From: an uncultured Alphaproteobacteria bacterium
GTDB taxonomy: Bacteria; Pseudomonadota; Alphaproteobacteria; CAAHEQ01; UBA3637
Direction of reading: 5' to 3'
Length of the DNA stretch: 64,000 bases
NCBI GenBank assembly: GCA_944393195.1
Contig: CALXZG010000001.1
Coordinates: forward strand, 1-64,000
Shown here in pieces: positions 1-64,000 of the stretch (position 1 is the first letter of the stretch; each line of letters starts with the position of its first letter). A model generated the notes under the pieces. That model was not told the origin of the DNA and searched no databases. It was given only the letters and a program-made list of their open reading frames with translations. The position numbers and the translations under genes were made by a program.

Positions 1-13
1 AGTGCGTGTTCAA

Positions 14-40
14 AGATCCCCGCTTTCGCAGGGATGACGG
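14..40. repeat. REP-like palindromic element
   Basis: A short palindromic repeat of the form GATCCCCG-(variable)-GGGATGACG. Related copies lie at 14321-14347, 36007-36033 and 63798-63824. The ATG of the repeat's terminal GATGACG also serves as the only upstream start codon for the pilin-like gene that follows, so the repeat appears to have replaced that gene's normal 5' region. Confidence 0.7.
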
Positions 41-1287
41 AAAGTAGCCGCGGGGAGCGGGGACGGAGTATGGTTGAGATGTTGGGCGTGTTGGCGGTCA
101 TGGGCGTCCTGTCAATTGGCGGTGTCGCGGGATATCGGTATGCGATGGACAAGATGAATGCGAATGACATTATCAACGAAGTACGGAAACGGGCCGTGAC
201 GGCAAGTCAACAACGCATCTTGGGTCATGATATTAATTTATCGGAATATGGGGACAACGGGCGGATAAAGGGAATTCACGCCGTTACAGTGACAAACGAT
301 TATGCGGGGGATAAAGGATTCTTTGCATTAACGGTATCGGCAGTGCCGCAACGGGTATGTGATGACATCCTGAAACAGGATTGGGCAATGCCGGTAGAAA
401 CCGCCGTCGGTGGTGTTGTGGTCGATGATGATACCGCCTGCGCCGCCGGGGATAATGAAATGTTGTTTGCGTTTGCGAATACATTGGATAATTCCCGCTT
501 ACCGGGGGCAGGGGGAGAAGATGATAACGAACCCGAACTTGAACCGTGCGGAGAGGGCGAGTATCGATTGTCGACAGGGGAGTGTATCACAGATCCACAT
601 CCGGAATGTGAGGAAGATCAATTTTACAATGAAAATGTAGGTTCTTGTGTAGCTTGTCCGACGGAAGGAAACCCTGTTAAAAATACGTCTTCTTTTTTAG
701 AGGATACATGTGAAAAATGTACGGGGTCGCGGTATGGTGGATATTATCCCAGCTATTGTGTTTATTGTCCGGATGGCGTTACATGCGGCGATCAATGTTG
801 TGGGGAAGACGAAATGTGTCAACGCACAAGTTCTTGGCCATATACATTTACCTGTGTCTCTACATTAGGGGAAGGAGAATGTTTGACGAATGATGATTGT
901 GAGGATAATCAATATTGTAAAAATGGTGAAAGTTGTGAAGTGACGGTTGGGACATGTACGGATATTAGTAGTACGCCGGTAGAGATTAACGGAACAGAAT
1001 ACACATCGTCAACGGGTTATCTGTCGTATCATGCGGCGGAGAATTTCTGTGATGCGCTTGGGAAGCGTTTAGCACCGGTGACAGACGGATGTACGGCGGA
1101 AGAATTGGTAGCGACTAATGTTCATCATAATAGTAGTTGTTCGGGATGGGCGCACACGACGGGTAAAGATTATTGGACAGCAACTAAATTAAGTGGGTGT
1201 ACTTCGTATTATGTAAGTCGTACCAGTTCAGGCGTGGTCCTGTCTTGCGTTTGGAAAGACGACATCAACTACGCCCTTTGTCGCTAA
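34..1287 (+). CDS. type IV pilin-like protein with Cys-rich stalk and C-type-lectin-like C-terminus
   Basis: The N-terminus has a class III prepilin signature: Gly10 followed by RSMVEMLGVLAVMGV, with Glu at +5 of the mature chain and a hydrophobic helix. This predicts processing by a prepilin peptidase and inner-membrane or pilus assembly. Residues 11-155 are closely similar to the pilin-like proteins at 12545-13972 and 28475-30286. Residues 175-310 are a Cys-rich stalk. Residues about 320-417 contain AENFCDALGKRL, DYWTATK and a terminal YALCR, resembling the C-type-lectin fold used by DGR target proteins. Unlike its paralogs it lacks the upstream dyad switch and the AAAGGAG ribosome site; its ATG comes from a REP repeat. 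An alternative start is ATG at 70, but that would remove the leader. It may be a silent donor copy or may depend on an upstream promoter outside the window. Confidence 0.8.
   Translation: MTESSRGERGRSMVEMLGVLAVMGVLSIGGVAGYRYAMDKMNANDIINEVRKRAVTASQQRILGHDINLSEYGDNGRIKGIHAVTVTNDYAGDKGFFALTVSAVPQRVCDDILKQDWAMPVETAVGGVVVDDDTACAAGDNEMLFAFANTLDNSRLPGAGGEDDNEPELEPCGEGEYRLSTGECITDPHPECEEDQFYNENVGSCVACPTEGNPVKNTSSFLEDTCEKCTGSRYGGYYPSYCVYCPDGVTCGDQCCGEDEMCQRTSSWPYTFTCVSTLGEGECLTNDDCEDNQYCKNGESCEVTVGTCTDISSTPVEINGTEYTSSTGYLSYHAAENFCDALGKRLAPVTDGCTAEELVATNVHHNSSCSGWAHTTGKDYWTATKLSGCTSYYVSRTSSGVVLSCVWKDDINYALCR
1164..1287 (+). other. candidate DGR variable region at the 3' end of the pilin-like gene
   Basis: DGR variable regions sit at the 3' end of a lectin-fold gene and end just before or at the stop codon, close to the reverse transcriptase gene. 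This stretch encodes DYWTATK through YALCR and lies 68 bp upstream of a DGR-type reverse transcriptase. I could not find a matching template repeat by eye between the two genes or downstream of the RT, so the assignment rests on position and protein fold only. Confidence 0.35.
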
Positions 1288-1354
1288 GGTTCCCGCTTTT
1301 TTAATAATCTAACCAAATCAGAGGTTGTCTTATCTTCCGGAGGCATGACGCAAA

Positions 1355-2161
1355 ATGACGGAAACGGGGGAAGCCTTAATTTCTCTGGCGGATGTGTTCG
1401 AAGCCTACTATGAATGTCGACGGCATAAAAGAAGCACCCTGAACGCTTTGGCTTTTGAATTGGATTATGAAACCAACTTGATTCAATTATGGCGGGAAAT
1501 TAATGACGGTACGTACCGACCGGGGCCCTCTGTCGCTTTTGTGGTGAGCTATCCGGTCAAGCGGGAAGTTTTTGCGGCTTTGTTTCGGGATAGGGTGGTT
1601 CATCATTTAATTATCCGGCGCCTGCTTCCGTTTTTTGAAGCGATGTTTAGTCCTCACTCTTACAGTTGTCGGGTGGGAAAGGGAACGCAATATGCCGTTC
1701 AAGACATTGAATCGCAAATTCGACTCTGTTCACATGACTATACGCGTCCGTGTTATGTGATGAAGTTGGATATTCAAGGCTTTTTCATGCATATTCATCA
1801 TCGGATTTTGTTGGAACGATTGGAATCGTTTATAGATTCAGTATATCACGGGGCGGATAAACACCTCTTAAAACAATTGATTCGCCTGACGGTCAGGCAA
1901 CCGTTGTCCGATACGTGCTTTATTTGCGGAAAGCGATCGGATTGGCAGGAATTGCCTAAATCCAAAAGCCTTTTTTATGCACCGTCGGATTTGGCATGCT
2001 ATGCCGTCGGAAATGCGGGCTCGATTGGTATGACGGCCCCCTATAAAACAGTTCATTTCTTGTCGTATCAATCGCCGACTGCTGTTGCGCGGCAACGGAT
2101 TCGGAAACATCCGCCGGCCTTATTAAGGGGGGCTAAACGGATAAATAGGAGGATAGACTAG
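1355..2161 (+). pseudogene. DGR-type reverse transcriptase, 3'-truncated and lacking the YxDD motif
   Basis: The first 200 residues follow the DGR/retroelement RT pattern: FRDRVVHHLIIRRLLPFFE, then SYSCRVGKGTQYAV, then the motif carrying the first catalytic aspartate, VMKLDIQGFFMHI, then LPKSKSLF. In intact DGR RTs the last segment leads into LPIGNLTSQ and then the YxDD active site. Here the reading continues into about 70 residues (from YAPSDLACYAVGN to the end) with no YxDD, no second catalytic Asp pair and no recognisable thumb. At 268 aa it is well short of the 320-400 aa usual for the family. No other frame restores the missing part in the next 150 bases. The likely cause is deletion or recombination at the 3' end, giving a catalytically dead protein. 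It is not a group II intron RT: no maturase or endonuclease domain is present. Confidence 0.75.
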
Positions 2162-2187
2162 ACAAAATTAAAAAAGTGTGCTATATT
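2159..2187 (+). promoter_or_regulatory. sigma70-type promoter for the 282-aa gene
   Basis: TAGACA and TATATT separated by 17 bases, 32 bases upstream of the ATG at 2219, which has an AAAGGAAG ribosome site. It overlaps the last codon of the broken RT gene. Confidence 0.5.
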
Positions 2188-2218
2188 AAACGGGTATTTT
2201 TAACAAAAGGAAGAAAAA

Positions 2219-3067
2219 ATGCCTAATACGGAAACGCAAAAAACAACGAATCCGAAGACAGAAGACCCTCTCTCTACCACCATCCGGTGGGATTTGCAGG
2301 GCCATCGGATTGATTTAACTGCTTTAACTGACAACGATTGTATAGAACTGGATACCTTGAAACTGGACGGGGACGCGCTGACGCATTTGCGCGGAACGAT
2401 TATTGTTCGGGGTGGTGTCGAAATTCGTCATTGTCCGAATCTCGCGTCTATTCATCATATTAAGGCGGACAGATCCGTTCGCATTGAATGCTGTCCGAAA
2501 CTGACACAAATTGATGCTTTGGAAACGAAGAAAAATGTGTATGTTTACGAAACCGGTGTGCGTCAGATTACGGATACATGGTGTGTCGGCGGAAACTTAA
2601 TCGCCGAAAACAATGCCGATTTGGAAGCTGTGACGGAACCCGTGGTCGGTGGTGTGGCCAGCTTTAATTATTCACGGAATTTAAAAAGTGTTGCGGGGCA
2701 TTTTTCCGATATTTTATTCGTTGAAGAATGCGGCCTGGAATCTTTAACCGCAACGGCCCATCAAATTGTCGGTATTAATGCGGAAGAGGAAGCTTCTTTA
2801 CGGGCGTCGGCTCAATTTTTATTGAAACAGACGCGTCGTTTTTCGGCCGATAAATTTGACGATATCGCTAATTTAAAACAGTTGAGTGAAAAAAACAGCT
2901 ATCCGGATACAGTTTCGGTGATGTCTCATACGCAAAAAGTCTCGAAAACGTCGAAAACACTCCGTTTTTGGGCGGCGGTCGGGCAACTGATACAGTCGGC
3001 GGTTAAAGTAGTGATGCACTCCCCTGTCTATGCAAAACGGCATCAAACGGACAGGCAACGGACGTAA
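2219..3067 (+). CDS. hypothetical protein with repetitive beta-solenoid-like segments
   Basis: I do not recognise a family. Residues 20-200 are made of irregular repeats of about 20 residues with regularly spaced hydrophobics, for example LDTLKLDGDALTHLRG, VEIRHCPNLASIHHI and VRIECCPKLTQIDAL. This resembles receptor-L-domain or leucine-rich beta-solenoid packing. The last 80 residues are basic, with a short hydrophobic stretch near LRFWAAVGQLIQSAVKVV. There is no signal peptide. It has its own promoter and ribosome site and is followed by a strong terminator, so it is monocistronic. Its position next to the dead DGR could mean it was accessory cargo, but nothing in the sequence shows that. 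Confidence 0.6.
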   Translation: MPNTETQKTTNPKTEDPLSTTIRWDLQGHRIDLTALTDNDCIELDTLKLDGDALTHLRGTIIVRGGVEIRHCPNLASIHHIKADRSVRIECCPKLTQIDALETKKNVYVYETGVRQITDTWCVGGNLIAENNADLEAVTEPVVGGVASFNYSRNLKSVAGHFSDILFVEECGLESLTATAHQIVGINAEEEASLRASAQFLLKQTRRFSADKFDDIANLKQLSEKNSYPDTVSVMSHTQKVSKTSKTLRFWAAVGQLIQSAVKVVMHSPVYAKRHQTDRQRT

Positions 3068-3100
3068 ATCTAAACACCGTTTGTGTTTTGAAAAACAGAA

Positions 3101-3123
3101 AAAGCCCCCGGTTTGGGGGCTTT
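3101..3123. terminator. bidirectional intrinsic terminator
   Basis: AAAGCCCCC, loop GGTTT, GGGGGCTTT forms a perfect 9-bp stem between two convergent genes, the 282-aa gene on + and bamE on -. Confidence 0.85.
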
Positions 3124-3148
3124 GGTGCAAATAGTATCGGGATTCGTT

Positions 3149-3607
3149 TTATCGGCGAATGGAGCTATCCTGCCCGCCGGCCGTATAACGACCAAAGTTT
3201 TGGGCAATTTGTTCAAAGACGGACAAATCCCGACCGCCGACCGGTGTTTGGCGTTCGTCGTAGGCGACCTGACCGCAATCGGATAAGTCCAAATGTTCTT
3301 GGCGTGTTAAGATGTTATCGGCGTTAAAATAATAAACATATACATCACGCCGAACCTCTTTCGGATCCCAAAACGCCTGGCTTTCTTTCAGGTTTTGGGC
3401 ATAAATTAAAAAGCTTTCCCCGTCAGGTAACGGTGGGTTTTCAGAGGCCGGAGATCCCAAAACGCGTATGACTTTTTCTTTTGTATCCCCTGTTTTAACG
3501 GCGGATAACCGCGCCTGCGGCGGTAAATCCCCGCTGGGATAATGTTCTAATCCGCATCCGGTTATGCCGGAAATAATAAGGCTGATAAGCATGATTTTCT
3601 TGAACAT
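3149..3607 (-). CDS. bamE: BamE/SmpA-family outer-membrane assembly lipoprotein
   Basis: A 152-aa lipoprotein precursor. The start is MFKKIMLISL at 3607, which gives a classical signal peptide ending in a lipobox (ITGC, Cys18); a longer upstream frame exists but would bury the signal. The mature part has the SmpA/OmlA pattern: RLSAVKTGDTKEKVIRVLGSP, then a Tyr/Phe-rich strand set (FLIYAQ, DVYVYYFNADNIL). BamE is the small lipoprotein of the BAM complex that folds beta-barrel proteins into the outer membrane. It diverges from the DUF177 gene, an arrangement common in alphaproteobacteria. Confidence 0.88.
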   Translation of the reverse strand: MFKKIMLISLIISGITGCGLEHYPSGDLPPQARLSAVKTGDTKEKVIRVLGSPASENPPLPDGESFLIYAQNLKESQAFWDPKEVRRDVYVYYFNADNILTRQEHLDLSDCGQVAYDERQTPVGGRDLSVFEQIAQNFGRYTAGGQDSSIRR

Positions 3608-3665
3608 GGCAATCCTTTTTGTTATATTGTTTCCGTTAATATAAGCGAAAGGAGGCTGTTGGTCA

Positions 3666-4190
3666 ATGGAAAAGTTAAAAGTCGACAAGTCGGGTATCAA
3701 TCAATTGATTGATGTTCGCACAATTGAAGCCGATGGACGGGAGGTTTCTCTGACCGCGACACAGGTCGAACGGAATGCGGTGGCTGAACGGTTTGAATTG
3801 CCGGCCGTTCATGCTTTGTCGGTTGTCGGTCGTTTGTCTTGGGAAGAGGATATGGTGGTGTTTGACGGGACGATTCAGGCCGATATCGAACAAACCTGTG
3901 TCGTTTCTTTGGAACCGTTTCGGCGAACATATACGTATCCGTTTCGGGTATTGTTTTCGACCGAGGCTTCGGAAAAGGAAGCTTCCTTTGACGCATCGGC
4001 CGATATTATTGAACCCATCAATCGGGGTAAAATCAATCTGGGGGATGTGATTGCGGAAGAGTTTGGTGTTCATTTGGATGCTTTTCCAAAGAAAGAGGAT
4101 GTCCCTTTCGAATATCGGGATGCCGATGATGCGGGTGAAGCGGTTGATAGCCCGTTCGCGGTATTGAAAAACTTGACAAATCGTTCATAA
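3666..4190 (+). CDS. DUF177 (YceD-like) protein
   Basis: A 174-aa protein with the DUF177 core: VVGRLSWEEDMVVFDGTIQADIEQTCVVSLEPF, the CVxSLEPF stretch being typical, followed by an acidic segment and the INLGDVIAEEF motif. Family members are implicated in rRNA metabolism and often precede rpmF or plsX; neither is present here. It is divergent from bamE with 58 bases between starts. The AAAGGAG ribosome site lies about 10 bases before the ATG. No signal peptide, so cytosolic. Confidence 0.8.
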   Translation: MEKLKVDKSGINQLIDVRTIEADGREVSLTATQVERNAVAERFELPAVHALSVVGRLSWEEDMVVFDGTIQADIEQTCVVSLEPFRRTYTYPFRVLFSTEASEKEASFDASADIIEPINRGKINLGDVIAEEFGVHLDAFPKKEDVPFEYRDADDAGEAVDSPFAVLKNLTNRS

Positions 4191-4200
4191 ATGCTATACT
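4173..4200 (+). promoter_or_regulatory. sigma70-type promoter
   Basis: TTGACA, 16-base spacer, TATACT, lying over the end of the DUF177 gene and reading into the 203-aa gene at 4227. Confidence 0.7.
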
Positions 4201-4226
4201 GATTATGTTGATAAAAGGAGGAAAAA

Positions 4227-4838
4227 ATGCCTGAAATGTATGTTGATTTATCCCGCGGTAAAGAAATGAACCGCTATCATGAATTAAAAGCAATTGTCCA
4301 ACGGATTTATGCCGATGGTATTGTCAGTGATCAGGAACTCGGTTGCTTGGATCAACTCAGTCATGATGCCGAAGACGGTTATTATGTTGCGGCTGACAGA
4401 TTGCATGATATGTCACCGAATGATCCGCAATATGCGCAACTGGAAAGTTTGGTTTCTCATTTGCGGACTTGTTGGAAATTAATGGATTATGCGGCTACGC
4501 ACGGGCACACGAATAATGAAGCGCAAAAATCGGTAGAGCTTCGGAAACAAAATACGGCCGCACAGGCTTTGTCGTTGGATACACGGGAAAAAGCGGAAAA
4601 AGAACAACTGGATTTGAATTTATCCATGAATGAAATGTTGTTGTTGCTCAGCCTTCGAACACCGGAATTGCGACGGGAGGCCAATCGTGAATTTATTGCC
4701 GATGCGGTTCGACACATGTTGCCGGAACGGCGCCAGGAAATGGAAAGCCGGATAACCCGCACAATGGCTGCAATGGAAAAAGAACGGTTGAATGAAATGC
4801 AAATGAACCGTTTGATGGGGTTAGAACTGACGCGATAA
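4227..4838 (+). CDS. hypothetical protein, 203 aa, alpha-helical
   Basis: Not recognised. The protein is charged and helical throughout, with AAEKEQ/EKAEKEQLDLN and MAAMEKERLNEMQMNRLMG stretches that could form coiled coils. There is no signal peptide or membrane segment. It has a strong promoter and an AAAGGAGG ribosome site. Residues 25-70 (IYADGIVSDQELGCLDQLSHDAEDGYYVAADRL) resemble the paired-helix arrangement of EF-hand or TerB-like regions, but the calcium loop is incomplete, so no function is assigned. Confidence 0.6.
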   Translation: MPEMYVDLSRGKEMNRYHELKAIVQRIYADGIVSDQELGCLDQLSHDAEDGYYVAADRLHDMSPNDPQYAQLESLVSHLRTCWKLMDYAATHGHTNNEAQKSVELRKQNTAAQALSLDTREKAEKEQLDLNLSMNEMLLLLSLRTPELRREANREFIADAVRHMLPERRQEMESRITRTMAAMEKERLNEMQMNRLMGLELTR

Positions 4839-4855
4839 AAAAAGTAAAAAGAGGC

Positions 4856-4884
4856 TTGACTTTTGAAATAAAAAGGGGTATAAA
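4856..4884 (+). promoter_or_regulatory. sigma70-type promoter of the rpmH operon
   Basis: TTGACT, 17-base spacer, TATAAA. It opens a leader of about 120 bases before rpmH at 5010. Confidence 0.75.
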
Positions 4885-5009
4885 TAAACCTCGTTTTTTA
4901 GACTGCTGTCGGAAAAGAGTAGGGTATTTCATCGCAGATACCTTGCGGAGGCGGGAAAAGTCGTCGGCACGCATCTGAATTTCGGCAGATTAACGCAAGG
5001 AGAAGAGAC

Positions 5010-5144
5010 ATGAAACGCACATATCAACCGAGTAAAATCGTTCGTACGCGCCGGCACGGGTTTCGCGCCCGTATGGCAACGGCCGGCGGTCGCGCTGTTT
5101 TGAGCGCCCGTCGTCGTAAAGGACGTAAAGTTTTAAGCGCTTAA
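5010..5144 (+). CDS. rpmH: 50S ribosomal protein L34
   Basis: A 44-aa protein beginning [18 protein letters not shown] and ending [10 protein letters not shown], the nearly invariant L34 pattern. A GGAGAAG ribosome site precedes the ATG. L34 sits in the large subunit and is the first gene of the classic rpmH-rnpA-yidD-yidC cluster, which continues here in the usual order. Confidence 0.97.
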
Positions 5145-5181
5145 TTATATCGGGTAAACCGGATAAGCGGATTACGACATA

Positions 5182-5212
5182 TTCAGGCACCGGTGTATCA
5201 TCGGTGCCTGAA
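5182..5212 (+). terminator. hairpin between rpmH and rnpA
   Basis: A perfect 11-bp stem, TTCAGGCACCG and CGGTGCCTGAA, with a 9-base loop. It lacks a run of T, so it may be an RNA processing or stabilising hairpin that sets the L34/RnpA ratio rather than a full terminator. Confidence 0.6.
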
Positions 5213-5241
5213 CGGTATTCGGATAAAGCGGGAAATATATC

Positions 5242-5691
5242 ATGGCGATTGTTCAACCTATTCGATTGAAAAAAAGAAAGCAATTTGTTTTGGTGTCCGA
5301 TCAGGGGGCCAAGCATGTTGCTTCGGGATTGATATTACAAGCCCTGCCTAATCATACCGATGATGTTCGAATCGGATTCACGGTGACCAAACGTGTCGGG
5401 TGCGCTGTCGTTCGAAACAGGGTACGGCGTCGCCTGCGCGAAGTTGTTCGGTTGTCGCCGGATATCGCGGATATGAAAGGCTATGATTTGGTTGTGATTG
5501 GTCGTCAATCGACGTTGGACAGGCCGTTTCGTAAATTGGCTCAGGATTTAGCTTATGTTTTGCACTGTGCGCGGGATAAATCGCCGATGCCGCTTACCGC
5601 GTGTCCGCCGAAAACAACGGAAGAAGAAAAGTTGATTGAAGCGGTGCGGGCTGTTTTATCCGCGTCCGGTTCATCTGAGGGAACACGATGA
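5242..5691 (+). CDS. rnpA: ribonuclease P protein component
   Basis: A 149-aa basic protein. It carries the RnpA core, [25 protein letters not shown], in which the RNR box contacts RNase P RNA. It begins with the usual LKKRKQF helix. With the catalytic RNA it trims 5' leaders from pre-tRNAs. Its stop overlaps the yidD start (ATGA). The C-terminal 40 residues are a family-variable tail. Confidence 0.95.
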
Positions 5692-5936
5692 CGGGGTGGT
5701 TCAACGGTTTCTGTCGTTTTTGTATTCGATTGTATCAGGTGGCGCTTTCACCTGTTAAAGCACCATGTTGTCGCTTTACTCCGACGTGTTCGGCTTACGC
5801 GCGCGAGGCTTTTTTGTTGCACGGTACAATAAAAGGTGCTATGTTAACACTCCGGCGCATTTTGCGCTGTCATCCATGGGGCGGTTCGGGGTATGATCCG
5901 GTACCGCGTCCCTGTTGTCAAAGGAAGAAAAGATGA
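5688..5936 (+). CDS. yidD: membrane protein insertion efficiency factor YidD
   Basis: An 82-aa protein with the DUF37 signature [20 protein letters not shown], then [18 protein letters not shown]. It is a small membrane-associated protein that assists YidC/Sec insertion. It overlaps rnpA by four bases and runs into the start of yidC, so it is translationally coupled on both sides. Confidence 0.95.
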
Positions 5937-7582
5937 ATTTGGAACAAGAAAAAAAAGAGCAAAAAAGCATGATGTTGGCACTGATTTTAGTCATCGGTGT
6001 CTTGTTGGTATTTAATCGTTTCTTTGCCCCGAAGGAGCCGACAACCGTTCCGGCGGATGTTGCTGTGACGGAAACGGTAACACAACCGTTGCCTGTCGAA
6101 ACGCCGATTGCCACACCTGAGGCAAAACGGATTCCGGGGAAAAGTATTCCTGTTCGCAATGATTTTGTTCAAGGAACGTTTGATACGGCCGGTACAAAAA
6201 TAACCTCTCTTTCTTTGTTGCAATATCGGGAAACAACGGATAAGGACAGTCCTTTTGTTTCGTTATTGAATGATGGATTTTGGACACAATTGTTTTGGCA
6301 GGGGGATGCCGGTGTCTTTCCGGATATGATGTCGGGACCGTCGGTGGAAGGTGAGGCGTTAACACCTTTTTCTCCGGTTAAATTGACATGGCAAACCGAT
6401 CAAGTTGTTGTTGAACGGGTTGTATCCATGGATGATGCTTATTTGGTAACGGTCACGGATACGATTACAAACCGTGGGACGACCCCCGTTACGGCGGCTT
6501 TACACGGTCAGATTGTCCGGCAGGCCGATACGGTAACGGTTAACCGTTCATCGGTTCATCAGGGCTTCCTTGGTTATTTTGATAATCGTGAGGTTGAGGA
6601 AGACTACGACGATATCACGGCCGACGAGGGTTTTGCTACGGATAACACGGGTGGTTGGATTGGTATTACGGACAAATATTGGCAGGCTGTTTTTGTGCCG
6701 GATCAGGCGCAGAAAGCCCGTATGACATTTGAACGGCAAGGGGATGCTTACATGGCATCGTTTGTCGGTCATCCGGATACAATCGCCGCCGGGGCCGGTT
6801 TGACCCGAACAACTCGCCTGTTTGCCGGTGCGAAAGAGCTGTCTTTAATCAATGCGTATGAGAAAGAGGGGATTCCCCGCTTTGATTTATCCATTGATTT
6901 CGGATGGTATTACTTTTTAACAAAACCGTTTTTGTATTTCCTCGGCTTTTTGTACTCTTTGGTTGGGAATATGGGGATTGCTATTTTAATTTTTGCCACG
7001 TTGTTGCGGATTGCCTTGTTGCCGATTGCAACGAAATCGTACGAAAGCATGGCTAAAATGAAAAAAATTCAACCCAAAATTAAAGCATTACAGGAACGGT
7101 ATAAGGATAACAAACAACAATTGCAAATGGAAATGATGGCATTATATAAACGGGATAAAGTCAATCCGGCGTCGGGATGTTTGCCGTTGTTGATTCAAAT
7201 TCCGGTTTTCTTTGCTTTATATAAAGTCTTGTCCGTATCGATTTTAATGCGGCAAGCGCCGTTCTTCGGGTGGATTACGGATTTATCCGTACCGGATCCG
7301 TCGTCTGTTTTGACGGCTTTCGGATATTTACCGTGGCCGATTCCGGGATTTTTAAATATTGGGGTTTGGCCGGTTTTAATGGGATTGACCATGTTTATTC
7401 AACAACGCCTCAATCCGTCGCCGACGACCGATGAAAATCAAAAAATCATGATGAATCTGATGCCGGTTATTTTCACCTTTATGCTGGGGAATTTTGCGGC
7501 CGGTTTGGTGATTTATTGGACGTGGAGCAATATTTTATCCATTGCCCAACAAAAATATGTCATGAGAAAAGTCGGGGTTTAG
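5933..7582 (+). CDS. yidC: membrane protein insertase YidC
   Basis: A 549-aa YidC/Oxa1 insertase. ATG at 5933 is preferred over an in-frame TTG at 5915 because AAAGGAAG lies 6-13 bases upstream. An N-terminal anchor helix ([19 protein letters not shown]) is followed by the large periplasmic beta domain (residues 50-330). The conserved five-helix core follows from [13 protein letters not shown], and contains [20 protein letters not shown] (coiled cytoplasmic loop) and [23 protein letters not shown]. It inserts inner-membrane proteins with or without SecYEG. Confidence 0.96.
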
Positions 7583-7583
7583 G

Positions 7584-8228
7584 ATGACAGATACGGATTT
7601 TCAGGCCGACCTGATACGTAAAGGTAATCGGTTGTTTGAACAAAAACCGGTTTTTCTGCGCGGTGTTGTGGATGTCGAACAATTGCCGACCGGTGGTTTG
7701 CCAGAGTTTGCTTTTGCCGGTCGATCCAATGTCGGAAAATCCAGTTTGATTAATGCCGTGACGGGGGTTAAGGGGTTGGCACGGGCTTCAAATACGCCCG
7801 GTCGGACGCAGGAGCTTAATTTTTTTGAGCAGCCGGGACAGTTTCTGATCGTGGACTTGCCGGGATACGGGTATGCGGCGGCTCCCGAAAAGACGGTTCA
7901 GACTTGGACACGCCTGATACATGCTTATTTGCGGGGACGGGTCCAATTGCGGCGTGTGTTTTTATTGATTGATGCGCGTCACGGGATTAAAAAGGTGGAT
8001 GAAAACATTATGAAAATGTTGGATACCGCGGCCGTCAGTTATCAAATTATTTTGACCAAAGCAGATAAAATATCCGCCACCGAAGCACAAACCGTTTTGT
8101 CGGACACAATAGCGATAGGGGCACAACATGTCGCCTGTTATCCGGAGGTTATTTTGACCAGTTCGGAAAAAAACATGAATATCGATTGTGTTCGGGCACA
8201 ATTTGTGAAAGTGTTGGAAGGGATTTAA
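7584..8228 (+). CDS. engB: ribosome-biogenesis GTPase YsxC/EngB
   Basis: A 214-aa single-domain TRAFAC GTPase. G1 is AGRSNVGKSSLINAV, G3 is IVDLPGYGYA, and G4 is TKADK. It starts one base after the yidC stop. It supports assembly of the large ribosomal subunit and is usually essential. Confidence 0.93.
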   Translation: MTDTDFQADLIRKGNRLFEQKPVFLRGVVDVEQLPTGGLPEFAFAGRSNVGKSSLINAVTGVKGLARASNTPGRTQELNFFEQPGQFLIVDLPGYGYAAAPEKTVQTWTRLIHAYLRGRVQLRRVFLLIDARHGIKKVDENIMKMLDTAAVSYQIILTKADKISATEAQTVLSDTIAIGAQHVACYPEVILTSSEKNMNIDCVRAQFVKVLEGI

Positions 8229-8229
8229 G

Positions 8230-9564
8230 ATGGCCGACCGGATTTCCTATTGTTTGACGGATACGATTTATGCTTTGTCCAGCGGGGCGGGTAAAGGTGG
8301 TGTCGCCGTTATTCGTATTTCCGGTTCGGCCGTGCGGACTGTGTTATCCCGTTTGGCGGGATTGACCGAACCGCGTCCGCGGTATGCTTATTTCCGACCG
8401 CTTCGGGCACCGGATGGTCGCGTATTGGATGAATCTTTGGTTCTTTATTTTGCGGCGCCACACAGTTTTACCGGTGAAGATGTAGCCGAATTACAGGTTC
8501 ATGGCGGTCGCAGTGTGATTCAGGCCGTATTAACCGCTTTGGGGGATATGCCCGGTTGTCGACCCGCCGAACGCGGAGAGTTTTCCCGTCGGGCGGTCAT
8601 TAACGGGAAAATGGATTTGACGGCCGCCGAAGGAATATTGGACTTAATTAACGCGGAAACCGAACAACAACGGGCACAGGCTTTGACACAGGCGCAAGGG
8701 GCTTTGGCGCGTTTATATGACGGATGGCGGGATACATTATGCCATCATATGGCTTATTTAGAGGCTTTTATTGATTTTCCGGAGGAGGAAATTCCACCCG
8801 AAAAGTTGACGGCTATGGACGGTGAAATTCGGGCTTTGACAACGGCTATTCAGGCGCATTTAAATGATAATCGTGCCGGTGAAAAATTGCGTGACGGATT
8901 TCAAATTGCCATTATCGGTGTTCCGAATGTCGGAAAATCCAGTCTGATTAACGCCTTGACACATCGGGATGTGGCGATTGTATCGCAAACGGCCGGGACG
9001 ACGCGTGATGTGGTTGAAGCGCACTTGGATGTTGCCGGATTTCCCGTTATTTTGGCGGATACGGCCGGCTTGCGGGAACAGGCCGAAGAAATCGAATCCG
9101 AAGGGATACGGCGTGCCGTTCAAAAAGCAGAAGAAGCCGACCTCATCCTGCATATTCAGGATGGAACACAATATCCGACCAGGGATACTTTACCAACGAT
9201 ATTAACCGAAAAAACAGTTTTGACGGTTTGGAATAAAGCAGATGTGATGCCGTCGCAACCTGCGGATGTTTTGTGTGTCAGTGCGAAAACGGGAGTCGGT
9301 ATTCCCGAATTGTGGGCCCAAATTCGGATGATTTTGGAACGGGATTTCGGACAACGTTCCGGTGGTGTTATTACACGGGAACGGTATCGTACGGCTTTGA
9401 CGGCCTGTGTGCGTGCTTTGACACAGGCGGTTGGTGTTTCCGAATTGGAATTAAAGGCGGAAGAATTGCGTTTGGCGGCACGGGCTTTGGGACGTATTAC
9501 CGGTCGGATAGAGGCGGACGAATTGTTGGATGTTATCTTCCGTGATTTTTGTATTGGGAAGTAA
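8230..9564 (+). CDS. mnmE: tRNA modification GTPase MnmE
   Basis: A 444-aa protein. The N-terminal formyl-THF-binding domain starts DTIYALSSGAGKGGVAVIRISG. The GTPase G1 is IGVPNVGKSSLINAL, with DTAG as G3 and WNKAD as G4. It ends with the family's FCIGK motif, whose cysteine is needed for activity. With MnmG it forms cmnm5U at the wobble position of several tRNAs. It is directly followed by mnmG. Confidence 0.97.
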   Translation: MADRISYCLTDTIYALSSGAGKGGVAVIRISGSAVRTVLSRLAGLTEPRPRYAYFRPLRAPDGRVLDESLVLYFAAPHSFTGEDVAELQVHGGRSVIQAVLTALGDMPGCRPAERGEFSRRAVINGKMDLTAAEGILDLINAETEQQRAQALTQAQGALARLYDGWRDTLCHHMAYLEAFIDFPEEEIPPEKLTAMDGEIRALTTAIQAHLNDNRAGEKLRDGFQIAIIGVPNVGKSSLINALTHRDVAIVSQTAGTTRDVVEAHLDVAGFPVILADTAGLREQAEEIESEGIRRAVQKAEEADLILHIQDGTQYPTRDTLPTILTEKTVLTVWNKADVMPSQPADVLCVSAKTGVGIPELWAQIRMILERDFGQRSGGVITRERYRTALTACVRALTQAVGVSELELKAEELRLAARALGRITGRIEADELLDVIFRDFCIGK

Positions 9565-9567
9565 AAG

Positions 9568-11415
9568 ATGAAACAATCTTATGACGTTATCGTAATCGGC
9601 GGCGGACATGCCGGATGTGAAGCAGCCGCAGGCGCAGCGCGGACAGGGGCTCAAACTCTGTTAATAACACACAAAATAGCGACGATTGCGGATATGTCAT
9701 GTAATCCGGCAATCGGTGGTTTAGCCAAAGGAACCGTGGTGCGGGAGGTGGACGCCCTTGACGGTTTGATGGGGCGTGTTATTGATAAAACCGGCCTACA
9801 ATTCAGAATGCTGAACGCGTCCAAAGGTCCTGCTGTACAAGGGCCGCGGGCACAGGCGGATAAGGAAGCCTATTGCGCGGAAATGCAACGTATTTTGCTG
9901 AATTACCCCAACTTAACAATTTTGGAAGCATCGGCCGATGATTTAATCGATCGGGACGGTCGGGTTGTCGGTGTGGTGGCTGACGGACAAACGATAGCGG
10001 CTCAGGCCGTTGTTGTGACAACCGGTACTTTTTTAAACGGAGTGATGCATATCGGACCGGAACAAATTCCGGGCGGACGATACGGTGAAGCGGCTTCCTG
10101 TGGGATAACACCGGCCTTGCGTCGGTTGGGGTTGCGGGTTGACCGGCTTAAAACCGGGACACCGGCACGGTTGGATAAAGAAACAATTGATTGGGATAAA
10201 TGTCAACGTCAGGATGGGGACGAGCTGCCGCGTCCGTTTTCTTTTATGTCACCTGCCTTTAATCCGGATCAGGTACCGTGCTATATTACACATACCACCC
10301 CCGAAACACATCGGATTATTGAAGAAAACCTGCATCGTGCCCCATTATACAGCGGTCAGATTCATGCCGTTGGTCCACGTTATTGTCCCAGTATTGAAGA
10401 TAAATTGGTTCGCTTTAAAGGGCGTGACAGTCACCATGTGTTTTTGGAACCGGAAACACGAAATGGTAACAGTATTTATCCGAACGGTATTTCAACCTCT
10501 TTGCCAAAAGATGTACAGGAAGCTTTTATTCGTACTATTCCGGGATTGGAACATGTTCGGATTTTACGGTACGCCTATGCGATTGAATATGACTATGTGG
10601 ATCCGCGTTCGTTAAAGCCGACTTTGGAAACCAAAACGGTTCCCGGCCTCTTTCTGGCCGGTCAGATTAACGGAACAACCGGGTATGAAGAGGCGGCAGG
10701 GCAGGGGCTTGTCGCCGGGGTAAATGCCGCGTTGCAAGCTCTCCATACCGGTCGGACTTTGGTGTTTGATCGGGCGGATAGTTATATCGGTGTCATGATT
10801 GATGATATCACAACGTTGGGCGTTGACGAACCGTATCGTTTGTTTACCTCTCGGGCTGAGTACCGTTTAACAATGCGCGCGGATAATGCCGATTTGCGCC
10901 TGACCGAAAAAGGGATTGCGGCCGGTTGCGTCGGGGTGGAACGGGCGCAGGCGTTTCGGGCTAAACAGGCCGCTTTAACAGAGGCGCGCCGCTTGATTCA
11001 TTCTTTTGTCCATACACCGAAAGAATTGTGCGAAATGGGATTTGCCGTTAATGCCGACGGACAAAAACGAACACCGTTTGATATGTTGTCTTATCAAGGG
11101 GTTTCCTGGACAGATTTGACACGCGCTTGGCCGGCTTTGGCGACCATTCCGCCCGCCGTGGCCGAGCAGTTGGAAATTGAAGGGCGGTATAGCGGTTATT
11201 TGGTACGCCAACAATTGGATATCGATGCTTTTCGTAAGGATGAAGCTTTACAGATTCCACCGGATACGGATTTTGCCCGAATCGGCGGTTTGTCAAACGA
11301 AATTATCGGGCGTTTGAATCAAACAAAGCCGGCAACCATTGGGGCGATGATGCGGATGACGGGGATGACACCGGCGGCGGCAACGGCCGTTATCGGTTAT
11401 TTAAAGAAAAAATAA
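9568..11415 (+). CDS. mnmG: tRNA uridine 5-carboxymethylaminomethyl modification enzyme MnmG
   Basis: A 615-aa FAD enzyme of the GidA family. It begins with the dinucleotide motif [14 protein letters not shown] and contains the signature [12 protein letters not shown] and [17 protein letters not shown]. The C-terminal helical domain binds MnmE. This is the last gene of the operon. In many alphaproteobacteria rsmG and parAB come next, but here a terminator follows instead. Confidence 0.97.
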
Positions 11416-11439
11416 ACGACCCCGGAAAAGGGTCGTTTT
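11414..11439. terminator. bidirectional terminator after mnmG
   Basis: AAACGACCC, loop, GGGTCGTTTT. It ends the mnmG operon and serves the convergent LuxR-type operon. Confidence 0.85.
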
Positions 11440-11469
11440 GACAATGAATCGGGTCCTAGCCTATCGGAT

Positions 11470-11715
11470 TTAAATAAATCCTTTTTCTTTTGCCTTTAAC
11501 AATACCTGTACGCGGTTTTGAACACCGAAAGCCCGCAATAATGCACTGACATGCATTTTAATTGTCGGTTCCGCAACCCCCAGATTATGGGCAATTTGCT
11601 TATTCGACAACCCTTGTCCCAACTGATGCAGAACGCTGGCTTGCCGTTGGGAAAGAAAAAGTCCGTTGCCCAATGCATAGTCTTGTTTTCGATAAGGATG
11701 TAAAGGTAGTGACAT
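11470..11715 (-). CDS. stand-alone LuxR/GerE-type HTH protein
   Basis: An 81-aa protein that consists almost entirely of a LuxR C-terminal DNA-binding domain: LSQRQASVLHQLGQGLSNKQ, then IAHNLGVAEPTIKMHVSALLRAF. There is no receiver or autoinducer domain. Such minimal GerE proteins act as simple DNA-binding regulators. It is the third gene of a short minus-strand operon with a 42-aa membrane peptide and a 91-aa helical protein, 27 bases after the latter. GGAGAAG is its ribosome site. Its targets are unknown; the phase-variable pilin gene transcribed the other way starts about 400 bases upstream of this operon. Confidence 0.85.
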   Translation of the reverse strand: MSLPLHPYRKQDYALGNGLFLSQRQASVLHQLGQGLSNKQIAHNLGVAEPTIKMHVSALLRAFGVQNRVQVLLKAKEKGFI

Positions 11716-11742
11716 GGTCTTCTCCTTTCTCCGTGTTGATTG

Positions 11743-12018
11743 TTAAGCCTTTAATTCGGCTTCCATTTTTTTGATTTTGTCTTCTTTATGGGCGATTTTG
11801 CGTGAAATTAAATCAACAATCGTCTGATGACCATTGTCTTTTGCCCAACCTTCAATCATGTAGAGAGCTTTTAGTTTTTCTTTTTTAGTTTCCAGAATGA
11901 ATTTTTTCATGTCTTCCGGAAACTCGCTCCACGCTTTTTTGATTTCTGATTTTAACGTCTTTTTTTCATCCGGCGTTAGTTTGTTTGTTCCGTCATTCAT
12001 ATCAACCGTTGTAGTCAT
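11743..12018 (-). CDS. hypothetical 91-aa helical protein
   Basis: Not recognised. It is rich in Lys and Glu and predicted helical (LTPDEKKTLKSEIKKAWSEF, then a charged C-terminal helix). There is no membrane segment or signal. Its start codon lies inside the end of the preceding 42-aa gene, with the ribosome site AAGGGGGAA in that gene, so the two are probably translationally coupled. It lies between that peptide and the LuxR-type regulator. Confidence 0.65.
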   Translation of the reverse strand: MTTTVDMNDGTNKLTPDEKKTLKSEIKKAWSEFPEDMKKFILETKKEKLKALYMIEGWAKDNGHQTIVDLISRKIAHKEDKIKKMEAELKA

Positions 12019-12130
12019 GTTTTCCCCCTTTTAATAAATAAGTTGCCCAATAAAATAAAGCATAGATGAAAAGACCGATAAAGCACAGGCATAATATTCC
12101 TGTTTTGATGATGACCTGAAAGCCCGGCAT
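12002..12130 (-). CDS. 42-aa single-pass membrane micropeptide
   Basis: A short frame starting MPGFQVIIKTGILCLCFIGL and continuing FIYALFYWATYLL, i.e. one hydrophobic helix of about 25 residues, then KGGKHDYNG. A strong ribosome site (GGGGGAG, 5 bases before ATG) and the 17-base overlap with the downstream gene support translation. First gene of the three-gene operon ending in the LuxR-type protein. Function unknown. Confidence 0.6.
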   Translation of the reverse strand: MPGFQVIIKTGILCLCFIGLFIYALFYWATYLLKGGKHDYNG

Positions 12131-12366
12131 ATCACACTCTCCCCCTTTGCATTATTTTTCGAATAACAGATATCAGGTATGCACAAAACCCACTTTTGTC
12201 AAGGGTTAAGCCGTATGAAAACAAGAATGTAAAACAAAAATAAAATCGGGTAGAATCGGGAAAATAAAAAGGCTTGATTTGGTTTTTTGGCTGTTTGTGT
12301 TGTGTATCAAATAAATAGATGTTGATTTGAAAAATAAATTCTTTTCAATATGTTATTTGACGAGTG

Positions 12367-12397
12367 TAACAATTTAATGTCCTTTTTTTGTTACAGT
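12367..12397. repeat. left dyad recombination-site candidate, locus A
   Basis: Halves TGTAACAATTTAATGT and CCTTTTTTTGTTACA. The left half is identical at all three switch loci; the right half matches the reverse complement of the inner half of the gene-proximal site at locus C. Confidence 0.75.
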
Positions 12398-12494
12398 TTT
12401 GATACCCGATTCGCGTTTTTTAAAAACAACGGGAACTCTTTATAATATCGATATTTTCTTCTTACTTTGTTTCCCCTTTTGTGATACATAACTT

Positions 12495-12526
12495 TATAAC
12501 ATTTTAAGGAACATTTTTTTGTTACA
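12495..12526. repeat. right dyad recombination-site candidate, locus A
   Basis: Halves TATAACATTTTAAGGA and ACATTTTTTTGTTACA. The outer half is shared, with small changes, by loci B and C; the inner half matches the reverse complement of the inner half of the distal site at locus C. Confidence 0.75.
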
Positions 12527-12544
12527 CTCGAAAAGGAGACTTAA

Positions 12545-13972
12545 ATGATTGAAATGAATAAAGAAACCGGCCGTAGTATGGTTGAAATGTTGGGCGTTCT
12601 GGCGATAGTCGGCGCTCTCTCGATCGGTGGGGTAGCCGGGTATCGGTGGGCAATTGACAAGATGAATGCCGCCGACATTATCAATGAAGTCCAAAAGAGA
12701 GCTGTAACAGCAAGCCAACAACGGATTTTGGGACATGATATTAATTTAAAAGAATTTTATCCCCACGATGATGCCGATATGATTAAAGATCTTTATGAAG
12801 TGGTTGAGATGAATGATTACAGGGGGGGGGATAACGGCTTTTTTTCATTAACGGTCTTTGATGTGCCCCCGGGGATATGTGATAAAATTCTGGGTATGCA
12901 TTGGAAAATGCCCGTTGTTACGGAAATTGCCGGTGTTGTGGTTGATGAAAATACGGCCTGTATCGATAATAATAATGAAATGATGTTTGTATTTCATAAT
13001 ACATTAGACACTTCCCACCTGCCGGCGAATGGTGACTCACAGCAAACCCATAGGGACGCTAATGGGGATTGTGCGTCCGGTTATACCGGTGAAAATTGCG
13101 ATATATTTGATGATAATTGTAATGGTCATGGATGGTATTTTTATGAATTTGATACTTGTGTTTGTGACGAAGGGTATGGCGGTAATAATTGTGAAATTAC
13201 CTGCCCGAATGAGGAGTATCCGTTCATAATGGAAGGTGGGTGTTATTCTTGTGCTTCATCAATGATTTTACCACCAGAGGCATGTGATATTTGCCCCAGT
13301 CGATTTTTAGCAGATGGGGTTTGTTATCCTTGTTCTCTACCGGTGTCCGGTTCTTTAACGGCGGAAGAGTGTGCCAAATGCGGTGATGAACGATATATGG
13401 ATGGTAGTTCTTGCTATAAAAATTGTACAGAGACAGAATTTATGAATGTTTGGAGATACTGTTACTCTTGTGACGATCCGAATGATATTTATATGTCCGG
13501 TATGGAGGACACCTATTGCAAAAAGTGTAATGGCCAAAACGGTGCAAGTATGAGGTATTATCTTCAAGACTATATACATAGCGGCGGTTCCTATTACCCA
13601 ACACCTAATTTTTGTGTCAAAACATGTCCGGAAGGAACAACGGCCGATGCGACGACTCAGAATTGTGTTGTGTCATCCTGTTCTTTTGTTGGTAGTAGTG
13701 GTAGCGTGTACCCATGTTCGTATACTGCCGGTCCTTATACAACCGCGGCAGAATGTGCTAAGTGTGATGAAACGGAAACACCGCGATATATGAAAGGTAG
13801 TGCCTGCCTATTAGTATCATGCTCTAATGGGTATTTTGCAGATAAAAATGGTTATTGTACTTCTTGTTCGGTACCCGTTAGAACTAGTACAACAGCAGAG
13901 GAATGTGCTAAGTTTGATAGCACGGACACGCCACGGTATATGAGTGGTAATTATTGTTATAAAAAGTCATAA
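12545..13972 (+). CDS. type IV pilin-like protein with EGF-like and Cys-rich repeats (locus A)
   Basis: A 475-aa protein. The prepilin motif is G9 then RSMVEMLGVLAIVGALSIGG with Glu at +5. Residues 10-155 match the other pilin-like proteins in the window. After residue 165 there is an EGF-like unit ending CVCDEGYGGNNCE, then four or more Cys-rich units with the pattern CxPCS...TAEECAKC...RYM...CY. The last unit has EECAKF, losing one cysteine. A nine-G run at 12832-12840 codes for Arg-Gly-Gly, so a one-base slip would truncate the protein. AAAAGGAG lies 7 bases before the ATG and just after the right switch site. Probably a surface-exposed pilus tip or adhesin. Confidence 0.82.
   Translation: MIEMNKETGRSMVEMLGVLAIVGALSIGGVAGYRWAIDKMNAADIINEVQKRAVTASQQRILGHDINLKEFYPHDDADMIKDLYEVVEMNDYRGGDNGFFSLTVFDVPPGICDKILGMHWKMPVVTEIAGVVVDENTACIDNNNEMMFVFHNTLDTSHLPANGDSQQTHRDANGDCASGYTGENCDIFDDNCNGHGWYFYEFDTCVCDEGYGGNNCEITCPNEEYPFIMEGGCYSCASSMILPPEACDICPSRFLADGVCYPCSLPVSGSLTAEECAKCGDERYMDGSSCYKNCTETEFMNVWRYCYSCDDPNDIYMSGMEDTYCKKCNGQNGASMRYYLQDYIHSGGSYYPTPNFCVKTCPEGTTADATTQNCVVSSCSFVGSSGSVYPCSYTAGPYTTAAECAKCDETETPRYMKGSACLLVSCSNGYFADKNGYCTSCSVPVRTSTTAEECAKFDSTDTPRYMSGNYCYKKS
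12832..12840 (+). repeat. poly-G tract (9 G) inside pilin-like coding sequence
   Basis: Nine consecutive G in codons AGG GGG GGG G. Paralogs have non-homopolymeric codons at this point (Ala-Gly-Asp or Gln-Gly-Asp). A length change would shift the frame about 98 codons into the gene. Confidence 0.8.
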
Positions 13973-13999
13973 GGTGGTGTGTTTTGTGTGATGGGGCAA

Positions 14000-14081
14000 G
14001 CGAAACAGGGTGAAGATTACTCTTCACCCTGTTTCTTTCCCCCTTTTATTCCACAGAATGTCTCCCTATATCCCGCGGAAC
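14000..14081 (-). ncRNA. candidate small RNA, copy 1
   Basis: Read on the minus strand, a promoter (14088-14117) is followed by a first stem with arms at 14070-14080 and 14049-14059, a purine-rich linker (AAAAGGGGGAAAG) and a 14-bp GC-rich hairpin (AAACAGGGTGAAGA, loop, TCTTCACCCTGTTT, 14003-14034). A second copy at 36119-36201 differs in sequence but keeps both stems through compensatory and G-U changes. It lies just after the pilin-like gene and is transcribed toward it. Its last hairpin can also terminate the pilin transcript. There is no plausible start codon inside. Confidence 0.6.
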
Positions 14082-14087
14082 AAGTAT

Positions 14088-14117
14088 AATATATACACCC
14101 AAAAGACGTATTGTCAA
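14088..14117 (-). promoter_or_regulatory. promoter of small RNA copy 1
   Basis: On the minus strand, TTGACA (14117-14112), 18-base spacer, TATATT (14093-14088); a TATATA with a 16-base spacer is also possible. The expected start is at about 14081, right at the first stem. The same boxes and spacing occur in copy 2. Confidence 0.7.
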
Positions 14118-14159
14118 GAAAAAAACAATTTTTGTTTTATATTTTTTTGAGGAAAGAAT

Positions 14160-14347
14160 GTGGGTTAAAAGATCCTCGCTTACGCAAGGATACCGCGCAA
14201 GAAAAAACAATCCGGTGAATTGTTTTTTCACGTAAGGCAATGAAACACCGCGCGCCAAGGCAGCGGAAGTCGCCGCCGGCAAGCGGATGTTGGAATTGGA
14301 AAGGGAGTAAGATGGTTATGAGATCCCCGATCAGGTCGGGGATGACG
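14160..14347 (+). repeat. composite repeat element, copy 1 (REP, hairpin, conserved core, REP)
   Basis: A GATCCTCG...AAGGATACCGCG palindrome is followed by a hairpin with AAAAAACAAT and ATTGTTTTTT arms around a CCGGTGA loop, then a 111-base core at 14237-14347. The core is almost identical to the reverse complement of 63798-63907 and ends in a REP palindrome. Read in one frame it encodes NETPRAKAAEVAAGKRMLEL and stops, looking like the tail of a protein, but no gene start is present. The rest of the gap, 14348-14460, holds REP fragments (GGGGATGACGG) and a C9 run at 14390-14398. Confidence 0.7.
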
Positions 14348-14461
14348 AGATATTTATAGGGGATGACGGGGTATTTATGTTGAAAGATTCCCCCCCCCTG
14401 CGCGGGAATGACGTAAAATTATAGGGGATGACGGACTACTTATACCGGGCGGGAACAAAAA

Positions 14462-14489
14462 AATACCCTGCCTTAACGGGCAGGGTATT
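14462..14489 (-). terminator. terminator of nifJ
   Basis: AATACCCTGCC, short loop, GGCAGGGTATT just past the nifJ stop codon. Confidence 0.85.
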
Positions 14490-14502
14490 AATCAATCAAT
14501 GA

Positions 14503-17500
14503 CTACCCCATGGGTTCATCATTCTTGGCCAATTTTTCATACAGTTTAAACCGATCGTTAATTTGTTTTTGCGCCCGTTGTACCAGCTCTTCATAATGAT
14601 CGGGATTTTGTTGTCGCACGAATTTAAAGCGCGTTTCCCCCGCCATGAAATCGGACACCGGTTTGGTCGGTTTGCTGTCCAATTGGAGCGGATTTAAACC
14701 TTGGGCTTTCCGCCGCGGATCAAATCGGAATAACGGCCACAAACCGGTTTCCACCGCCGCTTTTTGATGTTCCAGACCAAACTTGCCAATATCGTATCCG
14801 TGCGAAATGCAATGGCTATACGCAATAATGAGCGACGGCCCGTCATACGATTCGGCTTCATTCATCACTTGCAAAGCATGCATGTCTTTGGCGCCGAGGG
14901 CGATCGTGGCCACGTACACACCCCCCGACGAAGCGGCAATCATGGCTAAATCTTTCCGCGGCAATTCACTACCGGAAATGGCGAATTTAGCACTCGCACC
15001 AATCGGTGTCGCTTTGGACCGTTGACCGCCTGTGTTGGAATAAACCTCTGTATCCATGACTAAAATATTAACGTTTTTACCGGAATACAACACATGATCC
15101 AATCCGCCGTAGCCGATGTCATAAGCCCATCCGTCACCGCCCAAAATCCAAACGGATTTTTTGACAAGATAATCCGCATTATCCAATAACAACTTGGCCT
15201 TCGGGGTGGGCATACCGACCAACTTTTGTTTCAGGATTTCAACCCGCATCCGTTGTTCGGCAATACCTTGTTCGGTTGTTTGATCTGCCGTGATCAGAGC
15301 TTGAACCAATTCATCCCCGATATCCACGCGCATTTCCGATAACAATTGTCGGGCAAAAGCGTTTTTGGCGTCTACGGCCGTTCGCATGCCTAAACCGAAT
15401 TCCGCATTGTCTTCAAACAATGAATTAGCCCAAGCCGGTCCGCGCCCTTCCGCATTTTTGGCATACGGTGTCGTCGGTAAGTTGCCACTGTAAATAGAAG
15501 AACATCCCGTCGCATTCGCCACAATCAAACGATCCCCGAATAACTGTGTCATCATTTTGACATACGGTGTTTCACCACAACCGGCACACGCTCCCGAAAA
15601 TTCAAAAAGCGGACGCATCAGGGCGACGGATTTAATTTGTTTCGGATTGAGCAAGCTTCTATCCGCGTCCGGCAATGTCATAAAGAAACGGAAGTTTTCA
15701 ATTTCCCGATCCAAATTTTTTTCAATCGGTGTCATTGTCAACGCTTTTTTGTCCGCTTCTACCCGAGACCGCCCCGGACAAACCTGTGTACATAATGAAC
15801 ATCCGGTGCAATCTTCCGGCGCCACTTGAATCGTCCACTTTTTACCGGCAAAGTCTTTGGCTTTGTAATCCGCTGTTCGGAAACCGGCCGGAGCTTCCCG
15901 TAAACAATCCGGATCAATGACTTTTGCGCGAATGGCCGCATGCGGGCAAACGGAAACACATTTTCCGCATTGAATACAGATGCTTGGATCCCATTCCGGA
16001 ATATCATTGGCAATGCGCCGTTTTTCGTATTTAGCCGTATCCGTCGGCCAAGTTCCGTCAACCGTTTCGGTAAATGCGCTGACCGGTAATTGATCCCCGC
16101 GACCTTCAATAATCGGTCCCGTTACTTTTTGTAACATTTCCGGCGCCGTGTCCGGAATGCCCGGACGGTAATGATGTCGGGAAGTGATGTCCCCCAACGG
16201 AATTTCATGCAGATGCTCTAACGTTGCGTCAACCGCTTTGATATTGGCATCAACGATTTCCTGTCCTTTGCGGGCATATGTTTTTTGAATAGACGCTTTG
16301 ATTTTTGCGATGGCTTCCTCTTTCGGCAAGACACCGGAAATGGCAAAGAAACAAGTTTGCATAATGGTGTTAATCCGGCGTCCCATGCCTGTTTTTTCGG
16401 CAACATCAACCGCATCAATCGCGTAAAAGCGGATTTTTTTATCAATCATAACGCGTTGCACTTCAACCGGCAAGCTATCCCAAACACGATCGACGGGCTC
16501 TGATGTATTGAGTAAAAAGACGGCCCCGGGTGCGGCAACGGACAAAATATCCGTCTTAAATAAAAACGGTGTATGATGACAGGCAACAAAACCGGCCGAT
16601 TGAATCAAATAGGGGGCCCGAATGGGATTTTTGGAAAAACGCAAGTGGGAAGTTGTCATTCCCCCCGATTTTTTTGAATCGTATACGAAATAAGCCTGCC
16701 CGAAATAGTCTTCCCCGTCGGCAATGATTTTAATCGAGTTTTTATTCGCCCCGACCGTTCCGTCTGACCCTAATCCGATAAAGACACAACGGGCAACCTC
16801 ATCAGAGGCGATGTCAAATGTGGCATCATAGGATAACGATGTTTGTGTCACATCATCGTCAACTCCGATTGTAAAATGATTCTTGGTTTCATTTTCAAAA
16901 ACAGCCTTCGCCATAGCCGGCGTAAACTCTTTGGAAGACAGTCCGTATCGACCGCCCAATACTTTGGGCATGGCGTTGCATGAACCGGCGGCCACTCCTT
17001 CGGCTAATGTCGAAACAACATCCAAATATAACGGTTCGCCGACCGATCCGGATTCTTTTGTCCGATCCAATACGGTAATATACTTTGTCGTTGCCGGTAA
17101 TGCCTTTAAAAAAGCTTCTTTCGGAAACGGCCGATATAACCGAACGGCCAAAACACCATACTTGCCACCGGCCGCATTTAATGCTTTGGCCGTTTCAGCC
17201 AGCGTTTCCACACCGGATCCCATGGCAACCGTTACATGTTCGGCATCCGGAACGCCGATATAGTCCACAACATGATACGACCGACCGACAATTTTTTCAA
17301 ATTTACGCATACATTGCTCGACAATTTCCGGTACGGCCATGTAGTATCGGTTGGCCGCCTCTTTGGTTTGAAAGAAAATATCCGGATTTTGGGCCGTTCC
17401 GCGAATGGTCGGATGTTCCGGCGTTAAGGCATGTTTGCCAAGGAAGTCCGTCGGAATATCGGCCATTAACGCTTTTAAATCCGCATCGCTCATTAAATTA

Positions 17501-18045
17501 ATTTTGTTGATTTCATGGGATGTGCGAAACCCGTCAAAAAAGTGCATGAACGGGACACGGGATAAAAACGTGGACATTTGGGCAATTGCCGCCAAATCAT
17601 GCGCTTCTTGCACCGAATTGGAAGCCAGCATGGCAAATCCCGTTTGCCGGCAGGCCATAACATCCGAATGATCCCCGAAAATGGACAGCGCATGGCCGGC
17701 AATGGTGCGGGCAGCCACATGCATGACGAACGGCAATAATTCCCCCGCGATTTTGAATAAATTCGGAATCATCAACAATAATCCTTGGGACGCCGTATAG
17801 GTCGTTGTTATGGAGCCGGCCTGTAACGCCCCGTGAACGGCACCGATAGCACCGGCTTCGGATTGCATTTCAAGGACATCCGGTACTTTTCCCCAAATAT
17901 TGGGAATGCCGCCCGCCGACCAAGCGTCCGCCCATTCCCCCATGGGGGATGAAGGTGTGATCGGATAAATGATTGAAATATCATTTAATTTATGAGCGAC
18001 CATCGCGGCGGCTTCATTCCCGTCCAACATTTTTGTTTGTGCCAT
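14503..18045 (-). CDS. nifJ: pyruvate:ferredoxin (flavodoxin) oxidoreductase
   Basis: A 1180-aa single-chain PFOR that oxidises pyruvate with CoA to acetyl-CoA, CO2 and reduced ferredoxin or flavodoxin. It begins with the alpha domain (NEAAAMVAHKLNDISIIYPI). Two 4Fe-4S motifs follow near residues 690 (CIQCGKCVSVCP) and 748 (CTGCSLCTQVCP). The thiamine-diphosphate domain contains CAGCGETPY near 822 and the GDGWAYDIGYGGLDHV region. Length is normal for the homodimeric type. GAAAGGA precedes the ATG. It is a single-gene unit with its own terminator. The oxygen-sensitive enzyme points to anaerobic pyruvate metabolism. Confidence 0.97.
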   Translation of the reverse strand: MAQTKMLDGNEAAAMVAHKLNDISIIYPITPSSPMGEWADAWSAGGIPNIWGKVPDVLEMQSEAGAIGAVHGALQAGSITTTYTASQGLLLMIPNLFKIAGELLPFVMHVAARTIAGHALSIFGDHSDVMACRQTGFAMLASNSVQEAHDLAAIAQMSTFLSRVPFMHFFDGFRTSHEINKINLMSDADLKALMADIPTDFLGKHALTPEHPTIRGTAQNPDIFFQTKEAANRYYMAVPEIVEQCMRKFEKIVGRSYHVVDYIGVPDAEHVTVAMGSGVETLAETAKALNAAGGKYGVLAVRLYRPFPKEAFLKALPATTKYITVLDRTKESGSVGEPLYLDVVSTLAEGVAAGSCNAMPKVLGGRYGLSSKEFTPAMAKAVFENETKNHFTIGVDDDVTQTSLSYDATFDIASDEVARCVFIGLGSDGTVGANKNSIKIIADGEDYFGQAYFVYDSKKSGGMTTSHLRFSKNPIRAPYLIQSAGFVACHHTPFLFKTDILSVAAPGAVFLLNTSEPVDRVWDSLPVEVQRVMIDKKIRFYAIDAVDVAEKTGMGRRINTIMQTCFFAISGVLPKEEAIAKIKASIQKTYARKGQEIVDANIKAVDATLEHLHEIPLGDITSRHHYRPGIPDTAPEMLQKVTGPIIEGRGDQLPVSAFTETVDGTWPTDTAKYEKRRIANDIPEWDPSICIQCGKCVSVCPHAAIRAKVIDPDCLREAPAGFRTADYKAKDFAGKKWTIQVAPEDCTGCSLCTQVCPGRSRVEADKKALTMTPIEKNLDREIENFRFFMTLPDADRSLLNPKQIKSVALMRPLFEFSGACAGCGETPYVKMMTQLFGDRLIVANATGCSSIYSGNLPTTPYAKNAEGRGPAWANSLFEDNAEFGLGMRTAVDAKNAFARQLLSEMRVDIGDELVQALITADQTTEQGIAEQRMRVEILKQKLVGMPTPKAKLLLDNADYLVKKSVWILGGDGWAYDIGYGGLDHVLYSGKNVNILVMDTEVYSNTGGQRSKATPIGASAKFAISGSELPRKDLAMIAASSGGVYVATIALGAKDMHALQVMNEAESYDGPSLIIAYSHCISHGYDIGKFGLEHQKAAVETGLWPLFRFDPRRKAQGLNPLQLDSKPTKPVSDFMAGETRFKFVRQQNPDHYEELVQRAQKQINDRFKLYEKLAKNDEPMG

Positions 18046-18190
18046 TATGATGTCCTTTCAAAAAATACAAGTGAATGACATTCTTATACACCTTTCTGCC
18101 GCGCCTGTCTAGTCTTTTAACGTTTTTTTGTCTTGACTTTTAACGGAAAGGCCGTTACCCTTAAACATAAAGATATATGCGGAATGAAAT

Positions 18191-19564
18191 ATGACTTTTA
18201 AATTGACTTTGTTGGTGTGTTTGGCGGCAATCTTGGGCGGTTGTCAAAGTCCCTTTCCTCGATCCGATTATGAAAAACCCGATGACATAAAGCATGTTGC
18301 CTCCCATCAGGAACAACGTCGGCTTGCTTTTGACGGCGGTTTTATTGCTTTAAAACGTGGGGAACCTTATGTGACGTATCCGTATTGGCGATGGGATGTG
18401 CCGAACGTTAATGTCGGCATGTATATTTGTAATTTGGCACCGCATTATCGCCTTTCCAAATCCGTCGCGTATTGGGACGAGGATGAACAAGTCTTTAAAA
18501 AATGGGTTGATGAAACAGGAACGTATATCGAAAGTGCGTTGGCTGATTTAGGGTATGATATCAAAAAAACGCGGGAGTCTTATTTTAAAGACCAGGCCGC
18601 TCGTCCTTCTGCCGAATTGTTGTTGGCCATGAAGATAACGGACATTAAATTCAATTTGTGTTATGCCCATTCTGCTTTTCTGGGGCAGTACATGGATCGG
18701 TCTGCCGGGAATGGCGAGGTAACAGTTGAATGGGAAATTTGGGATAGTATTCGGGAGGTTTTACTGGGGTCCTATACCACCAAAGGATATGCCGAAGTTG
18801 ATGATTTGGTGCAAGCCGGCGATAAAGCTGTTTTTGTAAAAGCCGTTCGTGATGCCGCCGTGAATTTGGGGCGTAGCCAATGGTTTTATGATATTATGAC
18901 AACGATGAATCCGATCGATTTATTGCCGGCAACGCAATTCGAAAAATTGGTCATTTCGAATGCGGAAAAAATGTATTATAAACCGATTCAGGATCGGTAT
19001 GCCATTGCCCGTCGGGCTATTATTTCCGTTCGGTCGGAAGGTGAAAAATACAATGCCGGTTTCTTTATCAACTCAACCGGTTTTGCTTTGACCAGCGCCC
19101 AAACCGTCGGGGATGCCAAACGGGTTCAGATTATGGATGTCAATGGTACGAAATATCAGGCAAAAGTTTTGCGCGTTGATCATCGGCGCGGTGTTGCTTT
19201 GATTCAGGCCGATATTACCAATAACCGCGCTTTACCGATTGCGTCGGACGATTACGCCGAAATGTTAACGGATGTGTACGCTATCGGCACACCGTTCGGT
19301 AACTCCTATCGGGCAACGATTACAAAAGGGATTATCAGTAATCATCGGTATTCCGTGTTTCAAGGGATCGGTTATATTCAGGCCAGCATTCCGACAGCAC
19401 CGGGATACAGCGGCGGTCCGTTGATAGACGAATACGGGAATGTCATCGGTATTACGGCCGATATGTCACCCAATCGTCAGGAAAGTACCTTTTCGCGCTT
19501 TATTCCTATCCATGATGCCCTCAAAGCCTTGAACATTGAATTAGAAACGGATTCGTTTAAATAG
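18191..19564 (+). CDS. lipoprotein with a degenerate trypsin-like (DegP/S1C) domain
   Basis: A 457-aa predicted lipoprotein (lipobox LGGC, Cys18). Residues 30-270 are an unassigned domain. Residues about 275-450 align with the HtrA/DegP protease fold. The serine is kept (APGYSGGPLID). The catalytic His position reads GFALTSAQTV where active members have TNAHVV, and the Asp position reads DHRRGVALIQ where active members have DxALI. Two of three triad residues are therefore replaced, so it is probably a non-catalytic binding or sensing protein in the envelope. There is no PDZ domain. It is divergent from nifJ and convergent with dapF. Confidence 0.8.
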   Translation: MTFKLTLLVCLAAILGGCQSPFPRSDYEKPDDIKHVASHQEQRRLAFDGGFIALKRGEPYVTYPYWRWDVPNVNVGMYICNLAPHYRLSKSVAYWDEDEQVFKKWVDETGTYIESALADLGYDIKKTRESYFKDQAARPSAELLLAMKITDIKFNLCYAHSAFLGQYMDRSAGNGEVTVEWEIWDSIREVLLGSYTTKGYAEVDDLVQAGDKAVFVKAVRDAAVNLGRSQWFYDIMTTMNPIDLLPATQFEKLVISNAEKMYYKPIQDRYAIARRAIISVRSEGEKYNAGFFINSTGFALTSAQTVGDAKRVQIMDVNGTKYQAKVLRVDHRRGVALIQADITNNRALPIASDDYAEMLTDVYAIGTPFGNSYRATITKGIISNHRYSVFQGIGYIQASIPTAPGYSGGPLIDEYGNVIGITADMSPNRQESTFSRFIPIHDALKALNIELETDSFK

Positions 19565-19586
19565 CTTTGGAAATTTTTCGGGATTT

Positions 19587-20474
19587 TTACTCTTTGGAAT
19601 GTTCTGGGGATAAACGGCGGAGCATATTGAAATTCTTTTTCATTTGGTTGATATGGGATAGGGTCAGGCTCCCTTCAAAAACGGTTGTGGCGGGTCCCAT
19701 CATAAGGATATGATTGTCACGTGTGCGTCGTATTTTCAAGATACCGCCCAATAATTGAACCTGACAAACATCCGTGTTGGGATTGTCTTGTGTCATGGCT
19801 TCGAAAGTGGCGCAAGCCCCCGTCCCGCAAGCCATCGTTTCACCGGAACCCCTTTCCCAAACGCGCATTTTTAACCCCTGTTTTGTCCTTTCGACAAATT
19901 CGACATTTGTTTTGTTGGGAAATAATTGTGTGTTTTTTTCGATAACAGGACCGTATTTAGCGACATCAAAGTCGGCCACATGATCCACTTCAATCACGAC
20001 GTGCGGATTGCCCATTGAAATCCGAGTTCCGTGAAATACCCTGTCTAATGCCGGAATAGATATTTCCCCTTCGTGAACCGGTACCCCCATATCCACCTGT
20101 ACGGATGACACCAGATTTTCAGAGTTAGTGAATAAGGATAACACCTTAATGCCTGCTTTTGTTTCAATTTTCAGGTTCTTTTTACGGCTTAACCGGTGAT
20201 CGTAAATCAATTTACCGACACATCGAATCCCGTTGCCGCACATTTCCCCTTCGGAACCGTCCGCGTTAAACATACGCATGCGAAAGTCGGCCCGCTTATC
20301 CGTCGGCGGACAGATTAAAATAACCCCGTCCGATCCGATTCCGAAATGAGGCTGACTGCACCAACGGGCTAATTGAACGGCTTGTTTTTCTATATCAGGT
20401 TGGGAACAACAATCAAAATAAATATAATCATTCCCTAAACCATGCATTTTAGTAAAATGAATTTGATTTGACAT
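19587..20474 (-). CDS. dapF: diaminopimelate epimerase
   Basis: A 295-aa protein that interconverts LL- and meso-diaminopimelate for lysine and peptidoglycan synthesis. Both active-site cysteine motifs are present: MCGNGIRCVGK and MACGTGACA. It starts with the family's FTKMHGLGNDYIYFD. The final 25 residues (LSHINQMKKNFNMLRRLSPE) form a short extension. No partner gene lies in the same unit. Confidence 0.96.
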   Translation of the reverse strand: MSNQIHFTKMHGLGNDYIYFDCCSQPDIEKQAVQLARWCSQPHFGIGSDGVILICPPTDKRADFRMRMFNADGSEGEMCGNGIRCVGKLIYDHRLSRKKNLKIETKAGIKVLSLFTNSENLVSSVQVDMGVPVHEGEISIPALDRVFHGTRISMGNPHVVIEVDHVADFDVAKYGPVIEKNTQLFPNKTNVEFVERTKQGLKMRVWERGSGETMACGTGACATFEAMTQDNPNTDVCQVQLLGGILKIRRTRDNHILMMGPATTVFEGSLTLSHINQMKKNFNMLRRLSPEHSKE

Positions 20475-20553
20475 GATAGACCTCTCGGGGCAAAAATATA
20501 CCCCTTAAACCGATAAAAGTCAAATCAGATTAAATCACAAAACACAAAAAAAT

Positions 20554-20580
20554 AAAACCTTTCAAAATGAAAGGTTTTTT
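20554..20580 (-). terminator. terminator of tRNA-Asp
   Basis: On the minus strand an AAAACCTTTC/GAAAGGTTTT stem is followed by a T-rich run immediately after the tRNA 3' end. Confidence 0.8.
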
Positions 20581-20582
20581 AA

Positions 20583-20659
20583 TGGCGGGAGTGAAGGGGC
20601 TCGAACCCTCGACCTTCTGCGTGACAGGCAGACGCTCTAACCAGCTGAGCTACACCCCC
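20583..20659 (-). tRNA. tRNA-Asp (GTC)
   Basis: A 77-base cloverleaf read on the minus strand. The acceptor stem is GGGGGTG/CACTCCC, the anticodon loop is CTGTCAC with GTC, the T arm contains GGTTCGAGCC, and CCA is encoded. Confidence 0.96.
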
Positions 20660-20789
20660 ATCGGATGCGGAATACCTTTTACCAGATTTTATTTCGGATT
20701 GCAAGCTTTTTTTTGCATTTTTATATTTTTTTTTATTCAGATGCTTGTTTTAATGGTAAAAATTCCTCGTTTTTCGAGGGGTTGAAGCC

Positions 20790-21878
20790 TTATAATCCGT
20801 TACCGCCGTTGACCAATTCCGATAAGGTTAATGCCCGTCGTTGTTCCAAGGCTTTTCTTTTTTCTTCTTTTTCTTGATCAAACAGGCGTAAATCGCGTTT
20901 TAAAATGCGTTGAGTCGTACTGGTTCGAACAATGTCATCGGCGACCATGGCCAACCCTTCCATCGCTAAATTCTCATCGGTTTTAATCAATCGGATGGAG
21001 GCCCGTCGTGCATGCTTGGAAGCATATTTCCCCGGCCGATCATACAATGTGTCCAAAAATTCCTGTCGCACATCCGGCAGGCTGAGGATTTCCCGTGTTA
21101 AGCCGCCCAGGTAAATATTGGATAGGTGCCGATCCGGGATTTCTTGTCCTAAAAACTGTGCCAAAAACCGAGCCATGATTTTATAAGTTGTTATGGCCGC
21201 TTGATCTCCTTGGTGCGCCAGCTCTGTCACGCCGCGCGGTGTCGTTGCCAATTTATCCCGATCCGTCCGAATAGCCGTTAAATATTGATAAATTCGTAGA
21301 GAAGACGGTCCGCTGATATAATCTTCCCAAATACCTTCCCGTTGTTCACGCATGAATCCCCACACGTTTTCATCCGTTTTGCCGCCGCGGCGGGAGGGGA
21401 TTGCTTCGTGATGCCCCGGTTCGGAAGCTTCAACGCAACCGTCGTTGGCATAAGAACCGCCGAAACCTGTACCGACCACCACAACACAAGACGACGGATT
21501 TTTTTGACTGGCTGTTGTATCCGGATTTAATTCTTCCCAATCCGTTTTGGGCAAGTCCAGCACTTTAACGGTATGGAACACAACATCGTTGGCTAATAAT
21601 CCTTTTTTAAAATGAAATTTTTGGGAAATCTCCCGGATATCCAACTTTAATGCGGAGTTGGTCAATTCAATCCGCCCTTCTTCATTAATTTCACCGGCGG
21701 CACCCGCAACAAAATATTGGGGTTTGAGGCCAACCTGGTTCAGATAGGTTTGAATAGCTTCTTCCGTTGATTGAAAATCTGCGCACCGAAATTTGATAAC
21801 ATCCGTCACTTTTTTATCTTCGGCTAACCCAAAGCGAATGTGTGTTCCGCCGACATCTGCAACCAGTACTTTTGTCAT
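20790..21878 (-). CDS. glk: glucokinase
   Basis: A 362-aa ATP-dependent glucokinase (Glk family). It begins VLVADVGGTHIRFGLAE (phosphate-binding motif). LLANDVVF carries the catalytic Asp, VVVVGTGFGGSY is the second nucleotide motif, and EPGHHEAIP is the glucose-binding region. It is about 40 residues longer than the E. coli type because of a charged C-terminal tail (KRDLRLFDQEKEEKRKALEQ). It feeds glucose into glycolysis. Confidence 0.93.
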   Translation of the reverse strand: MTKVLVADVGGTHIRFGLAEDKKVTDVIKFRCADFQSTEEAIQTYLNQVGLKPQYFVAGAAGEINEEGRIELTNSALKLDIREISQKFHFKKGLLANDVVFHTVKVLDLPKTDWEELNPDTTASQKNPSSCVVVVGTGFGGSYANDGCVEASEPGHHEAIPSRRGGKTDENVWGFMREQREGIWEDYISGPSSLRIYQYLTAIRTDRDKLATTPRGVTELAHQGDQAAITTYKIMARFLAQFLGQEIPDRHLSNIYLGGLTREILSLPDVRQEFLDTLYDRPGKYASKHARRASIRLIKTDENLAMEGLAMVADDIVRTSTTQRILKRDLRLFDQEKEEKRKALEQRRALTLSELVNGGNGL

Positions 21879-22017
21879 TGCTGTTACTCCTTTTGTTCAC
21901 GCTTGTTTTCCAGTATATCACACTTTCGAAAATTCGACAAGAAAATTCGCCAAAAACAATCCAATCCCATGGAAAATACAACAGGGGTATCGTCGGTTGC
22001 CAATAAATCACAGCCCT

Positions 22018-22740
22018 TTAATCCCGCCGACGTAAATATATTTCCTGCGCCGTTTCCAACTCTTCCGGCGTATTGATGCCGTGTAGTTCATCCATATCAC
22101 CGATTACGACATCACACTTTAAATCATGCGCCCGGGCGGCAGAAACAATATCCGTTAAATAATACTCCCCGGCGGCATTGTCATTTTTTATTTCGTGCAA
22201 CAAGGCTTTAATTTTTTGCCCGTTAATACACATAAATCCGGAATTGCACAATCGAATGGCCCGTTGTGCATCGGTGGCATCTTTGTACTCCACAATGGCT
22301 TTGAGCCCGTCATTATCCATAATCAGACGACCGTATCGCCGGGCATCCGGCGGAATAAAGCCCAAGACAACCACATCCGCGCCGTCCCGATACGCCTGTA
22401 TCATTTTTTGCATCGTTTGCGGTCGGATAAGAGGACTGTCCCCAAACAAAATCAAAACACACCCATCGAATGGTTCCAATTGTTTTTCGGCGGCCAGTAC
22501 CGCGTGCGCCGTTCCCAACCGCTCTGTTTGAATAACGGTCGGACAGGGATGTACCGCCTCTGCAACGGCCGGCATGTTCGGACCGATAACAACCGTTATG
22601 TCGTCAATACCGGAGGCATGCACACTGTCTAATAATAAATTAATCATCGGGCGGCCGCAAATTGGGTGCAGTACCTTGGGTAAGTCGGAGCGCATGCGTT
22701 TTCCCATGCCGGCCCCTAGAATAATTGCTTTAATATGCAT
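22018..22740 (-). CDS. GlmU-type nucleotidyltransferase, single domain
   Basis: A 240-aa protein equal to the N-terminal uridyltransferase half of GlmU: AIILGAGMGKRMRSDLPKVL, then CGRPMINLLLDS, with LFGDSPLIRP as the metal-binding Asp region. The hexapeptide-repeat acetyltransferase half is absent, and the gene ends cleanly with a stop. It is predicted to form UDP-HexNAc from HexNAc-1-phosphate, but the exact sugar is not certain. It follows ptsP by nine bases on the same strand. Confidence 0.85.
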   Translation of the reverse strand: MHIKAIILGAGMGKRMRSDLPKVLHPICGRPMINLLLDSVHASGIDDITVVIGPNMPAVAEAVHPCPTVIQTERLGTAHAVLAAEKQLEPFDGCVLILFGDSPLIRPQTMQKMIQAYRDGADVVVLGFIPPDARRYGRLIMDNDGLKAIVEYKDATDAQRAIRLCNSGFMCINGQKIKALLHEIKNDNAAGEYYLTDIVSAARAHDLKCDVVIGDMDELHGINTPEELETAQEIYLRRRD

Positions 22741-22749
22741 TTTTCCTCC

Positions 22750-25011
22750 TTAAATCAAGATACCGTGATCTTGCGCGTATGTTTTTAACGTTTCCCGTAA
22801 AGAATGGGAAGACGTTTGTAATTGTTTGGTTAAATAAGCCTCTAATTGAGCTTGATCCATTGTCCGAATGGCGGCTTTGACCGCCCCCAATGCCGCCGGA
22901 TTCATCGATAAGGATCGGAATCCTAAACCGACCAAAGCCACGGCCTCCAAACTCCGGCCGGCCATTTCACCGCACACGGAGCAGGGGACACCTGCCTGTT
23001 GACAGGCATCACAAATATATTTTAACGCCTTTAATAACGGCGGTGATAGCGGATCGTATCGATTCCAAATGAGCGGATTGCCGCGATCGGTTGCATATAA
23101 AAATTGTGCCAGATCATTTGTTCCGATGGAAATAAAGTCAACCTCCCGTAATAATCTTTCCAATTGAAAGATAAGGGAGGGAACTTCAATCATGGTTCCG
23201 ACTTTTATGGAAACGGGTAATTTTCCGCCCCGTCGTTTTTCCCGCTCTACTTCCATCATGAGCGTTTTTTTAGCTTCCAAAAACTCTTCAACGTTCGCAA
23301 TCATCGGGAACATAATCCGCAACTCACGGTCGGCCGCCGCCCGAATAAACGCGCGCAGTTGATTCCGCAACAAAGCCCGCCGATCCAATGTCATCCGAAT
23401 GGAACGCCACCCCATGGCGGGGTTTTCTTCAACATGTCTTTGAAAATAGGGCAGAACTTTGTCCGATCCGATGTCCAATGTTCGAAAAACAATCGGTTTT
23501 CCGCGCGCCTGTAAAATCGCTTTATGATACGTTGTCGTTTGGTTTTTCACATCCGGCAAGTCATCCGCCAACATGAACGGTAATTCTGTTCGGTATAACC
23601 CGATACCGTCGAAAAAAGTCCCTTCGGCAACCATTAAATCTTGGGATAGGCCTGCGTTAATGTTAAGTGAAACGGAAATACCGTCCTTTGTAACAGCCGG
23701 CAATTCTTTCATCTGAGCATATCGTGCGTGCAGTTTCTTTTGATGTTGCGCCCGATTACTTAATTCATCCAATGTTTCGTCCGACGGATTTAAATAGACA
23801 TACCCGCGTGTTGCGTCCAAAGCAATCGAATCGCCTTCCGCAATAATCCGACAAACATTTTTAATGCCACAAATCAGGGGAATATTTAAAGAACGCGCCA
23901 CAATAACCATGTGCATGGTTTGCGATCCTTCTTCCAAAATAATCCCTTTGATTTTTGTCCGATCATAATCCAGTAATTCGGCCGGTCCTAAATTTTGGGC
24001 GACTAAAATCGTGTTTTTGGGGAGGCGTATGACGTCTCCCGATTTTGTCTGTCGCCGTAAATGACGCATTAATCGGGAAGCCAAGTCGTTAAAATCGTGA
24101 ATTCTTTCCCGAATGTAGGGATCCGTCATCAACGCCATACGTGCCGAAATTTCATCTCGAACCTTTTGTACCGCCGCGTCAGCCGTCAGACCGGATTCAA
24201 TCGCTTTGACCATTTTGGCAATCCATCCTTTGTCCTTAATAAACATCAGATAGGTTTCAAAAATATCCGCCTGGTCCCCGCTGATACGGGATCGCGTCAG
24301 CATTTTGTTCACTTCACGTTCAACGCGATTCAATGCCTGACGCAGCTTTTGTGTTTCCGTTACGGTGTCTTTGGCCAAGACCTGAACGGCACTTTCCGTT
24401 CGTTTGTGAATAACGCTTTTTCCCAAAGCGAAACCGTCAATTAATCCCGTTCCTTCAATACGTTGTCGCCCACCGGTTGATACCGCTTTGGCCGTCGGCG
24501 TTTTTAATTGTTGTTCCCCCAACATTTCCGCCAAAACCATGCCGACGGTTTCCAATAATTCAATTAATTCGGCGGAAAAACTTTGCTTTTGCTTTGTTTG
24601 GACCGCCAAAACGCCCAATACCCGATTGGAACGAATAATCGGAACACCGGCCAAAGATTTAAAGGCTTTTTCTTTGGTTTCTGGTTTATAGACAAAGCTG
24701 GTGTGTTGCCAAGCATCTTCCACGGCCAACGGGCGGCGTTGTAACGCAATTTCACCGATTAATCCTTCACCGATACGCAAAAAAGTTTCATGTACCGCTT
24801 TGGCATCCAGACCGCAGGTAGCATATAATTCCAAAATACCGCCGGGACGAGTTATATAACAGGAGCAAACATCCATCCGTAAGCGTTGGGCTAATAATGT
24901 GACAATACGATCCAACCGATCTTGCGTAGAAATATCCTGCGCCACCAATGATCGCAGCGATTTCATAATCTGCCGAACGGACACCATGTCATGTAAATGA
25001 TTACGATCCAT
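22750..25011 (-). CDS. ptsP: PEP-protein phosphotransferase, enzyme I of the nitrogen PTS
   Basis: A 753-aa protein. An N-terminal GAF domain (residues 15-160) is followed by the PTS enzyme I domains. The phospho-accepting His lies in GSQTMHMVIVARSLNIP, the PEP-binding barrel contains GIGLYRTELPFM and FRTLDIGSDKVLPYF, and the catalytic Cys is in CSVCGEMAGR. It phosphorylates NPr/EIIA-Ntr to signal nitrogen and carbon status; those partners are not in this window. GAF domains of PtsP respond to glutamine and 2-oxoglutarate in relatives. Confidence 0.95.
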   Translation of the reverse strand: MDRNHLHDMVSVRQIMKSLRSLVAQDISTQDRLDRIVTLLAQRLRMDVCSCYITRPGGILELYATCGLDAKAVHETFLRIGEGLIGEIALQRRPLAVEDAWQHTSFVYKPETKEKAFKSLAGVPIIRSNRVLGVLAVQTKQKQSFSAELIELLETVGMVLAEMLGEQQLKTPTAKAVSTGGRQRIEGTGLIDGFALGKSVIHKRTESAVQVLAKDTVTETQKLRQALNRVEREVNKMLTRSRISGDQADIFETYLMFIKDKGWIAKMVKAIESGLTADAAVQKVRDEISARMALMTDPYIRERIHDFNDLASRLMRHLRRQTKSGDVIRLPKNTILVAQNLGPAELLDYDRTKIKGIILEEGSQTMHMVIVARSLNIPLICGIKNVCRIIAEGDSIALDATRGYVYLNPSDETLDELSNRAQHQKKLHARYAQMKELPAVTKDGISVSLNINAGLSQDLMVAEGTFFDGIGLYRTELPFMLADDLPDVKNQTTTYHKAILQARGKPIVFRTLDIGSDKVLPYFQRHVEENPAMGWRSIRMTLDRRALLRNQLRAFIRAAADRELRIMFPMIANVEEFLEAKKTLMMEVEREKRRGGKLPVSIKVGTMIEVPSLIFQLERLLREVDFISIGTNDLAQFLYATDRGNPLIWNRYDPLSPPLLKALKYICDACQQAGVPCSVCGEMAGRSLEAVALVGLGFRSLSMNPAALGAVKAAIRTMDQAQLEAYLTKQLQTSSHSLRETLKTYAQDHGILI

Positions 25012-25153
25012 GCTTCACCTTTTTATTTGTTATATCATAAGCAGGAAAATTTTTTCAAGTCAAGTCTTTTCCGCTGTTCTGCCGGGAAATACATCTTAAT
25101 TTGTATCAAGGGGTGGGACAAGGTTGGTCAGACATCGATTTCCGTTAATTCGA

Positions 25154-25181
25154 TTGACAAAGAAAACGAAAGTGCTATACT
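25154..25181 (+). promoter_or_regulatory. sigma70-type promoter
   Basis: TTGACA, 16-base spacer, TATACT. It reads toward a short frame with a ribosome site at 25239. Confidence 0.65.
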
Positions 25182-25238
25182 AAAAAGTGTCCCAAAAGAT
25201 ATCATTTTGATAAATGAAGTTTATCTGAAAGGAAAATC

Positions 25239-25506
25239 ATGGAACAGAATGTTAATTATACCGAACATCTCCCCCCAACAACAAGGAACCCCTTTGTTAA
25301 ATTCATCTACGTGTTCACATGATGCCGTTGTTTTGGATTTGACGCATGGTTTTTTGAGTGGTGTTGACAGGGAGGGGCGCAACATCAAATCCGCCTCCAA
25401 ACAAGCCGATATTGAAACCAAAATTAAGAAAAAAAACGCATTTTGCGATGCTAATTTGATCTATTTGAAACGAAAATATGAATACGAACACGAATGGGGC
25501 GGTTAA
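25239..25506 (+). pseudogene. possible frameshifted small gene
   Basis: ATG at 25239 follows GAAAGGAAAA and a good promoter, but the frame closes after 27 codons (MEQNVNYTEHLPPTTRNPF, then VKFIYVFT). A second frame overlapping it continues to 25506 with a protein-like stretch (DAVVLDLTHGFLSG, KQADIETKIKKKNAF, ending EYEHEWGG). A one-frame change near 25320 would join the two into about 86 residues. No family recognised. It could equally be a real 27-aa peptide. Confidence 0.35.
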
Positions 25507-25663
25507 CGATTGATTTTGTTTCGGTTACGGGATTTTGTTTGAAACGGGTGTTTTTATTTTGAAAATAACTCTATAAAATCAATGAATAATAAAATAAAAA
25601 GGAAAAAACAAAAAAAACACTTGCAAAATACCACAAAAAAAGATATAAGAGTATTCGCTTTTT

Positions 25664-25739
25664 GACCCTATCGTCTAGAGGCCTAGGACATCGCCCTTTC
25701 ACGGCGGTAACGCGAGTTCGAATCTCGCTAGGGTCGCCA
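25664..25739 (+). tRNA. tRNA-Glu (TTC)
   Basis: A 76-base cloverleaf. The acceptor stem pairs GACCCTA with TAGGGTC, the anticodon loop has TTC, and the T arm contains AGTTCGAATCT. CCA is encoded. Confidence 0.96.
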
Positions 25740-25743
25740 ATTT

Positions 25744-25772
25744 AAACGACAGTTTAGACTGTCGTTTTTTTT
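25744..25772 (+). terminator. terminator of tRNA-Glu
   Basis: AAACGACAGT, loop TTAG, ACTGTCGTTT and a T run. Confidence 0.9.
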
Positions 25773-25812
25773 ATGAATCCATCATCAAATTTGTTTTGTC
25801 GTTATTTAGTGC

Positions 25813-25862
25813 TTGACAAATACCGTCCGGGGGTATATAGTGTTTTATACCCCGTGGGGGTA
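25813..25862 (+). promoter_or_regulatory. metal-responsive promoter with CsoR-family-like operators
   Basis: TTGACA (25813-25818), 17 bases, TATAGT (25836-25841). Two dyads overlap it: ATACC...GGGTAT inside the spacer (25820-25836) and TACCCC-GTG-GGGGTA (25848-25862) just downstream of the -10. TACCCC/GGGGTA dyads are typical of CsoR/RcnR/FrmR repressors, and such a repressor is encoded at 27011 in the same operon. Confidence 0.75.
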
Positions 25863-25884
25863 AACAATCAATAAGGAGGAAAAA

Positions 25885-26055
25885 ATGACCAAATGTAATA
25901 ATCCGAATTGCCGTTGTACAAATTGTCAATGCGGTAATAACTGTCAATGTTCAGGTTGTGGAAAAGAGGGACAATGTGACTGCGGTACTACATGTGATTG
26001 CAAAAACGATTGTCGTTGCTCTTCAAAGAAAAACTGTGATTGTCAAAAATTGTAA
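25885..26055 (+). CDS. metallothionein-like protein, 56 aa with 16 Cys
   Basis: A tiny protein with cysteine at 16 of 56 positions in CxC and CxxC spacing (MTKCNNPNCRCTNCQCGNNC, then further CDC pairs). There is only one aromatic-free core and no signal peptide, so it fits a cytosolic metal-thiolate cluster protein. AAGGAGG lies just upstream. It is the first gene of an operon with a CDF exporter and a CsoR-family repressor, which supports a role in metal storage or detoxification. I know no exact family match. Confidence 0.8.
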   Translation: MTKCNNPNCRCTNCQCGNNCQCSGCGKEGQCDCGTTCDCKNDCRCSSKKNCDCQKL

Positions 26056-26083
26056 AATAACTCGTAAAGAATAAGAGGAAAAA

Positions 26084-26995
26084 ATGAAACACTCCCCCTG
26101 TCTGAATCACGCGCATATGCATGCACACCATCACGAAGTCAGTGAAAAAACGGTTCTATACCTGTTTGTTGCTTTTATCATTAAAATGATTTTGTCGTTG
26201 GTTGAAATCATCGGTGGTTTAATAGCGGGGAGTGTTTCTCTGATCGGGGACGCGCTGCACAACACATCCGATGCGTTATCTATTTTAATAGCGGTTATCG
26301 CTTTTAAAATCGGTCGTAAAAAAGCGGATAGTACGTTTACCTATGGTTTTAAACGGGCGGAGATTATCGGCGGATTTGTGAACCTGATTTTATTGTTTAT
26401 TTCGGGTTGTTATTTGGCTGTTGAAAGTATCAGTCGCCTGTGGCATCCGGAACCGGTTGCCGGTACCATTATCATTTGGATTTCGATTTTAGCCGTTATC
26501 ATTGATGCCGCGACAGCCAAATTATCCCATGGTCACGCGTCCGATAATACCAATATGCGTATGGTCTTCCTGCATAATTTATCGGATGCCTTGGGTTCCG
26601 TCGGCGTAATTGTTTCCGGCCTATTTGCCGTTTGGATGCATATTTATTGGGTGGATGCTTTGATTGCCATGGGGATTGCCGCCTATATGATTTATCAAGC
26701 CGTTGCCTCTTTCCCGCATGTGGTGCGAATTTTGATGAACGCCGCGCCGGTCGGGTTGGATTTGGCTGCTATTCAAACGAAATTGCGCCAAATTAAAGGG
26801 GTGCGTGACGTACATCATATGCACGTTTGGCACGTCAATGAACATGATATTTCGTTGGAATGCCACATTATAGCCGATGATATGCGGATAGGACATATTG
26901 CCGCGCAAAAATTACGGGAACAATTCGGTATTAACCATTGCAATATTCAAATTGAAAAATGCGCCGATCAATGCGATTGTTGCCTGTCACATTAG
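26084..26995 (+). CDS. cation diffusion facilitator (CzcD/ZitB type)
   Basis: A 303-aa CDF exporter with six membrane helices. The N-terminus is His-rich (HAHMHAHHH). The transport-site motifs are GDALHNTSDAL in helix 2 and HNLSDALGS in helix 5; the paired His/Asp set is usual for zinc carriers. The cytosolic C-terminal domain contains HHMHVWHVN, and the end is Cys-rich (CADQCDCC). It exchanges protons for divalent metal, most likely zinc, possibly also cobalt or cadmium. It is the second gene of the metal operon. Confidence 0.93.
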   Translation: MKHSPCLNHAHMHAHHHEVSEKTVLYLFVAFIIKMILSLVEIIGGLIAGSVSLIGDALHNTSDALSILIAVIAFKIGRKKADSTFTYGFKRAEIIGGFVNLILLFISGCYLAVESISRLWHPEPVAGTIIIWISILAVIIDAATAKLSHGHASDNTNMRMVFLHNLSDALGSVGVIVSGLFAVWMHIYWVDALIAMGIAAYMIYQAVASFPHVVRILMNAAPVGLDLAAIQTKLRQIKGVRDVHHMHVWHVNEHDISLECHIIADDMRIGHIAAQKLREQFGINHCNIQIEKCADQCDCCLSH

Positions 26996-27010
26996 AAAAG
27001 GAGAAAAAAG

Positions 27011-27286
27011 ATGACCCATCAACCTCTCTCTCATATGGATGAAATGCCTCGCCTAAACCGCATTTCCGGACAAATTGAAGGCATCAAAAAAATGATTACG
27101 GAACAACGGTATTGCCCCGAAATCATGATACAATTACGTGCTGTTCGGTCGGCGTTGAAAGCCGTTGAATCGAATATCCTTGATCGCCACCTGCAACATT
27201 GTGTGGCTCAGGCGTTTGCCGCTGATACGGATCGGACGGCCCAAATCGATGAATTGAAAAAATTGTTCAATCGTTTTGAAGATTGA
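27011..27286 (+). CDS. CsoR/RcnR/FrmR-family metal-sensing repressor
   Basis: A 91-aa all-helical repressor (DUF156). RLNRISGQIEGIKKMI is the DNA-contact helix. Cys35, His60 and Cys64 (RYC...DRHLQHC) give the Cys-His-Cys sensor triad of the CsoR/FrmR numbering. Metal binding should release it from the TACCCC/GGGGTA operators upstream of the operon, so the operon is probably autoregulated. Which metal is sensed cannot be read from the sequence: the triad suggests Cu(I) or Zn, and the CDF partner favours Zn. Confidence 0.92.
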   Translation: MTHQPLSHMDEMPRLNRISGQIEGIKKMITEQRYCPEIMIQLRAVRSALKAVESNILDRHLQHCVAQAFAADTDRTAQIDELKKLFNRFED

Positions 27287-27310
27287 TACGAAATAATTTT
27301 AGTTCCGGCA

Positions 27311-28114
27311 CTATTTAAGGTAATTTCCGCGTATAACCGACGGATATTGCCATCCGTACACTAAATCTGTTTGCGGTGTTGCCCGTTCCTGTGCCGGACC
27401 GATAGCGCGCCCCAGTTTGTGAAACAAGTTGTCTTCACGCTTGCCACGATAGGAATTTAATGCTATCCCGGGCAGAAATTGTTGAATTAAAGTCGGATCT
27501 TTTTCGATATCCAAAAAAGTTTGAATAACCGAACGGGAAAAGCACATGGAAGGACCGCTTAAATTTGATCGGTTACGATCAACCTGAACAAATTTATCTC
27601 CTTCTTTAATTACCAGCGTATGGGTTGTAGAGGAAATGGCAATCCCCGGTTCTTTGTTCAGCCAGTCATTCACATGTTTAAAATAATTCGGACCGTACCA
27701 ATCATCGTCATCGACTTTGCAAAAGTAGTCATACTGATTTAAATCGACATGACGCACCGTATCTAAAAAATTACTGAACTGATCCCGGTTTTCATCAATT
27801 CGAACGGATAGTCGTCCCTCCCGAATAAACGGTTTCCATTCCTGCATTAAAGCCGTTTTGACGAAATGGTCGGGAACGCCTTTAACGGATAAACTGACAT
27901 CAACCGGATACGTTTGATGCATCAGGCGGAAAACCTGACCGGATATGAAAATAGGACGCTTAAAACTGCTGACACACGCTAAAATACGATAGTGGGTTTG
28001 CAACGGTAATACATCGGCAATCCGTAATCCGATGTGACAAGACCATAGCCCTTCAACAACTAAAACGATTCCCAGAATCGATACTAAAATACGAAATAAA
28101 CGATCCGATATCAT
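27311..28114 (-). CDS. glycosyltransferase-like protein with N-terminal membrane anchor
   Basis: A 267-aa protein. One N-terminal helix (LFRILVSILGIVLVVEGLW) is followed by a GT-A-like domain. YRILACVSSFKRP resembles the first strand of GT2 enzymes and FCKVDDDDWYGPNYF carries the metal-binding DxD. The position outside the 52-61 kb glycan cluster suggests separate use. The acceptor and donor are unknown. Confidence 0.65.
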   Translation of the reverse strand: MISDRLFRILVSILGIVLVVEGLWSCHIGLRIADVLPLQTHYRILACVSSFKRPIFISGQVFRLMHQTYPVDVSLSVKGVPDHFVKTALMQEWKPFIREGRLSVRIDENRDQFSNFLDTVRHVDLNQYDYFCKVDDDDWYGPNYFKHVNDWLNKEPGIAISSTTHTLVIKEGDKFVQVDRNRSNLSGPSMCFSRSVIQTFLDIEKDPTLIQQFLPGIALNSYRGKREDNLFHKLGRAIGPAQERATPQTDLVYGWQYPSVIRGNYLK

Positions 28115-28182
28115 ACGTAATCCGATTAATGTAAAATCCCATGTTAAGGCTTGTATGCCGCAAAGTCAAGATCATAAATGAC

Positions 28183-28386
28183 CTAATAATGCGGTGGCGG
28201 TGTTTCCTCCCCGATAGGTTTGACAAGCGTTTCATTCATTTCATTTTTAAAGCGTTCGATCATGCGCTCTAATTCAATGATACGTTTGTTTAATCGTAAA
28301 ACCTCTGCACTTAAATCATCGGAAATACGCTCCTGATTTGCGGCAAAAACCTCTAAATCCATTAACCTTGTTTCGATACTTGTCAT
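28183..28386 (-). CDS. slyX: SlyX family protein
   Basis: A 67-aa coiled-coil protein with the SlyX pattern: IETRLMDLEVFAANQERISD, a heptad helix, and the terminal PPPHY. SlyX proteins are widespread and of unclear function. It lies alone between the glycosyltransferase and the pilin-like gene. Confidence 0.88.
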   Translation of the reverse strand: MTSIETRLMDLEVFAANQERISDDLSAEVLRLNKRIIELERMIERFKNEMNETLVKPIGEETPPPHY

Positions 28387-28474
28387 TTTTCCCTCTTCAT
28401 ACCGATACTATACCGTAAGATATTCTGTTTGTCAAAGCATCTGATGGGAATATGTCAAAATCGATATCTGTTCT

Positions 28475-30286
28475 TTATTTCTTATAGCAATAATCTCCGT
28501 ATATGTACCGTTCATCACCACACTTTGCACATTCTTCTGGGGTTGCTTGGATTGCCATAGAATTATTCTCATCATATGAACAGGAATAACAAACACCATC
28601 ACTCCCCATAAACTCCCCATTTTGACATGGGAGTGCGCAATAGCCTCCTTCCGTTAAATAACGTGCTTCGCATTTGATACATTCCTCTAAAGTTGCGGCG
28701 ACACTAGAGGTATATGAACATGAATAACAGGATGCATCGTTTCCTCTGAACTCATCACTACCGCATGGTAAGGCACAATCTCCGGTATCTGTCATAACAC
28801 GATTAGAACATTTAGCACATTCTTTCGCAGCTACAGAAGAAATAGAACTTGAGTATGAACAGGAATAACATGTACCATTCGTATTCGCAAAATATCCGCT
28901 AGGACATGATATTAACGCACAATAACCGTTGTCTGTCAGATATCGTGGATAGTCTGTATCATTACACATGGCACATCCTTCCGCGGTTGCACGATAGGCC
29001 GAATTGGATGAACAAGAATAACAAGAACCATAACTACCTATAAATTGTCCACTGTTGCATGGTTTAGCACACCAGCCGGTTTCTGTCATAACACGATTGG
29101 AGCATTTTGCGCATTCTTCTGCGGTTGCCGGATCGCCACCGTTTCGTGAGCATGGAAAACAATCGCCATTGATACTCATAAACTTTCCACTGCCACACGA
29201 TGTTAAAGCACAATACCCGGTATCTGTCATATGTCGTGTGCCTCCGCATTTTGCACACTCTTCTGCAGTTGCAAGTTCTGCTGAGCTCCATGAGCAAGGC
29301 AAACAAATACCGCGGCTATCCCTAAATCGGTTGGAACACTTATCACATTCCTCCTTGGTTGCGCCGACACCCAAAATGTATGAACAAAACGCACAAGAAC
29401 CAGAGGAGGTCATGAACTCTTCATCACTGCACGATTGTACGACACAATAACCGGTATCTGTCATATATCGTGTACCTCCGCATTTGTTACATTCTTCTGA
29501 TGAAGCAATAACTCCGGAAGTTAATGAACAGGGATAACAATAACCATCACTACTTCTAAATTGTCCACTGTTACACGGTAGAACACAGAGTCCGTTTTCT
29601 GTCATCATTCGATTGGAACATTTCGCGCACGCTTCCGGAGGCACATCCTCGATGTTACTGGCTTCGTATGAACACGGATAACAACTCTGGTGATAACTGC
29701 CGCCTTCGGATATATTAGCCCAAAATCTTCCTTCCGGGCACTTTTCATCGAGTGTACATATACCGGTTTCAGGATCATGATATTCATTCGATTCACATTC
29801 CTGTTCCCATGGATTTATTGGTACTGTCACATAATCTAACACATTATGGAAGGCAAACAACATCTCATTCTCCCCCTCGGCGCATGTTGTATCATCATTA
29901 ACCACAACACCACCGACGGCGGTTTCCACCGGCATTGCCCAATCCATATCCAAGATTTTATCACACACTCGTTGCGGTACATCCGATACCGTCAGACTGA
30001 AAAATCCGCTATCCCCCTGATACGCATTTGCCGCCGTGACAGCATGCTGCCCTTTAATTCGCCCGTTATCCCCGTATTCCGCCAAGTTAATGTTTTGTCC
30101 CAACACCCGCTGTTGACTGGCCGTAATCGCCCGCTTCCGAACTTCATTGATAATGTCATTCGCATTCATTTTATCAATTGCATATCTGTATCCGGCAACA
30201 CCACCGATTGACAATACACCCATGACCGCCAGAACGCCCAACATTTCAACCATACTCCGACCATTTTCCATTTTGATTTCAGTCAT
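28475..30286 (-). CDS. type IV pilin-like protein with nine Cys-rich repeats (locus B)
   Basis: A 603-aa protein. The prepilin motif is G9 then RSMVEMLGVLAVMGVLSIGG with Glu at +5, in near identity to the protein at 34-1287 over the first 140 residues. From residue 190 on there are nine units of about 40 residues with the pattern FxxxxGxCYPCS...ATAEECAKCxxRxMTxTGYC, resembling growth-factor-receptor or furin-type Cys modules. This predicts a long, disulfide-rigid surface stalk. AAAGGAG is 10 bases before the ATG, and the dyad switch B lies immediately upstream. No downstream small RNA copy is present at this locus. Confidence 0.83.
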   Translation of the reverse strand: MTEIKMENGRSMVEMLGVLAVMGVLSIGGVAGYRYAIDKMNANDIINEVRKRAITASQQRVLGQNINLAEYGDNGRIKGQHAVTAANAYQGDSGFFSLTVSDVPQRVCDKILDMDWAMPVETAVGGVVVNDDTTCAEGENEMLFAFHNVLDYVTVPINPWEQECESNEYHDPETGICTLDEKCPEGRFWANISEGGSYHQSCYPCSYEASNIEDVPPEACAKCSNRMMTENGLCVLPCNSGQFRSSDGYCYPCSLTSGVIASSEECNKCGGTRYMTDTGYCVVQSCSDEEFMTSSGSCAFCSYILGVGATKEECDKCSNRFRDSRGICLPCSWSSAELATAEECAKCGGTRHMTDTGYCALTSCGSGKFMSINGDCFPCSRNGGDPATAEECAKCSNRVMTETGWCAKPCNSGQFIGSYGSCYSCSSNSAYRATAEGCAMCNDTDYPRYLTDNGYCALISCPSGYFANTNGTCYSCSYSSSISSVAAKECAKCSNRVMTDTGDCALPCGSDEFRGNDASCYSCSYTSSVAATLEECIKCEARYLTEGGYCALPCQNGEFMGSDGVCYSCSYDENNSMAIQATPEECAKCGDERYIYGDYCYKK

Positions 30287-30304
30287 TTAATACTCCTTTC
30301 GAAC

Positions 30305-30454
30305 TGTAACACAAAAATGTACCCTTTCGTGTTACACTTTGGACAAAAAATGACAAATCGATAACCGATTAATTCTTAATAAAAAAGGACTTGCGTCGCC
30401 CACCCGATTATGTTATAAAAACTGTAACAATTTAATGTACATTAAATTGTTACA
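30305..30454 (-). promoter_or_regulatory. candidate invertible promoter element, locus B
   Basis: Two 32-base dyads, 30305-30336 next to the pilin-like gene and 30423-30454 distal. The distal one is a perfect palindrome of TGTAACAATTTAATGT. The outer halves match those of loci A and C, but the enclosed 86 bases do not. The flank between the proximal site and the ATG is almost identical to that at locus C. Confidence 0.7.
30391..30419 (+). promoter_or_regulatory. promoter inside element B, facing away from the pilin-like gene
   Basis: TTGCGT, 17 bases, TATAAA on the plus strand, ending 4 bases before the distal dyad. The pilin-like gene is on the minus strand, so in this orientation the promoter points away from it. 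Inversion between the dyads would aim it at the gene with a leader of roughly 50 bases. Confidence 0.55.
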
Positions 30455-30618
30455 CTTGCCCGAATAACATATTGCAAAATTCATTTTTCATTCCTCTTTG
30501 CCACGGCATCAACATCAATTTTCGATATATCAATTCAAAAAATTGGAAATAATATCATAACAATATATCCCCCGTTTTAACGAGGGATATGTGATTTTAA
30601 TCATTTTAAGAAATAATT

Positions 30619-32065
<1,447 letters not shown>

Positions 32066-32118
32066 TCAAGGGAAATGGCGTTGTTCTTTACCTATGCCTG
32101 TCGGATGGTCGAAACCTC

Positions 32119-32167
32119 ATCGTCGGAACGGAATTGAGCGGGTACCTCAATACATCGTTCCGACGAT
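32119..32167 (-). terminator. hairpin after pheT
   Basis: ATCGTCGGAACG and CGTTCCGACGAT form a 12-bp outer stem, with an inner ATTGAG/CTCAAT stem. It lies eight bases past the pheT stop, before obgE. There is no strong T run. Confidence 0.55.
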
Positions 32168-32174
32168 CGGTTTA

Positions 32175-34535
32175 TCAGGTTCGTAAAACAGCGCCGGTAT
32201 GGCGTTGAACTAAATTGATGATTTGTGTTGACAACGTTTCAATTTCCGCATCCGTCATTGTTTTTTCCGTCGGTTGAATGGTCACCTGAACCGCCAAAGA
32301 TTTTTTGCCCGGCTCTAAATGTTCCCCTTCATAGACGTCAAAAACGGATACATCGGTAATCAGATTCTTATCCGTATTCAAAATAGCGGCAACAACTTTG
32401 GATGCATCCGTATCCTTATCCATCACAAAAGCAAAATCACGTGTCAACGGCATCAGGGAAGACAGCTTAATCGCTTTAATTGTTTTGCCTTTGGCTTTGG
32501 GCATCGGTACGGCATCCATGTAAACCTCAAAAGCACAAACCGGTGTTTTGATATCAAAGACTTTTAAGATGGCTGGATGAATTTCCCCAAAAACAGCCAC
32601 AATATTTTTACCTAATTGAATGCTGCCTGACCGTCCCGGATGATACCAAGCCGGCGCATTCCGGAAAATTTGCAGGTTGGCCGGTGCGTCAATCGCCGCC
32701 AAAGCCGCCAAAGCATCCGCTTTGGCATCAAAAACATCAACCGATCGTGTTGCCTCTAACCAGTGCTTCGGTGTCCAAGATCCGGCCCGTACACCACAGG
32801 CAACCAACCGTTGTTCACCGGGAACAAGCGAGTAGAACTCCGGTCCGACTTCGAACAATTGAACATCCTTAATACCTCTGTCCGAATTGCGTTTAACGGC
32901 TGATAACAGATTGGGAACCAAACTTGGCCGCATTTCATCTAAATCCGACGCAATCGGATTGGCAATACGAATGTTTTTGGATCCAAAGTATTTAGCCAGT
33001 CGTGAATCCATAAAAGACCACGTTAACGCTTGACACAATCCGCGTGCGGCCAACGCCCGGCGAATGGCAATTTCCCGCTTTTGCGCCGGCATAAGCGTTG
33101 TAATCGGCAACTTTTCCGCCCGCATCGTGTTGGCGGGTAAAGTATCCAACCCGTAAATACGAATGATTTCCTCGACCAAGTCGGCGGCTTCATGTACATC
33201 ATTGAAACGCCATGACGGAACGGAAACTTGATTTCCTTTAACCGTAAAGCCCAACTTTTCTAAAATAAGAACCATTTGATCCAGCGGGATATCCATACCG
33301 GTTAACCGTTTGACCTCACGCCAATCAAAATCAATTGTCTGTTGCCATGTCGGTTCCGATCCGGCCATAACAATTTCGGAAGCTTCCCCGCCGCAAATAT
33401 CTAAAATAAGGCGTGTTGCCTCATGATTCCCGGCCAAGTTAGAGGCCGGATCTACGCCACGTTCATACCGTTGCCGTGAATCGGATTCGGCATTTAATTC
33501 CCGCCCTGTTTTGGCAATGGACAACGGTTCAAACCAGGCCGCTTCCAAAAATACATTAACGGTTTCGCCGGTAACGCCCGTCGGTGTTCCCCCCATAACC
33601 CCGCCGATACTTTGCGCCCCCGCGTCATCTGCAATGACAACTTGTCCTTCGGATAGCGTGTATTCTTTTTCATCCAAAGCCGCTAGCTTTTCACCGGCAT
33701 GGGCGGAACGAACCACTAAATTTCCCGTCAATTTGTCGGCATCAAAAACATGCAATGGCCGACAAGCCCCGATATTTAAATAGTTCGTGATATCAACCAA
33801 AGCGGAAATCGGACGCAATCCGGCGGCAATTAAGCGTTCCTGCATCCATGCCGGGCTCGGACCGTTTTTAACCCCGCGAATATATCGCCCGATGAATTGT
33901 TTGCAATTATCATCTGTAATCGTGACGGTAATCGGCGATGCAAAAGTTCCACGAATTTCTTCAACTTCATTCGGAACAAACTCCCCGATACCGGTTGCCG
34001 CCAAATCCCGGGCAATACCTTTGACCCCGAAACAATCACCGCGATTGGGCGTTACATTTACGTCAAATACAACTTCACACGGGATGACTTCTGTCACAGG
34101 TGTTCCGGCCGGTTTATCCGTTTTTAAGTCCATAATGCCTTCATGATCAGTGCCCAAACCGATTTCATCCTCGGCACACATCATTCCTTGGCTTTCAACC
34201 CCGCGGATGACCCCTTTTTCCAGTTTTTCATTAAACTTGGGAATTAAGTCCCCCGGCCGCGCCAAAACGGACTTCATCCCGACATAACAATTCGGAGCCC
34301 CGCAAACGATTTGCAGGTTTTCTTTCCCCGTCCAAACCGTCAAAACGTTGAGCCGGTCTGCATTCGGATGCTTTTCTTTGTGTTTGATTTCCCCAATGAT
34401 GAACGGAGCCAAAGCCTTGCCATTATCAATGACTTCTTCAACCTCTAACCCGATAGCCGTTAATTTTTCCGCAATTTCGACCGGCGTTGCATCCGTTTTT
34501 AAATACTGTTTTAACCAAGATAAAGCCAGCTTCAT
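32175..34535 (-). CDS. pheT: phenylalanine--tRNA ligase beta subunit
   Basis: A 786-aa protein of normal length. It contains the N-terminal MKLALSWLKQYL segment, the tRNA-binding EMAP-like domain (HPNADRLNVLTVWTG), the B5 domain with ERGVDPASN, and the C-terminal anticodon-binding ferredoxin-like domain (SSLMPLTRDFAFVMDKD). It forms an alpha2-beta2 enzyme with PheS. Its ATG overlaps the pheS stop (TAATG). Confidence 0.97.
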   Translation of the reverse strand: MKLALSWLKQYLKTDATPVEIAEKLTAIGLEVEEVIDNGKALAPFIIGEIKHKEKHPNADRLNVLTVWTGKENLQIVCGAPNCYVGMKSVLARPGDLIPKFNEKLEKGVIRGVESQGMMCAEDEIGLGTDHEGIMDLKTDKPAGTPVTEVIPCEVVFDVNVTPNRGDCFGVKGIARDLAATGIGEFVPNEVEEIRGTFASPITVTITDDNCKQFIGRYIRGVKNGPSPAWMQERLIAAGLRPISALVDITNYLNIGACRPLHVFDADKLTGNLVVRSAHAGEKLAALDEKEYTLSEGQVVIADDAGAQSIGGVMGGTPTGVTGETVNVFLEAAWFEPLSIAKTGRELNAESDSRQRYERGVDPASNLAGNHEATRLILDICGGEASEIVMAGSEPTWQQTIDFDWREVKRLTGMDIPLDQMVLILEKLGFTVKGNQVSVPSWRFNDVHEAADLVEEIIRIYGLDTLPANTMRAEKLPITTLMPAQKREIAIRRALAARGLCQALTWSFMDSRLAKYFGSKNIRIANPIASDLDEMRPSLVPNLLSAVKRNSDRGIKDVQLFEVGPEFYSLVPGEQRLVACGVRAGSWTPKHWLEATRSVDVFDAKADALAALAAIDAPANLQIFRNAPAWYHPGRSGSIQLGKNIVAVFGEIHPAILKVFDIKTPVCAFEVYMDAVPMPKAKGKTIKAIKLSSLMPLTRDFAFVMDKDTDASKVVAAILNTDKNLITDVSVFDVYEGEHLEPGKKSLAVQVTIQPTEKTMTDAEIETLSTQIINLVQRHTGAVLRT

Positions 34536-35608
34536 TACTTTCTTCCTCCGTTCATGCTTAACCCGCTTGTAATTGTCGGCACGTCAAGCGGCAAAAAGCC
34601 GTAGTGCTTAATCCAACGCATATCTGCTTCAAAAAAGCTGCGAATATCGGGAATACCGTATTTCAACATGGCAAACCGATCAATTCCGCATCCGAAAGCA
34701 AACCCTTGATATTCGGTCGGGTCAATGCCGCAATTGCGTAGGACCTGAGGATGAACCATGCCACAGCCTAACAACTCAATCCATTCTTTGCCGATGGCTT
34801 TGGCCAAAGCCCCGCCGACATCGGCTTCGTAGGACGGTTCCGTAAACGGAAAGTAAGATGGGCGGAAACGCAAAGCCACATCGTCCGTTTCAAAAAATAA
34901 TTTCATAAATTCTTCCAACACACCCTTTAAATGACTTAAATTGGTGGTCTTATCAATGACAAGGCCTTCAATTTGATGAAACATAGGCGAATGTGTCGCA
35001 TCATAGTCGCACCGGTATGTCCGCCCGGGGGCCACAATTTTAATCGGCAGCTTGCCTTTTTCCATGGTTCGGATTTGAACCCCCGATGTTTGTGTGCGCA
35101 AAATCTTATCGGTTGTTCCGTCCATAAAGAATGTTGCCTGCATTTGCCGTGACGGATGGGATGGCGGAATATTTAAAGCTTCAAAGTTATGCCAATCATC
35201 TTCAATATCCGGTCCTTCGGCCAAATCGAACCCCATTTGCGCAAAAATAGTCAGCATTTCTTCCATGACCTGAGACACCGGATGAATGCGTCCGACGGTT
35301 GTTTCCGGCCGTATCGGCAGGGTTACGTCAACACTTTCGTTGGCCAGTCGGGCGTTGAGCTCGGCCGTTTCCAAAGCTTGTTTTTTAGCGTCCAAAGCGG
35401 TTGCGATTTCTGTTTTAAACGTGTTTAAAATTTGTCCGGCCGCTTTGCGCTCTTCTGGCGCCAACGTGCCCAGATTTTTCATTAAAGCCGTGATTCGACC
35501 GCTTTTACCAAGGGCGGCAACCCGTATTTCGTCTAATGCCTGCAAGTTAGCGGCGTTATCAATAGCGGCCAATAACTCGGGCTTCATAGTGTTGATTTGA
35601 TTTTGCAT
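34535..35608 (-). CDS. pheS: phenylalanine--tRNA ligase alpha subunit
   Basis: A 357-aa class II synthetase. An N-terminal coiled coil precedes the catalytic domain. Motif 2 lies around TYRCDYDATHSPMFHQIEG, and motif 3 is GFAFGCGIDRFAMLKYGI. It charges tRNA-Phe together with PheT, which overlaps its stop codon. MKPELL seven codons in is an alternative start. Confidence 0.97.
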   Translation of the reverse strand: MQNQINTMKPELLAAIDNAANLQALDEIRVAALGKSGRITALMKNLGTLAPEERKAAGQILNTFKTEIATALDAKKQALETAELNARLANESVDVTLPIRPETTVGRIHPVSQVMEEMLTIFAQMGFDLAEGPDIEDDWHNFEALNIPPSHPSRQMQATFFMDGTTDKILRTQTSGVQIRTMEKGKLPIKIVAPGRTYRCDYDATHSPMFHQIEGLVIDKTTNLSHLKGVLEEFMKLFFETDDVALRFRPSYFPFTEPSYEADVGGALAKAIGKEWIELLGCGMVHPQVLRNCGIDPTEYQGFAFGCGIDRFAMLKYGIPDIRSFFEADMRWIKHYGFLPLDVPTITSGLSMNGGRK

Positions 35609-35753
35609 AGATGGCGTTTCCTAAAATAAAATCGTTAAAACACCTGTTTTATACCACAATTTTGAATGAAAATAAAGCCTTTTTTCGGCCGTTATACGGT
35701 TTTATTGTAAAAACGCAACACCTGCCTGAAAAATAATCAATTATCTTGGCAAG

Positions 35754-35918
35754 TGTAACAATTTAATGTTCCTTAAAATGTTATAGATGTTGTGTATCAT
35801 AAAAGAAGAAACAAAGCAAGAAGAAAATATCGATATTGTAAAGAGTTCCCGTTCATTTTGAAAAAAGTCAAGTAAGGCACAAAAAGTGTAACAAAAAAAG
35901 GAGCATTTTTTTGTTACA
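35754..35918 (+). promoter_or_regulatory. candidate invertible promoter element, locus C (opposite orientation to A)
   Basis: Distal dyad 35754-35785 (halves TGTAACAATTTAATGT and TCCTTAAAATGTTATA) and proximal dyad 35887-35918 (halves TGTAACAAAAAAAGGA and GCATTTTTTTGTTACA). The enclosed sequence is the reverse complement of that at locus A, including the block GGGAACTCTTTACAATATCG, while the outer halves keep the A orientation. The TACAAT box therefore faces away from the start codon at 35937. Confidence 0.75.
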
Positions 35919-35936
35919 GTTCGAAAGGAATATTAA

Positions 35937-36047
35937 ATGACTGAAATCAAAATGGAAAATGGGAAAAGTAATGTGTGTCGGAATGGTGATTTTGGGGTGT
36001 GTCACAAGACCCCCGATCGGGTCGGGGATGACGAAAAAAAAGGATGA
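35937..36047 (+). pseudogene. remnant of a pilin-like gene (locus C)
   Basis: ATG with AAAGGA upstream and codons for MTEIKMENG, identical to the start of the locus B protein, then abrupt divergence (KSNVCRNGDFGVCHK) and a stop after 36 codons. A REP-like repeat lies inside. The prepilin helix and whole ectodomain are missing, so the gene body was deleted between the leader and the downstream small RNA copy. Confidence 0.7.
36007..36033. repeat. REP-like palindromic element
   Basis: GACCCCCGATCGGGTCGGGG followed by ATGACG, the same family as the copies at 14-40, 14321-14347 and 63798-63824. It lies at the deletion scar of locus C. Confidence 0.7.
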
Positions 36048-36118
36048 TGGTATTTATGGGGATAGTATTTTATAAAAAACTTAAATGACATTCAAAATAC
36101 CGTTCGATATTCCTAAAA

Positions 36119-36201
36119 CCGGAACAGGGTGAAGATTGCTCTTCACCCTGTTCCTTTCCCCCTTTTATTCCACGGAACCTCTCCCTTTATTCCGTGGAAC
36201 A
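36119..36201 (-). ncRNA. candidate small RNA, copy 2
   Basis: Minus-strand copy of the RNA at 14000-14081. First stem TTCCACGGAA/TTCCGTGGAA (36189-36199 with 36168-36177), linker AAAAGGGGGAAAG, terminal hairpin 36121-36154 (15-bp stem). The promoter is TTGACA (36236-36231), 18 bases, TATATT (36212-36207). It persists although the neighbouring pilin gene body is gone. The remaining gap to 36500 shows no gene; it contains a G7 run at 36364. Confidence 0.6.
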
Positions 36202-36501
36202 CGCATAATATATGCACCCAAAAGGCGTATTGTCAATAGGAAAAACAATTTTATTTCATATTTTTTCGAATATTGTTTCGTAATTAACGGAAAATACCCC
36301 GCTTATCCGGGTTAATGTGCGCTTTATTTGTATTAACGGATTGTAGGTGCGGTATGAAAATCAGGGGGGGCGAATAGGGTAGGGGATAGAAAACAATGCA
36401 CCTCCCAACCGGGTAAAAATTATCCGATCATTCCGGCGAAAGGTTTGTATGTCCCCGTGTGGCGACTTCTCCGTTTTTCGCCGATCCGTATGTCGGGTAT
36501 T

Positions 36502-36536
36502 AAAAAAGAGCCTACATTAAAGGCACGCTCTTTTTT
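36502..36536 (-). terminator. terminator of tRNA-Val
   Basis: AAAAAAGAG and CTCTTTTTT arms with an inner GCCT/AGGC pairing, just after the tRNA 3' end on the minus strand. Confidence 0.75.
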
Positions 36537-36547
36537 ATTCTTTTTAT

Positions 36548-36624
36548 TGGTAGGCGGTGAGAGATTTGAACTCCCGACCCTCTCGGTGTAAACGAGATGC
36601 TCTAGCCAGCTGAGCTAACCGCCC
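36548..36624 (-). tRNA. tRNA-Val (TAC)
   Basis: A 77-base cloverleaf on the minus strand. The acceptor stem is GGGCGGT/ACCGCCT, the anticodon is TAC in CGTTTACACCG, the T arm contains AGTTCAAAT, and CCA is encoded. Confidence 0.96.
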
Positions 36625-36677
36625 GTATCAAAAGGATGGTACATGTATACCATCCTTTAATGTCTTTGTCAACAAAA

Positions 36678-36953
36678 TTATTTGTTCACAATTGTTTTCA
36701 GACCTTTACCGGCTTTAAATTTCGGTTGTTTGGAGGCCGGAATCTTAATCTTGGCGCCCGTCCGCGGATTGCGACCCGTTGTGGCAGCGCGTTTGGCAAC
36801 GGCAAATGTACCAAAATTGGTAATGCGAATTTCATCACCTTTTTTCAAAGCTTTGGCAACGACTTCAATAAAAGCCTCCAACCCTTCGGCGGCGGCAACT
36901 TTTGTCAGACCGGCTGTTTTGGCAATGGCGTCGATTAATTCTTGTTTGTTCAT
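36678..36953 (-). CDS. hup: HU family DNA-binding protein
   Basis: A 91-aa histone-like protein: MNKQELIDAIAKTAGLTK at the N-terminus, the conserved ITNFGTFAVAKR, and the DNA-binding arm with GRNPRTGAKIKIP. It compacts and bends DNA as a dimer. It lies downstream of lon, as in many proteobacteria. HU is often a cofactor of site-specific inversion, which may matter for the switches in this window (inference). Confidence 0.96.
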   Translation of the reverse strand: MNKQELIDAIAKTAGLTKVAAAEGLEAFIEVVAKALKKGDEIRITNFGTFAVAKRAATTGRNPRTGAKIKIPASKQPKFKAGKGLKTIVNK

Positions 36954-37125
36954 AATAAACTCCTTTTATAAGTTGTGTCTGTTTAGCGAAAATTATCGCT
37001 AACCCTAGTTAAGCCTTGTTTTTAGCGGGTGTCAACATTTTTTTGCAAAAAAAGGCCGAAAAATGCATAAATTTGTATTTTTTTGCCTAAAACCATTCGT
37101 GATTTGGTTTTTTTGGTCGAAAAAG

Positions 37126-37166
37126 CCCCTGTTTTTCCTCTTTGGGAGAGAATAAAAAAACAGGGG
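37126..37166 (-). terminator. terminator of lon
   Basis: CCCCTGTTTTT and AAAAACAGGGG arms (11 bp) around a 19-base loop, followed on the minus strand by CTTTTT. Confidence 0.75.
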
Positions 37167-37192
37167 TTCCTTTCTTTTTTTCCGATTCGGAT

Positions 37193-39547
37193 TTATCCTT
37201 TGCCTTTTTTATCGGTTTTGAGGGGTTTTAATTTTCCCGCCAATGCTTTCTGTAAAACCTCCTCGGCTTGCGAAACGGGAATGATTGTCAACCCTTGTTT
37301 AACATTTTCCGGAATTTCTTCCAGATCTTTTTTGTTTTCTTCGGGAATTAAAACGGTTTTGATGCCGGCCCGCAAAGCCGCCAACAATTTTTCCCGCAGT
37401 CCGCCGATTGGTAAAACATGACCACGTAGTGTAATTTCACCGGTCATGGCAATGTCTTTGCGAACCGGAATGCCCGTTAAGGCAGAAACCAACGATGTCA
37501 TCATGGTAATCCCCGCCGATGGGCCGTCTTTCGGGGTTGCTCCCTCCGGAACGTGAATGTGAATATCACTTTTTTCAAAAACAGTATCCGGAATGCCGAA
37601 TTGAGCATGATGCGAACGAATGAAAGATTTAGCCGCTTCAACGGATTCTTTCATCACATCCCCCAATTGACCGGTTAACAATGTTTTCCCTTGCCCGGGC
37701 ATGACAACCGCTTCAATCGATAAAATTTCTCCGCCGACTTCTGTCCAAGCCAATCCCGTTGTTGTTCCGATTTGGTCTTGTTCTTCAACAACGCCGAAGT
37801 TGTATTTGGGAATACCCGCATATTTTTTCAGGTTTTCGGGCGTCACCGTGACGGATGTTAAGTTATCAATTTGAATTTCTTTGACCACTTTTCGGGCAAT
37901 GTTGGCAATTTCACGTTCTAAATTCCGAACACCGGATTCACGTGTGTATCGCCGGATAAGCTCAATTAAACTATCATCCGTAATGGTTAATTCCTCCGGC
38001 TTTAAACCGGCCGTTTCTAATTGCTTTTTAATCAAATGACGTTTGGCAATTTCCACTTTTTCCGTTTCGGTATAGCCGGATAATTGAATGATTTCCATCC
38101 GGTCCAATAACGGGCGCGGCATTTTTAATGTGTTGGCCGTTGTGATAAACATCACATGCGACAAATCATAATCAACCTCTAAATAATGATCGTTAAATGA
38201 CGTGTTTTGTTCCGGATCCAACACTTCCAATAAGGCCGAGGAGGGATCCCCGCGATAATCATTGCCCAATTTGTCAATTTCATCCAACAAGAATAGCGGA
38301 TTGATTGACTTCGCTTTCTTCATGCTTTGGATGATTTTACCGGGCATAGAACCGATATAGGTCCGACGATGTCCCCGAATTTCGGCCTCATCCCGCATGC
38401 CGCCCAACGACGCCCGGACAAAAGCCCGTCCCGTTGCCCGTGCAATGGATTTTCCCAAAGATGTTTTGCCAACCCCCGGCGGGCCGACTAAACATAAAAT
38501 AGATCCGCAGACCTTTTTGGTGCGTTTTTGAACGGCCAAAAATTCTAAGATGCGTTCTTTGACTTTTTCCAATCCGTAATGATCTTCATCTAAAATTCGT
38601 TTGGCCTCCGCTAAATCCGTTTGGAGTTTTCTTTCCTCTGTCCACGGTAAAGATGTCAGCCAATCCAAATAGTTGCGGATGACACCGGCTTCCGCCGACA
38701 TAGCCCCCATCATTTTCAGCTTTTTTAACTCATTTGTGGCCTTTTCCGTTGCCTCCGCAGACATGCCGGCTTCTTTTATCTTTTTTTCAAGCTCATGCAC
38801 ATCCCCTAATTCATCGGCATCCCCCAACTCTTTTTGAATCGCTTTTATTTGTTCGTTGAGGTAATACTCTTTTTGGCTTTTGGCCATTTGCTTTTCAACC
38901 CGTCGGCGGATTTTACGCTCTACTTGCAAAACCTCAATTTCTTTGCCCATCAACTTTAACAGCATTTCTAACCGTGCCGCAACGGATGTTTGTTCCAAAA
39001 GAGCTTGCTTTTCCGGCAACTTAATGGCCAACTGAATCGCAACCAGGTTTGCCACTTCGTCGGGATCCGTTAATTTTTCAATACTGGTCAATAATTCCGG
39101 ATTCATCACTTTGTTGAGATGAACATATTCCCGGAATGTTTCCAAAACCGACCGAACCAAAGCCTCTAATTCTTCTTCTTTACCGGGTGTATTTTCCTGA
39201 ATAACGGCATACGCTTCAAAGAACTGATCATTGGCAACCCATTCCTTGACTTTGGCGCAAACACTGCCTTCCACTAAAATTTTTACCGTTCCGTCGGGCA
39301 GTTTGATGAGTTGTAAAACCCGCGCTAACGTTCCGACGGTATATAAATCACCCGTATGGGGCGTGTCTAATAAGGAATCTGTTTGGGCAATCAACAAAAC
39401 CGGTTTGTTTAAAGCTATCGCATTTTCCAACGCCGCTATCGATTTATCCCGTCCGACAAATAACGGGGCGATGACATGGGGGAAAACAACAATATCACGC
39501 AACGGTAAAACCGGGTAAAGGCCATCAGTCATTGTCATAGATGTCAT
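37193..39547 (-). CDS. lon: endopeptidase La (Lon protease)
   Basis: A 784-aa ATP-dependent protease. N-terminal substrate domain from [15 protein letters not shown], Walker [14 protein letters not shown], Walker [12 protein letters not shown], and the protease domain with the catalytic Ser in [12 protein letters not shown]. It degrades misfolded and regulatory proteins. AAGGAGA precedes the ATG. Located between hup and clpX, the typical order. Confidence 0.98.
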
Positions 39548-39629
39548 ATAATTCTCCTTCTCACTAGGAATTATATATATGTATGCAATTCCTGTCTGTC
39601 AAGCATAAAGCGCATAATACTTTATGTTG

Positions 39630-40919
39630 TTAACCGGCTTTTTGTGTATTTGTGTCTTTGTAAACAAAAACGGGTTTGGCACGGCCATCAACAACATCTT
39701 GATTGATAATGACTTCCTGTAAATCCGCAATCGTCGGTAGGTCGTACATTAAATCCAATAATAACCGTTCCATAATGGATCGTAATCCCCGGGCCCCTGT
39801 TTTGCGAGCCAAAGCCTGTTTCGCTATGGCGGTGTAAGCTTCCGGCGCAAACGTTAGGGTGACACCCTCCATGGCAAATAAAGCCTGGTATTGCTTTACC
39901 AACGCATTTTTGGGTTCGGTCAAAATACGGATTAACGCTTCTTCATCCAAATCACCCAAACTGACGACAACCGGAAGTCGACCGATGAATTCGGGGATTA
40001 AACCGTACTTTAACAAATCATCCGGTTCTAAATCCGCTAACCATTCTCCTGTTTTTTTATCGGCTTTATCCGTGACGGCAGCCCCAAAACCGACGGAATA
40101 ACTGGCTTCACGTTGGGCAATCACTTTATCCAGACCGGCAAATGCACCGCCACAAATGAATAAAATGTGTTGCGTGTTAACTTGAATGTATTCCTGATTC
40201 GGATGTTTGCGACCACCTTGCGGGGGGAGGGAGGCAACCGTCCCTTCCATCATTTTCAATAAAGCTTGTTGAACCCCTTCACCGGACACATCGCGTGTAA
40301 TGGAGGGACCGTCGGATTTACGGGAAATTTTATCAATTTCATCGATATAGATAATACCGCGTTCGGCCTTGGCTACATCATAGTTGGCATTTTGCAACAA
40401 TTTAAGCACAACGTTTTCAACATCTTCACCGACATACCCCGCTTCCGTCAACGTTGTGGCATCGGCAATAGCAAACGGCACATCCAATGTTCGGGCCAGT
40501 GTTTTGGCCAGCAAAGTTTTACCCGAACCCGTTGGTCCCAACAATAAAATGTTGGATTTTTCAAGTTCGACATCCCCTTTTTTTTCTTTTGAATTTAATC
40601 GCTTGTAATGATTGTAGACGGCAACGGATAAAACTTTTTTGGCTTGATCCTGCCCGATAACATAATCATCCAACGTTTTGCGGATTTCTTGCGGCGTTTT
40701 TAACGGAACGCTCTCTTTTACTTCGGAAGCCGGCGTATTTTGATTGCCTTCCTGAATCACATCCCGACATAAATCGACACATTCATCACAGATGAAAACC
40801 GTTTTGACTTCCCCGTCTTCGGCTTTAATTGCCCGCCCCGATATTAAGCGTCGGACTTCATTTTGCCCTTTGCCGCAAAAAGAACAGCGTCTGATGTCAT
40901 TGTCTTTGTTTCCTGCCAT
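39630..40919 (-). CDS. clpX: ATP-dependent Clp protease ATP-binding subunit ClpX
   Basis: A 429-aa protein when started at [19 protein letters not shown]. The zinc-binding N domain has CSFCGK and CDECVDLC. Walker A is [16 protein letters not shown] and Walker B is [10 protein letters not shown]. It unfolds tagged substrates and feeds them to ClpP, encoded just upstream in the same direction. Confidence 0.98.
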
Positions 40920-40923
40920 GCAC

Positions 40924-41529
40924 TTACTCCGCTTTTGTCGTAATAATGTCGTCAATTAAACCGAATTTTTTGGCCTCTTGTGCCGTCATAAAGTTATCAC
41001 GTTCCATCGCTTTTTCAATGACGGATAAGGGTTGTCCCGTTTGTTCAACGTAAATTTGATTCAATCGTGCTTTAATTGATAAAATTTCTTTCGCGTGAAT
41101 TTCAATATCGGTCGCCTGTCCGCGGAAACCGCCCGACGGTTGATGAATCATAACACGGGCATTCGGTAAAGCAAAACGTCGCCCCTTGGCACCGCAACAC
41201 AACAAAAGGCTGCCCATGGAGGCCGCTTGCCCCATCACAACCGTTGATACCGGACATTTAATGTAATTCATCGTGTCTAAAATAGCCAATCCCGCCGTTA
41301 CGACACCGCCCGGGGAGTTAATATAAAACGAAATTTCTTTTTTGGCGTTTTCGGCTTCCAGGAACAATAATTGCGCACAAATCAAACTGGCAACTTCATC
41401 GTTGACTTCGCCGGTTAAAAAGACAATTCTTTCCTTTAACAAGCGGGAATAAATATCAAAAGCCCTTTCTCCGCGGCCGGTTTGTTCCACAACGGTCGGT
41501 ACCAATGTGTTGTCAATAATCGTCTGCAT
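40924..41529 (-). CDS. clpP: ATP-dependent Clp protease proteolytic subunit
   Basis: A 201-aa serine peptidase. The active Ser is in [13 protein letters not shown] and the His in [10 protein letters not shown], with the Asp further on. The start [16 protein letters not shown] has AAGGAGG. It forms the tetradecameric chamber used by ClpX, which follows four bases after. Confidence 0.98.
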
Positions 41530-41680
41530 GTTTGCCTCCTTACGCCTCTGTTATTCAATAATTGTTTTAAAAGGAACAAAAGAACCCGAACAACGACGGA
41601 TACATCCGATCCGAACGGTTACCCGATTGTTCGTGTTGACGGGTTCTTTATTCCGCATCTAATTCTCCGTTTCCGAAAAA

Positions 41681-43024
41681 TTATTTTGCTTTTTTCGCGC
41701 TTTTTTTCGCTTTTGAAGCATCCGGATCGTATTCGTACAATTCCTTCGCCGTCACAACTTTTTCGTTGATTTTGGCCGTACCCAGGATAAAGTCAACAAC
41801 CTTTTCTTCAAACAACGGAGCTTTAATCGCATCCAAAGCTTTTGGATTTTTCTGATAGTATTCGAACACCATCTTTTCCTGACCCGGATACCGACGGGCT
41901 TCCGCCATAATCGCATTGGTCAGATCTTCCTGTGTCAACGATACTTTGTTTTGATTGGCGATTTCCGCCAACAATAATCCCAAACGAACACGCCGTTCCG
42001 CAATGTCACGATATTCTTTTTTCAAATCATCTTCGGATTTGCTCTTTTCTTCGTCATCCAATTGCCCGGCTTTTTTCGCCTGTTCAAATTGATTCCAAAT
42101 GGCGTTGAATTCCAAATCAACCATACCGGCCGGTACATCAAAAGTATTTGTCGCCGCCAACACATCCAACAAAGCGCGTTTGGCATGTGTCCGGGCAATG
42201 TGCCCATATTCCTTTTCCAATTCGGTCTTGATCGTTTCTTTTAATTTTTCCACCGATTCCATGCCGAACATTTTAGCGAATTCATCATTGATTTCCGGTG
42301 TTTTAAAGCGACGCAATTCTTTGATGTCTACCTTAAACAAAGCCTTTTTGCCGGCTAATTCTTTGGCATGATAATTTTCCGGGAAGGAAACGTTCACATC
42401 TACTTTTTCCCCAACTTTGTGACCCGTCAGTTGATCTTCAAACCCCGGAATGAAGGTGTTGGAACCCAAATCTAAGTAGTAGTCCTTACCGTTCCCGCCG
42501 CGGAATTCTTTCCCGTCAATGGAACCGACAAAGTCAATGACGATAACGTCACCGGTTTTGGTCGGTCGATCTTCTTCCAGTTTTTCTGTGGATTTTTTGG
42601 CGGCCGCTAATTTGTCCAAAGCTTCTTGAACTTCGGTATCACCGGCTTCGGCCTTCATTTTTTCGATTTCAATCGTCTTTAAATCGCCGACTTTAATATC
42701 GGGTAAAGCTTCAACCTCAATTTTGACTTCAATATCTTTGCCGTCTTCAAATTTGCTTAACTCTACTTTCGGACGCAAGGCCGGCCGAATTTTTTTATCG
42801 GCAAATGTTTTTTCAACATGTTCCTGTACCAATTCGTCCAAAGCTTCCCCTTTGACGGCATTTTCATATTTGGATTTAATTAAGTTCATCGGTGCCTGAC
42901 CCGGCCGGAATCCCGGCAGCTTGGCCTGTTTTTGAATATCGGCCAGCTTGGCGTTAATCTTGTCTGTAAATGCGGCGGCCGGAATTGTCACCGTCAACGC
43001 ATGAGATAATTTGTTTTTTGTCAT
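41681..43024 (-). CDS. tig: trigger factor
   Basis: A 447-aa ribosome-bound chaperone. The start MTKNKLSHALTVTIPAA at 43024 is set by AAAGGAT; a longer frame would run into the tRNA-Leu upstream. The ribosome-binding GFRPGQAP motif is near residue 42, the FKBP-type PPIase domain is in the middle (DVIVIDFVGSIDGKEFRGG), and the C-terminal arms end in a Lys/Ala-rich tail (KAKKSAKKAK). It has a long inverted repeat before clpP. Confidence 0.96.
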   Translation of the reverse strand: MTKNKLSHALTVTIPAAAFTDKINAKLADIQKQAKLPGFRPGQAPMNLIKSKYENAVKGEALDELVQEHVEKTFADKKIRPALRPKVELSKFEDGKDIEVKIEVEALPDIKVGDLKTIEIEKMKAEAGDTEVQEALDKLAAAKKSTEKLEEDRPTKTGDVIVIDFVGSIDGKEFRGGNGKDYYLDLGSNTFIPGFEDQLTGHKVGEKVDVNVSFPENYHAKELAGKKALFKVDIKELRRFKTPEINDEFAKMFGMESVEKLKETIKTELEKEYGHIARTHAKRALLDVLAATNTFDVPAGMVDLEFNAIWNQFEQAKKAGQLDDEEKSKSEDDLKKEYRDIAERRVRLGLLLAEIANQNKVSLTQEDLTNAIMAEARRYPGQEKMVFEYYQKNPKALDAIKAPLFEEKVVDFILGTAKINEKVVTAKELYEYDPDASKAKKSAKKAK

Positions 43025-43049
43025 AATACATCCTTTATTATCAATCAAC

Positions 43050-43132
43050 TGGTGCGGACGGAGGGACTTGAACCCACACGCTTTTGGCAACGGCTTCTAA
43101 GACCGTCGTGTCTACCATTCCACCACGTCCGC
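43050..43132 (-). tRNA. tRNA-Leu (TAG)
   Basis: An 83-base class II tRNA with a variable arm. The acceptor stem is GCGGACG/CGTCCGC, the anticodon loop is CTTAGAA, the T arm contains GGTTCAAGTCC, and CCA is encoded. It lies only 25 bases upstream of the tig start on the same strand, so the two could share a transcript. Confidence 0.95.
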
Positions 43133-43205
43133 ACGGTTTAGCCTCTTACATATAACATATTTCATTTCAAAAAGAAAGTCTTTTTATCCGAAATCCGCCA
43201 AAAAA

Positions 43206-43227
43206 AAGACCGCTTGTCGGCGGTCTT
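43206..43227 (-). terminator. terminator of the 101-aa gene
   Basis: AAGACCGC, loop, GCGGTCTT with a T run on the minus strand. Confidence 0.85.
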
Positions 43228-43247
43228 CGGATTTAACGTCTGTTGTA

Positions 43248-43553
43248 TTAAGCCACAAAAACCTCATCAACCCTCTTCATCGGAACACGGTAATTGCGGT
43301 ACACATCTTCGTTTGCTGTATTAATTTCCAAAACCTCAACAAACGGGGATTCCAACAACTGCCGATGAATGGTCGGATTAATGTAATCCAATAAAATGGT
43401 TTCATGTGGCCGCCGTAAAAATAAAGCGTTATCCCGCCCGTCATAAACAAGAGATGAAGCCTGCGCATCGTTCACCCGCGCGGCAATCAACAGGATATAA
43501 ATTCCTTCTTTCGTCGGTTGAATGAAATAATTTCTGTTTTGTAGCAAAGGCAT
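43248..43553 (-). CDS. hypothetical protein, 101 aa
   Basis: Not recognised. Soluble and mixed alpha/beta: YFIQPTKEGIYILLIAARVND, then LVYDGRDNALFLRRP and ILLDYINPTIHRQLLESPFVEV. It follows the 72-aa gene by one base, so the two form an operon. Terminator directly downstream. Confidence 0.6.
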   Translation of the reverse strand: MPLLQNRNYFIQPTKEGIYILLIAARVNDAQASSLVYDGRDNALFLRRPHETILLDYINPTIHRQLLESPFVEVLEINTANEDVYRNYRVPMKRVDEVFVA

Positions 43554-43554
43554 T

Positions 43555-43773
43555 TTAACGTCCCCCTTGATTGATTTTACCGGCCAAACCGGCTGTTAAA
43601 ACGGGTGTCGGCTCTAACATCTTACCAACCGGGGTTAATCCCAGTTTAGGGGCAAAGTCTTTGATAATTTTTTCCAGCATTCCCCGATCCTGCGGTCCGA
43701 TGTCGCGATCGATTAAATCGCTGCTTTCCGCCGGATCATAGTGCGCCGACAATTGTTCGTGAATCGTAACCAT
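43555..43773 (-). CDS. hypothetical protein, 72 aa
   Basis: Not recognised. Start MVTIHEQLSAHYDPAESSDL at 43773 is chosen for its CAGGAGG ribosome site; an in-frame start further upstream lacks one. It is acidic at the N-terminus, with a helical middle (GMLEKIIKDFAPKLG). It is paired with the 101-aa gene. Confidence 0.6.
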   Translation of the reverse strand: MVTIHEQLSAHYDPAESSDLIDRDIGPQDRGMLEKIIKDFAPKLGLTPVGKMLEPTPVLTAGLAGKINQGGR

Positions 43774-43853
43774 AAAGCGCCTCCTGTTTTTTTTATCAAT
43801 ATATTCATTATGCCATATTTTCCGATAGTCGTCAAGGCTTTTTGGGGATAATA

Positions 43854-43882
43854 TTGACAAATGACCGGCTTTGGGGTATAGT
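43854..43882 (+). promoter_or_regulatory. sigma70-type promoter of prfC
   Basis: TTGACA, 17 bases, TATAGT, 35 bases before the ATG. Confidence 0.75.
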
Positions 43883-43917
43883 TCTCACCTTAATTTCAAT
43901 TAACCGAGAGAGTTATT

Positions 43918-45498
43918 ATGCCTGATTCATTGCAAGAAATTGTGTCTCGTCGCCGGACATTTGCCATCATTTCCCATCCGGATGCCGGTAAAACGACATT
44001 AACCGAAAAATTATTGTTGTTCGGCGGTGCCATTAATCAGGCCGGTGCCGTTAAAGCCCGTGGGGATAACCGCCGCGCTCATTCCGATTGGATGAAGGTG
44101 GAACAGGAACGCGGTATTTCCGTTGCTTCCTCCGTTATGACGTTTGAATACGGCGGATGCACCTTTAACCTGTTGGATACACCGGGGCATGAAGACTTTT
44201 CCGAAGATACCTATCGTGTGTTGACGGCGGTGGATTCGGCCGTGATGGTTATTGATTGCGCCAAAGGGATTGAAACGCAAACGAAAAAGTTATTTGAAGT
44301 TTGCCGCCTGCGTGATATTCCGATTATTACGTTTATCAATAAATTAGATCGGGAAGGGCAAGACCCTTTTGCCTTGTTGGAAGAAATTGAACAAACGTTG
44401 GCATTGGATGTGGCCCCGGCCGTTTGGCCTATCGGCATGGGACGTGATTTTAAAGGGTGCTTTGATTTAATGCATGACCGCCTTAACCTGATGGAAAAAG
44501 GCGATAAGTCCCTTTTGCCGACCGCGGGAATGATTATCAACGGAATCGATGATCCGCAATTGGATGCGGCGTTACCCGATCATGTTGTCAAGTTGCGTGA
44601 AGATGTGGAAATGGTGCGCGCTTTGTGCCGGCCTGTGGATAAAGAGGCTTATCGTGACGGCTATCTGACACCGGTCTTTTTCGGATCGGCCGTGAATAAT
44701 TTTGGTGTTCGGGAACTTTTGGATGCGTTGGTCGCCTTGGCGCCAAGTCCGCGCCCGCAGGAAACGGCGACGCGTGCCGTGGCTCCGAATGAAGCCAAAG
44801 TTTCCGGCTTTGTGTTTAAAATTCAGGCCAATATGGATCCGAAACATCGGGATAGAATTGCCTTTATGCGGGTATGCTCCGGCCATTTTAAACGGGGAAT
44901 GAAATTAACGCACCTGCGCTCTCAAAAACAAATGATTCTGCATAATCCGGTTATGTTTTTGGCTCAGGACAGAGAGTTGGCCGAAGAAGCCTATGCCGGT
45001 GATATTATCGGTTTACCGAATCACGGCGGTATGCGGATCGGGGATTCTTTTTCGGAGGGTGAAGCGTTGACATTTAAGGGGATTCCCTCTTTTGCGCCTG
45101 AATTGTTGCAAAAAGTGCGGGCCGTTGATCCGTTGAAAGCCAAACATCTGGGAAAAGCATTGGCACAGATCGCCGAGGAGGGCGGTGCCAGTGTTTTTAA
45201 ACCGGTTATCGGGTCGGATTGGATTGTGGGAGTTGTCGGTGCTTTACAGTTTGAAGTCTTGGCCGACCGGATTCGGACGGAGTTTGATGTGCCGGTTATT
45301 TTTGAACCAACAAGCTATTATACCGCCCGTTGGGTTAGTGGTGATGAAAAAGAACTTGAAAAATTTATGGTCGCGAACAGTGGAACAATGGCGACGGATC
45401 ATGATAATGCCCCTGTTTTTTTGGCGCGAAACGCCTGGCATTTGGGGAAGGCCGAAGAAGATTTTCCGAATGTCAAACTGTTAAAAATAAAAGAATAG
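43918..45498 (+). CDS. prfC: peptide chain release factor 3
   Basis: A 526-aa translational GTPase. G1 is IISHPDAGKTTLTEK, G3 is DTPGHEDFSEDT, and G4 is FINKLDRE. Domain II and the RF3 C-terminal domain follow (GALQFEVLADRIRTEF). It recycles RF1/RF2 after peptide release. Confidence 0.97.
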   Translation: MPDSLQEIVSRRRTFAIISHPDAGKTTLTEKLLLFGGAINQAGAVKARGDNRRAHSDWMKVEQERGISVASSVMTFEYGGCTFNLLDTPGHEDFSEDTYRVLTAVDSAVMVIDCAKGIETQTKKLFEVCRLRDIPIITFINKLDREGQDPFALLEEIEQTLALDVAPAVWPIGMGRDFKGCFDLMHDRLNLMEKGDKSLLPTAGMIINGIDDPQLDAALPDHVVKLREDVEMVRALCRPVDKEAYRDGYLTPVFFGSAVNNFGVRELLDALVALAPSPRPQETATRAVAPNEAKVSGFVFKIQANMDPKHRDRIAFMRVCSGHFKRGMKLTHLRSQKQMILHNPVMFLAQDRELAEEAYAGDIIGLPNHGGMRIGDSFSEGEALTFKGIPSFAPELLQKVRAVDPLKAKHLGKALAQIAEEGGASVFKPVIGSDWIVGVVGALQFEVLADRIRTEFDVPVIFEPTSYYTARWVSGDEKELEKFMVANSGTMATDHDNAPVFLARNAWHLGKAEEDFPNVKLLKIKE

Positions 45499-45517
45499 TT
45501 TGTTATCGTTGACTTGC

Positions 45518-46279
45518 TTATCGGGTTAGGCACAAATGATCCCGAATCATTTGTATTTCATGATGAACTTTTTTATGGCTGTTTACCCGTTCGAAACAAT
45601 GGGAAAAGTTTTCGCCTAATTTGGGGGAAACGGCCCGTATTCTGTCCACGATCGGTAAATCGGGAATGTTAAGCTGAATGCGTTTTCCAAAACTGTTTTG
45701 CACATGAAATAAAGCTTCAAGAGAATCAATATGTTCTCGAATGTTTTGCATGGCTTTCGGGTCACGGGGATACATAATGTAGTTTAATAACGTTGGCCAC
45801 AAAAGAGTTATCTTTTTATTTAAAAGCGTTTGATACCGTTCGCCTGTTTGTTGATCCCAATATTGAAACATTTTACGAATATGCGGATATTTCGGGATTT
45901 CTTTTAATAAATCCTCCCGGAATTGTTTTGTCAAAGCGCGTGATTTTTTTAACACATCATGCGTCGTTTGACAGTCTTCTGTTGTCACTAAAATCGGAAG
46001 AATCGGCGTTCCCCAAATCGGTTCGGCCGCCGGTACCACTTGATTGATGATAAGACGATAATGACAATCCTCTTCCTGAGCCTGTTGCAGGATGTTTTGA
46101 ACGGATTTAGGTAAGTCAATTCGCCCCTGTGATATTTCAATCCGCAAACTGACACATTCTTTCTGTTGGCTTTCGGCCTTGGCAAATGCATCGACCAACT
46201 TATTTTTTGCAGCTTCAATTTTTGCCAAGTATTCAATGCATAACGTCGTTAGTGCGTGATACGATTTGTCGTCTTGCAT
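45518..46279 (-). CDS. hypothetical protein, 253 aa
   Basis: Not recognised. Largely helical and soluble, with charged stretches (KIEAAKNKLVDAFAKAESQQ) and a region rich in Trp/Tyr around MFQYWDQQTGERYQ. There is no signal peptide or membrane helix. Convergent with prfC; separate from hemY by 58 bases. Confidence 0.55.
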   Translation of the reverse strand: MQDDKSYHALTTLCIEYLAKIEAAKNKLVDAFAKAESQQKECVSLRIEISQGRIDLPKSVQNILQQAQEEDCHYRLIINQVVPAAEPIWGTPILPILVTTEDCQTTHDVLKKSRALTKQFREDLLKEIPKYPHIRKMFQYWDQQTGERYQTLLNKKITLLWPTLLNYIMYPRDPKAMQNIREHIDSLEALFHVQNSFGKRIQLNIPDLPIVDRIRAVSPKLGENFSHCFERVNSHKKVHHEIQMIRDHLCLTR

Positions 46280-46337
46280 ACCTATTCCTCCGTCTGATTC
46301 TTTATACTATACGGGAAACAGGTTGTTTTGTCAAGTT

Positions 46338-47522
46338 TTATTTGTATTTGATGCTACCCAACAAATTACACATCGGGCAAACGGCTTCCCAATGTGTCGT
46401 TTCGTGATGACACTGTCCGCATGTCCAACCATCGGTTTCACGGACGGAAAGGGCTTTTTCTTCCCATGACCGCGCTCCTTGTTCGTGATGCCATCCCTTT
46501 CGTTCCACAACCGCCATCATCCGCGCCGTTTCCGGTGTCGTCGGATAGGCGTTGAAATAGGCTGTCAATATTTCTTTGGCGACACCCCATAATTCGGCAT
46601 CGATGGCGCTTTGCGCTTTTGCTTTCAGAGAAAGCCGATGTTGCGGATTATGCCGAATAAACTTTTCCGTCAACTTCATCTGTTTGGCCGGAGTTTCTGC
46701 CTGAATAGCCGCCCGAAAAGCCGTATATGTGTCCCAACACGGATTCTTTTTCCATGAAGCGGATAATATATCCCGTGCCTTTTTGGGTTCGATTCGGGCA
46801 TAAGCAATCGCCGTCGCCGGATTGTCCGGATCTGTGCCGAAAGCTTCTTTGGCGCGTCCTAACTTTAACAACAGACAGGCTTTTCGTTCCCGATATTCTT
46901 CGGAAGAAACCTGTTTGTTGCTTTTTAACACATCCAATGTTTTTAAAGCGTCAGCCCAATCGCTTTGTATAACCTGTAAATCCCATAAGGCGGTATAAAT
47001 CCACGGTTCTTTCGGGTTTTTGGCCGCCGCTTTACGCAATAGACGCAACGCTTCTTCCGTGTCCCCTGTCTTTTGGGCATATTGCAATAAACCGCGAATG
47101 CCGGCCAATTCCGTTTCCGGTTTTTGTATTAATTGTTCAAATACATGCGGTGTCGGGTCAAATAAAGCCTCAATTAACAAAGCTTCGGTTGATTTGGGCG
47201 CAAACCAATTTTTCCGTTGCTTGACCATGGCACGCATCGTATCTTGCTTTTGTTCCAAAACGGCTTGTAAAATTTGTGTAAAATACGTTTCTTTCTGTGT
47301 CCGACGACGTTTTTCGGCCCATTTTTGATACCCGCTCATCCAATGAAACGGTTTTTTCAACAAATGAATAACATACATGAAAACGGCAATGGCAACAATA
47401 AACAGTAAAGAAGAAGCCGTTACCTGATATCCGAAGCCCTCTACGGATATCATCCATGTATCGTTAATGATTAAAAATCCCAATACAAAAACACTGATAA
47501 GAATGAAAATAAATTTTAACAT
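46338..47522 (-). CDS. hemY: HemY-like TPR membrane protein with C-terminal zinc ribbon
   Basis: A 394-aa protein. Two N-terminal helices (FIFILISVFVLGFLIIND and ASSLLFIVAIAVFMYVIHLL) define the HemY_N domain. TPR-like helical repeats follow (TGDTEEALRLLRKAAAKNP). It ends with CGQCHHETTHWEAVCPMC, a rubredoxin-like zinc ribbon seen in alphaproteobacterial HemY. It anchors at the inner membrane; a link to haem synthesis is traditional but not proven. It is three bases downstream of the mitofilin-like gene. Confidence 0.87.
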   Translation of the reverse strand: MLKFIFILISVFVLGFLIINDTWMISVEGFGYQVTASSLLFIVAIAVFMYVIHLLKKPFHWMSGYQKWAEKRRRTQKETYFTQILQAVLEQKQDTMRAMVKQRKNWFAPKSTEALLIEALFDPTPHVFEQLIQKPETELAGIRGLLQYAQKTGDTEEALRLLRKAAAKNPKEPWIYTALWDLQVIQSDWADALKTLDVLKSNKQVSSEEYRERKACLLLKLGRAKEAFGTDPDNPATAIAYARIEPKKARDILSASWKKNPCWDTYTAFRAAIQAETPAKQMKLTEKFIRHNPQHRLSLKAKAQSAIDAELWGVAKEILTAYFNAYPTTPETARMMAVVERKGWHHEQGARSWEEKALSVRETDGWTCGQCHHETTHWEAVCPMCNLLGSIKYK

Positions 47523-47524
47523 GA

Positions 47525-48559
47525 TTATTTCCCTTTCCGCTCAAAAGATAACACTAATTGTTCCGCTTCATCCTGGGCTTTCAGGTAAAGCTCGGCCTGT
47601 GTCCTGAATTCGGCAAACGCCGCCCGCATCGGTTCCGGCAAAGCATAAACGGCTTTGATGGCCTGTTTTAAATCGCTGCGAATTAAGGCGTTTTGTGCTT
47701 GGGACAATAAGTCTAACGGTGTGTTTCCGGTCGGTTGAATTCGGCGAATTTCCACCATGGTTGCCGGTACGGCTTTCAAGTAAGCCAACCACCACGGATT
47801 ATGCATTCGATAGTACGCAATCACGGCACGTTTATGTTCTTTTCGGAATAAGGAACGCATATCATCCAACGGGGATTCATCCATGGCGCAGACGGGCGTT
47901 AGCTGTTCAATTAACGCATGCCATGCGTGATGCTGTGTTTGCGTTTTGAGTAATTTTTGAAAGTCGGTTCGACACGAAGTACCGGCTTGTAAATGATCCC
48001 GTAACTGTAAAGCATCGTGTAACGTAAAGTAAGGGGCATTTGCGATCGGTGCCGGTGTTTCGGCTGCTTCCGCTTCGGATACTGTATTATCTGTTTTTGT
48101 TTCCGATGGTTGCTCTACTGCCGTTTGCCCGTCAATGTCAATAACGGTGTTTGTTGAGGGGGTAGGGGCGGACACCTCTTTTGTCACCGCCTCTTCCGGT
48201 TGAAAAGGAGTCTCTTTTTGTTGGGCGATTGTCGTCGCCGTATCGGATACGTCCGTCGTTACCGATATTTGCGTATTGGGTAATTGTTCTGCTTTTTGTA
48301 ATACCGGAACAATCGGGCGAGCCGGCAACCCGGTTCGTACATGTCCGGATACGGTCCTTCCCATAGTTGGCAAAATGGGAACGGCTTTATCCAATCGGGT
48401 ATGCAATTGATAAATCAATAGACCACCGATGACACATAAAACAGATAAAGATAGAATCAAAATAGATCGTATAAAACGATGAAAAGATTTAACCGTCGGC
48501 GTTTTGATGTCTTCAACGGGTGTTGCTTCGTCGGCCGTATGGTGGGATTGTCCGGTCAT
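47525..48559 (-). CDS. mitofilin-like inner-membrane protein
   Basis: A 344-aa protein, with the start set at MTGQSHHTADEA by AAGGAGG. A cytoplasmic N-terminus precedes one helix (ILILSLSVLCVIGGLLIYQL), a low-complexity Thr/Pro/Glu-rich periplasmic linker (residues 100-185), and a helical C-terminal domain (LQAGTSCRTDFQKLL, then a TPR-like region). This architecture and the neighbour hemY match the alphaproteobacterial mitofilin/Mic60-type gene. It probably acts in inner-membrane shape or envelope contact. Confidence 0.75.
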   Translation of the reverse strand: MTGQSHHTADEATPVEDIKTPTVKSFHRFIRSILILSLSVLCVIGGLLIYQLHTRLDKAVPILPTMGRTVSGHVRTGLPARPIVPVLQKAEQLPNTQISVTTDVSDTATTIAQQKETPFQPEEAVTKEVSAPTPSTNTVIDIDGQTAVEQPSETKTDNTVSEAEAAETPAPIANAPYFTLHDALQLRDHLQAGTSCRTDFQKLLKTQTQHHAWHALIEQLTPVCAMDESPLDDMRSLFRKEHKRAVIAYYRMHNPWWLAYLKAVPATMVEIRRIQPTGNTPLDLLSQAQNALIRSDLKQAIKAVYALPEPMRAAFAEFRTQAELYLKAQDEAEQLVLSFERKGK

Positions 48560-48648
48560 TTTTAACCTCCTTGTCCTGATGATTGACATTATAAGGCGAA
48601 GGAATATCAAAATGCAAGTTTTTTTATGATACCGACGAATCCCTTTTA

Positions 48649-48677
48649 TTGACAGAATGGAAAAGCCATGGTAAAAT
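48649..48677 (+). promoter_or_regulatory. sigma70-type promoter
   Basis: TTGACA, 17 bases, TAAAAT, 22 bases before the ATG at 48700. Confidence 0.65.
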
Positions 48678-48699
48678 AAACCTTATTACGGAGGATGTT

Positions 48700-49995
48700 A
48701 TGTCGGTTAAGGATACAATACAAAAAATAACGCATTCTCGTGTGGCCGGTAATTTTGTGCGCGCCGGCGCCATGGGGGCCGCTTTAATGGGGGCTGCCGT
48801 CGGTCGTGGTGCGACACCGAATGAAAAGGCCGAAGCCTCTTCCGAGCCGGTTGCAATTAACCGATATGCCGAACCTTTACCGACAACACGCGGACAGCAA
48901 AATATTCAGGACCAATTAAAATTAAACAGTTATTTGGCGACCGTCGGTGTTTACGATGCCGATCGGGATGCAAATGTGGATAAAGAAGCTTTCCCGTCCA
49001 TTTCTAAATACGCCTTACAATTAGATGCCCAATTGGCCTGTGCCGGAGAAAGTGCCGGAACACGTCATACGGTTGTATCCGGGGCGGTTGATTATGTTTT
49101 TCGACCGTTGGCCGGCAATACGGATATAACGTTCGGTGATTATTCTTTAAATCCGAAAGGGTTGCGGGATTTTTGGGCGGCCAGCGGTTCTTCCATTGAT
49201 TTGTCTAACGGTTTGAATTTGGTTTTAAAATATCCGAATTCGGCAACAGGGGAAAACAATGATAAGCCCGCCTTTATCATCAATGTGCCGCAATCATCTT
49301 TGACTTCTTCCATTAAACAAATATCGTATATGTATGATAAATTGGAAAGTAGCGGTGTGACGCAGGTTTTGGAAGAATCGGCCGCAGATTTGAGTCAGAT
49401 GAGTGCCGAGGAACAAAAAGCGTTCGCTCAAAAAATGATGGCGGATTTTAACAGCGGTGATTTGGAAAAAAGGGTTGCTTTGGATCCGGACTTGAAAGAA
49501 CAAATGAAAAAAGATTTGTTGTCGGCAATTCCCCGTCAATATTCCGTTTCCGTGATTCAAAACGGCCGTATTCGTGAAGCGGTTGAATCGGATGCTGAAA
49601 TTTTTTATGATATGGTTGTTTCCAATATTATGGATATGAACGATAAAGGTGCTATCGACTTAGGGGATATTGCCGCACGGGAAACGGTTGGAAATACGAA
49701 CGAGGAAAGTAACGGTTTCTTCGGGACGCTGGGACGTTGGGGGCGAAAGGCTGCCGGTGCAGCTGTCAGTATAACGGCCAGCTGTCTGCCCGATAGTGTT
49801 CTACGCGGTCAAATAGATGCTAAAGCAAAAGAGCCGATTATCAATTCTTTTAACCAAGTTGTGGCACAACAACGTCTGAATGCTCAGGAAAATAACAATT
49901 CAGCTTCTTTTACGGATTTTACCGTTGCTTCCGCTGAAAACGGCGGTACCTCTGCATATGCTACACAATTTGTGAATCGTCAGAGTGGTCGATGA
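48700..49995 (+). CDS. hypothetical protein, 431 aa
   Basis: Not recognised. The start MSVKDTIQKITHSRVAG at 48700 has GGAGG upstream. A Gly/Ala-rich stretch follows (FVRAGAMGAALMGAAVGRGA), which could be a weak membrane or export signal. The rest is a soluble, mixed domain with a helical acidic part (AADLSQMSAEEQKAFAQKMM) and a second Gly/Ala patch near residue 360 (GRWGRKAAGAAVSI). It stands alone with its own promoter. Confidence 0.6.
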   Translation: MSVKDTIQKITHSRVAGNFVRAGAMGAALMGAAVGRGATPNEKAEASSEPVAINRYAEPLPTTRGQQNIQDQLKLNSYLATVGVYDADRDANVDKEAFPSISKYALQLDAQLACAGESAGTRHTVVSGAVDYVFRPLAGNTDITFGDYSLNPKGLRDFWAASGSSIDLSNGLNLVLKYPNSATGENNDKPAFIINVPQSSLTSSIKQISYMYDKLESSGVTQVLEESAADLSQMSAEEQKAFAQKMMADFNSGDLEKRVALDPDLKEQMKKDLLSAIPRQYSVSVIQNGRIREAVESDAEIFYDMVVSNIMDMNDKGAIDLGDIAARETVGNTNEESNGFFGTLGRWGRKAAGAAVSITASCLPDSVLRGQIDAKAKEPIINSFNQVVAQQRLNAQENNNSASFTDFTVASAENGGTSAYATQFVNRQSGR

Positions 49996-50661
49996 TTATG
50001 GCCGGCTGAGGTAAGGGGAATCTTTTAATATAAATCGCCACGGTTTATCACGATACTCGCCGGCAAAATCAATTCCGATACGGGGTGTGCATCCGATATG
50101 ATCGGGTGTTATTTTTTCCTGTCTGGGGGATAACCAAATTAAATTTCCGGTCAAAGGTTCCCCGTTATGATGTTTCGTAATCCCCAAAGCCTGACATAAT
50201 TTGCCGGGGCCTGTTGTCAGTTTTTTGATATTGTGTGTTCCCCGTCGTTGACACATATCGGAAATACCGAAGATAGGTTCCAGGGCTCGGATTAAAATCG
50301 TATCCGGTTGTCCCGGTGGACTGGTCGTCACACAAAATTGATGATACATGCCGTATACCAAAAACGTATAGGCGTATCCCCCTTCTTTAAATTGAATGGC
50401 TGTCCGCGGTGTTTTGCGAAAACCGTAACTGTGCGCGGCTTTGTCTTCTCCGCCGATATAAACCTCTGCCTCCGTTATTTTGCCGACGGTCAATTGACCG
50501 TCCATTCGGGTGCATAAATAAGCCCCCAAAATAGTATCCCGTACTAAATCAAACGGATTTTGTTGGTAGGTTGCCGCCGCAATATGCCGTTCAAATAGTT
50601 TTTCATTCATCATATGCCACCACTTTTCGCCAAGAATATCATTTAGCATATTGATTTGCAA
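49996..50661 (-). CDS. DNA-3-methyladenine glycosylase (AAG/MPG family)
   Basis: A 221-aa protein that removes alkylated purines. The family motifs are present: GKITEAEVYIGGEDKAAHSYG (with the catalytic Glu) and MYHQFCVTTSPPGQPDTILIRALEP, then LTTGPGKLCQALGI. The first 17 codons are not conserved in the family and the ribosome site is unclear, so the real start may be one of the Met codons near 50613. Convergent with the 431-aa gene, whose stop abuts its own. Confidence 0.9.
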   Translation of the reverse strand: MQINMLNDILGEKWWHMMNEKLFERHIAAATYQQNPFDLVRDTILGAYLCTRMDGQLTVGKITEAEVYIGGEDKAAHSYGFRKTPRTAIQFKEGGYAYTFLVYGMYHQFCVTTSPPGQPDTILIRALEPIFGISDMCQRRGTHNIKKLTTGPGKLCQALGITKHHNGEPLTGNLIWLSPRQEKITPDHIGCTPRIGIDFAGEYRDKPWRFILKDSPYLSRP

Positions 50662-50680
50662 TAGGATGTAAAAATTTTTC

Positions 50681-50709
50681 TTGACACAGGTCCCGACTTT
50701 CTGATTATA
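50681..50709 (+). promoter_or_regulatory. promoter of the phosphodiesterase gene
   Basis: TTGACA, 17 bases, ATTATA (the alternative TATAGT gives a 19-base spacer). It lies about 60 bases before the ATG, which has GAAAGGA. Confidence 0.55.
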
Positions 50710-50771
50710 GTGGAAATAAGAAGTATTTTATATTTTAATGAAAACGGCTTGAATATGAAAGGAAACGATAA

Positions 50772-51899
50772 ATGGCGTTGATTCCCCGCTTTTTGAATTA
50801 TGATAGCAGCATTTTGTCCGTCGCCAATTCTGTTTTAAAACACTATGGTGTTCAACCGCCGTATTCGACACTGCCGATGTTAGACGATGCGTTGGCGCGT
50901 GGATATCGCAACGTCGTTCTGATGATTTTTGATGGATTAGGGGTTGAATTATTGACTAAAACATTATCGCCGGATTCGTTTTTGCGACAACATATGGCGT
51001 GTTCGATTTCCTCTGTTTTTCCGCCGACAACCTGCGCCGCCCTGACAACGCACCGTTCAGGATTACCGCCGATAGTCCATGGCTGGTTGGGGTGGAGTTG
51101 TTGGTTCCAAGAGTATGGTCATGTTATTGAATTGTATCGGAATCGGGATTTATATACACAACAACCGCTTCCCATTCCGCCTGTTGCCGATCAATTGCCG
51201 TATGAAACCGTTTGGGAAAAAATTGATCGCGCAAATAATCATACAATCGGGACGCATGTAATTTATCCCGATACGATTGTTCCGACCGGTGCCACGACAT
51301 TACCGGATTGGTGTGATCGGATTGAAAAAGCCTGTCAACAATCGGGACAACAATACGTTTTTGCCTATTGGGCCGAACCGGATCATACCTCCCATAACCT
51401 TGGTCCCTATGATTCGACGGTTCAGCATATTATTCAGGACCTGAATAACCGCGTGGAAGAACTTTGCCGAACACAAAAGGATACTCTTTTCATAATAACG
51501 GCCGATCACGGTCATGTTCCGGTTGAAGGTGTTGTTTACATAGATGATTGTGCCGATATGGCAGATTGCCTGTCCCGTCCGCTCAGTTTGGATGATAGGG
51601 TTGTCAGTATCGCCTTGAAACCAGGAAAAGAAAAACATTTTTTGGATTTGTTTAATCGCTTTTTGTCATCGGATTTTGTGTTGTTTAGCCGTCAAGAGGC
51701 ACTTGACCAAGGATTATTCGGCTTTGGAACGCCCCATCCGCGGGCAACGGATTTTATCGGCGACTATATTATAACGGCTGTTGGCGGGAAATTGTTGTGC
51801 CAACATATGCCGGGTGAAAAAATACCCGATATGAAAGGGGCGCATGCCGGCTTGACGGCGACAGAAGTACAAGTCCCCTTGATTTTGGTTAAAACATAA
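50772..51899 (+). CDS. type I phosphodiesterase/nucleotide pyrophosphatase-like protein
   Basis: A 375-aa protein of the alkaline-phosphatase superfamily. The metal and nucleophile residues are visible: VVLMIFDGLG (first Asp), SVFPPTTCAAL (Thr nucleophile), WAEPDHTSHNLGP (Asp/His), IITADHGHVPV and the final HAGLTATE. It hydrolyses phosphodiester or phosphonate bonds. No signal peptide, so it is probably cytosolic. The substrate is unknown. It lies directly before the glycan cluster, but 230 bases of AT-rich DNA separate them. Confidence 0.85.
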   Translation: MALIPRFLNYDSSILSVANSVLKHYGVQPPYSTLPMLDDALARGYRNVVLMIFDGLGVELLTKTLSPDSFLRQHMACSISSVFPPTTCAALTTHRSGLPPIVHGWLGWSCWFQEYGHVIELYRNRDLYTQQPLPIPPVADQLPYETVWEKIDRANNHTIGTHVIYPDTIVPTGATTLPDWCDRIEKACQQSGQQYVFAYWAEPDHTSHNLGPYDSTVQHIIQDLNNRVEELCRTQKDTLFIITADHGHVPVEGVVYIDDCADMADCLSRPLSLDDRVVSIALKPGKEKHFLDLFNRFLSSDFVLFSRQEALDQGLFGFGTPHPRATDFIGDYIITAVGGKLLCQHMPGEKIPDMKGAHAGLTATEVQVPLILVKT

Positions 51900-52017
51900 A
51901 TATAAATATAAATAAAACATAAATACATCCTGTTTTTTTTGAGGCTGATATTTCGTTTCGGGGGCGGTATTCGCTTGCCTTCCATGCTTCTGTATGGTGA
52001 AAAATAAAAAATATCTC

Positions 52018-52046
52018 TTGACTTTAATACAAAAGGATATTATTTC
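52018..52046 (+). promoter_or_regulatory. possible promoter of the glycan operon
   Basis: TTGACT, 17 bases, TATTTC in the AT-rich gap 51900-52126. The -10 is weak. This gap shows no gene. Confidence 0.35.
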
Positions 52047-52115
52047 TTATTCAAACTAAAACTTCATATAAATATGAACTACATATGTATGTATGTCGTT
52101 TAAATAAGAACATAA

Positions 52116-52124
52116 GGGGGGGGG
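52116..52124 (+). repeat. poly-G tract (9 G) in the ribosome-binding region of the first glycan gene
   Basis: Nine G two bases before the ATG at 52127. The run takes the place of the Shine-Dalgarno sequence, so its length could tune translation. Confidence 0.7.
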
Positions 52125-52126
52125 AT

Positions 52127-53107
52127 ATGCCCGTATCGATTTCTGTTATTATACCTGTTTATCAGGCGCAAGCGTATTTGCCTTTTTGTTTAAACAGTAT
52201 TTTGGCGCAAACGTTTTCGGATTTTGAAGTGTTGTGTGTCAACGACGGTTCGCGGGATGATAGCGCGGCCATCTTGGCCGATTATGCCGCCCGGGATGCC
52301 CGTATTCGTGTTATTACTCAGGAAAACAAAGGCGTTTCTGCCGCCCGTAATGCGGCTTTACGTCAAGCCCGCGGGGATTACATTACTTTCTTGGATAGTG
52401 ATGATATGTGGCATCCCCGATATTTGGAAAGAATGATAACACCCCTTCGTGAAACACAGGCAGATTTTGTGTCGTGTTCCTATCATACCGTTCCGGCAAA
52501 ACAGGAAAAGCCGAATACCGAACCTGTGTCGACGGCAAAAGCGCAGATGATCGATACGCCTTTCGATGCTTTGGTGTGGCGGCGATATAACCTGACCGTC
52601 ATGGTGTGGGGTAAAATGTTCCGTCGTGAGATTTTGACCGATTTGTATTTTGATGAACGGATTAGCTACGGTGAAGACTATATCTTTGTACATCAGGCGG
52701 CCTATATCGCCCGCTCGGCCGCGGTTGTACCGGATGATTTGGTTTGCTATCGGACAAGTGATAACAGCTTAATGCGCTCTTCTTTTTCCGACGCAAAAGT
52801 GCAGGCTCATTTTTTGTTGGCATCCGTATTGTACCATTTTTTCAAAGAGTGCCCGATGCAACAAAAAACCCGGAAAAGGTTGTTTCGGCAAATTGCTAAA
52901 CTATTGTTAAAGTACACCATGTCTTATCCGTTGTGTCAAAGTACCGATAATTATCGTCAATATTGGCATGCGTATGCCGAACAATTGAAAGAGTATCATC
53001 GCCGGGGGATTTATTGTCCGCGCTATTTGTCATTTAAAAACAGGTTGGTATCCTGGTTGTTTTTACATCGGAATTTTACTCTTTTACGGTTAATCGGGGG
53101 TGTTTAA
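52127..53107 (+). CDS. family 2 glycosyltransferase
   Basis: A 326-aa GT-A enzyme. SISVIIPVYQAQAYLPF is the nucleotide-binding start, FEVLCVNDGSRDDS the second motif, and FLDSDDMWHP the DxD metal site. The start is MPVSISVI. First gene of a nine-gene plus-strand operon for a surface glycan. Donor and acceptor are unknown. Confidence 0.9.
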   Translation: MPVSISVIIPVYQAQAYLPFCLNSILAQTFSDFEVLCVNDGSRDDSAAILADYAARDARIRVITQENKGVSAARNAALRQARGDYITFLDSDDMWHPRYLERMITPLRETQADFVSCSYHTVPAKQEKPNTEPVSTAKAQMIDTPFDALVWRRYNLTVMVWGKMFRREILTDLYFDERISYGEDYIFVHQAAYIARSAAVVPDDLVCYRTSDNSLMRSSFSDAKVQAHFLLASVLYHFFKECPMQQKTRKRLFRQIAKLLLKYTMSYPLCQSTDNYRQYWHAYAEQLKEYHRRGIYCPRYLSFKNRLVSWLFLHRNFTLLRLIGGV

Positions 53108-53109
53108 TC

Positions 53110-54054
53110 ATGGCTTCCATTCCGGTCTTTTTTGCCTGTGATAATGAATATGCGCCATTGGTGACAACAACGGCCTTGTCAATATTGGCACATACGGATT
53201 CCCATGTTGATTTTTACTTGGTTTGTCCTGATTTGTCATCTGAAAATAAGGATATTTTAACTTCTTTTTTTCAAAAGCAAAAAAACGCTACCTTTTCCGT
53301 TATTCCGATAGCGTCGGACAAGTTTCATTTTTTGCCGACGGGTTTTCATTACACCGCAGCCATGTATGCCCGCTTTTTCATTCCGTTGCTGCGTCCCGAT
53401 TTATCCAAAGTCATTTATTCTGACGTGGATGTTATCTTTTGCGGTGATATTCGGGAACTGTATGATACGGATATGAATGGCTTTGGTTTGGCCGCCCCGA
53501 TAGATGAAATCGGTGCCGAAATAAGTGGAGATTGGAATCATGGCGTGCGTAAGAAAAAATTGAATATTGCGCCCACGCATCGTTTTTTTCAATCCGGTAA
53601 TTTAGTGATTAATGCCGATTATTGGCGGCGTCATCATATTTCACAACGATTGTTGGCAACGGCCAATGAAAAGAAAGCCGATTTGATTGCTCCGGATATG
53701 GATATCCTTAATGTTGTTTTTGCCGATAACTATTGTTGTTTACCGTATCGGTACAGTTTGTGTACCAATCGAATCGGATATGAAAACAATAATGCCGAAA
53801 TGATAGCGGCACTGGCATCTCCTTTTTGTATTCATTATGCCGGTACCGGAAAACCGTGGAATAGAAGGTCTATTCCGTTCCGAGAAAAATGGTGGCAGTA
53901 TGCCGAACTATCCCCCTACTACCATTTCTTTTTACAACAATGGCGTCATCATACAAAATACCGTTCCTTGAAACGTTTATTTTATCGTATGCGTTATAAG
54001 TTGTCATGGGGAAATGCTCGGCTCCGTTATAAAAAAATGTATAAGAAATTATAG
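53110..54054 (+). CDS. family 8 glycosyltransferase
   Basis: A 314-aa retaining glycosyltransferase of the GT8 type, related to LPS galactosyl- and glucosyltransferases. It has IPVFFACDNEYAPLVTTTALS at the N-terminus, KVIYSDVDVIFCGDI with the DxD, and FCIHYAGTGKPW near the C-terminus, all GT8 hallmarks. The basic C-terminal tail probably binds the membrane. It starts three bases after the previous gene. Confidence 0.92.
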   Translation: MASIPVFFACDNEYAPLVTTTALSILAHTDSHVDFYLVCPDLSSENKDILTSFFQKQKNATFSVIPIASDKFHFLPTGFHYTAAMYARFFIPLLRPDLSKVIYSDVDVIFCGDIRELYDTDMNGFGLAAPIDEIGAEISGDWNHGVRKKKLNIAPTHRFFQSGNLVINADYWRRHHISQRLLATANEKKADLIAPDMDILNVVFADNYCCLPYRYSLCTNRIGYENNNAEMIAALASPFCIHYAGTGKPWNRRSIPFREKWWQYAELSPYYHFFLQQWRHHTKYRSLKRLFYRMRYKLSWGNARLRYKKMYKKL

Positions 54055-54063
54055 GGGAATTGA

Positions 54064-55143
54064 ATGAGCCGTATTTCCATTATCATACCGATTTACAATT
54101 GTGCCGCTTTTGTCGGCAAAACATTGGATTCGTTGTTGACACAAACATATCGGGATATTGAAATTATTTGTGTGAACGACGGATCAACGGATGATTCGGA
54201 AAAAGTGTTGCAACAATATGTCCGGCGTGATGGACGGATTCGTGTGTTTAATCAACCCAATGCCGGTATCGGTAAAGCCCGTAACACGGGATTGGATGCC
54301 GCTACGGGAACGTACATCATGTTTTGCGATTCGGATGATTGGTATGAACCGAATATGTGTGCCGATATGGTAACCGTATTGGAACAATCCCGGGTCGATG
54401 TTGTGATGTGCCAAACATGTTTTGAATTTGAATCCGATTCCGATCGGCATATTCAAAGCCAAAAAAGAGGGTTAACCGACCGGTATTATAATCCGAAAGA
54501 GATATGTGACAATTTAAATAAAAGTCGCCTGTCCGTTAATTGCCTGGTATGGAATAAAATTTGGCGTAAAGAAATAATCGATCGTTATCATATTCGTTTC
54601 CCGGAAGGTTGTAATCATGAAGATGATGCTTTTTGGGCTATCTACTCCTTTTGTGCCGAAAAAATCTTGTATCTGCCCCAAAAATTATATCATTATTTTA
54701 TTCGATCCGGCTCTATCATGGATGATTATGTCAACCTGAAAATGAAAAATCGTCTGGATCGTATGCGGAGTTCTCATTTCGTATTTGATTTTTTAAAAAC
54801 ACATAATTTGTTACAGCGATATTCGGATGATATGTGTCGGATATTTTATCGACAGTTGAAAGCTTGCCTGCATTTCTTAACGGATGATGAGGTAGTCGAA
54901 CAAACAACAATCGTTAATCAACGGTTGGCGAATGACCTACATATACCCTGTTTTTTGACGTATTATCATCATGAATTGTTTTTGTTTTTAAAACCTAAAA
55001 ACCCCCTGATACTCTTGGCCGGTCTGATTTGGTACGGACTGCGCTGGTGTGTCTCGTCTCCCACCCGTCGGCATAAATATCGCCGACGGTTGTTAAAAAA
55101 CATGTTTTATTTAACCAACCCGCGGGGGGGGGGGGGGGAGTAA
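54064..55143 (+). CDS. family 2 glycosyltransferase ending in a poly-G tract
   Basis: A 359-aa GT2 enzyme with ISIIIPIYNCAAFVGKTLDS, IICVNDGSTDDS and MFCDSDDWYEP. The last residues NPRGGGGE are coded by a 15-G run (55124-55138). The stop TAA overlaps the ATG of the next gene. If one G is gained, the frame runs through GGA GTA into the next ATG and fuses the two glycosyltransferases; if one is lost, the end changes and the frame stops a little later. Confidence 0.9.
   Translation: MSRISIIIPIYNCAAFVGKTLDSLLTQTYRDIEIICVNDGSTDDSEKVLQQYVRRDGRIRVFNQPNAGIGKARNTGLDAATGTYIMFCDSDDWYEPNMCADMVTVLEQSRVDVVMCQTCFEFESDSDRHIQSQKRGLTDRYYNPKEICDNLNKSRLSVNCLVWNKIWRKEIIDRYHIRFPEGCNHEDDAFWAIYSFCAEKILYLPQKLYHYFIRSGSIMDDYVNLKMKNRLDRMRSSHFVFDFLKTHNLLQRYSDDMCRIFYRQLKACLHFLTDDEVVEQTTIVNQRLANDLHIPCFLTYYHHELFLFLKPKNPLILLAGLIWYGLRWCVSSPTRRHKYRRRLLKNMFYLTNPRGGGGE
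55124..55138 (+). repeat. poly-G tract (15 G) at a glycosyltransferase gene junction
   Basis: Fifteen consecutive G in a 45% GC genome. It sits in the last five codons of one gene and immediately before the overlapping start of the next. This is the classic length for slipped-strand length variation. Confidence 0.9.
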
Positions 55144-55976
55144 TGATCTATTTGAATTGCGAAGTAAAAAGCGGTTTAGGTGAAGACACATTTTGGACAT
55201 GGTTTGAACGGGAATTTCCCGGCTGTTCGTTTGAAGAACCGACCATTTTAAATGACGATGATATTTTAATTCGGTATTCAACATTGGGCTTTTTACCCGT
55301 TGTCGGTAAACAGGTAGCCTATTGTTTGGAATTGTATCCGCAAATGGGGGATTTTTTCGGCCTGAACCAATGGGATACCGTCTTACAAAAAGTGTATCAA
55401 ACGGCGCGTTATGCCACCTATCGGGTTGTTGCCACACCGGCTTCAATCAAAGATTATAGCCGTTTCGGAAGTGTGAATGTGATTCCGATCGGCGTCAATA
55501 CGGATTTGTATCGTCCGATGTCCGATAAGCGGGCTTTACGCCAAAAATATAACCTGCCATCCCATCGGGAAATCGGTATTTGGATCGGAACCTGTCATCC
55601 GATGAAGGGATACGATTTATTATTGCGTTATGCGGCGGAACATCCCGATATCCATTGGATTGTTATTTGGAAATGGGAAAAGGAGGCTTTGCCCATGCAG
55701 GGCGCTTCCAATTTTATTCAAATTCCGCAACAACAAATTGCCGAACTGATCAACTGTGCGGATTTTTTCCTGTCAACCAATAAATTGAATTCTTATTTTA
55801 TGGCCGAATGGGAAGCTATGGCCTGTGATATTCCTTTCCGTATCCTTGAAACGACACCGCGGGAATTTTATCCCTCCGATCATCCGCGGCAGGATGTTTT
55901 TCAATACGGTTGGGATCGTCTGTCGGCAAAACGGCAATGGGAAAACTTTTTAACGGCAAGGGGGGTGTCATGGTAA
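55143..55976 (+). CDS. glycosyltransferase, GT-B/GT4-like
   Basis: A 277-aa protein. The middle has a Rossmann-like second domain: VNVIPIGVNTDLYRPM, then GIWIGTCHPMKGYDLLLRYA, then WEKEALPMQGASNFIQI, typical of GT4-type transferases (PIGVNTDxFxP). The N-terminal half is shorter than in full-length GT4 enzymes. Its ATG overlaps the preceding stop, and its stop is overlapped by the next gene. Confidence 0.75.
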   Translation: MIYLNCEVKSGLGEDTFWTWFEREFPGCSFEEPTILNDDDILIRYSTLGFLPVVGKQVAYCLELYPQMGDFFGLNQWDTVLQKVYQTARYATYRVVATPASIKDYSRFGSVNVIPIGVNTDLYRPMSDKRALRQKYNLPSHREIGIWIGTCHPMKGYDLLLRYAAEHPDIHWIVIWKWEKEALPMQGASNFIQIPQQQIAELINCADFFLSTNKLNSYFMAEWEAMACDIPFRILETTPREFYPSDHPRQDVFQYGWDRLSAKRQWENFLTARGVSW

Positions 55977-56983
55977 AAGTTTCGATTATCTGTCTGATTT
56001 ATCGGTCGGCAAAATTAGCCGACTGGGTATGGGAAAGTGCGCAAAAATATACACCGATGCTTCATACCGGGGAGGCCGAATTCCTCTTTGTGGCCAATGA
56101 TCCGACGGATGCTTTGTTGAGGCATTTGCAACAACGCGGATATCCCTTTATCGTGAATCGGAACGTCCCAATGTCCGATGCCGATTTATTTGCAAAAGGG
56201 TACGCCAAACCCGAATATATCAGTCGCGTTTATAAAGGGTATAATCAAGGTATTCTGGCCGCCCGCGGCGAACGTATCGTCTTGGTCAACAGCGATAATT
56301 ACTTTTCGGAAGATTGGTTGGAAAACTTATTGAAATACGCAACATTTAACAATATCGTTTGTTCCCAAATCGTCGAACCGGGACATGAAAAACATCATTT
56401 TTTCCCGACGGCTTTGCGCGCCGATTTCGGACGGACACCGGATACCTTTCGTCCGGATGACTTTGCCGCCTACGTTTTACAACATAAGAAAACAGGATTG
56501 AAAGACGGGGGTGCCTATATGCCCTGTCTGTTTTGGCGGGAATTGGCCTATTATGTCGGCCTCTATCCCGAAGGAAATCTGGCCGGAACCGATTTTAATA
56601 CCGTCATTCGATACGGTGACGAAGCATTTTACGATAAACTGGCGCACCTTGGCGTTCGGCATGTGACGGCCTTGGACAGTATAGTTTATCATTTAAAAGA
56701 GGGTGAAAAAGACGACATAACAATAGCGGACGAAGGACCTTCAATGGAACCGAATTTTTCGGAACAACCGGCCTATTCGCCGTTGCCGACCGTTGCTTTA
56801 AAAGAGCCGGCAGTCTTATTAACACCCGATGCACATTATCCTTTTTCGGGAACAATGGTATCAATGTGTAAAACGAAAAAATCACCTGATGTCCGGTACC
56901 GCTTGGCATTAATGGGAACAAAATTAATTCCGATAGCCAAGTATCGTCGCCGTCTCAGGAAACATCTCAAATCAAAAATCTGA
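55970..56983 (+). CDS. family 2-like glycosyltransferase
   Basis: A 337-aa protein, with the start MVKVSIICLIYRSAKLADWV at 55970 after AAGGGGGG; it overlaps the previous gene by 7 bases. GT-A elements: ARGERIVLVNSDNYFSEDWLE holds the metal-binding Asp region, and TGLKDGGAYMPCLFW lies in the acceptor half. Part of the glycan operon. The linkage formed is unknown. Confidence 0.75.
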   Translation: MVKVSIICLIYRSAKLADWVWESAQKYTPMLHTGEAEFLFVANDPTDALLRHLQQRGYPFIVNRNVPMSDADLFAKGYAKPEYISRVYKGYNQGILAARGERIVLVNSDNYFSEDWLENLLKYATFNNIVCSQIVEPGHEKHHFFPTALRADFGRTPDTFRPDDFAAYVLQHKKTGLKDGGAYMPCLFWRELAYYVGLYPEGNLAGTDFNTVIRYGDEAFYDKLAHLGVRHVTALDSIVYHLKEGEKDDITIADEGPSMEPNFSEQPAYSPLPTVALKEPAVLLTPDAHYPFSGTMVSMCKTKKSPDVRYRLALMGTKLIPIAKYRRRLRKHLKSKI

Positions 56984-56996
56984 AAGGGGATTTATC

Positions 56997-58016
56997 ATGG
57001 AATATGCTCATTCAACATTGCTGATTACAGGCGGAACAGGTTCATTCGGTAATAAAATGGTTCGGTATTTTTTGAAAAATACGGATATTAAAGAAATTCG
57101 TGTTTTTTCGCGGGATGAGGAAAAACAAGACCGCATGCGTACCGAATTAAAAGACGACCGTATCAAATATTTTATCGGTGATATTCGGAACTATGATTCC
57201 GTGGACTATGCCTTAAAAGGTGTGGACTATGTGTTTCACGCTGCGGCTTTGAAGCAAGTTCCGTCCTGCGAATTTTGGCCGATGGAAGCGGTTCGAACCA
57301 ATATCATCGGTGCCGATAACGTGATGACGGCCGCCGTGAATAATCATGTCAAAAATATTGTCGTTTTGTCAACCGACAAAGCTGTCGCGCCGATTAATGC
57401 CATGGGTATGACAAAGGCCATGATGGAAAAATTAATGGTATCCAAAGCTCGCAACACCAATCCTGATGATACGGTTTTATGTGCAACCCGTTATGGGAAT
57501 GTGATGGCTTCGCGCGGATCCGTCATTCCGTTGTTTATTAAACAATGTAAGGCCGGACAACCGTTGACGATTACCAATCCGGATATGACCCGTTTTCTGA
57601 TGAGTCTGGAAGAATCGGTTCGCTTGGTCCTGTTTGCGTTTAACCATGCTCAATCGGGTGATATTTTCGTACAAAAAGCACCGGCCGCGACGATTTTGGA
57701 TTTGGCTGAGGCTGTTCGGGAGATTTTTAATCCGCGGGCGGAAATTAAAATCATCGGAACACGACACGGAGAAAAAGCGCACGAAACGTTGGTCGGCTTT
57801 GAAGAAATGCAAAAAGCCGTTGATATGGGGCAATTTTTTCGGATTCCGATGGACGGGCGGGATTTAAATTATGAAAAATATATGCGTGAAGGAAAAGAAG
57901 TCAACGAAAAACGCGAATATACTTCTTTCAATACGGAACGTTTGGATAAACAAGGCGTCATTGATCGTCTTTTATCCTTGGATTATGTGCAACAGGAATT
58001 AAAACAGGCGGTGTGA
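56997..58016 (+). CDS. CapE/WbjB-like UDP-GlcNAc 4,6-dehydratase (5-epimerising)
   Basis: A 339-aa extended SDR. The NAD motif is ITGGTGSFG, the FlaA1/CapE core is FSRDEEKQDRMRTEL, and VLSTDKAVAPINAMGMTKAMMEK carries an MxxxK instead of the usual YxxxK, a feature of the CapE type. It converts UDP-GlcNAc to a 4-keto-6-deoxy intermediate. With the next genes it fits the route to UDP-N-acetyl-L-fucosamine. Confidence 0.88.
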   Translation: MEYAHSTLLITGGTGSFGNKMVRYFLKNTDIKEIRVFSRDEEKQDRMRTELKDDRIKYFIGDIRNYDSVDYALKGVDYVFHAAALKQVPSCEFWPMEAVRTNIIGADNVMTAAVNNHVKNIVVLSTDKAVAPINAMGMTKAMMEKLMVSKARNTNPDDTVLCATRYGNVMASRGSVIPLFIKQCKAGQPLTITNPDMTRFLMSLEESVRLVLFAFNHAQSGDIFVQKAPAATILDLAEAVREIFNPRAEIKIIGTRHGEKAHETLVGFEEMQKAVDMGQFFRIPMDGRDLNYEKYMREGKEVNEKREYTSFNTERLDKQGVIDRLLSLDYVQQELKQAV

Positions 58017-58017
58017 T

Positions 58018-58857
58018 ATGAAAATAGCGATTTTGGGATGTAACGGAATGTTGGGCAGTATGGTGCGAACCGTTTTTTCGGCGGACGGGTACGATATTGT
58101 CGCGTTGGATCGGGAACACGTGGACGCACAAACGGCAACGGTTACGGATTGGGAAAAGGCTCTTTCCGGTTGCGATTATGTGATTAACTGTATCGGTATT
58201 ATTAAACCCTATATTCATGATGATAATATGGGTGAAGTGAAACGAGCCATAGAGGTTAACTCCTTGTTCCCGATAAAGCTGGATGCGGCGGCGGAACGGA
58301 TCGGTGCCCGTGTGATTCAAATTGCAACGGATTGCGTGTATGACGGCCAACGTGGTCGGTATGTCGAAACGGATAAACATAATGCCATCGATGTGTATGG
58401 TAAAACCAAAAGTTTGGGGGAGGTTGTCAGTCCTCGATTCCTGAATTTACGGTGTTCCATTATCGGGCCTGAAAAACACAATAAGTTTTCTTTTCTGGAA
58501 TGGTTTTTAACACAACCCGACAACGCCACGATTTCCGGCTATCAAAACCATTTTTGGAACGGTGTGACAACATTAACGTTCGCTAAATTATGCCGCGGAT
58601 TAATCCGGAATCGGGGATTTTTCCCCGGCTTTCAACATGTTGTTCCGGCCGATATGATGAGTAAAGCCGCCATGTTGCGCGTTTTTGCCGATGTTTTTAA
58701 TCGTCGCGATATTCATATTTCGGATACAGATGCGCCGGAACGAATAGATCGCACATTGTCGACAATACACCCGACGGTTAATCAACGTCTGTGGCACATG
58801 GCCGGATATGACACTATTCCCACCGTCGCCGATATGATTCACGAATTAAAGCAATAG
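58018..58857 (+). CDS. RmlD/CapF-like NAD(P)-dependent sugar reductase
   Basis: A 279-aa SDR with IAILGCNGMLGSMV, IQIATDCVYDGQ and VYGKTKSLGE (YxxxK). It matches the reductase half of CapF/WbjC and RmlD; the C-terminal cupin domain of full-length CapF is absent. It is expected to act on the keto-sugar made by the preceding enzyme. It starts one base after the preceding stop. Confidence 0.82.
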   Translation: MKIAILGCNGMLGSMVRTVFSADGYDIVALDREHVDAQTATVTDWEKALSGCDYVINCIGIIKPYIHDDNMGEVKRAIEVNSLFPIKLDAAAERIGARVIQIATDCVYDGQRGRYVETDKHNAIDVYGKTKSLGEVVSPRFLNLRCSIIGPEKHNKFSFLEWFLTQPDNATISGYQNHFWNGVTTLTFAKLCRGLIRNRGFFPGFQHVVPADMMSKAAMLRVFADVFNRRDIHISDTDAPERIDRTLSTIHPTVNQRLWHMAGYDTIPTVADMIHELKQ

Positions 58858-58867
58858 GGGATACACC

Positions 58868-59797
58868 ATGACTTCTCCCCGAATTTCTATCGTCCTGCCA
58901 ACGTATAACGGATCCGATTTTTTGTCACAGGCCTTGGACAGTATTCTCAATCAAACCTATGCGGATTTTGAATTGATTATCGTGGATGATACTTCAACGG
59001 ATGAAACACCCCGTATTATCGCCGACTATGCCAAACGGGATAAGCGTATTCGCGTGATACGTAATCCCGAAAATCAACATATTGCCGCCTCCCTCAATAT
59101 CGGATTTAAGACAGCCAAAGGTCAATACCTGACATGGACGAGTGACGATAACCTCTATCGTCCGACGGCATTGGCCGTTATGGTCGATTATTTGGATAAT
59201 CATCCGGAAACAGGGTTGGTGTACACGGATTGGACAAGGCATAATGTTATTGACAGAACCGAACAAACCATGCATTTGGATATGGCCCCGGCGGATATCT
59301 TAAACGGTTGTATCGTCGGCCCCTGTTTTATGTATCGAAAGGATATAGCGCAAACGGTTGGTTCGTATGATTCCACATATCCGTTGGTTCAAGATTACGA
59401 CTATTGGCTACGGTTTTATTTGAAAACCTCATTTGCCTCTATCCCACAGGATTTGTATATCTATCGCCTGCACCCGAAATGCCTGACCGAACGTAAAAGA
59501 CAACAATTATGGCGCGAAACGGACTTGATTTTGCAAAAATATATCCCTCTGTATGTTGAACGGTTTCCGGAATTGTACGAACAATTCGGTTCCCGTTGTC
59601 GCCAAATTGCCTATTTGCGTCACCCGTCAACGACGGCTCTTTCGGATATTCAACAGGATATCGGTCGTCGGGCAACGTACCGTTTTTTGAAAAATGCCTA
59701 TCGAGTTCGGGCTAATCCGCTTTTGTTAAAACATATGGCCGGTTTAGGAATGAAATATCGCGTAAAAGCCTGGCTGTTACATTTGAAAGGAAAATAA
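58868..59797 (+). CDS. family 2 glycosyltransferase
   Basis: A 309-aa GT2 enzyme: ISIVLPTYNGSDFLSQALDS, FELIIVDDTSTDETP, then TWTSDDNLYRP as the DxD equivalent (SDDN). A Trp/Tyr-rich acceptor region follows (VQDYDYWLRFYLKT). Placed between the reductase and the epimerase genes of the sugar pathway. Confidence 0.92.
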   Translation: MTSPRISIVLPTYNGSDFLSQALDSILNQTYADFELIIVDDTSTDETPRIIADYAKRDKRIRVIRNPENQHIAASLNIGFKTAKGQYLTWTSDDNLYRPTALAVMVDYLDNHPETGLVYTDWTRHNVIDRTEQTMHLDMAPADILNGCIVGPCFMYRKDIAQTVGSYDSTYPLVQDYDYWLRFYLKTSFASIPQDLYIYRLHPKCLTERKRQQLWRETDLILQKYIPLYVERFPELYEQFGSRCRQIAYLRHPSTTALSDIQQDIGRRATYRFLKNAYRVRANPLLLKHMAGLGMKYRVKAWLLHLKGK

Positions 59798-59798
59798 C

Positions 59799-60932
59799 AT
59801 GAAAGTCATGACGATTTTGGGAACGCGTCCGGAAATTATTAAACTTTCCCCGACATTAAAAGAGTTGGATCGTTATACCAATCATATTATTGTTCACACG
59901 GGACAAAATTTTGATTACGAATTAAATGACATTTTTTTTCGGGATTTAGATTTGCGCAAGCCGGATTACTTTTTAGATGCAGCCGGTCAAACCCCGGCCG
60001 AAACCATCGGTAATGTGATTGCCAAATCGGACGATGTTATGGCGCGTGAAAAGCCGGATGCCCTTTTGCTGTATGGTGATACCAATTCATGCTTGGCCGT
60101 TATCGCGGCCAAACGCCGTCAAATCCCGGTATTCCATATGGAAGCCGGTAACCGGTGCTTTGATGAACGGGTTCCCGAAGAAATCAATCGTAAAGTGGTT
60201 GACCATCTGTCCGATGTGAATATGGTCTTAACCGAACATGCACGCCGGTATTTGGAAAGGGAAGGGATTCCGCCGGAACGGATTGTTAAAGTCGGTTCTT
60301 CCATGCGGGAAGTTTTGACGGCCGGTATGGATAAAATAACGGCATCGGATATTTTAAAGCGGTTGAATCTGAATCCCAAACAATATTTTGTGGTAAGCGC
60401 TCATCGTGAAGAAGTGGTTGACACTCCGGCGCATATTCGGGATTTAATTCAATCCTTAAATGCGTTGATTAAACAATATGATATACCGATTGTTTTTTCG
60501 ACGCATCCACGGACGCGCAAACGGTTAGAGGCAATGACCGATCTTCACCCTGATTCACGCATTCTTTTTTCCAAACCGTTCGGCTTTTTTGATTACGTCG
60601 CTTTACAACAAAACGCTTTTTGTGTTCTGTCTGATAGCGGTACGATTACCGAGGAAAGTGCCATTCTCGGCTTCCCGGCCGTTACTTTGCGTAACGCCCA
60701 TGAACGTCCGGAAGGAAACGATGCCGGTACCCTTATTATGTGCGGTTATCGACCGGAACGTGTTTTAACGGCTGTTCAAACGGTCGCGGATCAAGTCCGC
60801 CGCCATCCCGAACGGCGTGTTGTATCAGATTATGAGGTTGACCGTGTTTCGGAAAAAGTAGTTCGCCTGATTTTAGGCTATACGGATTATGTGAACGAAA
60901 AAGTCTGGTTTAAACAAAAAACGGATAAATAG
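59799..60932 (+). CDS. UDP-N-acetylglucosamine 2-epimerase-like (CapG/WecB type)
   Basis: A 377-aa non-hydrolysing epimerase: MTILGTRPEIIKLSPTL at the N-terminus, FHMEAGNRCFDERVPEEINR in the active site, and SDSGTITEESAILGFPAVTL for UDP binding. The AGNRCFD form and the CapE and CapF-like neighbours favour the CapG role, epimerising the C2 position to give UDP-L-FucNAc; a WecB role giving UDP-ManNAc is the alternative. Last gene of the operon. Confidence 0.9.
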   Translation: MKVMTILGTRPEIIKLSPTLKELDRYTNHIIVHTGQNFDYELNDIFFRDLDLRKPDYFLDAAGQTPAETIGNVIAKSDDVMAREKPDALLLYGDTNSCLAVIAAKRRQIPVFHMEAGNRCFDERVPEEINRKVVDHLSDVNMVLTEHARRYLEREGIPPERIVKVGSSMREVLTAGMDKITASDILKRLNLNPKQYFVVSAHREEVVDTPAHIRDLIQSLNALIKQYDIPIVFSTHPRTRKRLEAMTDLHPDSRILFSKPFGFFDYVALQQNAFCVLSDSGTITEESAILGFPAVTLRNAHERPEGNDAGTLIMCGYRPERVLTAVQTVADQVRRHPERRVVSDYEVDRVSEKVVRLILGYTDYVNEKVWFKQKTDK

Positions 60933-60965
60933 TCGTCGGCTGAAAGCACCTGTGCGACTGTATTA

Positions 60966-60989
60966 AAAACGCCCCAACAGGGGCGTTTT
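60966..60989. terminator. bidirectional terminator after the glycan operon
   Basis: AAAACGCCCC, loop, GGGGCGTTTT between the convergent epimerase and DUF3126 genes. Confidence 0.88.
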
Positions 60990-60996
60990 CGATTTA

Positions 60997-61218
60997 TTAA
61001 AACCGTTCAATGTCTTCCGGTAAAATGGACATATTCCAATCATATGAAATTTCACCGTCATCATCATTTTTATAAATGACGCCGATAAATTCTTTTCCGA
61101 CATATACCTCTGCCGGCGCATCTTTTCCCTGTCCCGGTTGTACATTAATTTCGGGATTCCAAAACAATTGTTGTAAATAGATTTGTACCTTTTCGTTTTC
61201 TTCCGGTGTCAATGTCAT
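60997..61218 (-). CDS. DUF3126 family protein
   Basis: A 73-aa protein with the family pattern: EENEKVQIYLQQLFWNPEI, then DAPAEVYVGKEFIGVIYKND and DGEISYDWNMSIL. DUF3126 is nearly restricted to alphaproteobacteria and has no known function. Divergent from dus, with 48 bases between starts. Ribosome site AAAGGGA. Confidence 0.88.
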   Translation of the reverse strand: MTLTPEENEKVQIYLQQLFWNPEINVQPGQGKDAPAEVYVGKEFIGVIYKNDDDGEISYDWNMSILPEDIERF

Positions 61219-61266
61219 GATAAATCCCTTTCTTTTTGGTTGACTTTATGTTACTATACAAAAACT

Positions 61267-62235
61267 ATGATCAGGATACAAGAAAAAAATCCATTACCCG
61301 ATAAAATATCTGTCGCCCCGATGCTGGATTGGACGGATCGCCACTTTCGAACCTTTTTACGCCTAATTTGCCGATGTCCTATGTTTTATACGGAAATGGT
61401 GGCCTGTCCCGCGTTGATTTTGGGGAACAGACATCAATTGCTGGCCTATAACAACCCGACGGAAAATCCGTTGATATTACAGGTCGGCGGATCGGAACCC
61501 GCCTTGATGGCCGAATGCGCGCAAATAGCGGAAGAATATGGTTATCAAGGGATTAACATCAACGCCGGTTGTCCCTCTTCCCGGGTACAGGCCGGTCGTT
61601 TCGGCGCTATTTTAATGAAAACCCCCGAAGTTGTTGCCGATTGTGTCGCCGCCATGCGCGCTAAAACACGATTGCCCGTTACCGTAAAAACGCGTATATC
61701 TATGTCCGATGTTGGTGGTGACGGCTTCGAACATCTGTTCCACTTTGCCGATTTAATGGCTCGCGCCGGTTGTCGTCACCTGATCGTTCATGCCCGCCAA
61801 GCCAAACTCAACCTCTCCCCAAAAGATAATCGACAGCGCTTACCCCTCAATTACGACGTGGTTTATCGCTTGAAAAAAAGTTTTCCGGATCTGTTTATTA
61901 CCATTAACGGTAATGTTCTGTCTTTGGATGCCGCCGAATCGCACCTGCAACACGTGGATGGTGTGATGATTGGGCGTTGGGCTTACGGTAATCCATACGC
62001 TTTGTCAGACGTGGATCGCCGCTTTTTCGGGGACACTCATCCCGTCTTGTCCCGCCGAGAGGTTTTGGAGGCTTACCTGCCATATCTGGAACAAAATCAG
62101 GCTTACCTGTCCGTGATAACAACACACTTGCTCGGCCTTTTTCATGGTCAACCGAACGCCAAAGCCTATCGCCAGGCGTTAACAAGTCGTGATTTACCGA
62201 CCATTAAAGCTTTTATCGCCGATTTACCCGAATAA
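61267..62235 (+). CDS. dusA: tRNA-dihydrouridine synthase (DusA-like)
   Basis: A 322-aa FMN enzyme that reduces uridines in the tRNA D-loop. Motifs: ISVAPMLDWTDRHFRTFLRL at the N-terminus, LQVGGSEP, INAGCPSSRVQAGRFGAILM with the catalytic Cys, and HARQAKLNLSPKDNRQ typical of DusA. The ATG at 61267 is in frame with the conserved start but has no ribosome site; TATACA 6-10 bases before it suggests a leaderless transcript (inference). Confidence 0.92.
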   Translation: MIRIQEKNPLPDKISVAPMLDWTDRHFRTFLRLICRCPMFYTEMVACPALILGNRHQLLAYNNPTENPLILQVGGSEPALMAECAQIAEEYGYQGININAGCPSSRVQAGRFGAILMKTPEVVADCVAAMRAKTRLPVTVKTRISMSDVGGDGFEHLFHFADLMARAGCRHLIVHARQAKLNLSPKDNRQRLPLNYDVVYRLKKSFPDLFITINGNVLSLDAAESHLQHVDGVMIGRWAYGNPYALSDVDRRFFGDTHPVLSRREVLEAYLPYLEQNQAYLSVITTHLLGLFHGQPNAKAYRQALTSRDLPTIKAFIADLPE

Positions 62236-62253
62236 CCTCTCGATTGGGTTGTA

Positions 62254-62937
62254 TCACGGTTGAATCATGCGGGAGGCTTTTCGTTGAAACGCTTTTTTGC
62301 GTGCCGGTTTGGCATCGGGATTGATAATTCCCATCGATAGGATGATTTTTAATGCATCATCCACCCGTATATCCAACGGTTGCACCTCTTTTTTCGGCAG
62401 ATAAATTAAAAAGCCGGAGGTCGGGTTCGGAGTCGTCGGCACATATACGCAAACAAGTGCTTCATCCGTCTTTTTTTGAATCTCGTGATACACGGGGCCG
62501 GTCAGGAAAGCAATTGTCCACATTCCTTTTCGCGGATACTCGATTAAGACGGGTTGACGAAAGGCCGTATTTTTACCGCTTCCCAACAATGTTTCGAATA
62601 TTTTGCGGAAAGCATTGTAAATACCCGAAATAATCGGCATGCGCACAATAATGGCCCGCCCGATTTGGACAAAAGCCTGTCCGACAAAATTGGCCGTCAT
62701 CATGCCGACAAGGATTAAAAAAGCCAGTAACAAAACAACGCCGAGTCCGGGCAATCCATAGGGCAGGTACGTTTCCGGATTGTATTTTTCGGGAATTAAC
62801 GCCGTCACATGATTATCGATATATAGGAATAGTTGAACGGCTAAATAAAAAGTAATTGCCACCGGTGCCGTTACTAAAATGCCTGTAAATAAATAAGTTT
62901 TTAATGTTCTTTTATTTTTGGCGTTTCTTTTTTTCAT
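62254..62937 (-). CDS. DUF502 family membrane protein
   Basis: A 227-aa protein with two N-terminal helices (TYLFTGILVTAPVAITFYLA and PGLGVVLLLAFLILVGMM). The DUF502 core follows: RMPIISGIYNAFRKIFETLL, then FLTGPVYHEIQ and VYVPTTPNPTSGFLIYLP. An inner-membrane protein of unknown role. Divergent from rplU. Confidence 0.9.
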   Translation of the reverse strand: MKKRNAKNKRTLKTYLFTGILVTAPVAITFYLAVQLFLYIDNHVTALIPEKYNPETYLPYGLPGLGVVLLLAFLILVGMMTANFVGQAFVQIGRAIIVRMPIISGIYNAFRKIFETLLGSGKNTAFRQPVLIEYPRKGMWTIAFLTGPVYHEIQKKTDEALVCVYVPTTPNPTSGFLIYLPKKEVQPLDIRVDDALKIILSMGIINPDAKPARKKAFQRKASRMIQP

Positions 62938-63018
62938 GACTTTTGGATCCTTTCGCCCCTTGAAGATAAAATAAGTTGCCCCAAATGTCCAGAAAAAAGA
63001 ATTCTTTTATTTTTTCGC

Positions 63019-63047
63019 TTGACATTGCCCGAAAAATGCTGTATAAG
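63019..63047 (+). promoter_or_regulatory. sigma70-type promoter of rplU-rpmA
   Basis: TTGACA, 17 bases, TATAAG, 36 bases before the rplU ATG. Confidence 0.8.
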
Positions 63048-63083
63048 CATAACCCTATTTTGTATCAGTAAAGGGATAAGAAC

Positions 63084-63383
63084 ATGTTTGCAGTAATTAA
63101 AACGGGCGGAAAACAATACAAAGTTCAAAAAGACTCCGTCATTATTGTTGAAAAATTGGCGGGCGAAGCCGGCACAAAGGTTTCTTTTGATGAAGTTTTG
63201 ATGGCCGGTGATAAGGTCGGAACGCCGGTTGTGGCCGGTGCCTCCGTTTCCGGTGAAATCGTGCGTCAAACACGCGGTGAAAAGGTCATTATCTTTAAAA
63301 AGATTCGCCGTCATGGGTATAAACGGAAACAAGGTCATAAACAAGATTTGACAATCGTCAAAATCACGGATATTAAGGCCTAA
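63084..63383 (+). CDS. rplU: 50S ribosomal protein L21
   Basis: A 99-aa protein with [20 protein letters not shown] and [20 protein letters not shown], the L21 signature. It binds 23S rRNA in the large subunit. First gene of the rplU-rpmA pair. Confidence 0.97.
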
Positions 63384-63403
63384 GGGTATAAGGAGAAAGA
63401 AAA

Positions 63404-63661
63404 ATGGCACATAAAAAAGCTGGTGGTAGCACAAGAAACGGCCGTGATTCCGAAGGACGCCGTTTGGGATTGAAAAAATCCGGTGGTCAATCCGTTATTG
63501 CGGGTAACATTATTGTCCGTCAACGCGGTACGGTGTACTGTGCGGGTGATAACGTCGGTATGGGAAAAGATCATACTTTGTTCGCAACGGCCGACGGTGT
63601 TGTGGCGTTCAAGCGGAAAAAAGACGATAAAGTTTTTGTTTCTGTCGTGGCGGGCGCTTAA
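63404..63661 (+). CDS. rpmA: 50S ribosomal protein L27
   Basis: An 85-aa protein with [20 protein letters not shown] at the N-terminus, which reaches the peptidyl transferase centre, and [27 protein letters not shown] precedes the ATG. obgE, the usual next gene, is not here. Confidence 0.97.
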
Positions 63662-63680
63662 TTAACCGTTCAATGTATTA

Positions 63681-63706
63681 TAAAACCCTGCATGCGCGGG
63701 GTTTTA
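63681..63706 (+). terminator. terminator of rplU-rpmA
   Basis: TAAAACCC and GGGTTTTA arms around TGCATGCGCG, then a T-rich run. Confidence 0.8.
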
Positions 63707-63797
63707 TTTTTTTGCCATTCCCTATAAAACGCCATTCTCTATAATTTTACGTCATCCTTGCGTAAGCGGGAATCTTTTAACCATCCCATAAGTAATC

Positions 63798-63990
63798 CGT
63801 CATCCCCGACCTGATCGGGGATCTCATGACCATCTTACACTCTTTCAATTCCAACATCCGCTTGTCGGTGGCGACTTCCGCTGCCTTGGCGCGCGGTGTT
63901 TCATTGCTTTGCGCATCAAAACTTGCCACCGGCAATTTTTGATTTACGCAGTATCCCCGCACAAGCGGGGATCTTTTAACATATCACCAC
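63798..63990 (-). repeat. composite repeat element, copy 2
   Basis: The reverse complement of 63798-63907 is almost identical to 14237-14347 (REP palindrome plus the core encoding NETPRAKAAEVATDKRMLEL). The outer part (63908-63990) has a hairpin with TCAAAAATTGCC and GGCAAGTTTTGA arms and a GATCCCCGCTTGTGCGGGG palindrome. This is the same layout as copy 1, though the hairpin arms differ in sequence. In this copy the frame stays open from 63962 to 63777, but no ribosome site is present, so I do not call it a gene. Confidence 0.7.
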
Positions 63991-64000
63991 ACAAAAAACA

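Follow-up and report, generated by a model that had tools for sequence, protein, structure and literature searches.

The invertible promoters closest to those described here are under the control of the master invertase Mpi. Mpi of B. fragilis (Coyne et al. 2003, as cited in PMC4747536 and PMC8375218) inverts 13 regions (PMC4747536), and its repeat reads ARACGTTCGTN (PMC8375218). In B. intestinalis, the invertible segments measure 183-186 bp and transcription starts inside the proximal repeat (PMC8375218). Gut invertons detected with PhaseFinder/PhaVa (PMC11892184, PMC11868660) also consist of intergenic promoter inversions near surface genes that are grouped by shared repeats, and the largest groups named in one of these articles belong to Bacteroidota, Firmicutes_A, and Akkermansia. 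No report of a TRTAACA-N18-TGTTAYA repeat, or of the host considered here, was found in the literature searched. The cassettes that carry this repeat are probably invertible promoters forming an Mpi-type multi-promoter system for pilin phase variation, with an invertase, a promoter activity, and a present-day flipping that we infer from sequence. This putative Mpi-type system has a new site sequence and new targets, the pilins, and its host family differs from that of Mpi. It resembles Mpi in that its candidate recombinase belongs to the same family (NF009949), in that one remote invertase would serve many scattered surface-locus promoters, and in its short segments (about 150-175 bp with sites, vs 183-186 bp in B. 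intestinalis); a start inside the proximal repeat, as in B. intestinalis, fits the anatomy here. The repeat itself is different, which argues against a B. fragilis-type system but not against an Mpi-like way of working; moreover, the targets are pilins instead of capsule operons, they are more than twice as numerous as the 13 Mpi regions, and the host belongs to another group. The initial annotation had set the sites apart from those of the fim, Hin, and Mpi switches, which stands for the Mpi site sequence, whereas the enzyme and the layout turn out to be Mpi-like.

The fimS switch of the E. coli type 1 fimbriae, inverted by FimB/FimE, also comprises an invertible promoter located 5' of a fibre subunit gene. 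There, tyrosine recombinases are encoded beside one switch and the fibres are of the chaperone-usher type, whereas here the pilin genes are scattered and type IVb-like, and the predicted overlap is 2 bp. The adjacency of recombinase and switch is also not observed, the tyrosine recombinase gene at C1:232k being separated by ~100 kb from C1:129.8k, the closest cassette detected on its contig. The likeness to Hin and Gin lies in a small serine recombinase, imperfect palindromic sites, and a 2-bp central overlap. Inversion by Hin or Gin concerns one or a few segments and depends on an enhancer bound by Fis; the sites here are 32 bp long, not 26. The R64 PilV shufflon and Moraxella Piv likewise diversify type IV pilus proteins by DNA inversion, the R64 pilus being of type IVb. 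In these systems the coding sequence is inverted, by the tyrosine recombinase Rci in R64 and by the DEDD recombinase Piv in Moraxella, whereas the promoter alone would be inverted here. To our knowledge, the DNA inversions described for type IV pili act on coding sequence. If the Mpi-type reading is true, Mpi-style global promoter inversion extends to another, uncultured family and to type IV pili, and the surface fibres may change at random.

Three cassettes, A, B, and C, are present in the window, i.e. the whole 64-kb stretch of DNA that was analysed, and comprise the following features:

12365..12395: left (outer) site of cassette A, 31 bp, TGTAACAATTTAATG-T-CCTTTTTTTGTTACA, central dinucleotide one base short
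12396..12494: invertible segment of cassette A, 99 bp, predicted promoter toward the gene (ON)
12461..12490, + strand: predicted promoter of A, CTTACT-N18-TACATA, assigned from conserved blocks
12495..12526: right (gene-side) site of cassette A, 32 bp, TATAACATTTTAAGG-AA-CATTTTTTTGTTACA
12545..13972, + strand: gene A, type IVb-pilin-like, 475 aa, prepilin-like start G/RSMVE, C-terminal part Cys-rich
28475..30286, - strand: gene B, intact pilin-like paralogue, 603 aa, promoter segment in the predicted silent orientation
30305..30336: gene-side site of cassette B, minus strand reading TGTAACACGAAAGGG-TA-CATTTTTGTGTTACA
30337..30422: invertible segment of cassette B, 86 bp, predicted promoter away from gene B (OFF)
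30390..30418, + strand: predicted promoter of B, CTTGCG-...-TATGTTATAA, directed away from gene B
30423..30454: outer site of cassette B, perfect palindrome TGTAACAATTTAATG-TA-CATTAAATTGTTACA
30565..30590, - strand: terminator-like hairpin lying between cassette B and the obg/rsfS genes upstream of it, in the direction of reading into gene B
35754..35785: left (outer) site of cassette C, 32 bp, centre TT
35786..35886: invertible segment of cassette C, 101 bp, predicted promoter away from the gene remnant (OFF)
35791..35820, - strand: predicted promoter of C, CTTGCTTT...TATGATACACA, directed away from the gene remnant
35887..35918: gene-side site of cassette C, 32 bp, centre AG (CT on the other strand), mismatched with its partner TT
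35937..36047, + strand: gene C remnant, a pilin leader of 36 codons, then a stop

Cassettes A and C had been read initially as a site-specific switch seen in its two orientations, and most of this description is borne out. All the half-sites quoted for them are present (12365-12395 and 12495-12526 in A, 35754-35785 and 35887-35918 in C), and the inner DNA of one is the reverse complement of the other (local alignment score 122 inverted vs 25 direct). The block GGGAACTCTTTATAATATCG, said to face opposite ways, is indeed found on the + strand at 12431-12450 and on the - strand at 35831-35850 with one mismatch (chance expectation 0.00). Exchange at the dyad centre accounts for the four sites, since those of C, inverted on paper, equal those of A with 1 mismatch vs 10 or more when uninverted. 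The direction assigned to the -10-like box also holds, but the TATAAT at 12441 is a less likely promoter than the conserved CTTGC...TATAA element of the same segment. As for A and C being switches, the arrangement is inverted as claimed, but both display crossover defects and are possibly locked. The other left sites have 32 bp and a TT or TA centre, and A is predicted to be locked ON because its left site lacks one base of the crossover centre, while C is predicted to be locked OFF because its centres are mismatched (TT/CT); hence both may be unable to recombine. The base missing from A at the predicted crossover, the broken gene behind C, and the whole of cassette B (30305-30454) had been overlooked.

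The genome analysed (G000; 1,153,272 bases (1.15 Mb) in 24 contigs, 88.6% complete) is a fragmented assembly whose contig breaks fall at cassettes, and it was read in stretches around the sites. The 64-kb window contains four matches to TGTAACA-N14-24-TGTTACA vs 0.00 expected, two of them forming cassette B. The genome-wide inverted-repeat search that had been suggested returned 29 exact dyads and 70 dyads of the TRTAACA-N18-TGTTAYA form, the reversed-pattern control giving 0. Thirty dyad pairs were catalogued, each enclosing a ~86-111 bp promoter segment and nearly all located 5' of type IVb-pilin-like genes. Dyads scattered singly at unrelated promoters, the pattern expected of transcription-factor sites, were largely not observed: the dyads are mostly paired, and contig ends hold most of the unpaired ones. 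The family of ON/OFF promoters for surface fibres that the initial annotation had proposed is thus supported by 30 paired cassettes in both orientations, a candidate invertase, and a second species. The cassettes fall into three classes: class 1 has segments of 98-101 bp and includes A, C, and ten others; class 2 has segments of 86-87 bp with sites 118 bp apart and includes B and fourteen others; class 3 has 111-bp segments and three copies. One class-2 cassette (L019, C3:38710-38860) precedes a predicted lipoprotein gene (MKQTIATIFVLALLAGCS...), not a pilin gene. An orphan class-1 cassette (L172, C2:55379-55542, hereafter C2:55.4k) has upstream-type outer half-sites at its two ends, is not flanked by any pilin, and is perhaps the product of recombination between two cassettes. 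Two other loci were considered and rejected: C2:76004, as an excision scar, consists of a truncated pilin joined to part of a class-1 segment, and C5:32.6k (L175), as a product of inter-cassette recombination, has an outer flank that corresponds to the end of tsf and not to a pilin.

The segments of all three classes contain a CTTGC box (CTTGT in class 3, CTTAC in A) followed ~17-20 bp further on by a TATAA-like box, and in every class this element adjoins one inner half-site. The predicted promoter of A is homologous to the CTTGCTTT...TATGATACACA / CTTGC...TATGCTATAAA elements of other cassettes. In class 2, the spacer is partly variable but the two boxes are conserved, and the element is therefore promoter-like. 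The pattern CTTG-N17-20-TAWAA occurs nine times in the window, and it is probably the housekeeping promoter of this organism because two of these occurrences lie 16-18 bp upstream of tRNA-Glu and tRNA-Asp. A generic sigma-70 scan did not find the promoter of cassette B, so the assignment relies instead on conservation and on the tRNA promoters.

Class 1 occurs in both orientations, five copies lying one way (A, C1:82k, C2:15.6k, C7:54.7k, and C2:55.4k) and seven the opposite way (C, C2:85k, C2:101k, C20:16k, C4:37k, C5:50.8k, and C7:29.9k), among paralogous cassettes and not at one and the same locus, so that these could be old events. Local alignment scores are well apart by orientation (e.g. 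138 vs 18, 134 vs 24); C2:55.4k and C7:29.9k lack a gene that would define their orientation. Four class-1 cassettes are ON with an intact gene, and nearly all others are OFF. The ON state thus concerns 4/10 class-1 copies with a gene vs 0/15 class-2 copies (Fisher p = 0.017, which is indicative only, the copies being related). Class 3 is also OFF (3/3), which brings class 2, with its TA centre, and class 3 together to 18/18 OFF, whereas class 1, with its TT centre, is mixed. The uniform OFF state of class 2 might stem from a strong promoter whose ON state is costly, or else from the palindromic TA centre. The half-sites travel with the segment, the outer-left halves reading ATTT and the outer-right halves AAAA/CAAA, and halves are paired like with like in OFF cassettes and unlike in ON cassettes. 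Swapping the halves of the OFF cassette C2:85k at the centre yields the sites of C2:15.6k and C7:54.7k with 0/64 mismatches, vs at least 11 when uninverted.

In the mechanism that we propose, two 32-bp imperfect palindromes would enclose ~86-111 bp with a housekeeping-type promoter beside one inner half-site. The Mpi-family recombinase encoded on contig C8 would bind both palindromes, cut the central 2 bp, and rejoin the ends after inversion. If the promoter faces the gene, transcription would start about inside the gene-side palindrome and the pilin would be ON; with the promoter reversed, the pilin gene would be silent. If the ~30 cassettes flip independently, the outcome would be phase variation of surface fibres, assuming that the products assemble into pili.

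To analyse the crossover centre, the left site was set against the reverse-complemented partner site in 28 pairs, A being set apart for its 31-bp left site. The central 2 bp are identical in 26/28 pairs (TA/TA 14, TT/TT 12) and the central 4 bp in 25/28, vs only 10/28 for 6 bp. Shuffled pairing reached 26 matches 0/100,000 times, a figure that overstates independence since the classes are related. The exceptions are C (TT/CT, with a broken gene) and C7:6.5k (TA/TT). Serine recombinases require a 2-bp central overlap, while tyrosine recombinases usually need an identical overlap of 6-8 bp. An identity that is nearly general over 2 bp and infrequent over 6 bp therefore indicates a serine recombinase with a 2-bp overlap. 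A recombinase gene, which the initial annotation had advised looking for, is present: the only intact small serine recombinase found in the genome (C8:25265-25906, 214 aa) lies far from the cassettes and matches NF009949, the master DNA invertase Mpi family (282.4 bits, cut-off 272). Its ORF is intact, with the S9-type motif YIRVSTDKQ, and its nearest solved structure is Gin. This protein is most likely the cassette invertase, although another recombinase could be encoded within the missing part of the genome. Separately, a truncated Mpi-family gene (L042:7534-8108, C7:29.5-30.1k) abuts a damaged cassette whose outer half-site is replaced, close to pilus assembly genes.

Among 32 relatives of the same family, TRTAACA-N18-TGTTAYA dyads occur only in a congener, G003, which also possesses the only close orthologue of the C8 recombinase (79%, vs 59% for the next best relative); this co-occurrence of dyads and Mpi-type enzyme rests on one other species. 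The G003 dyads were detected via the TATAACA form, while the exact TGTAACA form was not found in the 56 relatives searched, save for one unrelated sequence. Paired cassettes of G003 precede pilins, and their centres match in the 3/3 readable pairs (GT/GT, GT/GT, and GA/GA). At one locus (L145) a promoter of the same shape, read by eye, is directed away, and two loci (L136/L142) carry the segment of a third (L152) inverted (scores 253 and 282 vs about 100); the gene-side site has been lost from the ON copies. Central dinucleotides of four kinds (TA, TT, GT, and GA), each matched within pairs, thereby offer natural tests of overlap specificity, and the ~30 tagged cassettes would be readable directly in any long-read metagenome containing the organism. 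Paired repeats were searched next to the Mpi genes of relatives and none were found. This bacterial family has multiplied its Mpi-family invertases, with up to 12 matches in one genome (G006), fragments and weaker matches included; neither 14 control genomes nor the genomes sampled from the class's other families contain a match over the cut-off. A paired-dyad scan of genome contigs gave two matches (L098:1-200 and L099:560-910, in a Sporosarcina MAG and in Clostridium sp. ASF356), both rejected as unrelated Firmicutes tandem repeats, and the pattern was not found in viral contigs. We give an even chance to the wider proposal that, in a 1.15-Mb genome from a family with multiplied Mpi-type invertases, one master serine invertase independently flips ~30 type IVb pilin promoters, so that promoter inversion, instead of gene conversion or the inversion of coding sequence, would make up a combinatorial pilus wardrobe.

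The segments could invert by means of another enzyme, either a tyrosine recombinase of FimB/FimE size (C1:232135-232713, 198 aa) or XerC/XerD. The former is present in the genome, has the size of a fim invertase, and matches weakly NF007370 'tyrosine-type DNA invertase'. However, homologues 78-93% identical to it exist in G002, G004, G005, G011, G015, and G020, all devoid of dyads, whereas G003 has dyads and yet only a 25% homologue; together with pairs that share 2-4 central bp, and 6 bp in only 10/28, this makes a tyrosine enzyme improbable. Even less probable is that a dimeric repressor uses the dyads as paired operators, the orientations reflecting the duplication history of the promoters and not switching. 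Perfect dyads beside promoters, at a fixed spacing in class 2 (118 bp), would suit a looping repressor, and the class-2 copies all lie in one orientation, but operators do not need half-sites that swap partners exactly at the dyad centre along with the orientation of the segment, nor a central 2 bp that is matched within pairs and varies between them (TA, TT, GT, GA).

In a last explanation, the cassettes might be the relic of a formerly invertible family, with most loci frozen, A locked ON and others locked OFF. Several of the above features fit such a decay, namely the crossover base absent from A, the mismatched centres and broken gene of C, the TA/TT pair at C7:6.5k, the G003 ON copies devoid of a gene-side site, and the 15/15 OFF copies of class 2. 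We nevertheless hold it to be unlikely, as matching centres are kept in 26/28 pairs, the invertase still has an intact ORF including its S9 motif, and the OFF pilins retain long ORFs with a dN/dS of about 0.1. The preferred reading is thus that of an Mpi-type set of invertible pilin promoters.

The proteins encoded downstream of the cassettes start with G/RSMVEMLGVLA, in which G/RSMVE is nearly invariant and the prepilin Glu5 is conserved. No pilin model among Pfam and NCBIfam matches them. The AF2 model of residues 1-155 of protein A (pLDDT 83) exhibits a 56-residue N-terminal helix, and its best PDB matches are the type IVb pilins CofA and TcpA (E 5.5e-3, prob 1.00, TM 0.59). Judging from this model, the predicted fold of the cassette proteins is that of a pilin and they are type IVb-pilin-like. 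The pilin domain is matched in 43 places of the genome. On contig C7, a PilO accessory protein, a T2SSE ATPase, and a T2SSF platform protein are encoded near each other, a set in keeping with a putative type IVb pilus. Many OFF pilin genes are intact, with long ORFs, and pairs of OFF copies give dN/dS values of 0.03-0.16 in the pilin domain at dS roughly 0.4-1.4, values that gene conversion could blur, though it would lower dS too. The OFF pilins are probably expressed at times, because genes that are never expressed would not be kept in this way by purifying selection. In several pilin genes (starts at L106, L108, L121, L129, L028, and L017), a dispersed repeat (...PSFLGLTRESVGDKKIPAFAGMT... 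in translation) is inserted in frame after the leader MTEIKMENGK and before the prepilin helix GRSMVEML. The broken genes at C20:8.5k and C1:129.8k are accompanied by a similar insertion. These insertions resemble the palindromic repeats that are known to be inserted in frame elsewhere.
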